From an uncultured bacterium (lineage in GTDB: Bacteria; Bacillota; Clostridia; Oscillospirales; Oscillospiraceae): 44,225 nucleotides of DNA. Shown here piece by piece: positions 1 to 44,225 of this stretch (within the stretch, counting starts at the first letter, position 1; each line of letters starts with the position of its first letter). The stretch spans positions 1 to 44,225 of the forward strand of contig CAMNQF010000030.1 of NCBI GenBank assembly GCA_946548895.1, written 5' to 3'. Made by a program: the position numbers and the translations under genes. The notes under the pieces were generated by a model. It did no database searches, was not told where the DNA came from, and worked only from the letters and a program-made list of their open reading frames with translations.

Positions 1-699
1 CGGCAGGTGGCCCTCATTGTGCTCATGGCCCAGATGGGCTCCTTCGTCCCGGCCAGGTCCGCCCGGATCGGGGTGGTGGACCGGGTGTTTACCCGCATCG
101 GGGCGTCCGACGACCTGGCGGCGGGCCAGTCCACTTTCATGGTGGAGATGACGGAGGTGGCGGCCATGCTGAAAAACGCCACCCCCAAGTCCCTGCTGGT
201 CCTGGACGAGATCGGCCGGGGCACCTCCACCTATGATGGGATGTCCATCGCCCGGGCGGTGCTGGAGCACTGCGCGGACAAGCGCCGCCTGGGCGCCAAG
301 ACCCTGTTCGCCACCCACTACCACGAGCTCACCGAGGTGGAGCGCGCCATCGAGGGGGTGCGCAACTACCACATCGCCGCCAAAAAGCGGGGGGACGGCA
401 TTGTGTTCCTGCGGAAGATCGTCCCAGGCGGGGCGGACCAGAGCTACGGCGTGGAGGTGGCCAGGCTGGCGGGGGTGCCGGGCCGGGTGGTGGACCGGGC
501 CCGGGAGATTCTGGAAGAGCTGGAGGGCCAGGCCGGGGCGGCCCGCCCCCAGCCCGCCGGCGCGGAGCCGGACCCCCAGGTCTCCCTGGGCGACATGGCC
601 GGGGCGGCGGTGCTGGAGGAGCTGCGCGCCGTCTCGGTGGAGACCCTCACCCCCATTGAGGCCATGAACCTGCTCTATCAGCTGAAGAGCCGCCTGTGA
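1..699 (+). CDS. mutS: DNA mismatch repair ATPase MutS, C-terminal part (5' truncated by window edge)
   Basis: This is the last 232 residues of MutS, the mismatch-recognition ATPase of DNA repair. The frame is open from base 1 ([18 protein letters not shown], which follows the Walker A region in MutS). Visible motifs are the Walker B segment [16 protein letters not shown], the ATHYHEL switch and the C-terminal helix-turn-helix region that supports dimerisation. The mismatch-binding, connector and lever domains and Walker A lie outside the window. There is no sign of frameshift. A strong hairpin terminator follows 20 bp after the stop. The family assignment is secure; only the missing 5' end is unknown. 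Confidence 0.96.
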
Positions 700-712
700 G
701 GGCGCGCCGGCG

Positions 713-752
713 CAAAAACGCCGGGAGGGCATAAACCCTCCCGGCGTTTTTT
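713..752. terminator. Bidirectional intrinsic terminator between mutS and yerC
   Basis: An 11-bp perfect stem (arms 719-729 and 736-746, CGCCGGGAGGG type) with a 6-nt loop is followed by six T on the plus strand and preceded by five A (T on the minus strand). It can therefore end both mutS and the convergent yerC. Confidence 0.9.
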
Positions 753-826
753 CTACCGTTTTTCCCGGAACGGCCCGTGGCGGTGCAGTACCAGCAGCGG
801 CATCCGCCGCCCCGCTGGCGCGCCGC

Positions 827-1126
827 CTATGTCTCCGCTTTGTTTTTCCGCCGCTGGATCATCCGCCGGAAGCCCCCCGCCCCAAAGGAAAAGATGCGGT
901 TCACCCGGCTGATGGTGGCGGAGCTGGCCCCGGTTTTGTCCAGAATCTCGGTATACACCAGCCCGTCGTCCAGCAGCAGGGCCACGTCGTACCGCTGCTC
1001 CATGGCCCGCAGCTCACCCACGGTGCACAGGTCGTCGAAGAACGCGATGCACTCCTCGATGCTGCGCAGCTGCAAAATGCTCTCATACAGCGCCATACTC
1101 CGCGCTTTGTTGGTGGTTTTTGGCAT
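827..1126 (-). CDS. yerC: YerC/YecD family TrpR-like transcriptional regulator
   Basis: A 99-residue protein of the YerC/YecD family, related to the Trp repressor fold. The N-terminal half (LYESILQLRSIEECIAFFDDLCTVGELRAMEQR) is the family hallmark. The second half carries the helix-turn-helix (YTEILDKTGASSATISRVNR) and ends in a basic tail. Family members are small DNA-binding proteins; in Bacillus subtilis YerC affects expression of the his genes. The target here cannot be seen. The start at 1126 has a GGGAGGGA ribosome-binding site and a good sigma-A promoter upstream. It is monocistronic and convergent with mutS. Confidence 0.92.
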   Translation of the reverse strand: MPKTTNKARSMALYESILQLRSIEECIAFFDDLCTVGELRAMEQRYDVALLLDDGLVYTEILDKTGASSATISRVNRIFSFGAGGFRRMIQRRKNKAET

Positions 1127-1158
1127 AACTGTCCCTCCCGGTCCTCAATGCTTCTCAT

Positions 1159-1187
1159 ATTTTAGCACACGAAAGGGATAAAGTAAA
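1159..1187 (-). promoter_or_regulatory. Sigma-A promoter of yerC
   Basis: Minus-strand -35 TTTACT (1182-1187), 17-bp spacer, -10 TAAAAT (1159-1164), about 30 bp upstream of the yerC start. Confidence 0.65.
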
Positions 1188-1233
1188 CAACAATTTTCTC
1201 CCGTCTGCGCGGTTGTTTCGGCCGGCTCCGGGG

Positions 1234-1262
1234 TTGTCTTTTTCAGGGAAAAGAGGTACAAT
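1234..1262 (+). promoter_or_regulatory. Sigma-A promoter of the YheO/DauR-like regulator
   Basis: -35 TTGTCT (1234-1239), 17-bp spacer, -10 TACAAT (1257-1262). The regulator start lies about 60 bp downstream behind an AGGAGGAGG site. Confidence 0.7.
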
Positions 1263-1330
1263 AGACGGACGGGCAGACGCCGCTCCCGGGGCGGCCTCCC
1301 GAACACCTACGACAGGAGGAGGCGGCGCAT

Positions 1331-1966
1331 ATGACCCGAGAGGAAGCCTTTGAATTCCTGGACCGCACCGCGCGGGGGATTGCCGAGATGTTCGGCTCCA
1401 CCTGCGAAACCCTGGTTCACGACATGGGGGTGCCCACGCACCCCATTTTATCCATCTACAACGGCCATGTGTCCGGCCGGGAGGTGGGCTCCACCATGGA
1501 CATCATGGGCATTGGCCTGGAGCTGGACGAGCAGGCGGCCACCACCGACCAGGTGAACCTGGCCGCCGTCACCCCCGACGGGCGGCAGACCAAGTCTTCC
1601 ACCTTCCACATGATTGGGGACGGGTACAACCTGGCCCTGGGCATTAACTTTGACTATACCTCCCTGGTGTACGCCAACCGCATTTTAGAGGACCTGATGA
1701 GCGCCCGGTCCGACCTGCGCTCCGCCCTGTGGCAGCCGGGGGATTCCCGGCAGCTGGCGGACCTGTTTGAGCAGTGCGCGGCGGAGCTGGGCAAGCCGCT
1801 GGAAGTGTTCACCAAGGCGGACCGGCTGAAGGTGATCGCACTGCTGCGGGAGCGCAGCGCCTTCTCCTACCGCAAATCGGTGCCCTATGTGGCCGGGCGG
1901 CTGGGGGTGTCCCGGTACACCGTGTACAAGTATCTGGAAGAGGTGGGGGCGGACGCGCCGGAGTGA
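1331..1966 (+). CDS. YheO/DauR-like transcriptional regulator (PAS-like domain plus HTH)
   Basis: A 211-residue one-component regulator. Residues about 1-120 match the YheO PAS-like domain (FGSTCETLVHDMG, PILSIYNGHVSGREVGS), which is thought to sense a small ligand. The C-terminal 60 residues hold an HTH_22 domain (LKVIALLRERSAFSYRKSVPYVAGRLGVS, then RYTVYKYLEEV). The best-known relative is DauR, a repressor of D-arginine catabolism genes; nothing shows the same ligand here. ATG 1331 follows an AGGAGGAGG site at 1314-1322. It stands alone upstream of a dipeptidase with its own promoter, so a role in amino-acid or peptide use is only a guess. Confidence 0.85.
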   Translation: MTREEAFEFLDRTARGIAEMFGSTCETLVHDMGVPTHPILSIYNGHVSGREVGSTMDIMGIGLELDEQAATTDQVNLAAVTPDGRQTKSSTFHMIGDGYNLALGINFDYTSLVYANRILEDLMSARSDLRSALWQPGDSRQLADLFEQCAAELGKPLEVFTKADRLKVIALLRERSAFSYRKSVPYVAGRLGVSRYTVYKYLEEVGADAPE

Positions 1967-1980
1967 GCGGCTTGTTTCCC

Positions 1981-2009
1981 TTGTAAACGACAGCGGAAAG
2001 GGATAGAAT
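1981..2009 (+). promoter_or_regulatory. Sigma-A promoter of the PepV-type dipeptidase
   Basis: -35 TTGTAA (1981-1986), 17-bp spacer, -10 TAGAAT (2004-2009). The 5' UTR is about 110 nt and GC-rich, with a small CCCCGC/GCGGGG hairpin near 2056-2071. Confidence 0.65.
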
Positions 2010-2126
2010 ATGAGGCAGCGTAACGGGGCGGCCCGCCGCTCCGCCCCAAGGGGGACCCCGCTTCCGCGGGGGAGATGGCGCGGCGGATAAGCGCGGCTGT
2101 GCCGGCGATGACGAGGAGTGTTACAT

Positions 2127-3527
2127 ATGATAAGAGAACAGATCGAAGCCTATTTCGCGGATCAGGAAAAGCCGCTGGTGGAGGCGGTGAGCCGCCTGGT
2201 GTCCATTGACAGCGTGGAGGGGGCCCCGGCCCCCGGCGCGCCCTTCGGCCCCGGACCCGCCGCCGCCCTGGACGAGGCCCTGGCCATCGCCCGGGAGTGG
2301 GGGCTGGCGGCGGAAAACCACGAGGGATACGTGGGCACCGCCAGCCTGAACGGGAAAGAGGACGCCCTGCACATCCTGGGGCACCTGGACGTAGTGGCTC
2401 CGGGGGAGGGCTGGACCGTTACCCAGCCCTACGTCCCCAAGCTGGTGGACGGCCTGCTGTACGGCCGGGGGACCGACGACGACAAGGGGCCTGTGGCCGC
2501 CTCCCTGCTGGCCATGAAGGCGGTGAAGGACCTGGGCGTGCCGCTGAAAAAGAACTGCAAGGTGATTATGGGCACCAACGAGGAGAGCGGCTCGGGGGAC
2601 ATCGCCTGGTACTTTGCCCGGCATCCCTTCGCCCCCGCCACTTTCTCCCCGGACTCCGGCTTCCCCGTCATCAACACGGAAAAGGGGGGCTTCCGCCCCA
2701 CCTTCACCAAAAGCTGGCCCGCCCAGGAGGCGCTGCCCCGGGTGAAGTGGCTCCACGGCGGCATCCGGGGGAACATCCTGCCCGGGAACGCCTCCGCCGG
2801 GGTGGAGGGGCTCACCATGCACGACATCCAGCCCGTGGCCCGGAACATCACCGCCCGGACCGGCGTCAAGTTCACGTTTGCCCACGAGGACGGCCTCACC
2901 GTGGTGAAGGCCAAGGGGGAGGCGTCCCACGCCGCCTGGCCCGAGGGGGGCAACAACGCCATTACCGGGCTGGTTGCCCTGCTGTGCGCCCTGCCGCTGG
3001 CGGAGGGCGGGTGCCGGGACGCGCTGAACGGCCTGAACGCCCTGCTTCCCCACGGGGACTGTAAGGGCCGCGCCCTGGGCATCGCCCAGGAGGAGCCGGT
3101 GGCCGGGCCGCTGACGGTGGCTTTCTCCCTGCTGGAGGTGACGGAGACCGGCCTCAAGGGCTACTTTGACAGCCGGGTGCCCCTGTGCGCCACTGAGGAC
3201 AACTGCCTCAACGTGGCGCGGGCCGCGTTTGAGGGCAAGGGCTTCACCTTCTCGGGGACCCAGGGCGCGCCCCACCACGTCCCCGCCGACAGCCCCTTTA
3301 TCAAGACCCTGCTGAAGCGGTACGAGGAATACACCGGCCTGAAGGGGGAGTGCCTGTCCACCGGCGGCGGCACCTACGTCCACGACATCCCCGGCGGCGT
3401 GGCCTTCGGGTGTACCCTGCCCGGCTTTGACACCCACCTCCACGGCCCCGACGAGCGGGTTCGGGTCAGCGACCTGCTGCTGTCCGCCAAGCTGTTCGCC
3501 CACATCATCATCGACCTGTGCGAATAA
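2127..3527 (+). CDS. pepV: PepV/Sapep-type M20 dipeptidase
   Basis: A 466-residue M20 metallopeptidase that hydrolyses dipeptides in the cytoplasm using two zinc (or manganese) ions. Metal-site motifs are visible: ILGHLDVV (His-x-Asp), the bridging Asp in RGTDDDKGP, and the catalytic Glu pair in NEESGSGD. A lid domain lies in the middle, and the C-terminal His is in DTHLHGPDE. Length fits PepV (about 470). ATG 2127 is chosen over the upstream GTG at 2118 because GAGGAG (2113-2118) lies 8 nt before 2127 and overlaps the GTG. It is followed by a terminator and faces uraA. Confidence 0.92.
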   Translation: MIREQIEAYFADQEKPLVEAVSRLVSIDSVEGAPAPGAPFGPGPAAALDEALAIAREWGLAAENHEGYVGTASLNGKEDALHILGHLDVVAPGEGWTVTQPYVPKLVDGLLYGRGTDDDKGPVAASLLAMKAVKDLGVPLKKNCKVIMGTNEESGSGDIAWYFARHPFAPATFSPDSGFPVINTEKGGFRPTFTKSWPAQEALPRVKWLHGGIRGNILPGNASAGVEGLTMHDIQPVARNITARTGVKFTFAHEDGLTVVKAKGEASHAAWPEGGNNAITGLVALLCALPLAEGGCRDALNGLNALLPHGDCKGRALGIAQEEPVAGPLTVAFSLLEVTETGLKGYFDSRVPLCATEDNCLNVARAAFEGKGFTFSGTQGAPHHVPADSPFIKTLLKRYEEYTGLKGECLSTGGGTYVHDIPGGVAFGCTLPGFDTHLHGPDERVRVSDLLLSAKLFAHIIIDLCE

Positions 3528-3534
3528 ATCAAGC

Positions 3535-3571
3535 AAGGACCGCTCCGTGCATATACGGGGCGGTCCTTTTT
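3535..3571 (+). terminator. Terminator of the dipeptidase gene
   Basis: Stem AGGACCGCtCCGT / ACGGGGCGGTCCT with one mismatch, a short loop and a run of five T, 8 nt after the stop codon. Confidence 0.8.
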
Positions 3572-3589
3572 GATGTGTCACGTTTCGAT

Positions 3590-4936
3590 TTAATACCGGC
3601 CAAAGTCGCCGGAGCGGCCCTGGGTCACATCGGAGCCAAACTCGTAGTCCTTGCCGGGCAGGATGGCGTTCAGCGCGATGCCCGCGATGGCGGCGATGGC
3701 CAGAGAGGTCAGGGTGATGTCGGTGCCGCCGATATGGAAGGTGAGGCCGGAGAACTCGTTGCTGAAGCCCCAGATCTTGAAGCCAAGGCCGCACACCATG
3801 ATGACGGCGGCGATGATGAGGTTCCGGGAGTTGGTGAAGTCCACCCGGTTCTCCACCACGTTGCGCACGCCGATGGCGGAGATCATGCCGTAGAGGATGA
3901 AGGACACCCCGCCGATGATGGCGGTGGGGATAGAGTTGATGACGGCGGCGAATTTGGGGGAGAAGGACAGCACCACCGCGTAGACGGCGGCCAGCCGGAC
4001 CACCTTGGGGTCAAAGACCTGGGAAAGCTCCAGCACGCCGGTGTTCTCGCCGTAGGTGGTGTTGGCGGGGCCGCCGAACATACCGGCCAGGGAGGTGGCG
4101 ATGCCGTCGCCGATGAGGGTGCGGTGGAGGCCCGGGTCCTCAATGAAGTTCTCCTCCACGGTGGCGGAGATGGCGGACATATCGCCGATGTGCTCCATCA
4201 TGGCGGCAATGGCGATGGGGGCCATTACCAGGATGGAGGTCACGTCAAACTTGGCCAGCACGAAGGGCTGCAGGCCCACAAAGTCGGCGGCGGCCACCCC
4301 GGAGAAGTCCACCTGACGGGTCACCAGGGCCACGGCGTAGGGGATGAGCACCCCCAGCAGGATGGGGATGATCTTCACCATGCCCCTGCCCCAGATATTG
4401 GCGGCCACGATGACGGCGATGGACAGGATGGCCAGCCACCAGTTGGTGGAGGCGTTGTTGATGGCGCTGGGGGCCAGGGACAGGCCGATGAGGATGATGA
4501 TGGGCCCGGTGACCACCGGGGGCAGGAAGCGCATCACCTTGTGGACGCCCACCAGCTTAATGAGGCCGGCCAGCGCCAGGTACAGCAGCCCGGCCACCAC
4601 GATGCCGCCCAGGGCGTAGGGCAGCTTTTCCTCGCCGGTCATGCCGGCGTAGATGCCAGAGTCCAGCTCGGCCACGGCGGAGAAGCCGCCCAGGTAGGCG
4701 AAGGAGGAGCCCAGGAACGCTGGTACTTTCAGCTTGGTGCACACGTGGAAGAACAGGGTGCCGATTCCGGCGAAAAATAGGGTGGTTTGGATGGACAGGG
4801 GCAGGCCGTACCCCTGGACCAGGATGGGCACCAGCACGGTGGCGCCGAACATGGCGAACATATGCTGGAGGCCCAAGATGAGCATCTTGGGCACGCCCAG
4901 GGTACGGGCGTCGCGGATGGGTCCTTGATTGTTCAT
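3590..4936 (-). CDS. uraA: Uracil permease, NCS2 family
   Basis: A 448-residue nucleobase:cation symporter of the NCS2 (UraA/PyrP) family for uracil uptake across the inner membrane. It has about 14 hydrophobic segments, the opening LGLQHMFAMFGATVLVPIL typical of uracil permeases, and the substrate-site region MEHIGDMSAISATVEENFIEDPGLHRTLIGDGIATS with the conserved ExxGD and NTTYGENTG motifs. Length is normal. ATG 4936 follows GGGAGAGAG. It lies 49 nt downstream of an intrinsic terminator preceded by a leader peptide, so expression is probably set by attenuation. It is a single-gene unit convergent with the dipeptidase gene. Confidence 0.94.
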   Translation of the reverse strand: MNNQGPIRDARTLGVPKMLILGLQHMFAMFGATVLVPILVQGYGLPLSIQTTLFFAGIGTLFFHVCTKLKVPAFLGSSFAYLGGFSAVAELDSGIYAGMTGEEKLPYALGGIVVAGLLYLALAGLIKLVGVHKVMRFLPPVVTGPIIILIGLSLAPSAINNASTNWWLAILSIAVIVAANIWGRGMVKIIPILLGVLIPYAVALVTRQVDFSGVAAADFVGLQPFVLAKFDVTSILVMAPIAIAAMMEHIGDMSAISATVEENFIEDPGLHRTLIGDGIATSLAGMFGGPANTTYGENTGVLELSQVFDPKVVRLAAVYAVVLSFSPKFAAVINSIPTAIIGGVSFILYGMISAIGVRNVVENRVDFTNSRNLIIAAVIMVCGLGFKIWGFSNEFSGLTFHIGGTDITLTSLAIAAIAGIALNAILPGKDYEFGSDVTQGRSGDFGRY

Positions 4937-4984
4937 AGTCTCTCTCCCTTTTCATTGGTATTGGGGCGGACGGCTCCCAGGCGC

Positions 4985-5019
4985 AAAAAAAGAGACAACC
5001 ACCAAAAGCGGCGATTGTC
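4985..5019 (-). terminator. Attenuator terminator in the uraA leader
   Basis: On the minus strand, arm 5010-5019 (GACAATCGCC) pairs with arm 4994-5003 (GGTGGTTGTC): 10 bp including two G-U pairs, 6-nt loop. T-rich tail TCTTTTTTT follows. It lies between promoter and uraA, and its stem starts 1 nt after the leader-peptide stop, so a ribosome at that stop would mask it. Confidence 0.85.
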
Positions 5020-5020
5020 G

Positions 5021-5086
5021 TCACAGAGGGGAATAGAAATGGCGGGGCTGAAAGACAAGCACAGCGGAAGCCTGTGGTTTCAGCAT
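5021..5086 (-). CDS. uraA leader peptide (21 residues)
   Basis: A short reading frame starting MLKPQASAV and ending RHFYSPL. Its ATG at 5086 is preceded by an excellent Shine-Dalgarno sequence AAAGGAGGGG (5093-5102) and lies about 20 nt from the predicted transcription start, so it should be efficiently translated. The stop codon (5021-5023) abuts the terminator hairpin with a 1-nt gap. This geometry resembles the pyrBI leader of enteric bacteria, where ribosome position relative to RNA polymerase, set by UTP-dependent pausing, decides termination. I see no PyrR-binding consensus. The peptide itself probably has no function. Confidence 0.75.
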   Translation of the reverse strand: MLKPQASAVLVFQPRHFYSPL

Positions 5087-5114
5087 ACCGTTCCCCTCCT
5101 TTCGCGTTCGTATT

Positions 5115-5143
5115 ATAATACCAGAAGGCGGCGGAAAGCGCAA
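5115..5143 (-). promoter_or_regulatory. Promoter of the uraA leader transcript
   Basis: Minus-strand -35 TTGCGC (5138-5143), 17-bp spacer, -10 TATTAT (5115-5120); an overlapping TATAAT is at 5112-5117. Initiation near 5105 gives a roughly 20-nt UTR before the leader peptide. Confidence 0.75.
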
Positions 5144-5186
5144 CCCGGAATATTGCACAAAAACTTGACGGCGTCCGGCGGGACGC

Positions 5187-5220
5187 GGAGTGCCCCCAGC
5201 CGGCGGGGCGGGGGCACTCC
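5187..5220. repeat. GC-rich hairpin upstream of the uraA promoter
   Basis: Perfect 11-bp inverted repeat (GGAGTGCCCCC 5187-5197, GGGGGCACTCC 5210-5220) with a 12-nt loop and no T-tail on either strand. It lies between glnQ and the uraA promoter; role unknown. Confidence 0.5.
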
Positions 5221-5273
5221 GTTGATACCTTGGAGAGAAGATCAACGGCGCGGGGGCCGCTTGTGACACGCAG

Positions 5274-5303
5274 GCATCCCCACCCCCGCGGGGGTGGGGA
5301 TGC
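5274..5303 (-). terminator. 14-bp palindrome just after the amino-acid ABC operon
   Basis: GCATCCCCACCCCC (5274-5287) pairs perfectly with 5290-5303 across 2 nt, beginning 3 nt after the ATPase stop codon. There is no U-tract, so it may be a pause or 3'-end-protecting hairpin rather than a classical terminator. Confidence 0.55.
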
Positions 5304-5306
5304 TAT

Positions 5307-6029
5307 TCACAATACCTTAGACAGGAAATCAATGGTGCGGGGCTGCTTGGGGTGGGCGAAGAAAGCGTGGGGCTCGTCCTGCTCCAGGATGTGCCCCTCG
5401 TCCATGAACAGCACCCGGGTGCCCACCTCCCGGGCGAAGCCCATCTCGTGGGTGACCACCACCATGGTCATACCCTCTTCGGCCAGCTCCTTCATGACCG
5501 CCAGCACCTCCCCCACCATCTCGGGGTCCAGGGCGGAGGTGGGCTCGTCAAACAGCATCAGCTTGGGCTTCATGGCCAGCGCCCGGACGATGGCGATGCG
5601 CTGCTTCTGCCCGCCGGACAGTTGGGCGGGGTAGGCGTCCGCCTTCTCCTCCAGGTTGACCCGCCTGAGCAGGGCGGTGGCGGCGTCGTCCGCCTCCGCC
5701 TGGGTCATCAGCTTGGTGCGCACCGGGGCCAGAGTGATGTTTTTTCGGATGGTCATGTTGGGAAACAGGTTGAAGTGCTGGAACACCATGCCCATCTGGC
5801 GGCGGATGGCGTTGATGTCCGCCTTGGGGTCGGTGATCTCCCGCCCCTCGAAGGTGATGGAGCCGGAGGTGGGGGTCTCCAGCAGGTTGAGGCAGCGCAG
5901 GAAGGTGGACTTGCCCGACCCGGAGGGACCGATGACCACCACCTTCTCCCCGGGGTGGATGTGCTCGGAGATGTTGTCCAGCACTAGGTGGCTGCCGAAG
6001 GATTTGGACAGGTTTTGTACGTCTATCAT
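5307..6029 (-). CDS. Polar amino-acid ABC transporter, ATP-binding protein (GlnQ/HisP type)
   Basis: A 240-residue ATPase that powers uptake of a polar amino acid from the cytoplasmic face. It shows Walker [11 protein letters not shown]-loop FQHFNLFP, signature [15 protein letters not shown], Walker [14 protein letters not shown] and switch His [10 protein letters not shown], all in the form typical of the PAAT (GlnQ/HisP/ArtP) group. ATG 6029 follows GGAGGAAC. It is the third gene of the operon binding protein - permease - ATPase. One permease gene suggests a homodimeric membrane part. The substrate (Gln, Arg, His, Cys) cannot be fixed from sequence by eye. Confidence 0.92.
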
Positions 6030-6091
6030 GTCAGTTCCTCCTTCCCGGGAGGCCGTGCCGCAAAGCGGACAAGGGGCGGATGAACCGCCGT

Positions 6092-6826
6092 TCAGCGTCG
6101 GTCACTTTGACGCAGCCTCCTTTCCAGTTTCCCCTGGAGCCAGGTGAAGATGATGACCACGGCTAAGTACAGCAGGGCGATGCCGATGAGAGGGGGCATG
6201 AAGTCGTAGGTCCTGCCGCCCAGGGTAAAGGCGTAGTACAGCATCTCCATGCCGCCGATGGCCTGGACCAGGGAGGTATCTTTGAACAGGGTGATGAACT
6301 CGTTGCCCAGGGAGGGCAGGATGGCCTTGAACGCCTGAGGGATGACGATGAACCGCATGGTGTCCAGGTAGTTCAGCCCCAGGGAGCGTCCCGCCTCGGT
6401 CTGGCCGATGTCCACGCTCATGAGGCCACCCCGGATGATCTCCGCCACGTAGGCCCCGGAGTTGACGCCCAGGCCGATGAAGCCCACCAGCACCTTATTG
6501 CGCTCGGCCCGGAGGATGACGAAAGTCCAGATGTACAGCTGCACCAGCATAGGGGTGCCCCGGATGACGGTGGTGTACACCTGGCACAGGGCGTTGACCA
6601 GCCCCAACAGAGGATTTTTCCGCCGCCCAGGCCGCTGCTGGTCGTGGGCGGTGCGGACCATGGCCACAATCAGCCCTAAAAGCACTCCGAAAACCAGGGC
6701 GACGACCGTCAGTTCCAGGGTGGTGCCCAGGCCCTGGAGGTAGAGCTTCCAGCGGTCGGCCTCAATAAAGGCGGTGTACAGCCGGGGACCAAGGCTGTCC
6801 AGCCAGTCGATGAGTGATCGGATCAT
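6092..6826 (-). CDS. Polar amino-acid ABC transporter, permease
   Basis: A 244-residue His/Glu/Gln/Arg/opine-family inner-membrane permease. About five membrane helices are visible, starting with [21 protein letters not shown]. The coupling motif region [28 protein letters not shown] contacts the ATPase and fits the EAA-loop consensus of PAAT permeases. The ATG at 6826 has GGAGAGGGG upstream. It sits between the binding-protein gene (72-bp gap carrying a stable hairpin) and the ATPase gene (62-bp gap). Confidence 0.92.
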
Positions 6827-6856
6827 AGCGTTTCCCCTCTCCTCTTTTTATGAGAC

Positions 6857-6880
6857 AGGGGCGGTCAACGGACCGCCCCT
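6857..6880 (-). repeat. Intercistronic hairpin between binding-protein and permease genes
   Basis: Perfect 10-bp stem AGGGGCGGTC/GACCGCCCCT with a 4-nt loop and no U-tail. In ABC operons such a hairpin commonly stabilises the upstream binding-protein message, giving it in excess of the membrane parts; that role is inferred. Confidence 0.65.
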
Positions 6881-6898
6881 GATCGGATCTCACTCGGC

Positions 6899-7759
6899 TC
6901 AGTCAGCCTTGATGTATTTATCCACGATACCCTGGAAGGTGCCGTCCGCCTTCAGCTCGGCCATGGCGGCGTTCACCGCGTCAAGCAGGGCGGTATTGCC
7001 CTTTTTCACGGCGATGGCGTATTCCTCGTTGGCGAACTCAGTGTCCAAAATCTTCAGGCCGGGGTTCTGGGCCACGTAGGCTTTAGCGGGCTCGTTGTCG
7101 ATGACCACCGCGTCCACCTTGCCCTGCACCAAGTCCATAACGGCCAGGGCGCCGGTCTCGTAGGCGGTGACGTGGTCCGCGCCGTAGCCGTCGTCCTCGG
7201 GGGCGGCGGCGCAGTACTCATAGCCGGTGGTGGCCCGCTGGCAGCCGATCATCTGAGCGTTGGCCAGGTCGTCGATGCTCTGAATGGGCGAGTCCTCATT
7301 GACGATGATGACCTGCACGGCATTGGTGTAGGGGTCGGTGAAATCCATGACCTCCTGGCGGTCGGGCTTGACGGTGATGCCCGCCATGGCGATGTCGCTC
7401 TGGCCGTTCTGCACGGCCAGCAGGGCGGCGTCAAACCCCATGTCGTCCACCACCAGCTCCAGGCCCAGCTTCTTGGCGATGGCCTCGGCCACCTCCACGT
7501 CGATGCCCTCGAAGCCGCCGTCGTCGGTGAGCATCTCATAGGGAGGGAAAGCGGCGTTGGTAGCCATATGGAGCTTGCCCTCCTCCGCGGTGGTGAAGGC
7601 GGCGGGCTCGGCGCCCTGGCTGGGGGCGGCGGAGGGCTCGGCGGCCTGGTCGGGCGTGGCGCTGGGGGTGGGGGTGCTGCCCTGGTTGGAGCAGGCGGCC
7701 AGGGCGAACGCCATGGACAGCGCCAGCAGCAGGGCGGCAAATTTCTTCATTGTTTTCAT
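6899..7759 (-). CDS. Polar amino-acid ABC transporter, substrate-binding lipoprotein
   Basis: A 286-residue SBP_bac_3 family binding protein. The signal peptide MKTMKKFAALLLALSMAFALAAC ends in lipobox LAAC, so it is a lipoprotein anchored outside the membrane. An Ala/Pro/Ser linker follows, then the two-lobed domain beginning LHMATNAAFPPYEM, with FEGIDVEVAEAIAKKLGLEL and the ligand-contacting MAGITVKPDRQEVMDFTDPY. It is first in the operon behind its own promoter and a structured leader. The ligand is not readable, though the DRxExMDFTxPY signature supports an amino acid. Confidence 0.93.
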   Translation of the reverse strand: MKTMKKFAALLLALSMAFALAACSNQGSTPTPSATPDQAAEPSAAPSQGAEPAAFTTAEEGKLHMATNAAFPPYEMLTDDGGFEGIDVEVAEAIAKKLGLELVVDDMGFDAALLAVQNGQSDIAMAGITVKPDRQEVMDFTDPYTNAVQVIIVNEDSPIQSIDDLANAQMIGCQRATTGYEYCAAAPEDDGYGADHVTAYETGALAVMDLVQGKVDAVVIDNEPAKAYVAQNPGLKILDTEFANEEYAIAVKKGNTALLDAVNAAMAELKADGTFQGIVDKYIKAD

Positions 7760-7810
7760 TTTTCATTCATCTCCATAACAGTTTGCGAATGGGGAGCCGG
7801 GGCATATGTA

Positions 7811-7860
7811 TCCCCGCGGAGGCTCTCCCGCGGGCCACAAAGGGGACATCCCCTTTGTGT
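7811..7860 (-). promoter_or_regulatory. Two stacked hairpins in the 5' UTR of the amino-acid ABC operon
   Basis: On the transcript, CACAAAGGGG/CCCCTTTGTG (10 bp, arms 7850-7859 and 7836-7845, 4-nt loop) begins at about +1, and a CCCGCGG/CCGCGGG stem (7812-7834) follows. Neither has a U-tail. They may stabilise the 5' end or form part of a regulatory leader; no known riboswitch class recognised. Confidence 0.5.
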
Positions 7861-7867
7861 GAAGCCG

Positions 7868-7896
7868 ATTATAAACGTTATGCAAACAAAATGCAA
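7868..7896 (-). promoter_or_regulatory. Promoter of the amino-acid ABC operon
   Basis: Minus-strand -35 TTGCAT (7891-7896), 17-bp spacer, -10 TATAAT (7868-7873). The -35 box is embedded in the right arm of the upstream terminator hairpin. Confidence 0.75.
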
Positions 7897-7923
7897 GGGG
7901 AAATTGGTGGAATCCCCTTGCAT
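7884..7923 (-). terminator. Terminator downstream of the DUF2156 gene
   Basis: Perfect 10-bp stem ATGCAAGGGG/CCCCTTGCAT (arms 7914-7923 and 7891-7900), 13-nt loop, followed on the minus strand by TTTGTTT. It lies about 95 nt after the DUF2156 stop and shares bases with the next promoter. Confidence 0.65.
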
Positions 7924-8018
7924 TCTGCCGTTTTCATCGTTTTGACGGACTGTGATGGAATGGATATTCATTTTTATGCGATTTTTCGGATGTTTATTCA
8001 AGGCGCGGGGATGAGCCG

Positions 8019-8927
8019 TCAACCCTCCCGGGCGGTGTACTTGGCGAGGAGGATATCCGGGTAATAGGACAGCTTGGCCCGGCGCAGGCCCTCCAGCCCC
8101 ATGTCGTCCTCCCGGTTGAGCCACTTCACCTGGGGGTGCCGGGCCCGGACCAGCCGGGCCAGCTCCCGGTTGATGGCGGGGTAGGCCCCCTGGATGTCGC
8201 CGAAGGACTTCTCAAAATTCACGTCAAAGACCTCCGGCGTGATGAGCCCCCCCAGGGAGAAGGCGATGGGGCTGCCGTCGGCCCGGATGAGGGCCCCCTC
8301 CAGCCCCAGCTTGTCCATGTGGTAGAGGGCCTCGATGACGGCCACCGTCTCCTCGGACACGGTGTTGATATCCTCCCCCGCCGCCTCCTGGCGGATGGCG
8401 GCCCACTGGCGCTCCAGCTCCACGCACTCGGGGACGTTGGCGGGGGTGATGTCCTCCAGCAGCCAGTCGGGGAACTGGTCGTCAAAGCGGCGGATATGGT
8501 TGCGCTTGGCGTGGAGCTTTTTCCCCGGCAGGTCGGCCAGGCGGCCGACGCTATAGAGGTAGTCGAAGCCGTCCCGGTCCTCCTCAAAGGCGAACCGGCC
8601 GGGGCAGGCCGCCTCCAGGGCGGCGCGCTGATCCTCCGTCACGCACACCAGAGTGAGGGGCCGTCCCTGCGCCGCCGCGTCCTGGGCCAGGGCGTCCACC
8701 GCCGGGGCCAGAGGGCCCGTTCCGGCGGGATACAGGTAGCTCAGGCCCAGGGTCCCCTGGATGCGGGTCAGCAGGCGGCCCTCCGCTCGGGCGATTTTCT
8801 GGGGCCAGGCCCGGCTCCACAGGTAGATGTTGGCGAAATTGTACTCGCAGCCGAAGCTGCCCTCGGCGTCCAGCAAGGGCTGGACCCATTGGCGGTCCTC
8901 AAACTGGGGGCTCTCAAAGGTAAGCAT
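8019..8927 (-). CDS. DUF2156 protein (phosphatidylglycerol lysyltransferase-like GNAT fold)
   Basis: A 302-residue soluble protein of the DUF2156 family, which has two tandem GNAT-like domains and is related to the catalytic domain of MprF lipid aminoacyltransferases. The hallmark GKKLHAKRNHIRRF lies mid-protein, followed by LIRADGSPIAFSLGG and the C-terminal YPAINRELARL...REDDMGLEGLRRAKLSYYP. There are no membrane helices, so it is not MprF itself; the acceptor is unknown. ATG 8927 is preferred over 8936 because AAAAGGA lies directly against 8936 but 9 nt before 8927. It has its own promoter. Confidence 0.85.
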   Translation of the reverse strand: MLTFESPQFEDRQWVQPLLDAEGSFGCEYNFANIYLWSRAWPQKIARAEGRLLTRIQGTLGLSYLYPAGTGPLAPAVDALAQDAAAQGRPLTLVCVTEDQRAALEAACPGRFAFEEDRDGFDYLYSVGRLADLPGKKLHAKRNHIRRFDDQFPDWLLEDITPANVPECVELERQWAAIRQEAAGEDINTVSEETVAVIEALYHMDKLGLEGALIRADGSPIAFSLGGLITPEVFDVNFEKSFGDIQGAYPAINRELARLVRARHPQVKWLNREDDMGLEGLRRAKLSYYPDILLAKYTAREG

Positions 8928-8957
8928 GAAATCCATTCCTTTTCTTGGTGTCTGTAT

Positions 8958-8986
8958 ATCATATCATAGAAGTAGGGAAAGCGCAA
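8958..8986 (-). promoter_or_regulatory. Promoter of the DUF2156 gene
   Basis: Minus-strand -35 TTGCGC (8981-8986), 17-bp spacer, -10 TATGAT (8958-8963). The -35 is the same hexamer used for uraA and larE. Confidence 0.6.
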
Positions 8987-8990
8987 CGGG

Positions 8991-9022
8991 GAAAACGCGC
9001 CGCCGGGGGCTCCCGGCGGCGC
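8991..9022 (-). terminator. Terminator of the rny transcript
   Basis: Perfect 11-bp stem GCGCCGCCGGG/CCCGGCGGCGC (9012-9022 and 8997-9007), 4-nt loop, then GTTTTC on the minus strand. Located about 135 nt after the rny stop; the space between holds no gene. Confidence 0.7.
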
Positions 9023-9134
9023 GTCTTGTATTCACGCCCGGATTGGCCGCGCTGCCGGGCCGCTTTCCCTCCGGCCCGGTCGGCGGTGCTTGCCGCTGGC
9101 AAGCACCGCCCCTCGCTCCAGTCCAAGCTCCCCT

Positions 9135-9152
9135 GCGCGGCCATCCCCGCGC
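9135..9152 (-). repeat. Copy 1 of an 18-bp 3'-end hairpin repeat (after rny)
   Basis: Minus strand reads GCGCGGGGATGGCCGCGC, a 6-bp stem GCGCGG/CCGCGC with a 6-nt loop, 3 nt after the rny stop. Near-identical copies end yihY and gpr. Confidence 0.65.
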
Positions 9153-9155
9153 GAT

Positions 9156-10715
<1,560 letters not shown>

Positions 10716-10951
10716 CTGGGTTCCACACCTCCTGTTTCTTCCGTTTTTGTTCATAAAAAAGCAAAATAAGGCGCGATGCGTGGTAAAACGCACCGCGATA
10801 ACCGAAAATCCGCCCACCCATTTGGGCGCACTATTTGAGTGTCGATCAATCTATGACAGGTCGTATAGATATAATAAACGCGCCCGAAGAGGGCGTCATA
10901 ACGCTCAAAACGGCGAAAAAGCGCGGCGGCTTTTCAAAATTATCCTCACTT

Positions 10952-10980
10952 ATTGTAAAGGGCGGGAGCGCCCCTGTCAA
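10952..10980 (-). promoter_or_regulatory. Promoter of rny with a long leader
   Basis: Minus-strand -35 TTGACA (10975-10980), 17-bp spacer, -10 TACAAT (10952-10957). The 5' UTR to ATG 10715 is about 230 nt and contains a CGCCC/GGGCG hairpin near 10886-10900 followed by TTTATTATAT. No other gene in 10716-11098. Confidence 0.7.
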
Positions 10981-11013
10981 GTGGAAATGTGAAACTTTCG
11001 TGAACTTTCCAAG

Positions 11014-11076
11014 AAGCGCGGAGCCGTCGTGAGCAGCGCGGATGGAGCGCAGCGAAAGCAAAAGCGCGGAGCCGTC
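11014..11076. repeat. 15-bp direct repeat downstream of apbE
   Basis: AAGCGCGGAGCCGTC occurs at 11014-11028 and again at 11062-11076, in non-coding DNA between the apbE stop and the rny promoter. Function unknown. Confidence 0.6.
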
Positions 11077-11098
11077 CTGAACCGCGGCACGGACAACC

Positions 11099-12106
11099 TC
11101 AAGGCCGGGCCACGGCCGGGGGGCGGCCCCCGTCCGCCGGGGTGAACCGCCCCTCCAGGCCGGCGGTGATGGTGACGGAGCCGTCCTCCGAGACAAATAC
11201 CGCCTCAAAGTCCTGGTACTGCCGCCAGTGGTCCAGCGCTCGGTCCAAGCCCATGACAAACAGGGCGGTGGACAGCCCGTCGCACAGCACGCCGCTGTCC
11301 CCCACCACGGTGACGGACGCCAGGCCGCTCCGGGCGGGCTTCCCGGTCTTGGGGTCCAGGATGTGCCAGTAGCGCATACCGTCCTGTTCAAAATACCGCT
11401 CATAGCCGCCGGAGGTGATGACGGCTTGATCCGTGACGGACACCACGCCGACGGTCCCGCCCCCCTCCGGGTCCCGGATGGCCACCCGCCAGGGGGAGCC
11501 GTCCGGCTTGGCGCCGACGGCCTGAATATTGCCCCCCAGGTCCAGCAGGGCGGAGGCGGCGCCGTTCTCCCTCAGCAGCCGGGACAGCTGGTCCCCGGCG
11601 TACCCCTTGGCCACGCTGCCCAGGTCGATCTCCATGCCGGGAGGCAGGAAGGCCGCGTCCCCGTCCAGCTCGACCCGCGTGTAGTCCACCAGGGGCAGCA
11701 GCGCGGAGATATCCTCCCCGCTCGGGACGGCGTACTCCCCCGTGGTGAAGCCCCAGGCCCGCAGGACGGGGTAGGTGGAAATGTCCAGCGCGCCGCCGGT
11801 GCGCCCGCACATTTCCAGCGCCGCGCGCAGCAGGTCCGCCGTATCCGGGGACAGCCCGGCCGCCGCGCCGTCCCGGTTCAGGGCGTAGACCTCGCTGTTT
11901 TCATCGGTGACGGACAGCAGGCCCTCCAGCTCCGCCACCCGGTCCTGGGCGGCGTCCAGCAGGGCCTCGCCGCCGCCCTGGTACAGCCGCAGGGTCATCA
12001 CCGTATCCATGGCGAAAAAGGTGCGCTCCAGGGGCTGGGCGGGGGCGCAGCCGGACAGCGGAAGCAGGGCCAGCGCCAGCGCCAAAAGCCGCTTCCCTGC
12101 GGTCAC
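11099..12106 (-). CDS. apbE: FAD:protein FMN transferase, ApbE-like lipoprotein
   Basis: A 335-residue enzyme that covalently attaches FMN to Thr/Ser of target proteins such as RNF/NQR subunits outside the membrane. A signal peptide (LLALALALLPLSGC) ends in lipobox LSGC. Family motifs: FFAMDTVMTLRLY, GALDISTYPVLRAWGF, the flavin/Mg region MEIDLGSVAKGYAGDQL, ALLDLGGNI and YWHILDPKTGKPA. The start is GTG 12106, which overlaps the comEB stop as GTGA; the long upstream extension in this frame is non-coding shadow. No flavinylation substrate is encoded nearby. Confidence 0.92.
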   Translation of the reverse strand: MTAGKRLLALALALLPLSGCAPAQPLERTFFAMDTVMTLRLYQGGGEALLDAAQDRVAELEGLLSVTDENSEVYALNRDGAAAGLSPDTADLLRAALEMCGRTGGALDISTYPVLRAWGFTTGEYAVPSGEDISALLPLVDYTRVELDGDAAFLPPGMEIDLGSVAKGYAGDQLSRLLRENGAASALLDLGGNIQAVGAKPDGSPWRVAIRDPEGGGTVGVVSVTDQAVITSGGYERYFEQDGMRYWHILDPKTGKPARSGLASVTVVGDSGVLCDGLSTALFVMGLDRALDHWRQYQDFEAVFVSEDGSVTITAGLEGRFTPADGGRPPAVARP

Positions 12107-12591
12107 CGCAGCCGCTCCGGGATGGAGTCGTCCTCGTCGATCCACTCCCTCTGCACGTCCACCACCCGGTACGCCTCGGGAGTGTCCCGGATGACCACCT
12201 GGGAGATGCCCGCGTTGATGATGAGCCGCCGGCACATGGAGCAGGAGGTGGAGCCGGGGATCAGCGCCCCGGTGGCGGGGTCCCGGCACACCATGTAAAG
12301 GGTGGCCCCCAGCACCTGCCGCCGGGGGGCGGAGATGATGGCGTTGGCCTCGGCGTGGACGGAGCGGCACAGCTCGTACCGCTCCCCGGAGGGGATGTCC
12401 ATGGCCTGGCGGGTGCAGTACCCCAGGTCGCCGCAGTTCTTCCGGCCCCGGGGCGCGCCGTTGTAGCCGGAGGACACGATCTCGTCGTCCTGGACGATGA
12501 TGGCCCCGTAGTGCTTCCGCATACAGGTGGACCGCTCCAGCACGGTGCCGGCAATATCAAGGTAGTAGTTTGTTTTATCAATGCGGGCCAT
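12103..12591 (-). CDS. comEB: Deoxycytidylate (dCMP) deaminase family protein, ComEB-like
   Basis: A 162-residue zinc-dependent deaminase that should convert dCMP to dUMP for thymidylate synthesis. Zinc/catalytic motif HAEANAI and the cysteine pair in GSTSCSMCRRLI are present; the N-terminus (YYLDIAGTVLERSTCMRKHYGAIIVQDDEIVSSGYNGAPRG) is diagnostic for dCMP deaminases over cytidine deaminases. ATG 12591 follows AGGGGG. Its last codons overlap the apbE GTG start by 4 bp, so the two genes are translationally coupled, an unusual partnership. Confidence 0.9.
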   Translation of the reverse strand: MARIDKTNYYLDIAGTVLERSTCMRKHYGAIIVQDDEIVSSGYNGAPRGRKNCGDLGYCTRQAMDIPSGERYELCRSVHAEANAIISAPRRQVLGATLYMVCRDPATGALIPGSTSCSMCRRLIINAGISQVVIRDTPEAYRVVDVQREWIDEDDSIPERLR

Positions 12592-12644
12592 GGAAATACC
12601 CCCTGTCTGTTTATAGCGTATTATAGCATGGCGCGCCCCTGGAA

Positions 12645-14084
12645 TCAAGGCAGTCCGCCCCGGCCCAGCCGCTCCCCCACCAGGGCCATCTGCGCCTGGG
12701 TGGGGGGCTGGGCCCACTGCAAGCTGATCTCCACCACCCGGTCCGGGTAGAACAGCAGGAACTGATTTTCCCGTTCGCCCCGTGCGCCGCTCCCATCCGT
12801 CCAGCGGTAGGCCTCCTCCGCCCCCCAGGGGGCGGGGTCCACGGGAGCGTAGGCATATCCGTACCAAGTGTCCTCCGGGCCTCCGGCGCCCCAATCGTCC
12901 CGCTCGTGGAGCTTGGTTTCCCGGCACAGGCCGTAGAGGGCGGGGACCTTCACCAGGACCACCTCGTAATCCAGGTAGACCCGCTCCGGGAAGATCTCCA
13001 TGGGCCCGATGGGCCACTGGTGGGCCTGATACAGCCCCAGCAGGAAGGACTGCCGCCCCCGCCAGGTCCGGGTGTAGCGGCTGAAATCCCCCTCCAGCAG
13101 GTCGTCCAGCGCCAGGGGGAGGGGGTCCCGGGTGAGGGTGTAGGCGCGGCCCTGGTACTCGTAGGTCTCCTGGTTTCCGTCCAGCCAGCCGCGGTTGAGG
13201 GCGAACACCGTCCCGGCGGCGATGATCCCCAACAGGACGCACAGCAGCACAAAGCTGCCGGTGAGGGTAGCGGCGCGGCTGACCCCGGCGGTGGCGTTCA
13301 GCCCCTTCATGAAGCGCTTGATGCCGTGGAAGGCCAGGAAGGCCCCCGGCAGGTACAGCAGGAACATAAGCAGCGTGATGGTGATGCCCATCCGGTTTCC
13401 GGAGAGGAACATGGACGCCAGGAAATAGACCAGGCCCGCGTTTATGAGGACCAGGGCGGCGGTCTGGAGTTTCCGGCGGCTGCGGGTCTCATAGCGCTCT
13501 CCCCGCTCCGCCGCCTTCACCGCCCTGGCGTGCCAGCGGAAATAGCCGGCCAGCTCCGCCCCGATCAGCACAAACAGGATCATCCAGCACAGGGCGGACA
13601 ACAGGCAGGCGGGTTCGGCCAGCTCCTGAATGGGGTTGTGCCTCAGCCGCCAGGCCTGCTGGACGGCGTTGATTACCGCCACCGCCAGCAGCATCAGCTG
13701 GGAGGGGAGAAAGCTCCGCTTCATGGTGCGGTGGATGGTGTCCACCTCCTCCGCCGGGTCCGTCTCAATGGGTACCGGGTGGGGGCGCTCGTTGTAAAAA
13801 ACCTGCATCTGGGCCTGTGCGGCCGCCAGCGTCCAGCCGGTGTGGGCGCAGAAGTCGTAAAAGGTCTGCTGCCCCTCCGAGGGCCCTGGGTCGAACTGGG
13901 ACGCCGTGGGGAAATAGCACACGGAGAAGGTGAGCTTTCGGGGCCCGATCCGCCGGTAGGTCCAGAAAAATTGGCCGATTTTCTCCAGCAGCCAGCCCCG
14001 CTCCGCCATCCGGGCCAGATGGGCCTCCAGGCCGGTGCGGTCGTAAAAGGAGTACAGCTCCACCCTGCGTTTGACATCGCTCAT
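12645..14084 (-). CDS. DUF2812 membrane protein
   Basis: A 479-residue protein. Residues 1-110 form a DUF2812 domain (RVELYSFYDRTGLEAHLARMAERGWLLEKIG, FWTYRR), followed by about six hydrophobic segments (e.g. LMLLAVAVINAV, LLSALCWMILFVLIGAEL, ALVLINAGLVYFLASMFL) and an extracellular-like C-terminal domain. DUF2812 proteins are regularly encoded with PadR regulators, as here: start ATG 14084 overlaps the padR stop as ATGA. Function is unknown; a membrane-stress role by analogy with PadR-DUF1700/2812 pairs is speculative. The frame extends far upstream through padR but those codons are shadow. Confidence 0.85.
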   Translation of the reverse strand: MSDVKRRVELYSFYDRTGLEAHLARMAERGWLLEKIGQFFWTYRRIGPRKLTFSVCYFPTASQFDPGPSEGQQTFYDFCAHTGWTLAAAQAQMQVFYNERPHPVPIETDPAEEVDTIHRTMKRSFLPSQLMLLAVAVINAVQQAWRLRHNPIQELAEPACLLSALCWMILFVLIGAELAGYFRWHARAVKAAERGERYETRSRRKLQTAALVLINAGLVYFLASMFLSGNRMGITITLLMFLLYLPGAFLAFHGIKRFMKGLNATAGVSRAATLTGSFVLLCVLLGIIAAGTVFALNRGWLDGNQETYEYQGRAYTLTRDPLPLALDDLLEGDFSRYTRTWRGRQSFLLGLYQAHQWPIGPMEIFPERVYLDYEVVLVKVPALYGLCRETKLHERDDWGAGGPEDTWYGYAYAPVDPAPWGAEEAYRWTDGSGARGERENQFLLFYPDRVVEISLQWAQPPTQAQMALVGERLGRGGLP

Positions 14085-14404
14085 CTCGGTTCCTCCTCTC
14101 CAAAGGCCAGACAGTAGTCCTCCGCCTGGGCGCGGAGGCGTTCGTACTCCCGGCGCAGGGCCTCCCGGCCCTTGTCCGTCAGGATATAGCTCCGCCTGCG
14201 GCCCTCCACCCGGGTCTCCCGGATCATCCCCGCCGCCACAAACTGCTCCAGCAGGTTGTACAGCGTGCCCGAGCCCACGCTCACCCGGCCCCCGGTGATG
14301 GTGGGCACCTTGTCCAGGATGTCCATGCCATAGCACTCCTCCCGCAGGCACAGCAGAATGTAGAACATCTGCTCCGTCAAGGTCTGAAATTTTGCCCTGG
14401 GCAT
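14081..14404 (-). CDS. PadR family transcriptional regulator
   Basis: A 107-residue PadR repressor with the winged-helix domain LTEQMFYILLCLREECYGMDILDKVPTI, then VSVGSGTLYNLLEQFVAAGMIRETRVEGRRRSYILTDKGREAL. The short C-terminal helix places it in the PadR-s2 group that dimerises through that helix. It is the first gene of a two-gene operon with the DUF2812 protein. The promoter holds two near-identical palindromes, one inside the spacer and one downstream of -10, so strong autorepression is likely. Confidence 0.93.
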   Translation of the reverse strand: MPRAKFQTLTEQMFYILLCLREECYGMDILDKVPTITGGRVSVGSGTLYNLLEQFVAAGMIRETRVEGRRRSYILTDKGREALRREYERLRAQAEDYCLAFGEEEPR

Positions 14405-14420
14405 GGCGCCGCCTCCTATT

Positions 14421-14474
14421 CTCGATATTCGAGTATCCTGGGCCTATTATATTCTCGAATATCGAGATTGTCAA
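14421..14474 (-). promoter_or_regulatory. padR promoter with two embedded operators
   Basis: Perfect consensus promoter on the minus strand: -35 TTGACA (14469-14474), 17-bp spacer, -10 TATAAT (14446-14451). Operator 1, TCTCGATATTCGAGA (14453-14467), fills the spacer. Operator 2, CTCGAATATCGAG (14421-14433), lies between the start site and the ribosome-binding site. Both share the CTCGA half-site. Confidence 0.85.
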
Positions 14475-14521
14475 GCCGCCCGCGAAAAAAAGCGGCGGGC
14501 CGATGCCCTCCGCGGAATATC

Positions 14522-14552
14522 AAAAGCTCCCGGGCGGATGCCGTCCGGGAGC
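14522..14552 (-). terminator. Terminator of the zinc-ribbon membrane protein gene
   Basis: 12-bp stem (14541-14552 with 14526-14537, one mismatch), 3-nt loop, then TTTTG on the minus strand, 23 nt after the stop. Confidence 0.75.
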
Positions 14553-14575
14553 CTCATATGTGTTCGGTTGGGGTG

Positions 14576-14971
14576 TCAGCTCTTCTCCTCGAACACCGCG
14601 CCGCAGGAGCGGCAGCGGACGGTAATGCGGCCCTTGCCCCGGGGGACCCGCATCTGCTGGCCGCAGTTGGGGCATTTGAAATAGCGGTGCTCCCGGTCCT
14701 GGGCCCGGGTGCGGAAGGCGTTCCAGCGGCGGACGGCGGGGCGGACGGCCTGGAGGAAGCGGGTATTTTCCTTGCGGCGGCGCTCCAGGTCCCGGGACAG
14801 GGAGCGGAACAGGCTGAACAGCAGCAGCACCGTGCCGATCACCTCAAAGGCCAGCAGGCGGCTGAACAGGAACACCACATAGCAGATCAGATACAGCGCG
14901 ATCAGCAGCAGATTCAGCTGGTCGCCGCCATAGCGCCCCGTCATAAAGCGGGCCATACACCGGCGGATCAT
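14576..14971 (-). CDS. Small membrane protein with C-terminal zinc ribbon
   Basis: A 131-residue protein with two hydrophobic segments (LLLIALYLICYVVFLFS and FEVIGTVLLLFSLFRSL), a basic linker, and a C-terminal zinc ribbon with two Cys pairs (CPNCGQQMRVPRG, CRSCG). The MJ0042/zinc-ribbon spacing suggests zinc or possibly nucleic-acid binding on the cytoplasmic side. I do not recognise a named family with known function. ATG 14971 follows GGAGGTGA. Own promoter and terminator; monocistronic and divergent from the nickel-importer/lar operon. Confidence 0.8.
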   Translation of the reverse strand: MIRRCMARFMTGRYGGDQLNLLLIALYLICYVVFLFSRLLAFEVIGTVLLLFSLFRSLSRDLERRRKENTRFLQAVRPAVRRWNAFRTRAQDREHRYFKCPNCGQQMRVPRGKGRITVRCRSCGAVFEEKS

Positions 14972-15027
14972 CGGCGCTCACCTCCTGGGGAACCGGGGAC
15001 CAAAGTTCAAAAAATTTGATTGTCATT

Positions 15028-15056
15028 ATGATAACGCTCTAAAATGTCCGCGTCAA
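15028..15056 (-). promoter_or_regulatory. Promoter of the zinc-ribbon membrane protein gene
   Basis: Minus-strand -35 TTGACG (15051-15056), 17-bp spacer, -10 TATCAT (15028-15033). Confidence 0.65.
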
Positions 15057-15141
15057 TGGGGCAACCGTAAACAAAATGTGAATTCCGCGCCCTGGGAGCG
15101 GGACCGGCGGGCGTGATTGGGGGGGAGCGGCGGGATCCCCC

Positions 15142-15170
15142 TTGACAGTCCCGCCCCTTTCGGGTATACT
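15142..15170 (+). promoter_or_regulatory. Promoter of the importer-lar operon
   Basis: -35 TTGACA (15142-15147), 17-bp spacer, -10 TATACT (15165-15170). Start near 15177 gives a roughly 150-nt leader before the binding-protein gene. Confidence 0.85.
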
Positions 15171-15176
15171 ATCCCC

Positions 15177-15308
15177 ACAGCGGCCCGCAGGAAGCGGGCG
15201 GGGATGCCGAAGCATCCGGGCCCGTCATGGGCGGTACGCGCACGAAATTGGAAAGGTATGCCAAGAAGGCATACGGCCCTCTCCGAAGAGGGGCCGTGTG
15301 CTTTTTTT
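15177..15308 (+). promoter_or_regulatory. Structured leader with terminator; candidate riboswitch/attenuator
   Basis: Four consecutive hairpins: GCCCGC/GCGGGC (15183-15199), GGATGC-CGAA-GCATCC (15202-15217), GCCC/GGGC (15220-15232), GTATGCC/GGCATAC (15256-15274). An intrinsic terminator follows (ACGGCCC...GGGCCGT, 15273-15297, then CTTTTTTT to 15308), all upstream of the start codon. The fourth hairpin shares two bases with the terminator stem, and GGGCC at 15218-15222 could pair with its left arm. This is the architecture of a transcriptional OFF/ON switch. It does not match by eye the cobalamin, NiCo, TPP, SAM, T-box or ykkC consensus. Context suggests nickel or NPN status as signal. Confidence 0.7.
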
Positions 15309-15328
15309 GCGTTTTAAAGGAGGAACGG

Positions 15329-16882
15329 ATGAGAAGACAACGCTCTGCCCTGCTGGCCGCCCTGGCGCTGGCCCTGGCCCTGGCGGCCTGCGGCGGCCCG
15401 CCCGCCGGCAGCGCCGGCGGCGCGCCCTCTACCCTGGTCTACGGCAGCGCCGACTACACCCGCATCAACCCGGCCATGGACGAGCACGGCGAGATCAACG
15501 CCCTGCTGTTCAACGGCCTCACCGCCCACGACGGCAAAAATCAGATCGTCCCCGGCCTGGCGGAGCGCTGGGAGTACGACGAGGACAGCCGCACCTATAC
15601 CTTCCACCTCCGGGAGGGGGTGAAGTGGCACGACGGCCAGTCCGTCACCGCCGGCGACGTGAAGTTCACCATCGAGGCCATCATGGACCCGGCGAACGGC
15701 GCGGAAAACGCCCCCAATTACGAGGACGTGGAGGAGATCACCGTGCTGGACGAACGGACGGTGGCCTTCCGGCTGGCGGAGCCCAACGCCGCCTTCCTGG
15801 AGTACATGACCATGGCGGTCCTGCCCCGCCACCTGCTGGAGGGGGAGGATATGCAGACCTCCGGTTTCTTCCGCGCCCCCGTGGGCACCGGCCCTTACAA
15901 GCTGGAGAGCTGGGACCCGGGCCAGGCCATCGTGCTGGTGAAGAATGAGGACTACTACCTGGGCTGCCCCAAAATCGACCGCGTTGTGTTCAAAATCGTG
16001 GGGGACGACAACGCCCAGGCCGTCCAGCTGGAGTCCGGCGAGCTGGACCTGGCCCTGCTGGACCCCCGGAACGCCCGGAATTTCGCGGGCCGGGAGGGCT
16101 TTGCCTGCTACGACATGATGACCGCCGACTACCGGGGCATTCTGTTCAACTTCCGCAACAGCTACTGGACGGAAAACCGGGACCTGATCCCCGCCGTCTG
16201 CTGCGCCATCGACCGGCAGGCCATCATCGACTCCGTCCTCCTGGGCCAGGGTATGCCCGCCTACGGCCCCCTCCAGCGCAACATCTACAACAACGGGGAT
16301 GTGGAACGGTACGAGTACGACCCGGACCGGGCCCGGTCGATTCTGGAGGGGGCGGGCTGTGTGATGGGCCCGGAGGGCTATTACCAGCGGGACGGCGTGG
16401 AGGTGGGCTTCACCATCAGCGTGATGCCCGGGGAGCAGGACCGCATCGACATCGCCCAGGCCGCCGCCCAGCAGCTCCGGGAGGCGGGCATCCGCTGCAC
16501 CGTGGACCTGCCCGCCAAAATCGACTGGGCCGGCCAGATGGCGGGGCTCATCGGCTGGGGCAGCCCCTTCGACGCCGACGACCACACCTACAAGGTGTTC
16601 GGCACGGACAAGGGGGCCAACTACAGCGGCTACTCCAATGGGAAGGTGGACGAATACCTGGCCCTGGCCCGCCAGACCGCCGACCCGGACCTGCGCCGGG
16701 AGTACTACGCCCGGTTCCAGGAGGAGCTGGCCGCCGACCCGCCCTACGCCTTCATCTGCTACATCGACGCCAACTACGTGGCGGACGCGGCGGTGCGGGG
16801 CATCGACCCGGACGCCGTCCTGGGGCACCACGGGGTGGGCATTTTCTGGAACGTCCACCAGTGGACGGTGGAGGAGCCCTGA
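15329..16882 (+). CDS. ABC transporter substrate-binding lipoprotein, family 5 (probable nickel-binding, NikA-like)
   Basis: A 517-residue SBP_bac_5 protein. Signal peptide RRQRSALLAALALALALAAC ends in a lipobox. The fold markers are LVYGSADYTRINPAMDEHGEINALLFNGLTA, LAERWEYDEDSRTYTFHLREGVKWHDGQSVTAGDVKFTIE and PVGTGPYKLESW. Family members bind peptides, nickel chelates or other solutes. Nickel is inferred because the same unit ends in larEBC. ATG 15329 follows AAAGGAGG; an in-frame extension upstream would run through the terminator and is rejected. The downstream gene starts 17 nt after its stop. Confidence 0.85.
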   Translation: MRRQRSALLAALALALALAACGGPPAGSAGGAPSTLVYGSADYTRINPAMDEHGEINALLFNGLTAHDGKNQIVPGLAERWEYDEDSRTYTFHLREGVKWHDGQSVTAGDVKFTIEAIMDPANGAENAPNYEDVEEITVLDERTVAFRLAEPNAAFLEYMTMAVLPRHLLEGEDMQTSGFFRAPVGTGPYKLESWDPGQAIVLVKNEDYYLGCPKIDRVVFKIVGDDNAQAVQLESGELDLALLDPRNARNFAGREGFACYDMMTADYRGILFNFRNSYWTENRDLIPAVCCAIDRQAIIDSVLLGQGMPAYGPLQRNIYNNGDVERYEYDPDRARSILEGAGCVMGPEGYYQRDGVEVGFTISVMPGEQDRIDIAQAAAQQLREAGIRCTVDLPAKIDWAGQMAGLIGWGSPFDADDHTYKVFGTDKGANYSGYSNGKVDEYLALARQTADPDLRREYYARFQEELAADPPYAFICYIDANYVADAAVRGIDPDAVLGHHGVGIFWNVHQWTVEEP

Positions 16883-16899
16883 GCCTGAGAGGAGGAGCC

Positions 16900-17916
16900 A
16901 TGCCGGAACTGCTGGAAGTGAAAAACCTGTCCGTCAGCTTCTTTACCCCCGCCGGAGAGGTTCAGGCGGTGCGGAACGTGAGCTTTTCCCTGAAAGCCGG
17001 GGAGGTGCTGGCCCTGGTGGGGGAGTCGGGCTGCGGCAAGAGCGCCCTGTGCCGGAGCATTATGAAGCTCCTCCCCGGGACGGCGCGGATCAAGTCCGGC
17101 TCCATCCTGGCCAACGGCGCGGACATCACCCATTACGGGGAGAGGGACATGAAAAAGCTGCGGGGCCGGCTGTTCGCCATGGTGCTCCAGGACCCCATGA
17201 CCGCCCTCAACCCCACCATGACCGTGGGCGCGCAGATCGCCGAGGCGGTGCGGGTCCACCGGCCCCGTATCTCCCGGGCGGCCCTCCGGGACAGGACGGC
17301 GGAGCTGATGGAGCTGGTGGGCATCGACCGCCCCCGGGAGCGGATGGAGCGTTACCCCCACCAGTTTTCCGGCGGGATGCGCCAGCGGGCGGTGCTGGCC
17401 GCCGCCCTGGCGGGGGACCCGGCCATCCTTTTTGCCGACGAGCCCACCACCGCCCTGGACGTGACCGTCCAGGCCCAGATCCTGGACCTGTTCCGGGACC
17501 TCCAGCGGCGGCTGGGGACGGCGGCGGTGTTCGTCACCCACGACCTGGGGGTGGTGGCCCGGGTGGCCGACCGGGTGGCGGTGATGTACGCCGGGAAGAT
17601 CGTGGAGACGGGCACGGTGGAGGAGGTCTTTTACGACCCCCGGCACCCCTACACCTGGGGGCTGCTGCGGGCCCTTCCGGCGCTGGCCGGGGGGCGGGAC
17701 AGCCTGTACGCCATCCCCGGTATGCCCCCCACCCTGGTGAATCCCCCCAAGGGGGACGCCTTCGCCTGCCGCAATGAGTACGCCCTGGCCATCGACTACG
17801 AGGAGGAGCCGCCCATGTTCCCGGTCACCGACACCCACAGCGCCGCCACCTGGCTGCTGGACCCCCGCGCGCCCAAAATCGCGCCGCCCGCGGGAGGTGG
17901 GGCCGTTGGCCGGTGA
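16900..17916 (+). CDS. ABC transporter ATP-binding protein 1 (NikD/DppD-like)
   Basis: A 338-residue ATPase of the oligopeptide/nickel importer family. Walker A GESGCGKSALC (Ser-Ala instead of the more usual Ser-Thr), Q-loop VLQDPMTALNP, signature FSGGMRQRAVLAAAL, Walker B ILFADEPTTALD, switch His VTHDLGVV. The C-terminal oligo_HPY region begins at RHPYTWGLLRALPAL. It pairs with the next ATPase to drive the importer. ATG 16900 follows GAGGAGGAG. The 3' end overlaps the next gene by 11 bp. Confidence 0.9.
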   Translation: MPELLEVKNLSVSFFTPAGEVQAVRNVSFSLKAGEVLALVGESGCGKSALCRSIMKLLPGTARIKSGSILANGADITHYGERDMKKLRGRLFAMVLQDPMTALNPTMTVGAQIAEAVRVHRPRISRAALRDRTAELMELVGIDRPRERMERYPHQFSGGMRQRAVLAAALAGDPAILFADEPTTALDVTVQAQILDLFRDLQRRLGTAAVFVTHDLGVVARVADRVAVMYAGKIVETGTVEEVFYDPRHPYTWGLLRALPALAGGRDSLYAIPGMPPTLVNPPKGDAFACRNEYALAIDYEEEPPMFPVTDTHSAATWLLDPRAPKIAPPAGGGAVGR

Positions 17917-18811
17917 AGTCCTGCTGGACGCGCAGGGGCTGGCCCACGCCTTCCCCCTGACCCGGACCATGTCCGTCAAGGCGCTGGACGGCCTGTCCTT
18001 CCAGATCCGCCGGGGGGAGGTCTACGGCCTGGTGGGGGAGTCGGGCTGCGGCAAGTCCACCGCCGCCCGGTGCGTCATGAACCTGCTCCGCCCCCAGGCG
18101 GGCCGGGTTCTGTACCGGGGGATCGACACCTGCGACCCCAAAGCCTTCCGGGCCAACCGGCGGATGCTGCAGCGGAACCGGCAGCTGATTTTTCAGGACT
18201 CCGCCGCCAGCCTGGACCCCCGCATGAGGGTGGGGGACATCATTGCCGAGCCCCTGCGGCTCCAGCGCGTTACGCCGCCCCGGGGGACCTGCCGGGACGA
18301 GGCGGCGTTCCAGATGAAATACGTGGGCCTGGACCCCGGGTATCTGGACAAGTACCCGGGGGAGCTGTCCGGCGGGCAGCGGCAGCGGGTGGCCATCGCC
18401 CGGGCGCTGGCCATGGAGCCGGAGCTGCTGGTGGCGGACGAGCCCATCGCTTCCCTGGACGTGTCCATCCAGGCCCAGATCGTCAACCTGTTCAAGCACT
18501 TGCAGGCGGAGCACGGCTTTTCCTTTCTGTTTATCGCCCACGACCTGGCCATGGTGGAGTTTCTGTGCAGCCGGGTGGGGGTGATGTACCGGGGGCGGCT
18601 GGTGGAGGAGGCCCCCGCCAGGGAGCTGTTCGCCCGCCCCCTCCACCCGTACACCAGGGCGCTGGTGTCGGCCATCCCCATCCCGGACCCCCGCCGGGAG
18701 CGGGCCCGGAAGCCGGTGGAATTCCGCGGGGGGGAGCTGCCGCCGGGGGGGCTGTGGACGGAGGCGTCCCCCGGCCATTTCGTGCTGGAAGAGAGGGGGG
18801 ACGCGCCGTGA
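17906..18811 (+). CDS. ABC transporter ATP-binding protein 2 (NikE/DppF-like)
   Basis: A 301-residue ATPase, partner of the preceding one. Walker A GESGCGKSTAARC, Q-loop IFQDSAASLDPRM, signature LSGGQRQRVAIARAL, Walker B LLVADEPIASLD, HDLAMVEFLC switch and C-terminal LHPYTRALVSAIPIPDP. I place the start at TTG 17906 because GGGAGGT lies 7 nt upstream and the protein then begins AGEVLLDAQGLAHAF; a GTG at 17897 overlaps that site. The long upstream extension in this frame is antisense-like shadow of the first ATPase. It overlaps the next gene as GTGA. Confidence 0.87.
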   Translation: MAGEVLLDAQGLAHAFPLTRTMSVKALDGLSFQIRRGEVYGLVGESGCGKSTAARCVMNLLRPQAGRVLYRGIDTCDPKAFRANRRMLQRNRQLIFQDSAASLDPRMRVGDIIAEPLRLQRVTPPRGTCRDEAAFQMKYVGLDPGYLDKYPGELSGGQRQRVAIARALAMEPELLVADEPIASLDVSIQAQIVNLFKHLQAEHGFSFLFIAHDLAMVEFLCSRVGVMYRGRLVEEAPARELFARPLHPYTRALVSAIPIPDPRRERARKPVEFRGGELPPGGLWTEASPGHFVLEERGDAP

Positions 18812-19800
18812 AGCTGGGAAGCTGGGCCGTTCGGACCGGGAAAAAGCTGCTGGCGCTGCTGTTCAGCTTGCTTGCGCTGGCCACCGCCGTGTTTTATATC
18901 TCCCGGCTGGCCCCCGGGGACCCGCTGGTAGCTTATTACGGCCAGCGGGCGGAGCGGCTGACCCCGGACCAGCGGGCCCAGGCGGAGGAGCGGCTGGGGC
19001 TCAACGACCCCATCTGGGTGCAGTACGCCCGCTGGTGGGAGAACGCCCTCCAGGGGGATTTCGGCATCTCCTACAAGTACAAAATGGACGCGGCGGAGGT
19101 TATCGCCAGCCGGGCGGGCAATACGCTGGTGCTGGGCGGGGCCGGGTTCGCGCTGATCTTCGTCCTGGCCCCCCTGCTGGGGGCGCTGTGCGCCTGGCGG
19201 GAGGGCGGCCCGCTGGACCGGGTTCTGTGCAGGCTGGGCGCCGCGGTCAGCTGCATCCCGGAGTTCTGGCTGTCCCTGGTGGCCATCCTGGTGTTCTCCG
19301 CCGCCCTGGGCTGGCTGCCCAGCTCCGGGGCGTACTCCGTGGGGGGCGGCGGCCTGGGGGACCGGATCGCCCACCTGATCCTCCCCCTGGGGGTGGTGGT
19401 GGCCGGGCACCTGTGGTACTACGCCTACATGGTCCGCAGCCGGGTGCTGGAGGAGGCCCGGGCGGACTATGTCCTGCTGGCCAAGGCCAAGGGGCTGGGC
19501 CGGGGAAGGGTGCTGCTCCGCCACTGCCTGCGGTGTGCCCTCCCCTCCTACCTCAGCCTCATGGCCGTCTCCGTGCCCCACATACTGGGGGGAACCTATG
19601 TGGTGGAGATGGTGTTCTCCTACCCCGGCCTGGGCACCCTGGCCTACGAGAGCGCCCGCTACCAGGACTACAACCTGCTGATGCTGCTGTGCATCCTGTC
19701 CGGCGGGGTGGTGATGTGCAGCGGCATGGCGGCGCAGTGGATCAGCGGGCGGCTTGACCCGCGGGTCAGGGCCCGGGATGGGGAGGGGGCGGAGCCATGA
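18808..19800 (+). CDS. ABC transporter permease 1 (NikB/DppB-like)
   Basis: A 330-residue inner-membrane permease. It has an N-terminal helix (LLALLFSLLALATAVFYISRLAPGDP), a periplasmic loop with GLNDPIWVQYARWWENALQGDFGISY typical of DppB/NikB, and about five further helices. The EAA-type loop is EEARADYVLLAKAKGLGRGRVLLRHCLRCAL. GTG 18808 overlaps the upstream stop (GTGA) behind a GGGGGG site. Its stop overlaps the next ATG (ATGA). Substrate inferred as nickel or a nickel chelate from context. Confidence 0.9.
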   Translation: MKLGSWAVRTGKKLLALLFSLLALATAVFYISRLAPGDPLVAYYGQRAERLTPDQRAQAEERLGLNDPIWVQYARWWENALQGDFGISYKYKMDAAEVIASRAGNTLVLGGAGFALIFVLAPLLGALCAWREGGPLDRVLCRLGAAVSCIPEFWLSLVAILVFSAALGWLPSSGAYSVGGGGLGDRIAHLILPLGVVVAGHLWYYAYMVRSRVLEEARADYVLLAKAKGLGRGRVLLRHCLRCALPSYLSLMAVSVPHILGGTYVVEMVFSYPGLGTLAYESARYQDYNLLMLLCILSGGVVMCSGMAAQWISGRLDPRVRARDGEGAEP

Positions 19801-20675
19801 GCGGGCCCTTTGAACGGGTGGGCGTCCGGCCCCTGCCGCCGGCGCCCCCGCAGCCCCGCCAAAGGCGGGGCTGGCCGGTGTGCTCCGCCGTGATTCTGGC
19901 GGCGGTGGTCCTGGTATGCCTGGGGAGCGGCCTGCTCCCCGGCGGGGACCCGGCCTATATGGACCTGCAAAATTGCGGCGTCCCCCCCAGCGCCCGGTTC
20001 TGGTTCGGCACGGACGCCATGGGGCGGGACGTGTTCGCCATGATCTGGGCCGGGGGACGGGTGTCCCTGTTCATCGGGGCGGCGTCCGCGGCGGCCTCCA
20101 CCGCCATCGGCGTGGCGGTGGGGGCGGCGGCCGGCTGGGCCCCCGGCTGGGTGGACGGCCTTCTGATGCGGCTGACGGAGATTCTGCTCAGCGTGCCCAG
20201 CCTGCTGCTGGTGGTGCTGCTCCAGGCGGCGCTTGGCCGGCCCGGCCCGTTGAGCCTGGCCCTGGCCCTGGGGGCGGTGGGCTGGACGGGCATCGCCAAG
20301 GTGGTGCGCACGGAGGTGCGCCAGATGCGCCGGTGCGGGTACATCCAGGCGGCAAAATCCATGGGCGGCGGCTTCTTCTACCTTCTCCGGCGGCATATGG
20401 CCCCCAATTTTTTCCCCTCCATCCTGTTCATGATTGTGATGAACGTGCGCAACGCCATCGCGGCGGAGGCCACCCTCAGCTTTATGGGGCTGGGCCTGCC
20501 GCCGGAGACCGTCACCTGGGGGGCCATGCTGTCCCTGGCGGAGAAGGCGGCGCTCGGCGGCGCGTGGTGGGCCGTCCTGGCCCCCGGGATCTTTCTGGCG
20601 GCCGTCCTGCTGTCCATGACCAGCCTGGGCGAGCGCCTGCGGGGGCGCGCCGGCCAGGGGGAGGGCAATCTGTAA
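19797..20675 (+). CDS. ABC transporter permease 2 (NikC/DppC-like)
   Basis: A 292-residue permease, partner of the preceding one. The N-terminal helix WPVCSAVILAAVVLVCLGSGLL is followed by FWFGTDAMGRDVFAMIWAGGRVSLFIG, the DppC/NikC hallmark, then about five helices. The coupling loop is RQMRRCGYIQAAKSMGGGFFYLLRRHMAPNF. It completes a five-gene importer. The next 142 bp before larE hold a second promoter and a structured leader. Confidence 0.9.
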   Translation: MSGPFERVGVRPLPPAPPQPRQRRGWPVCSAVILAAVVLVCLGSGLLPGGDPAYMDLQNCGVPPSARFWFGTDAMGRDVFAMIWAGGRVSLFIGAASAAASTAIGVAVGAAAGWAPGWVDGLLMRLTEILLSVPSLLLVVLLQAALGRPGPLSLALALGAVGWTGIAKVVRTEVRQMRRCGYIQAAKSMGGGFFYLLRRHMAPNFFPSILFMIVMNVRNAIAAEATLSFMGLGLPPETVTWGAMLSLAEKAALGGAWWAVLAPGIFLAAVLLSMTSLGERLRGRAGQGEGNL

Positions 20676-20692
20676 AAAATCCGTCCCCCTCC

Positions 20693-20721
20693 TTGCGCCG
20701 CCCGCCGCCGTTTGCTATCAT
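20693..20721 (+). promoter_or_regulatory. Internal promoter in front of larE
   Basis: -35 TTGCGC (20693-20698), 17-bp spacer, -10 TATCAT (20716-20721). It would let larEBC be expressed separately from the importer genes. Confidence 0.6.
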
Positions 20722-20726
20722 GGAGC

Positions 20727-20811
20727 GGGTTCAAAGGGAAGCCGCGGAACCCCGCGGCCGGTCCCTTGAGCCGCCGGATAAGCCCCGCCCTCCCGGCGGG
20801 GAATTGGGAGG
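20727..20811 (+). promoter_or_regulatory. Structured larE leader with potential Shine-Dalgarno sequestration
   Basis: Stem AAGGGA (20734-20739)/TCCCTT (20762-20767) encloses GCCGCGG/CCGCGGC (20741-20758) with loop AACC. GGGTTC (20727-20732) is complementary to GAACCC across that loop, a possible pseudoknot. A second hairpin CCCCGCC/GGCGGGG (20783-20801) has loop CTCCC, complementary to GGGAG (20806-20810) inside the larE ribosome-binding site GGGAGG. CCGCC (20771-20775) could compete for GGCGG. This suits translational control. The AAAGGGAA...GGTCCC layout recalls part of cobalamin riboswitches but the GCCACTG box is absent. Confidence 0.6.
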
Positions 20812-20817
20812 CCATAT

Positions 20818-21570
20818 ATGGAATTGAGGGATTTTTTCGCGGAACACCCCCGGGCGGCGCTGGCCTTTTCCGGCGGGGTGGACTCCGCCTATCTGCTGTA
20901 CGCCGCCCTGGCGTGCGGGGCGGACGTGCGGCCCTATTTTGTGGACTCGGCGTTCCAGCCCCGGTTCGAGCTGGCCGACGCCCGCCGCCTGTGCGGGGAG
21001 CTGGGCGCGGAGCTCCGGGTGCTGCCGGTGGACATCCTGGCGGAGCCCCGGGTGGCCGCCAATCCGCCGGACCGCTGCTACCACTGCAAGCGGGCCATCT
21101 TTTCCGCCGTGGCCGCCGCCGCGGCCCGGGACGGGTACCCGCTCCTGCTGGACGGCACCAACGCCTCCGACCCGGAGGGGGACCGCCCTGGTATGCGGGC
21201 CCTGCGGGAGCTGGCGGTGCGCTCCCCCCTGCGGGAGTGCGGCCTGGCCAAGGGGGAGGTCCGGCGCAGGTCCCGGGAGGCGGGGCTGTTCACCTGGAAC
21301 AAGCCCGCCTACGCCTGCCTGGCCACCCGCGTCCCCGCCGGGGAGCCCATCACGGCGGAGGCGCTGGCCCGGACCGAGCGGGCGGAGAGCTTTCTGTCCT
21401 CCCTGGGCTTTACGGATTTCCGGGTGCGGCTGCTGGGCGGCTGCGCCCGCGTCCAGGTGGCGGCGGGGCAGCTCCCCCTGGCCCTGGAGCGGCGGAAAGA
21501 AATCATTTCAGAGTTGAAGCGGTACTACGGCGGCGTGCTGCTGGATTTGGAGGCGCGGGATGAATCATGA
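20818..21570 (+). CDS. larE: LarE, ATP-dependent sulfur transferase of nickel-pincer cofactor synthesis
   Basis: A 250-residue PP-loop enzyme. It adenylates the pyridinium dicarboxylate mononucleotide made by LarB and installs sulfur, yielding the dithiocarboxylate that will bind nickel. The PP-loop is FSGGVDSAYLLY at residues about 16-27. Cysteines occur in DRCYHCKRAIF and in AYACLATRVPAGEPI; the latter region holds the sulfur-donating Cys in sacrificial-type LarE. Only one Cys is seen there rather than a cluster, favouring the sacrificial over the [4Fe-4S] type, though this needs alignment. Length is normal. It overlaps larB by 11 bp. Confidence 0.93.
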   Translation: MELRDFFAEHPRAALAFSGGVDSAYLLYAALACGADVRPYFVDSAFQPRFELADARRLCGELGAELRVLPVDILAEPRVAANPPDRCYHCKRAIFSAVAAAAARDGYPLLLDGTNASDPEGDRPGMRALRELAVRSPLRECGLAKGEVRRRSREAGLFTWNKPAYACLATRVPAGEPITAEALARTERAESFLSSLGFTDFRVRLLGGCARVQVAAGQLPLALERRKEIISELKRYYGGVLLDLEARDES

Positions 21571-22315
21571 GGTAAAACGAATTTTAGAGGCGGTCCGGGC
21601 GGGGGAGACCACGGTGGACGACGCCCTGCTGAAGCTGAAGGAGGCCCCCTTTGAGGACATCGGCTACGCCAAGGTGGACCTGCACCGCAAGGTCCGCCAG
21701 GGGGCGGCGGAGGTGATCTACGGCGCGGGCAAGACGCCGGAGCAGATTGCGGGCATTCTGTCCGCCATGAAGCGGGCCGGACAGGACACGGTGCTCATCA
21801 CCCGGCTGTCCCCGGAGTCCGCCGGGGCGGTGGCCCGGGCCCACCCCCTGGACTACCACCCGGACGCCCGGGTGGGCATCGTGGGAGAGCTCCCCCCGCC
21901 GGACGGGCTGGGGACGGTGGTGGTGGCCACCGGCGGCACCAGCGACATCCCCGTGGCGGAGGAGGCGGCGCTCACCGCCCAGGTGCTGGGCAGCCGGGTG
22001 ACCCGGCTGTACGACGTGGGAGTGGCGGGGCTCCACCGCACCCTGGCCCACCTGGACGAGATCATGACGGCCAGCGTCATCATCGCCATCGCCGGGATGG
22101 AGGGGGCCCTGGCCAGCGTCATCGGCGGGCTGGCCGACTGCCCGGTGATCGCCGTGCCCACCAGCGTGGGCTACGGCGCGTCCTTCGGCGGGCTGTCCGC
22201 CTTGCTGTCCATGCTGAACTCCTGCGCCAGCGGCGTGTCGGTGGTCAACATCGACAACGGCTTTGGCGCGGGCTATCTGGCCAATATGATGAACCATATG
22301 GAGGCGAAACCGTGA
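21560..22315 (+). CDS. larB: LarB, pyridinium-3,5-biscarboxylate mononucleotide synthase
   Basis: A 251-residue enzyme that carboxylates nicotinic acid adenine dinucleotide and cleaves its phosphoanhydride, the first step of nickel-pincer nucleotide synthesis. The C-terminal half is PurE-like: VVVATGGTSDIPVAEEAALTAQVLG, YDVGVAGLHR, ASVIIAIAGMEGALASVIGGL and PTSVGYGASFGGLSALLSMLNSCASG are LarB signatures. ATG 21560 has GGAGG 6 nt upstream inside larE. Its stop overlaps the larC start as GTGA, so LarE, LarB and LarC are translationally coupled. Confidence 0.94.
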   Translation: MNHEVKRILEAVRAGETTVDDALLKLKEAPFEDIGYAKVDLHRKVRQGAAEVIYGAGKTPEQIAGILSAMKRAGQDTVLITRLSPESAGAVARAHPLDYHPDARVGIVGELPPPDGLGTVVVATGGTSDIPVAEEAALTAQVLGSRVTRLYDVGVAGLHRTLAHLDEIMTASVIIAIAGMEGALASVIGGLADCPVIAVPTSVGYGASFGGLSALLSMLNSCASGVSVVNIDNGFGAGYLANMMNHMEAKP

Positions 22316-23547
22316 GGATTTTGTATTTAGACTGCGCCATGGGGGCCGCCGGGGATATGCTGGCCGCGGCGCTGCTGGAGCTTTTGCCCGACCCGGACGC
22401 CTTTGTGGCGGAGCTGAACGGCCTGGGCATTCCCGGCGTCCGCTTCCGCCGGGAGCGGGCCGTGAAGTGCGGCATCGCCGGCATCCATCTGGCGGTGGAG
22501 GTGGACGGCGTGGAGGAGGAGAGCCATGACGTCCACGGGCACGAGCATGGGCATGAGCACGGCCACGATCACACGCACGAACACGGGCACGGGCACCACC
22601 ATTCTCACAGCGGGATGGGGGACATTGAGCATATCGTCCGGGACCACCTGGCCCTGCCGGAGGGGGTGAAGGACCACATCATGGCGGTGTACGGCCTGAT
22701 CGCCCAGGCGGAGAGCCACGCCCACGGCGTGCCGGTGGAGGAGATCCACTTCCACGAGGTGGGGGCCATGGACGCCGTGGCGGACATCACGGCGGTGTGC
22801 CTGCTGATGGACCGGCTGGCGCCGGATCAGGTGGCCGCGTCCCCCGTCCACGTGGGCAGCGGGCAGGTGCGCTGCGCCCACGGAATCCTGCCGGTGCCCG
22901 CCCCCGCCACCGCCCACATCCTCCGGGACGTGCCCATCTACGGCGGGCAGATCCAGGGGGAGCTGTGCACCCCCACCGGGGCCGCCCTGCTGAAGCACTT
23001 TGTCTCCCGGTTCGGCCCCATGCCCCCCATGCGGCCGCGGGCCCTGGGCTACGGCTGCGGGAAAAAGGACTTTGAGGCGGCCAATTGCGTCCGGGCCATG
23101 CTGGGCGAGGACGGGGACGGGGAGGACCAGGTGTGCGTCCTGTCCTGTAACCTGGACGACATGACCGCCGAGGGGGTGGGCTTCGCCATGGAGCGGCTCT
23201 TTGAGGCCGGGGCGCTGGACGTGTACACCGTCCCCATCGGCATGAAGAAGTCCCGCCCCGGCGTGCTTCTTCGGGCGGTCTGCCGCCCCCAGGACCGGGA
23301 GGCCCTGGCGGGAACCATATTCCGCCACACCACCACCCTGGGCATCCGGGAGAGCGTCTGCCGCCGGTATGTGCTGGAGCGGAAGCTGGAGGCCCTGGAT
23401 ACCCCCTGGGGGCCCGTCCGCAGGAAAACAGCCAGCGGCTTCGGCGTGTCCCGGGCCAAGTACGAGTACGAGGATCTGGCCCGGATCGCCAGGGAGCGGG
23501 GAATCGGCCTGGACCAGGCGAAGAGACTGGTTGAGGACGGAGAGTGA
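22312..23547 (+). CDS. larC: LarC, CTP-dependent nickel insertase (nickel-pincer cofactor synthesis)
   Basis: A 411-residue cyclometallase that inserts nickel into the dithiolated precursor using CTP. The N-terminus ILYLDCAMGAAGDMLAAALLELL is typical. Residues 72-99 form a His-rich stretch with 15 His, likely nickel storage or delivery. Conserved HFHEVGAMDAVADI, CTPTGAALLKHF and VCVLSCNLDDMTAE follow. GTG 22312 sits behind GGAGG. In Lactiplantibacillus plantarum larC is split and joined by frameshifting; here it is one uninterrupted frame. It closes the operon with a terminator 7 nt later. Confidence 0.94.
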   Translation: MRILYLDCAMGAAGDMLAAALLELLPDPDAFVAELNGLGIPGVRFRRERAVKCGIAGIHLAVEVDGVEEESHDVHGHEHGHEHGHDHTHEHGHGHHHSHSGMGDIEHIVRDHLALPEGVKDHIMAVYGLIAQAESHAHGVPVEEIHFHEVGAMDAVADITAVCLLMDRLAPDQVAASPVHVGSGQVRCAHGILPVPAPATAHILRDVPIYGGQIQGELCTPTGAALLKHFVSRFGPMPPMRPRALGYGCGKKDFEAANCVRAMLGEDGDGEDQVCVLSCNLDDMTAEGVGFAMERLFEAGALDVYTVPIGMKKSRPGVLLRAVCRPQDREALAGTIFRHTTTLGIRESVCRRYVLERKLEALDTPWGPVRRKTASGFGVSRAKYEYEDLARIARERGIGLDQAKRLVEDGE

Positions 23548-23554
23548 AGGAAAG

Positions 23555-23586
23555 GCGGTATGTTCGGAAGGGGCATACCGCTTTTT
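23555..23586 (+). terminator. Terminator of the importer-lar operon
   Basis: 8-bp perfect stem GCGGTATG/CATACCGC (23555-23562, 23574-23581), 11-nt loop, five T, just after larC. Confidence 0.88.
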
Positions 23587-23768
23587 CGCGTGATTCAGGG
23601 CGGACGCCGGTTTCGCCTCCTTCAGCGCCTCCCGGCCGGCGGGTGTTTTCCGTTCCCGTCCCGGCAGGATAACTCCCCCTTGTTTTTCCGAACTTTCTGT
23701 GGTAAGCTTATTCTGGGATAGGTTGGCGCGCCGGAGGGCGGACGCCGAAACGAAAGGAGATCGTGGCC

Positions 23769-24887
23769 ATGGTGCACAGGGCGCGGGCAGGCAGGAGCGG
23801 ACAGGGGTCGCTGGCCTTGGCGGCGCTGGCCGCGGTGTGCCTGCTGGGGCTGGCTGGGTGCGAGGGGGACGGGGCGTCCTCCCCGCCGGATCCGTCCGCG
23901 GCGTGGAGCGAACCGGGCGGCGTCCAGGTGGAGGCGGTGAACTTTGACCACCAGCTGGACGGCTACCGGCCCAGAAAAAAGAAATACAACTTCTACTTTA
24001 CCTATAAGACGGTCCATCCCTGGTGGGACGCTGTGGCGCTGGGCATCGAGGACGCGGCCAGGCAGTTCGAGGAGCTGGGCGTGACCGTTGACTACGAGTA
24101 TCTGGCCCCCGCCTCCGCCTCCGCCCAGGACCAGATCCGGCGGCTGGAGGAGGCCGCCGCCCGGAATTTCGACGTCATCGGGGTGGACGTGGCGGACGTG
24201 GAGGCGGTCACGCCGGCCATCAACGCCCTCATCGACCAGGGGCAGCGGGTGATGACCTTTTCCAGCTCCGACGCCTCCCGGGAGGACGGCTGCCGCCGCA
24301 TCGCCTATGTGGGCAACACCCACAACTATGAGGACGGGGCGGACCTGACCCGGGCCCTGTGCGAGAAGCTGGGCGGGCGGGGCAAGGTGGCTGTTCTGGT
24401 GGGGACCCGGGGCGCCCCCTGCCATGAGGACCGGGCCCGGGGCACCCAGGACGTCATCGCCCAGTACCCGGACATGGAGGTGGTGGAGATTGCGTACGAC
24501 GAGGACAGGGCGGACAAGGCCTATGACCTCACCCGGGAATTTCTGGCCCGGCACTCCGACCTGGCGGGCATCGTGTGCTGCAACATGAGCAACTCCGTGG
24601 GGGCGGCACGGGCGGTGCTGGCGGCCGGCCGGGAGGATGAAATTGTCATTGTGGGCATGGACCACGACCAGGAGGCCCTGGGCTATCTCCGGGACGGGGT
24701 TATTTACGCCCTGGGGGTGCAGGACTGCTACTCCATCGGTTTCAACACCGTCCAGGTGGCGGTGAAGATCGCGGACGGACTGCTGCCCGGGGAGGAGTAT
24801 TCGGAAATGACGGAGGAGAGCACCACCATCGTCTATCAGGACGGGGCGGCGGCAATGCTCCAGACGCTGTATGGCGAAATCGATTGA
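23769..24887 (+). CDS. Sugar-type periplasmic-binding lipoprotein (PBP1/Peripl_BP_4), probable sensor partner
   Basis: A 372-residue lipoprotein: signal peptide with LLGLAGC lipobox, linker, then a LacI/RbsB-type domain ([93 protein letters not shown]). No permease or ATPase follows; instead the gene overlaps a hybrid histidine kinase by 17 bp, so it likely presents a ligand to that kinase rather than feeding a transporter. ATG 23769 is preferred over GTG 23763 because AAAGGAGA sits 9 nt before it. A candidate promoter, TTGTTT-17-TAAGCT, lies about 70 bp upstream. The ligand is unknown. Confidence 0.85.
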
Positions 24888-27800
24888 GAATGGCGGGACA
24901 GCGGACATGGGCGCTTCGCGGCAAGACGGGATCAATGAAAAGCAGAAAAGGCTGACGGTGGCCTTCGGCCTGTGGGGCGGGGTAATCATCGCGGCGATTT
25001 TGCTGGTGACAACGGTATGGGTGCTGGGCAGCGCCAGGGCGGGTACCAGCCAGGCGGTCTCCAAGGTGAGCGAGTTCTACCTGGAGGAGCTGGCCGGGCG
25101 CAGGGCCCGGGTGGTGTCCGAGCGGCTGAAAAGCGGCTTCAGCTACATGGGGAAGGCCATTGACATATTGGAGGCCTCCGACCTGGCGTCTCAGGATGCC
25201 CTGCGGCAGTACCTGGGGAAGATTGAACGGCTGTATGGGGTGGATAAGTTCGCCATGGTGGACGCCAACGGCATCGTCTACACCGAGCACAGCACCACCT
25301 CCGGCCTGAGCCGGTATCCCTTCCTGGCCCAGGAGCTGACAGAGCCGGTGCTGGTGATGTCCAACCTCTACGGGGCGAAGAAGCAGGTCATTCAGGCCAT
25401 CCCCGTGGAGGGGGTCTACTTCCGGGGGGTGGAGATGCGGGCGTGCTTCATCCAGGTCAATATCACCGAGATGCTGGAGGCCCTCGCCCTGGAGAGCGGC
25501 GACAATGAGACCTACTGCAACATTTACTACCGCAACGGAGAGAGCCTGACCAACAGCGGCTTCGGCTACCTCACTTCGAGGGACAACATCCTGACCGCCC
25601 TGGGGAGTGCCGTGATGGAGCCCGGCTCCAGCCTGGAGCAGCTCATCAACGATTTTTCCAGCGGCGCCCCGGGGCAGATCTCCTTCCGCTATGAGGGAAT
25701 CCGGGAGGACCTGTGCTACCGCCCGGTGGAGGGCACCGATTGGATGCTCACCATCCTCATCCGGGACAACGTCATCAGCGAGCAGATCGGCTCCATCAGC
25801 ACGGGCATGATGCGGCGCAGCGTCATCCAGATTACCGTGACGGTGCTGTCCATGCTGGGGGTGTTCCTGGGCCTGATCTGGCAGTCCCGGCGGAGCGACA
25901 AGCTCTTGCTGGAGCGGGAGAGGGCGGACGGGGACCGCATCCGGGCCGCCTACGCCCAGATCGAGCGGGAGCAGACCGCCATGGGGATGATCCACGCCGC
26001 CATGGGCTCCGGACAGTGGGGCATGGAGTTTGACGAAAACGCCAACATGGTGTCATGCACCTGGTCGGACGTGTTTCGGAATATGCTGGGCTACGAGAGC
26101 GAGGAGGACTTTCCCAACCTGCTGGAGTCCTGGTCGGAGCTGCTCCACGAGGAGGACCGGGACCGGGTGCTGGACGCCTATTGGGCCGCCGTGCGGGATT
26201 ACACCGGCGGCACCATCTATGACGTGGAGTACCGCCTGTTCACCAGGCACGCCGGCTGGCGCTGGTTCCACGCCGCCGGGCGGCTGTCCCGGCGGGAGGA
26301 CGGCTCCCCTATCACCTTTGTGGGCCTGTTTGTGGACATAGACGACAATAAGCGGATGGCGGCCCAGCTGGAGGAGCAAAAGATCGACCTCCAGGACGCC
26401 CTGGCGGCGGCCCAGCACGCCAACCGCGCCAAGACCACCTTCCTCAACAATATGTCCCACGACATCCGCACCCCCATGAACGCCATCATTGGCTTCACCT
26501 CCCTGGCCGCCGCCCACATCGACAACACCGAGCAGGTCCAGGACTACTTGGCCAAAATCACCACCTCCAGCAACCACCTGCTCAGTCTTATCAACGATGT
26601 GCTGGACATGAGCCGCATTGAGAGCGGGAAGATGAAGATTGAGGAAAAGGAGACTTCCCTGCCCGAGATCATGCACGACCTGAAAACCATCGTCCAGTCG
26701 GACATTGCCTCCAAGCAGCTGGAATTCTACATCGACACGGCGGACGTGGTGAACGAGCACGTGCTGTGCGACAAGCTGCGGCTGAACCAGGTGCTGCTCA
26801 ACCTGTTGAGCAACGCCATGAAATTCACCATGCCCGGGGGCATTGTCAGCGTCCGGGTCATTCAGAGGGGCGGGGCCCCGGAGGGATGGGCCTCCTACGA
26901 CTTCCAGGTGAAGGACACCGGCATCGGCATGAGCCGGGAGTTCCTGGCCCACGTGTTTGACCCCTTTGAGCGGGAGCGGTCCAGCACGGTCAGCGGCATC
27001 CAGGGTACGGGGCTGGGCATGGCCATCACCAAAAACATTGTGGACATGATGGGCGGCACCATCTCCGTGGCCAGCGAGGAGGGCAAGGGGGCCACCTTCA
27101 CGGTGTCCCTCCGATTCCGGGTCTGCTCCGGCCCGGTGCGGCAGGAGGAGATCCCCCAGCTGAAAGGCCTGCGGGCCCTGGTGGCTGACGACGATTTCAA
27201 TACCTGTTCCAGCGTGACCAAAATGCTGTCCACCGTGGGGCTGCGGCCCGACTGGACCACCTCCGGCAAGGAGGCGGTGCTGCGCGCCAAGCTGGCCTGG
27301 GAGCAGGGGGACGAGTACGCCGCTTTTATCATCGACTGGCTCATGCCGGACATGAACGGCATCGAGGTGGTCCGGCGGATACGGGCCATCATCGGCGAGG
27401 AGAAGCCCATCATCATCCTCACGGCCTACGACTGGTCGGACATTGAGGAGGAGGCCCGGGACGCGGGCGTCACCGCGTTCTGTTCCAAGCCCATCTTTTT
27501 GTCGGAGCTGCGGGAGCTGCTGGAATCGCCCTTTGCCCCCCGGGAGGAGGCGGAGGATAAGGCGGAGGAGCCCGCCTCTTTCCAGGGGAAGAAGATCCTG
27601 CTGGTGGAGGATAACGAGCTGAACCAAGAGATTGCCGTGGAAATCCTCCAGAACGCCGGCTTCGTGGTGGAGGTGGCGGACGACGGCGGAACCGCCGTGG
27701 AGCGGATGCGGGCGGCGGCGCCGGGCCAGTACGACCTGATCCTCATGGATATCCAGATGCCCATTATGGACGGCTATGAGGCCACCCGGCGGATCAGGGA

Positions 27801-27972
27801 GCTGGACGACCCCCAGGTCGCGGGGATTCCCATTATCGCCATGACGGCCAACGCCTTTGACGAGGACCGCAAGGCGGCGCTGGAGGCGGGGATGAACGGG
27901 CACATCGCCAAGCCCATCGACGTCCCCAGGCTGATGGAGCTGCTGGAGGATATTTTGGGGGCAAAACTTTAA
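24871..27972 (+). CDS. Hybrid sensor histidine kinase with extracellular sensor, PAS and two receiver domains
   Basis: A 1033-residue membrane kinase. Order: helix 30-52, extracellular Cache-like region to about 312, helix 317-335, PAS about 370-495, HisKA with phospho-acceptor His530 ([16 protein letters not shown]), HATPase with N box [18 protein letters not shown] and GTGLGMAIT, receiver 1 with Asp822 ([11 protein letters not shown]), receiver 2 from about 908 with Asp960 ([15 protein letters not shown]). There is no Hpt or DNA-binding output domain, so a separate partner must exist elsewhere. The start could also be ATG 24907. It is coupled to the preceding binding protein, which probably senses the stimulus. 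Confidence 0.9.
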
Positions 27973-27998
27973 TCGGCGCGCGGTTTTGCGCAAAAAAC

Positions 27999-28032
27999 AG
28001 GGCGCGTCCCCGGATATTCGGGGACGCGCCCT
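27999..28032. terminator. Shared terminator between the hybrid kinase and GH25 genes
   Basis: 14-bp perfect stem AGGGCGCGTCCCCG/CGGGGACGCGCCCT with 6-nt loop. The minus strand continues TGTTTTTTG (good U-tail); the plus strand continues TCTGCGTT (weak). Confidence 0.85.
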
Positions 28033-28039
28033 TCTGCGT

Positions 28040-29470
28040 TCAAGGGAGGGCGGGGGAGGTTTGGCCCGGCTGGGAGGGGTCCGCCGGCAGGGCGCCGGAG
28101 GGGCCGGGCACGCCGCCGGTGGGGAGGGGATCGGGCTCCGACGGCTTGGGGTAGGGCACAAAGCACAGGTTCATGTCCACGCTGGAGGTGATGCCGGCCA
28201 CGTTCCCCTTGGAGGAGTACTGCCACATCTGGAAATCGTAAATGCAGGCGGGGGCGTCGGCGTACTCGGCGTACCAGAAGTCAAACTGGGTCAGCTTGGA
28301 CAAGTCCATTTTTACATAGCCGCAGTAGTCGTTGAAATACACCATGGGCTGGTAGCCCGCGTCGGCCACCCGCTGGCAGAAGGCGGCGACGCACTCGGTG
28401 ATGACGCTGGCGTCCACTCCGTAGGCCCGGGAGTTTTTGCCCCCCAGGTATTCCCAGTCGCACACCACGGGGTAGGTGATGTACTGCCGGTAGGGCTCCA
28501 CCATGGCCAGGAACATATCGGCCTCTTCAATGGCCTCCTCCACGGTGATGGCATTGGAGAAGAAGTAGGCCCCCACGTCCAGGCCGGCGGCGATGGCCCC
28601 CTGCATATTGCGGTGGAAATAGGAATCCTCAAACAGCAGGCCGGAGCCGTAGGTGCGGTTGCCCGCCCGGATAATGGCAAAATCGATACCGTCCCGGGCC
28701 ACGGCGTTCCAGTCGATGTCCTGCTTGTGGCCGGACACATCCACGCCCCGGACAAAATAGCCGCCGGAATAGGACGCCCGGCCCTGTTCGTCTATGGAGA
28801 ACTGCTCCGGGGTGAAGGCGGCGGGGGGCACATCCTCCAGCACGTCCAGCCAGTAGTTGCTGAACCGCATCATGCCCTGGGTGGCGTCCACGTTCATCAT
28901 GCGCCACACCACAGTGGCCATTTCCTCCCGGGTGATGGGCTGGTCGGGGTAGAACCAGCGGTTTCCGTCCGGCTCCACGGTGCCCTCCATGATGCCCTTC
29001 TCGAACAGCTCCACCACATAGCCGTCGCCGCAGTCGATGTAGGGGCTCTCGCCGGAGATGTCGGTGAGGTCCAGCGCCCGGGCGGCCATCCGGGCCACGT
29101 TCAGCCGGGTGGGGGCCTCGTCCAGGCTGGCCTCGTCGAAGGACCACACTAGCTGGTTGTCCAGGGCCGGCTGGATATACGGGTATGCCCAGTGCTGTTC
29201 CGGGTCCCGCTCCGGGTCCTCCACCCCCACGGCCAGCAGGATCAGCTTAAAGGCCTCTCCCCAGGTGACGTTTCCCTGGCGCTGGAAGGTGCCGTCGGGG
29301 TAGCCCCCCACCACGCCCTGGGTGTACAGGTCGTAGACATAGGAAAAGGACCAGTGGTCCGCGGGCAGGTCGGCAAAGGGGGAGAGCTGGCCGGGGTCGG
29401 CCATGGCGGTGGTGCTGGAACTGACGGCCATCAGAAGGGCCAGCAGCAGGACGGCGGCGCGTTTTTTCAT
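28040..29470 (-). CDS. Secreted GH25 lysozyme with N-terminal S-layer homology domains
   Basis: A 476-residue exported cell-wall hydrolase. Signal peptide KKRAAVLLLALLMAVSSSTTAMA; about three SLH-like repeats to residue 210 (PFADLPADHWSFSYVYDLYTQGVVGGYPDGTFQ; WFYPDQPITREEMATVVWRMM) that would hold it to secondary wall polymer; then a GH25 muramidase domain starting RGVDVSGHKQDIDWNAV with FAIIRAG and the active-site VVCDWEYL. The C-terminal tail is Pro/Ser-rich. It may act in wall remodelling or competitor lysis. Divergent from the DUF6019-like operon. Confidence 0.92.
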   Translation of the reverse strand: MKKRAAVLLLALLMAVSSSTTAMADPGQLSPFADLPADHWSFSYVYDLYTQGVVGGYPDGTFQRQGNVTWGEAFKLILLAVGVEDPERDPEQHWAYPYIQPALDNQLVWSFDEASLDEAPTRLNVARMAARALDLTDISGESPYIDCGDGYVVELFEKGIMEGTVEPDGNRWFYPDQPITREEMATVVWRMMNVDATQGMMRFSNYWLDVLEDVPPAAFTPEQFSIDEQGRASYSGGYFVRGVDVSGHKQDIDWNAVARDGIDFAIIRAGNRTYGSGLLFEDSYFHRNMQGAIAAGLDVGAYFFSNAITVEEAIEEADMFLAMVEPYRQYITYPVVCDWEYLGGKNSRAYGVDASVITECVAAFCQRVADAGYQPMVYFNDYCGYVKMDLSKLTQFDFWYAEYADAPACIYDFQMWQYSSKGNVAGITSSVDMNLCFVPYPKPSEPDPLPTGGVPGPSGALPADPSQPGQTSPALP

Positions 29471-29514
29471 AGGGTACTCCTTTTCTCACGGGGGCGGATT
29501 GTGTTGTGCCTTCC

Positions 29515-29543
29515 ATTTTACATAATTCGACACGTTCTGACAA
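29515..29543 (-). promoter_or_regulatory. Promoter of the GH25 lysozyme gene
   Basis: Minus-strand -35 TTGTCA (29538-29543), 17-bp spacer, -10 TAAAAT (29515-29520). The -35 itself contains the TTGTC motif repeated in the facing operon promoter. Confidence 0.7.
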
Positions 29544-29589
29544 CCCCCGGGGAAAATTTAACAACTTAGAAAAATTTCTGAAACACCCC

Positions 29590-29618
29590 TTGACAGGGGG
29601 TGGAAGCTGTGGTATTCT
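29590..29618 (+). promoter_or_regulatory. Promoter of the HTH-DUF3169 operon
   Basis: -35 TTGACA (29590-29595), 17-bp spacer, -10 TATTCT (29613-29618). Transcription should start near 29625, within the first operator palindrome. Confidence 0.75.
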
Positions 29619-29623
29619 CTGAA

Positions 29624-29672
29624 TGACAAATAAAGTTGTCAAATAGGCAAAGAGACTTGTCAAAACGACAAG
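29624..29672 (+). promoter_or_regulatory. Tandem TTGTC/GACAA operator palindromes
   Basis: TGACAA-6-TTGTCA (29624-29641) covers the start site, and CTTGTC-5-GACAAG (29656-29672) follows. A further GTCA lies at 29680. Likely binding sites for the HTH regulator encoded downstream (29901-30119), implying autoregulation; inferred from position and symmetry. Confidence 0.6.
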
Positions 29673-29696
29673 GGAACCTGTCAGGAGGAAACGGCA

Positions 29697-29885
29697 ATGA
29701 TTTGGAGTGAACTGGGAATCAGCGGCGGGACGGCGCTGATCGTGCTGTGCGCGCTGTACTTTGTGGTCAAGTGGGCGGTGCGCAACGGAATTCAGGAGGC
29801 CCACGGGCGGATGGCCGGGGAGAAGCCGGGCGGGCTCCGGGGGCTCTGGAACGCCGTCATATCAGAGGAGACCACATCCGAGTGA
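29697..29885 (+). CDS. Small single-helix membrane protein (DUF6019-like)
   Basis: A 62-residue protein with one membrane helix (GGTALIVLCALYFVVKWAVRNGI) followed by a charged tail. The YFVVKWAVRNGIxEA segment resembles the DUF6019 family of small Clostridia proteins; that match is from memory. A strong AGGAGGAA site precedes ATG 29697. First gene of the HTH-DUF3169 operon, 15 nt before the regulator. Function unknown. Confidence 0.75.
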   Translation: MIWSELGISGGTALIVLCALYFVVKWAVRNGIQEAHGRMAGEKPGGLRGLWNAVISEETTSE

Positions 29886-29900
29886 GAAGGGGGCGCGGTG

Positions 29901-30119
29901 ATGCTGAGAAACCGCTTGAAGGAGCGCCGGGCGGCGCTGGGGGTCAACCAGCAGGAGCTGGGGCGGATGGCCGGGGTGTCCCGGCAGACCATCAGCCTGA
30001 TTGAGCGGGGGGACTACTCCCCGTCGGTGACGCTGGCCCTCACCCTGGCGAAGATCTGCGGGGTGACGGTGGAGGACATCTTCATTCTGGAGGAGGAGAA
30101 CGATGAAAAACAACAATGA
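29901..30119 (+). CDS. Xre/Cro-type HTH regulator
   Basis: A 72-residue DNA-binding protein that is almost entirely a helix-turn-helix domain (NRLKERRAALGVNQQELGRMAGVSRQTISLIERGDYSPSVTLALTLAKICGVTVEDIF). This compact YozG/SinR-like type usually pairs with a DUF2178/DUF3169 membrane protein, as here. ATG 29901 is favoured over GTG 29898 on spacing from the GGGGG site. It overlaps the DUF3169 gene by 17 bp. It probably binds the palindromes at 29624-29672. Confidence 0.9.
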   Translation: MLRNRLKERRAALGVNQQELGRMAGVSRQTISLIERGDYSPSVTLALTLAKICGVTVEDIFILEEENDEKQQ

Positions 30120-30903
30120 CCCCATCCGGCAGGAAAACAAAAGGGCCCTGCCCAAATTTGTCCTGATTTCGGTGGGCGGGATGATTCTGGGGGCCGTTTT
30201 GGGCGTTGCCCTGGTGTTTCTGAACGTAGAAAACTTTGCGGACACGCTTGACTCCGCGGGGCGGCTTTTTGCCGTCCATGGGGCCCCGTGGCTGCTGATG
30301 GCCCTGCCCCTTGTGGAGCTGGCCCTGTGTCTGCCCATCTATTTCAGCGCCAAAAAGCAGTTTGCGCGTTGGGACGGCGAAGATGAGAACGCCAGCAATG
30401 AGATGGAGACGAAGCTGTCTGTGTGCCTTTGGATCACCAGCATGGCCACCATCCTGGATTTTTTCCTGGCCGCGGCACAGTTTTCCGGCTTCATTGAGAT
30501 GGAGGGGAACCCCATGAGGGGGTCTCCGATCAATTTTTTCGGCGGGCTGGGAGGATTCCTGGTGACGCTGTATGTCAGCGCGGTGCTTCAGCAGAAGCTG
30601 GTGGATGCGACGAAACGGATGAACCCGGAAAAGCACGGCTCCGTGTATGACACCAAGTTCCATAAAAAGTGGATGGAGAGCTGCGACGAGGCAGAGCGGG
30701 CCGTCATCGGCCAGTGCGCGTTTAAGGCGTATCAGGCTATGAGCATGAGCTGCCTGATTCTGTGGGCCGTGCTGGGGCTGGGCGGGATGTTTTTCAGCTG
30801 GGGCTTTATGCCCGCCATGACCGTCTGTATCATCTGGGGAGTGGGCCAAACGGTGTATTCCTACTGGTGCCTCAAGCTGGGCAAGCCCGGCGGCAAGATG
30901 TAG
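30103..30903 (+). CDS. DUF3169 family membrane protein
   Basis: A 266-residue protein with about six membrane helices (FVLISVGGMILGAVLGVALVF; WLLMALPLVELALCLPIYF; LWITSMATILDFFLAAAQF; LGGFLVTLYVSAVL; LILWAVLGLGGMFFSWGF; a final one near VCIIWGVGQTV). The DUF3169 signature region is ATKRMNPEKHGSVYDTKFHKKWMESCDEAE. It is coupled to the HTH gene by overlap. No biochemical role is known. GGAGGAGGAG precedes the ATG. Confidence 0.87.
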   Translation: MKNNNDPIRQENKRALPKFVLISVGGMILGAVLGVALVFLNVENFADTLDSAGRLFAVHGAPWLLMALPLVELALCLPIYFSAKKQFARWDGEDENASNEMETKLSVCLWITSMATILDFFLAAAQFSGFIEMEGNPMRGSPINFFGGLGGFLVTLYVSAVLQQKLVDATKRMNPEKHGSVYDTKFHKKWMESCDEAERAVIGQCAFKAYQAMSMSCLILWAVLGLGGMFFSWGFMPAMTVCIIWGVGQTVYSYWCLKLGKPGGKM

Positions 30904-30950
30904 GGTGAAACGGGAGCATGGAGGAGAACATCCACAAGGAGGTCAAAAAA

Positions 30951-31151
30951 ATGCGAAAATGTCTCAGGTGCGGGTCCGAGATGCAGGAGGGCTGCACGGT
31001 GAAGGTGGAGGGCGCGGGCTACGGCGTGGTGCTGTCCACGGAGGAGAACAAGCTTTTCAGCGGGCGCATCGGGAAGCCCAGGGTGGCCATCTGTCCCCAA
31101 TGCGGCGAGGTGTCCCTCTATCTGGACGACGTGGACAGGCTGAACCGCTGA
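30951..31151 (+). CDS. Small zinc-ribbon protein
   Basis: A 66-residue protein with two Cys pairs, CLRCG near the start and CPQCG near the end, forming a single zinc ribbon around a beta-rich middle. Similar proteins in Firmicutes are annotated as nucleic-acid-binding without proof. ATG 30951 has AGGAGGTC 6 nt upstream; the upstream in-frame ATG 30918 lacks such a site. Last gene of the operon, followed by a terminator. Confidence 0.8.
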   Translation: MRKCLRCGSEMQEGCTVKVEGAGYGVVLSTEENKLFSGRIGKPRVAICPQCGEVSLYLDDVDRLNR

Positions 31152-31160
31152 AGAAAAAAG

Positions 31161-31197
31161 ACCGCTCCGCCAAGTACGGCGGGGCGGTTGATTTTTT
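31161..31197 (+). terminator. Terminator of the HTH-DUF3169 operon
   Basis: 11-bp stem ACCGCTCCGCC/GGCGGGGCGGT with one T-G pair, 6-nt loop, then TGATTTTTT. Confidence 0.85.
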
Positions 31198-31244
31198 GGT
31201 CGAAATCAGGTAGAATGGAGGTCCAGCGGAAACGGGGTAAGGTC

Positions 31245-31417
31245 CTTCCTTTTTTTCTGAAGAAAGAAAAGGAAGCGAAAAGAAAGACTTTAAACTGTTT
31301 CTATATAAGGTTCTGCCGTATATAGGCGTAAAAACGAAATGATTTGCGCTCCTTCCGGCGGAGATTGCCTGAAAGTTTCTTTTTGCCCCGCTTTTTCTTT
31401 ACAAAAGAAAAAGCGGG
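31245..31417. repeat. MITE-like element with terminal inverted repeats (non-coding)
   Basis: The left end (31245-31290) and right end (31372-31417) are inverted copies of one T/A-rich sequence of the form AAAGTyTTTTT..TTCCTTTTTCTTT..AGAAAAAGGAA. Each end is itself a hairpin: CTTCCTTTT/AAAAGGAAG at 31245-31275 and a perfect 14-bp stem CCCGCTTTTTCTTT at 31387-31417. About 80 bp of non-coding sequence lies between. No transposase is present. It separates the zinc-ribbon gene from dnaD; base composition contrasts with the GC-rich surroundings. Confidence 0.6.
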
Positions 31418-31452
31418 CCGCCGGAGGCAAAAACGGAAAGGGGGTGCGGGCG

Positions 31453-32418
31453 GTGTCCGCGCTGCTGCTGCCCAACGAAATACTGTCCATGTCCGCCCAG
31501 GCGGCCCGGCTGCTGGTGGAGTCCGGCGACGGGGACGGGGCGCTGCTGTACCTGGCCCTGCTGGAGTGCGGCGGGGACCAGGGCAGGGCCTCCGCCCGCC
31601 TGCGCTGGGAGGACGGGCGGCTGTATCCCGCGTGGCAGCGGCTGGCCGCCCTGGGGCTGGCCCAGCCCCCCCAGGACGCCCCCCCTCCGTCCCCCCAGCC
31701 GGATGCCCGCCCGCCCGAGTACACCCGGGGGGACGTGGCCGCCGCCCTGGAAAAGGAGCCGGAGTTCCGGGGGCTGTGCCGGGAGATGGAGGGGATGCTG
31801 GGCCGGGTGTTCACCGACAGCGACCTGCGCTGCCTGTACACCATGTACGACCATCTGGGCCTGAGCGTTGAGGTGATCCTGCTGCTCACCGGCTGGACGG
31901 TCCGCCGGGAGCGGCGGCGGAAAAACAACCCCGCCGCCTGTCCCCGGATGCCCCAGATCCAGAGAGAGGCGTTCAAATGGAAGCGGCTGGGGGTGGACAC
32001 CCTGGACCGGGCGGAGGGCTACCTCCGCCGCCAGGAGGCGGTGGACCAGCGGGAGTGGGAGATCCTCCAGGCGGTGGGTGTGCCGGAGCGCCGCCCCGCC
32101 GTGGAAAAGGAGCGGGAGTTTATCTCCGCCTGGGTGGAGATGGGCCTGAGCGGGGAGCTCATCCGGCTGGCCTACGAGCGCACCGTCTACCAGAAAAAAG
32201 AGATGAGCTGGCCCTATATGAACAAAATTTTGCAGTCCTGGCACAAGGCGGGATACCAGACCGCCGCCCAGGTGGAGGCGGGGGACCGCCCCCCCCAGCG
32301 GCAGAGCAGGCCCGCTCCGGGACAGCCCCGGGACTTCCAGCCCAGCCAGGAGCGCATTCAGAAAAACAACGACTGGCTGGATCAATTCTTAGAGGAGCAG
32401 AAGAAGGGAGGAAGCTGA
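31453..32418 (+). CDS. DnaD-domain replication protein
   Basis: A 321-residue protein with N-terminal winged-helix-like region and one or two DnaD/DnaB2 domains (EPEFRGLCREMEGMLGRVFTDSDLRCLYTMYDHLGLSVEVILLLTGW; EFISAWVEMGLSGELIRLAYERTVYQKKEMSWPYMNKILQSWHKAGY with the YxxxI motif). Such proteins help load the replicative helicase during primosome assembly. GTG 31453 is chosen because GGAAAGGGGG lies 8 nt upstream; frames further upstream run through the repeat element. Stop and next start are 1 nt apart. Confidence 0.85.
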   Translation: MSALLLPNEILSMSAQAARLLVESGDGDGALLYLALLECGGDQGRASARLRWEDGRLYPAWQRLAALGLAQPPQDAPPPSPQPDARPPEYTRGDVAAALEKEPEFRGLCREMEGMLGRVFTDSDLRCLYTMYDHLGLSVEVILLLTGWTVRRERRRKNNPAACPRMPQIQREAFKWKRLGVDTLDRAEGYLRRQEAVDQREWEILQAVGVPERRPAVEKEREFISAWVEMGLSGELIRLAYERTVYQKKEMSWPYMNKILQSWHKAGYQTAAQVEAGDRPPQRQSRPAPGQPRDFQPSQERIQKNNDWLDQFLEEQKKGGS

Positions 32419-32419
32419 A

Positions 32420-33421
32420 TTGGCCTATGAACCTACTGTGATGCGGCGCGCGCTGGCCAGCCTGGAGCGCCGCCGGGACAGCCTGGAGCGCCGGCGGTAT
32501 CAGCTGGAGCGGGAGCTGTACGCCAAGGAGCCCCGCCTGCGGGAGGTGGACGCCGCCCTGCGGGGGACCATGGCGGACCTGGCGCTGCTGGCCACAGGGA
32601 AGAAGCCCGTAGCCCCGGACGGCCCGGAGATCGACGCCATCCGCGCCCGGAATGAGGACCTGCAGCGGGAGCGTACCGCCCTGCTGGCGGGGCTGGGTTA
32701 CGGCCCGGATGCCCTGGACGAGGTCCCCGCCTGCCCCCGGTGCGGCGACAGGGGCTGGGTGGACGGGGGGATGTGCGCCTGCTTGAAGGAGCTGTGCGCC
32801 CAGGAGCAGATGAATGCCCTCACCGCCCTGCTGAACCTCACCGAGGAGCAGGACTTTGACCGCCTGCGGCTGGACGTGTACAGCGACCGGCCCTGGCAGG
32901 GCCGGAACCGGTCCCCCCGGGAGAACATGAGCCGGGTGGTCCAGGTGTGCGAGGGCTACGCCAGGCAGTTTCCCCGGTATCCGCTGAAAAACCTGCTGCT
33001 GTCCGGGGGCACCGGCTTAGGCAAGACCTTCCTGTCCGGCTGCATCGCCCGGGAGGTGGCCAGCCGGGGGTATTCCGTGGTGTACGACACCGCCATTAAC
33101 CTGTTTGCCGCCTTTGAGACCCGCCGCTTCACCCGGGACGCCGGGGAGGAGCGCCAGGCCCGGGATGTCACCCGGCGGTATCTGGGCTGCGACCTGCTGA
33201 TCCTGGACGACCTGGGCAGCGAGCTCACCACCCCTCTGTCCCAGTCCACCCTGTACGAGGTGGTGAACAGCCGCCTCCAGGGGGAGCGGCATACCATCAT
33301 TTCCACCAACCTGTCCCAGGAGGACATCGCCGCCCGGTATACCCCCCAGCTGGTCTCCCGCGTCGGCGGGCTGTACCAGGAGCTCACCTTTTACGGGGAC
33401 GATCTGCGGCTCCAGCGGTGA
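32420..33421 (+). CDS. DnaC/DnaI-like helicase-loader ATPase
   Basis: A 333-residue AAA+ protein. N-terminal coiled region (about 1-95), a zinc-binding cluster CPRCGDRGWVDGGMCAC (about 106-122), then the ATPase domain with Walker A SGGTGLGKTFLSG, Walker B LLILDDLGSE, sensor-1 HTIISTNLS and arginine-finger region RYTPQLVSRVGG. It should load the DnaB-type helicase with the preceding DnaD protein. Start is TTG 32420, 7 nt after GGGAGGA. A chromosomal rather than phage origin is favoured because no phage genes are nearby. Confidence 0.88.
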   Translation: MAYEPTVMRRALASLERRRDSLERRRYQLERELYAKEPRLREVDAALRGTMADLALLATGKKPVAPDGPEIDAIRARNEDLQRERTALLAGLGYGPDALDEVPACPRCGDRGWVDGGMCACLKELCAQEQMNALTALLNLTEEQDFDRLRLDVYSDRPWQGRNRSPRENMSRVVQVCEGYARQFPRYPLKNLLLSGGTGLGKTFLSGCIAREVASRGYSVVYDTAINLFAAFETRRFTRDAGEERQARDVTRRYLGCDLLILDDLGSELTTPLSQSTLYEVVNSRLQGERHTIISTNLSQEDIAARYTPQLVSRVGGLYQELTFYGDDLRLQR

Positions 33422-33434
33422 AGAAAGGCCGGTG

Positions 33435-33480
33435 CAACCGCCGGTTGACAAGGGTTCCAAGCGCGGTTGGTTGATTTTTT
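33435..33480 (+). terminator. Probable terminator after the DnaI-like gene
   Basis: CAACCGC/GCGGTTG stem (33435-33441, 33463-33469), 21-nt loop, then a T-run at 33475-33480. The T-run lies in the next promoter's -35 region. Confidence 0.45.
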
Positions 33481-33499
33481 CATCCGGCGCGGGTAGGAT
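33471..33499 (+). promoter_or_regulatory. Promoter of the HTH membrane-protein gene
   Basis: -35 TTGATT (33471-33476), 17-bp spacer, -10 TAGGAT (33494-33499), 25 bp before the start codon. Confidence 0.65.
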
Positions 33500-33523
33500 G
33501 GGGCCAGAAAGGAGCGGATGCCC

Positions 33524-34222
33524 ATGACCTTGGCGGAAAAAATTCTGGCCCTGCGGACGGAGCGGAACCTGTCCCAGGGGGACCTGGCGGAGAAGCTGGA
33601 CGTGTCCCGGCAGTCGGTGAGCAAGTGGGAGACAGGCCAGTCGGTGCCCGAACTGGACAAGCTCATCAGGCTGGCGGACGTGTTCGGCGTGAGTGTGGAC
33701 CAGCTGGTGCGGGAGGGGGACCCGCCGAAACCCCCTGTGGAGACGCCTTCCGCGGCCCAGCCTCAGATCGTCTATGTGGAGCGGCCCAGCCGGGGGCTGA
33801 CCGCGGTCCAGATCCTGGGCGTGGTCTGTACGGCGGGCGGCGCGGGGCTGTGCATCATGGGCGATGACGAGCTGTTTCTCATCGGAATGGTGGTGCTCAT
33901 CGCGGGCCTGCCCCTGCTGCTGGCAAAAAAGCATCCCTTCCTCCTGTTCGGCTGGCTGGCATGGGCGATGGGCTACCTGTTCCTATGTACGCCGGCCATT
34001 ATGGGGCCCGACCTGGGCGTGTGGCAGCCCTTTACGGGGCTAGCGTGGGCCTGGCGCTGGCTGATGGCGGACGGGGCGCTGGGGGGAAGCATCCTGCTGA
34101 TGGGCCTGCTGTTCCTGCTGGCCTATGGGGTGTTGAGCGTGCTCGCCGTTCTGCTGCCCGCTGCCACCATCCGGCTGGCCTGGAAACACTGGAAAGTCCG
34201 AAGGGAACACGCTCCGGCATAA
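33524..34222 (+). CDS. HTH regulator with C-terminal membrane domain
   Basis: A 232-residue protein: N-terminal Xre-type HTH (LAEKILALRTERNLSQGDLAEKLDVSRQSVSKWETGQSVPELDKLIRLADVFGVSVDQLV), a Pro-rich linker, then about four hydrophobic segments (VQILGVVCTAGGAGLCIMG, LIGMVVLIAGLPLLL, FGWLAWAMGYLFL, SILLMGLLFLLAYGVLSVLAVLL). Membrane-tethered HTH proteins of this layout are common in Clostridia and may respond to membrane state. ATG 33524 is preferred to 33518 on spacing from AAAGGAG. Monocistronic. Confidence 0.85.
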   Translation: MTLAEKILALRTERNLSQGDLAEKLDVSRQSVSKWETGQSVPELDKLIRLADVFGVSVDQLVREGDPPKPPVETPSAAQPQIVYVERPSRGLTAVQILGVVCTAGGAGLCIMGDDELFLIGMVVLIAGLPLLLAKKHPFLLFGWLAWAMGYLFLCTPAIMGPDLGVWQPFTGLAWAWRWLMADGALGGSILLMGLLFLLAYGVLSVLAVLLPAATIRLAWKHWKVRREHAPA

Positions 34223-34227
34223 ACGCA

Positions 34228-34253
34228 AGCGCCCCCGCTTTCGCGGGGGCGCT
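34228..34253. terminator. Shared hairpin between HTH membrane protein and L,D-transpeptidase genes
   Basis: Perfect 11-bp stem AGCGCCCCCGC/GCGGGGGCGCT with TTTC loop between convergent genes; only short T-stretches follow on either side. Confidence 0.65.
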
Positions 34254-34268
34254 CTCTGCTTGGGTCCG

Positions 34269-35384
34269 TCAAAGTTGGCTGTAGCGGTCCAGGATAATGC
34301 TCAACTGGGCGCGGCTGGCGTAGCCGGCGGGCTGGAGGGTGCTCTCCGAGGTCCCCTGGATGAGGCCCGCCCCCACCGCCCAGCGCATGGCGTCCCGGGC
34401 GGAGGTATGTACGCTGGCCCCGTCGGAAAAGCGGGCCAGGGAGCCCAGCTCCCGGACGTCGCGGCCCCGGTATTCCGTCTCGTAGCGGTACAGCATGGAC
34501 ACCAGCGCCTGTCGGGTCATGGGGGCGGAGGGGTCGAAGTCCTTGGCCGCGCCGTCCAGCAGGCGGCGGTTCACCGCCCAGCGCACCGCGCCGCTGTCAT
34601 TGGTGGGCCCGCCCTCGCCGGACAGGCTGTACAGGGCCTGGGCCATGGCGGCGTAGGACACCGCCTGATCCGCCGGCAGGGGGGCCGGTTCTTCCGCCTT
34701 AGAATCCTCCGGGCCGGGGGTGGGCTGTGGATCGGGAGATTCCTCCGGCTCCGCCGGGCCGGACAGGATTTCATGCCAGGGGTTCTCCTCCCGGGGATCG
34801 GTGGGGTCCCAGCCGTTGGCCTCCTCCTCCGAGATGTGGTCCACCAGCCGGTCCGGCTTGCCCAGGGGGCCGGGGTCGTCGGCGTCGTCATAGACGGTGA
34901 CCTTGGTGCCCCGGGCGCAGTTGTCGTAAATCCACTTGGCGTCGGCGGTCTGGAGCCGGACGCAGCCCAGGGAGGCCGGGGCGCCCAGGCCGTTGTACTC
35001 CTCCGTCATGAGGGCGGAGGGGTCCTTTTTGGTGTAGCACACCGAGTGGAACAGGATATTTCCCTTGATCTGGGTGGCGTACTGGCCGTAGGAGTCGTCG
35101 ATCATGTGCAGCCAGGTCCACCGTCCGCCGATGGTGAAGGTGCCGGTGGGGGTGGCGTGGCCCTTCCGGCCGGTGGAGCAGATCATGGCCTTCACGGGGA
35201 CGGTGTAATAGCCCTCCTCGTCCAGCTCGTAGACGGTGACGGTGCTCTGGGCCCGGTTGACCATGATGTAATAGGGTTTGCCGTTGCCCGCCATGGGGCT
35301 AGCGGCCCAGGCCGTATGGATGCCGGAGCAGAGCAGCAGCGCGGCGCAGGCCAGCGCCAGAAAGAGGCTGAGGGTTCGTTTCAA
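34269..35384 (-). CDS. L,D-transpeptidase (YkuD) with C-terminal S-layer homology region
   Basis: A 371-residue secreted enzyme that cross-links peptidoglycan or removes terminal residues. Signal peptide KRTLSLFLALACAALLLC; YkuD domain about 30-175 with HATPTGTFTI and catalytic SLGCVRLQTADAKWIYDN (active Cys); an acidic Pro-rich linker; then SLH-like repeats (AVRWAVNRRLLDGAAKDFDPSAPMTRQALVSMLYRYE; AGYASRAQLSIILDRY) for wall anchoring. Start is TTG 35384 because AGGAGG lies about 8 nt before it and the signal peptide then begins correctly. Confidence 0.9.
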   Translation of the reverse strand: MKRTLSLFLALACAALLLCSGIHTAWAASPMAGNGKPYYIMVNRAQSTVTVYELDEEGYYTVPVKAMICSTGRKGHATPTGTFTIGGRWTWLHMIDDSYGQYATQIKGNILFHSVCYTKKDPSALMTEEYNGLGAPASLGCVRLQTADAKWIYDNCARGTKVTVYDDADDPGPLGKPDRLVDHISEEEANGWDPTDPREENPWHEILSGPAEPEESPDPQPTPGPEDSKAEEPAPLPADQAVSYAAMAQALYSLSGEGGPTNDSGAVRWAVNRRLLDGAAKDFDPSAPMTRQALVSMLYRYETEYRGRDVRELGSLARFSDGASVHTSARDAMRWAVGAGLIQGTSESTLQPAGYASRAQLSIILDRYSQL

Positions 35385-35486
35385 GGGGATACCTCCTACC
35401 ATATCTTGCGTATTGTGAAATGGCTTCCACAAGGAAGCCATTTCATTATATATGGTTCGAAAGGAAAATGCAAGGGAAAACGGGGG

Positions 35487-35618
35487 CTAATTGAGAAACA
35501 CAACCAGCAGCAGCAGGCCCAGCAGGAGCAGAAGGGCGGCGGCCTCATCCGGGCTCATGCTTCCGCGCTGTCCGCCGCTCCCCGTTTCCGAGGAGCCAAA
35601 GGGTTCGTCACGCTTCAT
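35487..35618 (-). CDS. 43-residue single-helix membrane protein
   Basis: A tiny protein: polar N-terminus (KRDEPFGSSETGSGGQRG) then a Leu-rich membrane helix (AAALLLLLGLLLLVVFLN). GAGGTGA precedes the ATG pair at 35621/35618; 35618 has better spacing. It lies 10 nt after the ABC permease stop and appears to be the last gene of the GntR-ABC operon. No family recognised; a small transporter subunit or regulator is possible. Confidence 0.6.
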   Translation of the reverse strand: MKRDEPFGSSETGSGGQRGSMSPDEAAALLLLLGLLLLVVFLN

Positions 35619-35628
35619 CATGCTCACC

Positions 35629-36285
35629 TCAAACGTCTTTAGTCCCGTAAAAGTGCCGGGACAGCAGGAAGGATGCCGCCAGCAGGGCCAGACCCGCCAG
35701 GGCCGCGGCGGCGGGAACGATGGCCGCCTGTCCCAAGGTGGGCTCGGCGAGCTCCAGGGACTTGAGCCATTCCAGCCCGCCCAGGGGGAACAGAACCGCG
35801 GCAATCAGCAGAACGATCCCGCCCATAATGCCGAAGAACATCATCCGCGCCCGTTCCGGGCCGAATTTGTACAGGAAGGGCAGCATGATGGCGTTTACCA
35901 GCACGGACATCAGCCCCATCACCGAGCAGGTCACCATGAACTCTACGGGTTCTTCCACCCGCCCGGCGGCGTACAGCGCCGCGCCCAGAAGGGCGGTCAG
36001 CGCCACGCTGCACACGCACAGCAGCAGTACGCACAGGTACCGGGCGGCCACGGTCCTGGTGCGGCCCACCGGCAGGGCCAGGCCGTAGGTGTCCCACTGG
36101 CACTGCTTGTCGTAGGCGAACACGTTCATGGGAAGCATCATCACCATAACCACCATGAGAACGCCCACAATGTCCGCCGTCCACACCCCGGTGAAGGCAA
36201 TCGCGGCATATACGATCATCATAAACAGATAGGAGCGCAGGGTCTTGCGCAGAATGAGAACGTCCTTCAAAATCAGCCCGGTCAT
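35629..36285 (-). CDS. ABC-2 type transporter permease
   Basis: A 218-residue membrane protein with six predicted helices (RSYLFMMIVYAAIAFTGVW; IVGVLMVVMVMMLPMNVFAYD; YLCVLLLCVCSVALTALLGAALYAA; EFMVTCSVMGLMSVLVNAIMLPF; MMFFGIMGGIVLLIAAVLF; AIVPAAAALAGLALLAASFLL). This is the ABC-2 family with the YDKQCQWDTYGLALPVGR-type loop common in GntR-associated exporters. ATG 36285 overlaps the ATPase stop (ATGA). It probably exports a peptide or drug with the upstream ATPase. Confidence 0.87.
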   Translation of the reverse strand: MTGLILKDVLILRKTLRSYLFMMIVYAAIAFTGVWTADIVGVLMVVMVMMLPMNVFAYDKQCQWDTYGLALPVGRTRTVAARYLCVLLLCVCSVALTALLGAALYAAGRVEEPVEFMVTCSVMGLMSVLVNAIMLPFLYKFGPERARMMFFGIMGGIVLLIAAVLFPLGGLEWLKSLELAEPTLGQAAIVPAAAALAGLALLAASFLLSRHFYGTKDV

Positions 36286-37130
36286 GACTGTTCCCCCTTT
36301 ACGATAAATACCATCAGCTCGTCCAGCGTCACCGGCTCCACCGTCAGCCGGGGATAGGTGCGCTTGAAATCGCCCCTGTGCCGGATCAGCGCCTCGGTGG
36401 AGTACTGGCTCTTCCGGGTGGCCACGATGTAGCCCCGGTCCACCTGGTCCAGGTCCGCCTTGGTGCACACCAGCCGCCCGTAGCTCTCCAGCAGCCGGTC
36501 CTTCTCGTCGCACAGCAGCAGCTTGCCCTGGTGGAGGTAGGCGATATAGTCCGCCACCTTCTCCAGGTCCGACGTGATGTGGCTGGAGATGAGGATGGCG
36601 TGGTCGTCGTCGGACACGAAGGCCAGGAACTCGTCCAGAATCTCGTCCCGCACCACCGGGTCCAGCCCCGCCGTGGCCTCGTCCAGCAGCAGGAGGCGGG
36701 GCCGGTGGGCCAGCGCCGCCGCCAGGGACAGCTTCATCCGCATCCCCCGGGACAGCTCCTTGATGTTTTTGGTTCCGGCCAGCCCGAATTTGTCCAAATA
36801 ATCCCGGTACAGCTCCCGGTCCCAGGTCTTAAACACCCGGCGGAGCACGCTGTCCACGTCCTTGACCCGCAGGTACTCGGAGAAGAAGCAGTCGTCCAGC
36901 ACGATGCCGATGTCCGCTTTGGCGCGGTCGGGGTCGGCGCCCAGCAGGGATACCTCCCCGGCGGTGGGCCGGACGATGCCCAGCATGGACTTGATGAGGG
37001 TGGTTTTGCCCGCCCCGTTCTCCCCGATGAGGCCCAGAATGGACCCGCCGGGCACCTGGAGGTCGATAGGCCCCAGGGTGAAGGTCTTGTACTCCTTGAC
37101 AAGGCCCTTGATTTCAATACAATTAGTCAT
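36282..37130 (-). CDS. ABC exporter ATP-binding protein
   Basis: A 282-residue ATPase of the CcmA/YtrB type. Walker A GENGAGKTTLIKS, signature ELSRGMRMKLSLAAAL (SRGM in place of SGGQ, normal for this subgroup), Walker B LLLLDEATAGLD, switch His ISSHITSDLEKV and a C-terminal accessory domain. Translationally coupled on both sides by 4-bp overlaps to the GntR regulator and the permease. Substrate unknown; cell-wall-antibiotic sensing or export is typical of GntR/YtrA-linked systems. Confidence 0.92.
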   Translation of the reverse strand: MTNCIEIKGLVKEYKTFTLGPIDLQVPGGSILGLIGENGAGKTTLIKSMLGIVRPTAGEVSLLGADPDRAKADIGIVLDDCFFSEYLRVKDVDSVLRRVFKTWDRELYRDYLDKFGLAGTKNIKELSRGMRMKLSLAAALAHRPRLLLLDEATAGLDPVVRDEILDEFLAFVSDDDHAILISSHITSDLEKVADYIAYLHQGKLLLCDEKDRLLESYGRLVCTKADLDQVDRGYIVATRKSQYSTEALIRHRGDFKRTYPRLTVEPVTLDELMVFIVKGEQS

Positions 37131-37507
37131 AATGATTCCTCACTATACAGTGTGTTGAGCATTTCGGTGAGTTCATCCAGCCCCACGGCCCCCGCTTTGG
37201 CGGCATCCACCGCCTGGGACAGGTGCTCCTCGATCTGGCACAGCACGGCCTCCCGCCGGGTCTCCCGGTTCTGGGCGGCCACGAAGCAGCCCTTGCCGGG
37301 GACGGTGGTGAGGAAGCCCTCCCGTTCCAGCTCCTCATAGGCCCGTTTGGTGGTGATGACGGAGATGCGCAGGTCCCGGGCCAGCAGCCGCATGGAGGGC
37401 AGCGCCTCGCCGGGGGCAAGTTCGCCTGAAAGGATGAGCCCTTTCAGCTGGCGGACGATCTGCTCATAGATCGGCGCGCCGGAGGAGTTGCTGATGATGA
37501 TGTCCAT
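37127..37507 (-). CDS. GntR family regulator, YtrA subgroup
   Basis: A 126-residue repressor with GntR winged-helix domain (GAPIYEQIVRQLKGLILSGELAPGEALPSMRLLARDLRISVITTKRAYEELEREGFLTTVPGKGCFVA) and the short helical C-terminal dimerisation region of the YtrA subfamily. It heads the ABC operon and likely represses it until an antibiotic or wall stress is sensed. ATG 37507 has GAGGTG upstream. Confidence 0.93.
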   Translation of the reverse strand: MDIIISNSSGAPIYEQIVRQLKGLILSGELAPGEALPSMRLLARDLRISVITTKRAYEELEREGFLTTVPGKGCFVAAQNRETRREAVLCQIEEHLSQAVDAAKAGAVGLDELTEMLNTLYSEESL

Positions 37508-37603
37508 GGTACACCTCATTGGTTTGTTTTTTGTCCCGCCGGACGCGGGGCGGGGCTGAGACGCCTCGCGGGGAGCGCGCTCGTCAGCGGCTCCCGATAT
37601 TTT

Positions 37604-37651
37604 GTATATATACGATATGCACAGTATAGACGGTATATACACGCTTGTCAA
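37604..37651 (-). promoter_or_regulatory. Promoter and operators of the GntR-ABC operon
   Basis: Minus-strand -35 TTGACA (37646-37651), 17-bp spacer, -10 TATACT (37623-37628). GTATA...TATAC symmetry spans the spacer and -10, and a perfect palindrome GTATATATAC (37604-37613) lies just past the start site. These are likely GntR sites. Confidence 0.75.
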
Positions 37652-37775
37652 GGGGGCGGGCAAAAAAATTTGCGCCAAATAAAACCAGCCGCCCCCCAAA
37701 TGGGAGGCGGCATATAGCACATGGACAGTGGTCGGGCGAAACTCATAGAAAAGCACAGAGATCCGTCAGCGAATT

Positions 37776-37817
37776 AAAGTTCTTTTTCGGTTCCTTTTTC
37801 TTTCAAGAAAAAGGAAC
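37776..37817. repeat. Solo copy of the T/A-rich hairpin repeat, abutting degV
   Basis: Contains a perfect 13-bp stem GTTCCTTTTTCTT/AAGAAAAAGGAAC (37790-37802, 37805-37817) with 2-nt loop, immediately after the degV stop codon, preceded by AAAGTTCTTTTTCGG. It matches both ends of the element at 31245-31417. It may also serve as the degV transcript 3' end. Confidence 0.65.
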
Positions 37818-38690
37818 TTAGCGGTGCTTACCCATGAAGAACAGCGCCACGCAGCCCGGGCCGGTGTGGGCCCCGATCACCGGGCCGATGGAGTTGAGGA
37901 TGATCTCCTTGGTCCCGTAACGCTTTTTGATCTCGTCGGCCACAAACTGGGCGTCCTCCGCGCAGTCGCTGTTGCTGATGAACATGGTCTGGGAGGCGGG
38001 GTCGTCGGCCAGCTCGCCCACCTTGTCCACCAGGGCGGCGAGGGACGCCTTGCGGCCCCGGGCCTTAGCCACGTTGATGAGGTGGCCCTCGTCGTCCACG
38101 TGGAGGACGGGCTTGATCTGGAGCATGGTGCCCACCACGGCGGTGGCGGCGGACACGCGCCCGCCCTTTTTCAGGAAGAACAGGTCGTTGACGGTGAACC
38201 AGTGGCACTGGCGCAGCTTGGTCTGCTCCGCCCAGTCCCGGACCTCCTCGATAGACTTGCCCTCCTGGCGGAGCCTGCCGGCCTGGTAGACGAACATCCC
38301 CTGGCCCAGGGAGGCGCACAGGGTGTCCACCACGTAGATTTTGCGGCCGGGGTACTGGCCGGCCAGGTCGCCGGCGGCAATCTGGAAGGAGTTGCAGGTG
38401 GTGGACAGCCCGGAGGAGAAGGCCAGCACCAGCGCGTCCTTTCCCTGCTTGAGCACCGCTTCCAGGGCGTCGGAGGCCTCGCCCACGTTGACGGCGTTGG
38501 TGGTGGCCATGAGGCCCTCCCGCTGCTTGCCGTAGAACTCCCCGGGGGACATCTCCCGGTTATCCGGCCAATTCCGATAGGTCTTGCCGTCCATGATAAA
38601 GGCCAGGGGGAGCACCTCCAGCTCCAGCTCTTTGACGATGCTGTCGGGCAGGTCGCAGGACGAATCGGTGATGATGATGTAATCGCTCAT
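37818..38690 (-). CDS. DegV family fatty-acid-binding protein
   Basis: A 290-residue DegV protein. In FakAB systems DegV-fold FakB proteins hold a fatty acid for phosphorylation by FakA. Markers: ITDSSCDLPDSIVKELELEVLPL, FSSGLSTTCNSFQIAAGDL, VVDTLCASLGQGMFVYQAGRL, FLKKGGRVSAATAVVGTMLQIKPVL. ATG 38690 follows GGAGGTACTG. No FakA is in the window. Located 41 nt after the DUF1836 gene, so probably co-transcribed with it. Confidence 0.92.
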   Translation of the reverse strand: MSDYIIITDSSCDLPDSIVKELELEVLPLAFIMDGKTYRNWPDNREMSPGEFYGKQREGLMATTNAVNVGEASDALEAVLKQGKDALVLAFSSGLSTTCNSFQIAAGDLAGQYPGRKIYVVDTLCASLGQGMFVYQAGRLRQEGKSIEEVRDWAEQTKLRQCHWFTVNDLFFLKKGGRVSAATAVVGTMLQIKPVLHVDDEGHLINVAKARGRKASLAALVDKVGELADDPASQTMFISNSDCAEDAQFVADEIKKRYGTKEIILNSIGPVIGAHTGPGCVALFFMGKHR

Positions 38691-38731
38691 GGTCAGTACC
38701 TCCAACATGATAAATATAAGGTCCAGGCGGT

Positions 38732-39265
38732 TCAGCGCTTTTTTTTCAGCAAATCCTCGTGCCCGGTGCGCTGGGCCAGCACGGCCAGGGTCCGATGGCA
38801 GGCCAGACTGTAGGCGTAGCCCCGCAGGGCCAGGTCCAGCACCAGCTTGGGCAGTTCCTCGTCGCCGGTGTTTTCGTCGATGCCCGCGGCGGCGTCCGAC
38901 ATGGCCTGATCCAGGTATTGGCAGAAATACTCGTACTGCCGCTGGGGGGCCCGCATCTCCCGGCCCACGGTGGTGAGCACCTTCATCTCCCGCACGCTCA
39001 TCACCTGCTTCAGCGCGGTGATGGCGGTGAGGTAGGCCAGATGCTCCTGGCCGTATTTTTTGCCGTTGGCCCGCTCCACCAGACCGTCTTTGATGTAGTT
39101 GTTGATCATGGCGGAGGTGAGAGCGTCGCCGTCCCCTACGCTCACCAGCTGCCGGGCCAAATAGCCCACCACCTGGTCCATGTACAGCGGGATGTCGGGC
39201 AGCTTGTCCCAGCCGTCGGGGCGCTGTTCGGCCAGCTGCTGTTTCAATTCGGCCAGCTCCTCCAT
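38732..39265 (-). CDS. DUF1836 protein (MerR-like HTH)
   Basis: A 177-residue DUF1836 protein. The N-terminal half (DIPLYMDQVVGYLARQLVSVGDGDALTSAMINNYIKDGLVERANGKKYGQEHLAYLTAI) resembles a MerR-like winged HTH; the rest is helical. The family often stands upstream of degV in Firmicutes, as here. The promoter overlaps an 8-bp inverted repeat, consistent with autoregulation. GGGAGGGA precedes ATG 39265. Confidence 0.85.
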   Translation of the reverse strand: MEELAELKQQLAEQRPDGWDKLPDIPLYMDQVVGYLARQLVSVGDGDALTSAMINNYIKDGLVERANGKKYGQEHLAYLTAITALKQVMSVREMKVLTTVGREMRAPQRQYEYFCQYLDQAMSDAAAGIDENTGDEELPKLVLDLALRGYAYSLACHRTLAVLAQRTGHEDLLKKKR

Positions 39266-39293
39266 GAACGGTCCCTCCCATCTAAATCTGGTG

Positions 39294-39328
39294 CGTAAAA
39301 TTATATCACATCATTTTACGGACGTAAA
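39294..39328 (-). promoter_or_regulatory. Promoter of DUF1836-degV with overlapping inverted repeat
   Basis: Minus-strand -35 TTTACG (39323-39328), 17-bp spacer, -10 TATAAT (39300-39305). CGTAAAAT (rightmost arm 39313-39320) and ATTTTACG (39294-39301) form an 8-bp palindrome around the -10 with an 11-bp centre. Confidence 0.7.
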
Positions 39329-39340
39329 GAGAAAAACGTA

Positions 39341-39372
39341 AAAAAAGCGGGCCGGAGATCCGGCCCGCTTTT
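39341..39372 (-). terminator. Terminator of the HTH gene upstream of DUF1836
   Basis: Stem AAAAGCGGGCCGG/CCGGCCCGCTTTT with a 4-nt loop, then a T-run continuing towards 39339 on the minus strand; also symmetric enough to act on the plus strand. Confidence 0.8.
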
Positions 39373-39422
39373 GGTTCAGCTGACGGTCAGGCCAACAGGC
39401 GGGTTTCAAAGATCCGGGATAT

Positions 39423-39791
39423 TCACCTCCGGGTCTTTTCCTGCCTGTTTTCCTTGCTGGCGACTGCGATAACTTCAAGCTGCTTGAGGACCAACTCCCG
39501 GATCACCCGCACATACTCCGGGTTCAAATGGCTTATCTGCTCATCCATGCCCAGCGCCGCAGGCTCCTGACGCCACAACAGGCGGTCAGCAGAAACGCCC
39601 AGCACCTCGCACAGCTTTCTGAATGTTGTCAGGGACACCCCGGCAAATCCTGCTTCAACGTCTGCGATAAACCGGGGGCTTACGCCCATCAATTCACTGA
39701 ACCGCTCACGGGAATATCCCGCCCGCTCCCGATACAGCCTGATATTTTCGCCTACCTCAATATTGATCTCCTTTTTCTCCTTCGCCCTCAC
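39423..39791 (-). CDS. Xre-type HTH regulator
   Basis: A 122-residue protein with HTH domain (IEVGENIRLYRERAGYSRERFSELMGVSPRFIADVEAGFAGVSLTTFRKLCEVLGVSADRLLW) and a short helical C-terminus. GTG 39791 follows GGAGGGC. It is divergent from the small Cys-rich gene at 39934 across 142 bp of A/T-rich DNA holding TAATAC/GTAT-type half-sites, so it may control both. Target unproven. Confidence 0.87.
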   Translation of the reverse strand: MRAKEKKEINIEVGENIRLYRERAGYSRERFSELMGVSPRFIADVEAGFAGVSLTTFRKLCEVLGVSADRLLWRQEPAALGMDEQISHLNPEYVRVIRELVLKQLEVIAVASKENRQEKTRR

Positions 39792-39873
39792 AGCAGTGCC
39801 CTCCTACGTGTGATACATCAAGTTTAAGTATGAGTACCGCATGGCGAAATGGAGTAATACACGTTATTCTATA

Positions 39874-39902
39874 TTGACTAATAAACGGAATTGTGATAGG
39901 AT
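39874..39902 (+). promoter_or_regulatory. Promoter of the Cys-rich small protein gene
   Basis: -35 TTGACT (39874-39879), 17-bp spacer, -10 TAGGAT (39897-39902), about 30 bp before the GTG start. Confidence 0.7.
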
Positions 39903-39933
39903 ATAGCTATCAACAGACGGAAGGGGCCTTACT

Positions 39934-40122
39934 GTGAACTTTATTGAAGCCAATCCCTTGCCCAAGGCCTGTCAGTGCTGTGTTGAACAATATTGCGATG
40001 AATGTGAGCATATGGGAGAGCGTTGGCCGCTCTCCCCGGGAGACGTGCGCAGATTGGAGCGCAAGGCACGGGAACGAGCCATTGCGCGTCTTCAGCGGGA
40101 GCTGGAGCGTTTCAAGGAGTGA
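39934..40122 (+). CDS. Small Cys-rich protein, possible metal binder
   Basis: A 62-residue protein with clustered cysteines near the N-terminus (CQCC, then YCDEC with a following His) and a basic, helical C-terminal half (DVRRLERKARERAIARLQRELERF). The CxCC...CxxC-H pattern suits zinc binding. GTG 39934 follows AAGGGG by about 9 nt. It has its own promoter and terminator, which supports a real gene. No function recognised. Confidence 0.72.
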   Translation: MNFIEANPLPKACQCCVEQYCDECEHMGERWPLSPGDVRRLERKARERAIARLQRELERFKE

Positions 40123-40124
40123 AT

Positions 40125-40167
40125 AAGATCCCGCGCAGGACCTATGCAAAGCCCTGTGCGGGATCTT
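40125..40167. terminator. Terminator after the Cys-rich protein gene
   Basis: 15-bp stem (40125-40139 with 40153-40167) containing one G-T pair, 13-nt loop, 2 nt after the stop. T-content downstream is modest on both strands. Shared with the convergent gene at 40178. Confidence 0.7.
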
Positions 40168-40177
40168 GCTGTTGCTA

Positions 40178-40642
40178 TTACGTTTCTTCCGGCAGCCGCC
40201 CCAGCAGCAGCGCCGCCCCCGCCTGGGCCAGCAGCAGGTCCGGGGAGCAGCCGCCGCAGGGCAGCACCAGTTCCTGCCGCTCCACCGCCCGGCCGTCCAG
40301 GGTGATGAACTCCCGCTGTACCGCCACCGAGGCCCGGTCCCCGTCCAGGCTGGACAGGGTGAGGGTGTTCCGGCTGGACGCGCCGTAACTGAGGACCGTG
40401 CCGGCGGGGAGCAGCCGGGTGAGGGCGGACCGCCCCCCGGGCAGCAGGGCGGTCCGGCAGTGGAGGGCCCCAGCCCCCGCCCATCCGGAAGCGCCCGGGG
40501 ACACGATGAGCAGGTCCAGGTTCAGCCCGGCCAGCAGGGCCGGGTGGCGGCAGGCCCGCACCAGGGCGGACGTGCCCTGTGCCAGCCGGCTCACCCCTTC
40601 CGCCAGCCCTTCGTCCCGTTCCCAGACCCCAATCTGCCACAT
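40178..40642 (-). CDS. Hypothetical protein
   Basis: A 154-residue protein with no family I recognise. No signal peptide or membrane helix; it opens MWQIGVWERDEGLAEGVSRL and holds a central region with LNLDLLIVSPGASGWAG, TVLSYGASSRNTLTLSS and a VAVQREFITLDGRAVERQELVLPCG strand pattern, ending in a Leu/Ala-rich helix. The beta-rich layout suggests a small soluble fold. A GAGGGAGG site precedes ATG 40642. Codon usage is like its neighbours. It may be a lineage-specific gene; coding is favoured by length and lack of overlap. Confidence 0.65.
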   Translation of the reverse strand: MWQIGVWERDEGLAEGVSRLAQGTSALVRACRHPALLAGLNLDLLIVSPGASGWAGAGALHCRTALLPGGRSALTRLLPAGTVLSYGASSRNTLTLSSLDGDRASVAVQREFITLDGRAVERQELVLPCGGCSPDLLLAQAGAALLLGRLPEET

Positions 40643-40703
40643 ACACCGCGCCTCCCTCTTATGTACCGCCGGGGAATAGTGTGTATGGAAAGGAGAATTT
40701 TAT

Positions 40704-40721
40704 GCGCGGCTATCCCCGCGC
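40704..40721 (-). repeat. Copy 2 of the 18-bp 3'-end hairpin repeat (at yihY stop)
   Basis: Minus strand reads GCGCGGGGATAGCCGCGC; the TAG stop of yihY lies within the loop. Same family as 9135-9152 and 41652-41669. Confidence 0.65.
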
Positions 40722-41570
40722 TTCCTTTCGGTGGGTGAACAGCACGTAGTTGAGCACATTGCCCATGATGAGGATATTGCCGCACAGGTACAGCCACACC
40801 AGCAGCAGGATCACCGACGCCAGGGAGCCGTAGATGAGGGAGTACCGGGCGGAGTTGCCCATGAGCAGGGAGAATATCATGGAGGCCACGGCCAGCGCCG
40901 CCGACGCCGCCATCGCCCCGGGCACCACCGGGGGCCGGGGCCTGTCCAGGGGGGCGGCGAAGCGGTAGAGCAGCAGGATGAACAGGAACACCATGCCCAA
41001 CAGCAGCAGGTACTTCACCCACTGCCAGGTGCCGAACCGCTCCACCAGGTCCTCCAGCCGGAGCACCTGGCCCAGCAGGTGGAAGAACCAGTTGCCGGTG
41101 ACCACCACCGCCAGGGACAGGTAGATGGTGGCCAGCAGGAGGACGGAAAACAGGACGCTGGCGGCCAGCTGCCCCAGCCCCCGGAAGGTGGCCCGTCCAT
41201 AGAGCTCCCCCATGATGTTCATCAGCCCCCGGACGGCCGCCGAGGCGAACAGCACCGTGAGGAAGGCGCCGGAAAAGAGCATGGCGGAGGATTGGTTGGT
41301 GTCAATATAGGTGAGGTAGTCCCGGAAGAGGATGAGCACGCCCTCCGGCAGGAAGGGGTCGGCGTGGTCCACCAGGGAGGTCAGGTTCAGGTGGAGCTCG
41401 TTGACGAAGGCGGAGATGCAGATCATAATGGGGAAAAAGGTGAGAATGAGAAAGTAGGCCAGCTCTGCGGCGGCCCGGCTGATGCACTTGGAAAAATACA
41501 CGTCCACCACGTCCGCCGCAAAGCGGAGGGGCGGGTGGGCGCGGAGCAGCTTGTCCAGCTTCTGTTTCAC
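40710..41570 (-). CDS. YihY/BrkB family membrane protein
   Basis: A 286-residue inner-membrane protein with six helices, annotated YihY/virulence factor BrkB. Characteristic parts: ISRAAAELAYFLILTFFPIMICISAF, ASAAVRGLMNIMGELYG, LYRFAAPLDRPRPPVVPGAMAASAALAVASMIFSLLM and the final LYGSLASVILLLVWLYLCGNILIMGNVLNYVL. GTG 41570 follows AGGAGGGG. Its activity is not established; older ribonuclease labels for the family are wrong. Own promoter. Confidence 0.92.
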   Translation of the reverse strand: MKQKLDKLLRAHPPLRFAADVVDVYFSKCISRAAAELAYFLILTFFPIMICISAFVNELHLNLTSLVDHADPFLPEGVLILFRDYLTYIDTNQSSAMLFSGAFLTVLFASAAVRGLMNIMGELYGRATFRGLGQLAASVLFSVLLLATIYLSLAVVVTGNWFFHLLGQVLRLEDLVERFGTWQWVKYLLLLGMVFLFILLLYRFAAPLDRPRPPVVPGAMAASAALAVASMIFSLLMGNSARYSLIYGSLASVILLLVWLYLCGNILIMGNVLNYVLFTHRKEARG

Positions 41571-41600
41571 AGCGTTCCCCTCCTGCCGGTCGTTTGGCCA

Positions 41601-41629
41601 ATTATACCAGAAGTGCGGGGAGATGACAA
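41601..41629 (-). promoter_or_regulatory. Promoter of yihY
   Basis: Minus-strand -35 TTGTCA (41624-41629), 17-bp spacer, -10 TATAAT (41601-41606). Confidence 0.8.
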
Positions 41630-41651
41630 CCGAAATAATGTCGAAGGGAGG

Positions 41652-41669
41652 GCGCGGCTATCCTCGCGC
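41652..41669 (-). repeat. Copy 3 of the 18-bp 3'-end hairpin repeat (after gpr)
   Basis: Minus strand reads GCGCGAGGATAGCCGCGC, 2 nt after the gpr stop. One base differs from the copy at yihY. Confidence 0.65.
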
Positions 41670-41671
41670 TT

Positions 41672-42568
41672 CTATTCCAGCAGCATCGTCAGGTCGTCCA
41701 CCGTCAGCGACGGGTTCAGCGCCATGCTCACCGCGTAGCCCAGCACCTTGCCCAGGTCGGCGGCCCGCTGGTCCACCTCCCGGGGGGTGACGAAAAAGTC
41801 CCCGCCCACCGGCAGCTCCTCCCGTTCCGGGACCGCCCTGCCCGCCCGCTCCAGCAGGTCCAGGACCAGGGTGGCCCCGTCCACCACCGTGGGGGCCCCC
41901 ACGGTGAACACCGGCACCCCCAGGCTGTTTCGGTCCAGGGCGGCCCGGTGGTTGCCCACCCCCGAGCCGGGCACCACCCCCGCGTCGGACAGCTGGACCG
42001 TCCGGCACAGCCGGTCCAGGGACCGGGAGGCCAGGGCGTCCACCGCGATGACGCAGGCGGGCTTGAGCCGCTCCGCCAGCGCCTGGGCCACCAGGCTGCT
42101 CTCCATGCCGGTGGAGGCCAGCACCCCCGGGGCGGCGGCGGCCACCGGGCGCAGGTCCCCGAAGTGCTCCGGCACCTGCTCCACCAGGTGGCGGGTGACC
42201 AGCAGGTGGTCCACCGCCAGGGGGCCGATCAGGTCGGGCGTCACCGTCCGGCTGCCCAGGCCCACCACCAGGGCGGGCCCTTCCTCCGGAAGCAGGGGCC
42301 GCAGGCAGCCCGCCACCGCCTCCGCCGCCCGCCGGAAGGCCCCCTCCTCCCGGCGGAGCAGGCCGTCCAGCTCAATGGTGATATAGGTGCCCTGGGGCTT
42401 GCCCAGGGCCTCGGCCCCTTCCGCGCTGGAGATGGTGACGGTGGTGACGGGGAAGCCCTCCCGGTCCTCCTCCTCGGCGCGGACGCCGGGGAGGGAGGCC
42501 GCGTCCTCCGCCCCCTCCCGCCAGAGCTGATGGGCCTCCACGGCCAGGTCGGTGCGGCGCTGGGCCAT
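41672..42568 (-). CDS. gpr: Spore germination protease GPR
   Basis: A 298-residue aspartic-type protease (A25) that degrades small acid-soluble spore proteins during germination. It opens with the RTDLAVEAHQLW propeptide motif where autoprocessing occurs. Further signatures are GKPQGTYITIELDGL, LVVGLGSRTVTPDLIGPLAVDHLLVTRHL, IAVDALASRSLDRLCRTVQLSDAGVVPGSGVGNHR and NSLGVPVFTVGAPTVVD. Made in the forespore, usually from a sigma-G promoter, which I could not place with confidence. Divergent from rpsT, as in B. subtilis. It shows the host sporulates. Confidence 0.96.
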   Translation of the reverse strand: MAQRRTDLAVEAHQLWREGAEDAASLPGVRAEEEDREGFPVTTVTISSAEGAEALGKPQGTYITIELDGLLRREEGAFRRAAEAVAGCLRPLLPEEGPALVVGLGSRTVTPDLIGPLAVDHLLVTRHLVEQVPEHFGDLRPVAAAAPGVLASTGMESSLVAQALAERLKPACVIAVDALASRSLDRLCRTVQLSDAGVVPGSGVGNHRAALDRNSLGVPVFTVGAPTVVDGATLVLDLLERAGRAVPEREELPVGGDFFVTPREVDQRAADLGKVLGYAVSMALNPSLTVDDLTMLLE

Positions 42569-42671
42569 TGCAACCCCTCCTTTTTTCAATACCAGATGTT
42601 GCGGCCCGGCGGGCCGTTTGACCCTATTTTCTGCGGCCGGAAAGTTTCTATACAAAAAAAGAAAAAAGGTG

Positions 42672-42700
42672 TTGCAATTTTTTTGCTTTGATGGTAAAAT
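42672..42700 (+). promoter_or_regulatory. Promoter of rpsT
   Basis: -35 TTGCAA (42672-42677), 17-bp T-rich spacer, -10 TAAAAT (42695-42700). Confidence 0.75.
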
Positions 42701-42760
42701 ACATACCTGCGGCGGGAGACCGCCCAAAAATACTTGAACATATCGGAGGAGGTGTTTGGT

Positions 42761-43024
42761 TTGCCCAACATTAAGTCTGCCAAGAAGCGCGTGCTGGTCA
42801 ATGCGACGAAGGCCGCTCAGAACAAGGCGCAGAAGTCCGCGCTCAAGACCGACCTGAAGAAGTTTGAGGCCGCGGTGGCCGGCGGCAACCGCAGCGAGGC
42901 CGATGCCGCATATAAGGTGGCCGTCAAGGCTGTGGATCAGGCCGCCGCCAAGGGCCTGCTGCACAGCAACAACGCTGCCAACAAGAAGAGCGCCATGACC
43001 CTGAAGCTGAACAAGCTGGCCTGA
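42761..43024 (+). CDS. rpsT: 30S ribosomal protein S20
   Basis: An 87-residue S20 protein of the small ribosomal subunit, the usual length. PNIKSAKKRVLVNATKAAQNK and the Ala/Lys-rich helices with GLLHSNNAANKKSAM are diagnostic. Start is TTG 42761, 7 nt after GGAGGAGGTG; the longer frame from 42734 would add a non-conserved extension. S20 often uses a weak start codon as part of autoregulation. Terminator follows. Confidence 0.95.
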   Translation: MPNIKSAKKRVLVNATKAAQNKAQKSALKTDLKKFEAAVAGGNRSEADAAYKVAVKAVDQAAAKGLLHSNNAANKKSAMTLKLNKLA

Positions 43025-43040
43025 GCCAAACAAAAAAGAG

Positions 43041-43068
43041 CCGTCTGCCGTTTGGCAGGCGGTTTTTT
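43041..43068 (+). terminator. Terminator of rpsT
   Basis: 9-bp stem CCGTCTGCC/GGCAGGCGG (one T-G), GTTT loop, six T, directly before the arginase ribosome-binding site. Confidence 0.88.
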
Positions 43069-43087
43069 CGTCGAGGAGGAGAACGCG

Positions 43088-43960
43088 ATGGAGCGCCGGT
43101 TCGCGCTGGTGGAGGCGGCTGTTTCCTGCGGCTCCCCCACCCGGGGGAGCGAGGGGGCTTTCGACGCCCTGGTGGACGCGGGGCTGGCCGCCGCCTTTGG
43201 CGGCGCCCGCCTGCTGCCCATGGAGAAGCTGGCCCCCTGTCCCCAATGGCCGGCGGGCCTGCGGCATCTGGACACGGTGATGGCGGTATGCCGCCGCCTG
43301 CGGGCCAACGTGCTGGACGCCCTGGAGAGCGGGGAATACCCCGTCGTCATCGGCGGGGACCACTCCTGCGCCATGGGCTCCCTGGCGGCGCTGGGGGAGT
43401 TCTATGGAGCGGAAAACCTGGCCGTGGTGTATGTAGACGCCCACACCGACATCAATACGGAGCGGACCTCGGAGAGCGGCTGCATCCACGGCATGGACCT
43501 GGCGGCGGCCTGCGGGCTGTGCTGCGGCGCGCTGACGGTGGGCCGGAACCGGGTGAACCTGCTGGGGGAGAACCTCCATATCATCGGGGCCCGGAGCATC
43601 GACCCGCCGGAATACGGCATCGTGGAGCGGGTGGGGGCCCACCTGCACACCGCCGGAGAGGTGCGGGAACGGGGCCTGGAGGCGGCGTTAGGAGAGGTCC
43701 TGCCCGCTCTGGAGGGGAAGCGCGTCCACATCAGTTTCGATGTGGACGTGCTGGACCCGGCGGAGTTCACCGCCACCGGCTACAACATTCCGAAAGGGCT
43801 GACCCTGGCCCAGGTGGAGCGGGTCCTGTCTGCCGTGCTGGATACGGGGCTGACAGTCTCCTTTGAGTGCGTGGAGTACAACCCCGCCATGGACCCGGGA
43901 AAAAGGGATTTGAACACCCTAATGAGTATCCTCAAAATGGTTTCGGAAAAGCTGAAATAA
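43088..43960 (+). CDS. rocF: Arginase-family ureohydrolase
   Basis: A 290-residue binuclear-manganese hydrolase, most likely arginase (arginine to ornithine plus urea). Metal motifs GGDHSCAMGS, VVYVDAHTDIN and HISFDVDVLDP are intact; the middle segment SGCIHGMDLAAACG fits arginase-like members and ECVEYNP is the final signature. Agmatinase or formimidoylglutamase cannot be ruled out by eye. ATG 43088 follows GAGGAGGA; upstream codons run through the rpsT terminator. No other arginine genes are adjacent. Confidence 0.82.
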   Translation: MERRFALVEAAVSCGSPTRGSEGAFDALVDAGLAAAFGGARLLPMEKLAPCPQWPAGLRHLDTVMAVCRRLRANVLDALESGEYPVVIGGDHSCAMGSLAALGEFYGAENLAVVYVDAHTDINTERTSESGCIHGMDLAAACGLCCGALTVGRNRVNLLGENLHIIGARSIDPPEYGIVERVGAHLHTAGEVRERGLEAALGEVLPALEGKRVHISFDVDVLDPAEFTATGYNIPKGLTLAQVERVLSAVLDTGLTVSFECVEYNPAMDPGKRDLNTLMSILKMVSEKLK

Positions 43961-43963
43961 AAA

Positions 43964-43994
43964 GCGCCCCCTGCCGGCGGCAGAGGGCACTTTT
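43964..43994. terminator. Terminator between arginase and pta genes
   Basis: Imperfect 12-bp stem (43964-43975 with 43979-43990), TTTT on the plus strand and TTTTTATTT on the minus strand, so it can serve both convergent genes. Confidence 0.7.
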
Positions 43995-44002
43995 ACTGCG
44001 GG

Positions 44003-44078
44003 GATATGAAGCTTGTTGGGGCCCCCGCGAAAGCCCAGCCCGCGCAGCGGGCGGGTTTCGTGGAGATATGAAGCTTGT
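44003..44078. repeat. 14-bp direct repeat between rocF and pta
   Basis: GATATGAAGCTTGT occurs at 44003-44016 and 44065-44078. The 48 bp between is GC-rich with CCCGC/GCGGG complementarity. Non-coding; role unknown. Confidence 0.6.
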
Positions 44079-44084
44079 CCCGAA

Positions 44085-44225
44085 TCAGTCCGCCAGCGCG
44101 GCGGTGATGATGGACATGGAGTAGACCTCCAGGGCGTTGCAGCCCCGGGACAGGTCGTTGATGGGGGCGTTCAGGCCCAGCAGGATGGGGCCGTAGGCGT
44201 CGAAGTTGCCCATGCGCTGGGCGAT
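44085..44225 (-). CDS. pta: Phosphate acetyltransferase, C-terminal end (5' part beyond window)
   Basis: The last 46 residues of Pta, which interconverts acetyl-CoA and acetyl phosphate in acetate fermentation. The frame reads IAQRMGNFDAYGPILLGLN then APINDLSRGCNALEVYSM and ends ITAALAD; the NDLSRGC motif is the conserved C-terminal signature. The gene enters from the right edge in the same frame, so it is incomplete only because of the window limit. Confidence 0.9.
   Translation of the reverse strand: MAQRMGNFDAYGPILLGLNAPINDLSRGCNALEVYSMSIITAALAD

Follow-up and report, generated by a model that had tools for sequence, protein, structure and literature searches.

The question that this locus raises is what kind of RNA element separates the promoter of an importer-lar operon from its first gene, and to which signal it responds. 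The operon lies in a 44,225-nt stretch of DNA from an uncultured bacterium of the Oscillospiraceae (contig CAMNQF010000030.1), the whole of which we call the window, and its parts are the following.

15142..15170, + strand: promoter, TTGACA (15142-15147), 17-nt spacing, TATACT (15165-15170); 11 of 12 consensus matches
15183..15199, + strand: hairpin H1, GCCCGC-AGGAA-GCGGGC, 6-bp stem, loop AGGAA with C-G closing pair; from sequence and covariation
15202..15217, + strand: hairpin H2, GGATGC-CGAA-GCATCC, 6-bp stem, loop CGAA with C-G closing pair; from sequence and covariation
15218..15254, + strand: spacer without conservation in the comparison of leaders
15256..15274, + strand: hairpin H3, the antiterminator hairpin, GTATGCC-AAGAA-GGCATAC, loop AAGAA with C-G closing; from sequence, alignment and energies
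15269..15308, + strand: intrinsic terminator (hairpin 15269-15301, seven T at 15302-15308); from sequence, alignment and energies
15316..15323, + strand: ribosome-binding site AAAGGAGG, from sequence; ATG at 15329
15329..16882, + strand: solute-binding protein of a Nik/Opp-type importer (PF00496, 276 bits; best NCBIfam models Opp4A and nikA, both below cut-off)
16861..20675, + strand: four more importer genes (two ATPases, two permeases), from open reading frames, starts approximate
20818..21570, + strand: larE (TIGR00268, 238 bits, above cut-off)
21560..22315, + strand: larB (PF00731, 60 bits)
22312..23547, + strand: larC (PF01969, 461 bits)

The first importer ATPase gave PF00005 and oligo_HPY matches, and the other three of these importer genes were assigned by their order and look. 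On the 3' side of larC (23763-27969) stand genes for a periplasmic sugar-binding-type protein and a hybrid sensor kinase, which probably form a separate signalling unit.

Structure of the leader

The original prediction had described a promoter, a leader with four hairpins, a terminator overlapping the fourth of them and a ribosome-binding site, and every one of these parts is present in the sequence. All four hairpins can be found, and three of them (H1, H2 and H3) are conserved, but the one counted third (15220-15232) falls in the non-conserved spacer. Bases 15269-15274 are common to H3 and the terminator, so that the two are mutually exclusive, and the predicted energies are -25.2 kcal/mol for the terminator and -10.8 kcal/mol for H3. 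A terminator and an antiterminator that exclude each other in a 5' leader are the general hallmark of attenuation, here read from sequence and structure prediction. The prediction of a terminator-controlled leader holds in that this arrangement is found and is conserved before nik/lar genes; its further proposal, that the RNA itself binds the ligand, is the less likely reading (see below).

The 136-nt leader folds better than all of 200 shuffled sequences (z -5.0), but with the terminator removed (15177-15267) z is only -1.7 and 14 of 200 shuffles do equally well, so the excess stability comes mostly from the terminator. In the minimum-energy fold of the whole leader, which is GC-rich, the 3' arm of H1 pairs with the spacer and H1 is absent; H1 in this sequence therefore rests on comparison with relatives. 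A simple scan of the window for a narrow terminator pattern did not list the leader's terminator.

A conserved RNA family

The original prediction could fit the leader to no known class, and covariance searches led to the same result. The window had no match at the gathering score among the Rfam 15 models, the cobalamin riboswitch included, and the NiCo riboswitch (RF02683) gave none there either at the gathering score or with E up to 10. Seven homologous loci likewise gave no match in their leaders, the sole match in these loci being RNase P in L034. Low-threshold matches in the window (Ref64, rsmX and others) were at chance level and were set aside.

With the solute-binding protein encoded downstream as query, public genomes yielded 170 relatives, the best 80 of which were kept as loci, and scripts found the leader in 38 of these 80. 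Further leaders were later read by eye in script-negative loci (L061, L062, L069, L070, L073, L083, L086 and L097). The operon with its leader is rare in the window's own genus (3 of 42 genomes), and BLASTN with the whole leader against 99 relatives gave two convincing matches besides the window, in G029 and G023.

The family plan is H1 (loop ANGAA), H2 (loop NGAA), a free spacer, and H3 (loop ANGAA), with a C-G pair closing the H1 and H2 loops and with the 3' arm of H3 doubling as the 5' arm of the terminator; few bases are conserved beyond loops and closing pairs. The distance from the H1 loop to the H2 loop is 19-21 nt in all 17 leaders in which both are listed, the window included. The spacer can be only a few nucleotides long or reach about 130 nt; where H1 is listed, the H1 and H3 loops lie 64-164 nt apart, being close only in L094, L095 and L103, where H2 is missing and an H1-type hairpin stands directly before H3. 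The H2 loop is decayed in L089 and L100. A variant seen by eye between the DUF3842 gene (see below) and larB in L049, L060, L091 and L092 consists of a short hairpin, GTC-ANGAA-GAC, wholly buried by the terminator.

Collecting homologous leaders and checking them for covariation, as had been suggested, showed the hairpins to be kept and the H1/H2 covariation to be strong. Among 31 leaders, all 12 base pairs of H1 and H2 have changes on both sides while the loops stay fixed, and the covariation score is 0.718, against 0.269 for shuffled and at most 0.220 for slid alignments. Alignment A1 left out L057, L087, L093 and L095. H3 is paired in 99.6% of cells and the terminator in 93.7%, percentages inflated by the script-picking of the rows of alignment A2 for having such hairpins; double changes occur in 7 of 10 terminator pairs and in 2 of 7 H3 pairs, the H3 count being reached by 279 of 500 shuffles. 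Taken alone, H3 has weak covariation support.

An independent test is provided by models R1 and R2, which were built from H3 and the terminator only, without H1 or H2. Beyond the first alignment they reached 45 bits or more at 16 places, and an H1/H2-type hairpin lies upstream in 15 of the 16 (14 of the first 15 tested and the sixteenth, L154, on G434:C47), as compared with 288 of 20,000 random windows (1.4%). The single strong place without such a hairpin, L127, has the loop GCGAA; L221, also among the 16, coincides with a row of the second model. On these comparisons, the window leader is a member of a conserved RNA family.

Genes behind the leader

Model R1, run on 391 genomes of the class, matched 47 at E up to 0.01, and 30 loci were listed; 15 of those listed, counting the window, combine the hairpins with a related gene, and 15 do not. 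The 15 dropped include L151, with an H3-type hairpin and an ECF S gene but without H1, and L137, where leader-like hairpins and a terminator (around 1501-1556, minus strand) stand with no recognisable gene behind them. In the order to which G353 belongs (343 genomes), model R2 produced 21 rows, of which 12 are leaders and nine are not (L234 without a reading by eye).

Nearly all copies with H1/H2 precede larE/B/C, an importer (of one of three unrelated types), a pair of unknown membrane proteins or an ECF S gene, the last often with a kinase-like gene behind it, in the following arrangements.

Nik/Opp-type importer, with or without lar genes: L163, L217
larE-larB-larC-cbiM-cbiQ: L160
FecCD permease, ATPase and binding protein, then larE/B/C: L164; divergent FecCD in L131
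methyltransferase and another Nik/Opp-type importer: L155 (binding protein 320 bits as Opp5A_nikA, cut-off 600)
membrane proteins memA and memB, several before lar genes: L154, L156-L159, L166, L218-L221
larE or larC directly: L131, L149, L223-L225, L227, L231
lone ECF S component: L132/L162, L142, L151

The names memA (about 140 aa) and memB (104 aa; for example L156:531-938 and L156:954-1265) are our own; neither protein has a Pfam or NCBIfam match, and together they are possibly a new transporter for nickel or for the nickel-pincer nucleotide (NPN). The importers of the regulon would carry nickel, judging from their family and neighbours.

In a blind count lar genes are present at 22 of 38 leader loci and at 9 of 42 others (p 0.0012), which probably understates the link between leader and lar genes, since leaders or variants were later read by eye in script-negative loci; this reading concentrated on loci with lar genes, and the leaders so found were kept out of the p value. 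L055 has lar genes and no visible leader. LarC is present in 16 of the 18 leader genomes of the R1/R2 target set, and LarA is above cut-off in only 11 of the 18, so that seven genomes would make NPN with no recognised enzyme to use it.

The recurrence of the element before gene sets unrelated to one another, and fixed loops on compensated stems, bear on the proposal that the leader is conserved and unregulated, its hairpins only protecting the mRNA or fixing the level of read-through. The case for regulation is one of sequence comparison, which leaves this proposal some room, but both observations argue against it and we regard it as improbable.

ECF S components and a possible salvage route

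L142, L151 and L162 encode ECF S proteins of one family (44-48% identical), which occurs in 155 of 391 genomes of the class (for example L162:1375-1923 and L251:1492-2019). At 11 of the 30 best ECF S loci the gene is preceded by an H3-type hairpin with a T run, which in seven of the 11 follows an H1-type hairpin; the other 19 have no H3-type hairpin of this kind. Given that model R2 scores few of the 30 (one strong, L236, and two more at E <0.001), it is the hairpin scan, together with reading, that supports the ECF S leader class. Within 280 nt ahead of the L258 ECF S gene an H3-type hairpin with a T run precedes an H1-type hairpin, possibly as two leaders in tandem.

Thirteen genomes have the ECF S gene behind an H3-type hairpin (the 11 scanned, G190 and G433), and among them LarA is found in 11 and LarC above cut-off in two (G219 and G433). 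Eight of the 13 also have a scored H1- or H2-type hairpin (seven and G190); all eight have LarA and one has LarC. In 23 other ECF S genomes, which comprise 19 scanned without a leader and four outside the scan (G132, G163, G242, G272) and do not give a class-wide base rate, LarC is above cut-off in nine (three of them weak and partial) and LarA in 13. Several of the LarA matches in ECF S genomes are weak (47-55 bits). LarC is split into two overlapping frames at G219:C1:2777367-2778601 and G433:C12:237408-238594, and larC1/larC2 of Lactobacillus plantarum are likewise split.

Behind the ECF S gene L151, L249 and L255 encode a uridine-kinase-like protein of about 190-210 aa (PF00485 just above cut-off); in L244 and L251 such a domain, below cut-off, ends a protein of 350-356 aa, and at six further ECF S loci the downstream proteins have a similar start. 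The ECF S gene adjoins larA in G298 and larC in G294.

A genome with LarA and without LarC would need NPN from outside, and import of the NPN nucleoside followed by its phosphorylation is a natural reading of this gene content. The pattern suggests that the LarA-positive, mostly larC-less ECF S genomes may salvage NPN by way of the putative ECF S importer and the kinase. Unrelated importers, larE/B/C and ECF S genes in larC-less genomes would together point to the NPN pathway more than to Ni2+ alone.

What the leader responds to

RNA polymerase would make H1 and H2, then H3, then the terminator. Given that H3 and the terminator are mutually exclusive and that the terminator is far more stable, transcription would by default stop before the operon. 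A binder on the ANGAA/NGAA loops of H1, H2 and H3 would hold H3, thereby block the terminator, and allow the importer and larE/B/C to be expressed. In some ECF S leaders, read by eye, it is the 5' rather than the 3' arm of H3 that the terminator uses; in all leaders read, those of the ECF S type included, H3 and the terminator are exclusive and H3 carries the conserved loop. Since H3 both carries this loop and excludes the terminator, occupancy of the loop should mean ON, which is the opposite of the feedback expected of a cofactor on its own synthesis genes.

The leader is, with a probability of about 0.5, a cis-acting attenuator of an NPN regulon, bound most likely by a trans-acting antiterminator that reports the need for NPN, with DUF3842 as a candidate. 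The binder would be an RNA-binding protein other than an ANTAR protein. Fixed purine loops on variable stems, a spacer that is free and an H2 that is sometimes absent speak for protein binding sites rather than for one compact aptamer.

On the other hand, H1, H2 and H3 might together bind NPN or a close precursor and so decide between H3 and the terminator as a metabolite riboswitch. The regulon (synthesis, metal import and a putative salvage importer) is like that of a cofactor riboswitch, no regulator linked to all copies was found, and the constant distance between the H1 and H2 loops suggests a defined module. The cobalamin riboswitch likewise sets one RNA over cofactor synthesis, metal import and ECF salvage, and the present regulon resembles those of cobalamin and of the Moco riboswitch candidate, with CbiM- and FecCD-type metal import among its genes; the RNA, however, is unrelated and made of small hairpins, and the cofactor would be NPN. 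In the guanidine-II (mini-ykkC) riboswitch, two hairpins with identical short loops (ACGR) have variable stems and a variable linker, a layout that our leader shares in its small hairpins with like short loops; its loop sequence is different, it has no Rfam match, and its regulon is one of NPN genes and importers. Against a riboswitch stand the sign, a conserved loop on an antiterminator hairpin giving ON where cofactor feedback calls for OFF, the dispensable H2 with the free spacer, and the scant conservation outside loops and closing pairs. The ON sign, the free spacer and the loss of H2 are what place the trans-acting antiterminator first and direct binding of NPN second, and the latter we consider possible rather than probable.

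A riboswitch for Ni2+ (or Co2+), the other ligand first proposed, would suit the many controlled genes that resemble nickel importers. The NiCo riboswitch is a four-way junction that controls exporters; our leader shares with it a terminator and nickel-related genes, but has no cmscan match and no four-way junction, and stands before importers and cofactor synthesis genes. Importers would moreover be expected to be OFF with their metal, not ON, and the larC-less genomes G353 and G190 have the leader before an ECF S gene of a family other than CbiM/NikM. We consider a metal-sensing riboswitch very unlikely.

In layout the leader is closest to the dual-hexaloop antiterminator RNA bound by the ANTAR proteins EutV, NasR and AmiR, as described in PMC3369931 and PMC8934654. 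Both have small hairpins with conserved purine loops and closing pairs, the last hairpin overlaps the terminator, and binding would give read-through. The ANTAR target has two hairpins with hexanucleotide loops carrying A1 and G4, whereas the present leader usually has three, with loops of five (ANGAA) or four (NGAA) nucleotides. The ANTAR linker is tightly limited, and a linker longer by 20 nt abolished EutV antitermination (PMC8934654), in contrast to linkers of a few to about 130 nt here, mostly far beyond what EutV tolerates. An ANTAR protein (PF03861) is present in 18 of 26 leader genomes, which were chosen for carrying the leader except for G487 (variant) and G433 (H3 only); the eight without one include three genomes (G162, G425 and G243) that are 99-100% complete. 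Within the window's genus such a protein occurs in 37 of 42 genomes, so its presence there is uninformative. An ANTAR protein thus seems an unlikely binder, and a shorter-loop ANTAR target is the reading to which we give the least credence. CsrA was rejected as well, the loops ATGAA, ACGAA and AAGAA being without GG; CsrA recognises a GGA loop motif.

DUF3842 as a candidate for the sensor

For the trans-acting antiterminator, clustering of open reading frames in search of a shared regulator singled out DUF3842 only (PF12953, 176 bits), at 10 of 48 leader loci and none of 44 others. With tblastn it was found in four of the 42 script-negative importer loci, all four of which carry leader variants by eye, and was not found near 27 of the 38 leader-positive importer loci, some of which are incomplete. 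It is not in the window.

Eight importer loci have a same-strand DUF3842 gene immediately ahead of the leader; its protein match ends 53-93 nt away and its frame closer still, and at two more loci the gene is 637 and 908 nt upstream. It stands directly upstream on the same strand at 13 other loci (L128, L129, L132, L134, L142, L218-L220, L224, L225, L227, L231 and L251), three of them in larC-less genomes (G353, G190 and G327), and is convergent downstream of the ECF S operon at L151, L256, L257 and L260. Across thirteen copies 54 columns are invariant, one of them a cysteine; besides this residue, the conserved motifs are DAQGGGxG, TAVGTN and ATGEN (for example in L052:2472-2894). Structure prediction (pLDDT 79) gives this small protein a Rossmann-like fold; its Foldseek matches were all broad, most of them to dehydrogenase types, and no RNA-binding domain was recognised. 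By its position DUF3842 would be the best candidate for the sensor or a part of it; no open-licence PMC paper naming it was found.

Meaning of the element

Terminator-antiterminator control is already known, and it is the RNA family, its loop geometry and its regulon that appear to be new. In the open-licence PMC literature, neither control of NPN synthesis at the RNA level nor an NPN importer or NPN kinase was found described. The available parts of PMC11770544 and PMC7583248, which treat LarA relatives and in the latter case also their gene neighbours, and of PMC2965389 and PMC2667541 make no mention of such an element. Tentatively, and with somewhat less confidence than we place in the attenuator, we propose that this is the first known regulatory RNA for NPN, whether as an NPN riboswitch or as the binding site of an antiterminator that senses NPN, for which DUF3842 is the candidate, and that it is accompanied by NPN salvage through ECF S and a nucleoside kinase in LarA-type Clostridia unable to insert nickel.

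As a marker of NPN genes, the leader leads to a regulon of importers, two unknown membrane proteins, a possible salvage pathway and a candidate sensor, and it offers a second loop geometry for hairpin-based antitermination that can be compared with ANTAR. LarA relatives are reported in PMC7583248 to be expressed ubiquitously in the gut microbiota of healthy humans, and the element hints at regulation, perhaps salvage, of an unusual nickel cofactor in gut Clostridia.

Importer operons without the leader

Importer operons that lack the leader often begin with a palindrome, CCCCC-N-GGGGG, before a CTTG -35-like box. Among 26 loci shown it lies upstream of the binding-protein gene in, for example, L035, L040, L041, L043, L044, L047, L048, L053 and L055. 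A strict pattern for it matched 5 of the 42 script-negative loci and none of the 38 leader loci, and the palindrome resembles an operator of the CsoR/RcnR type.
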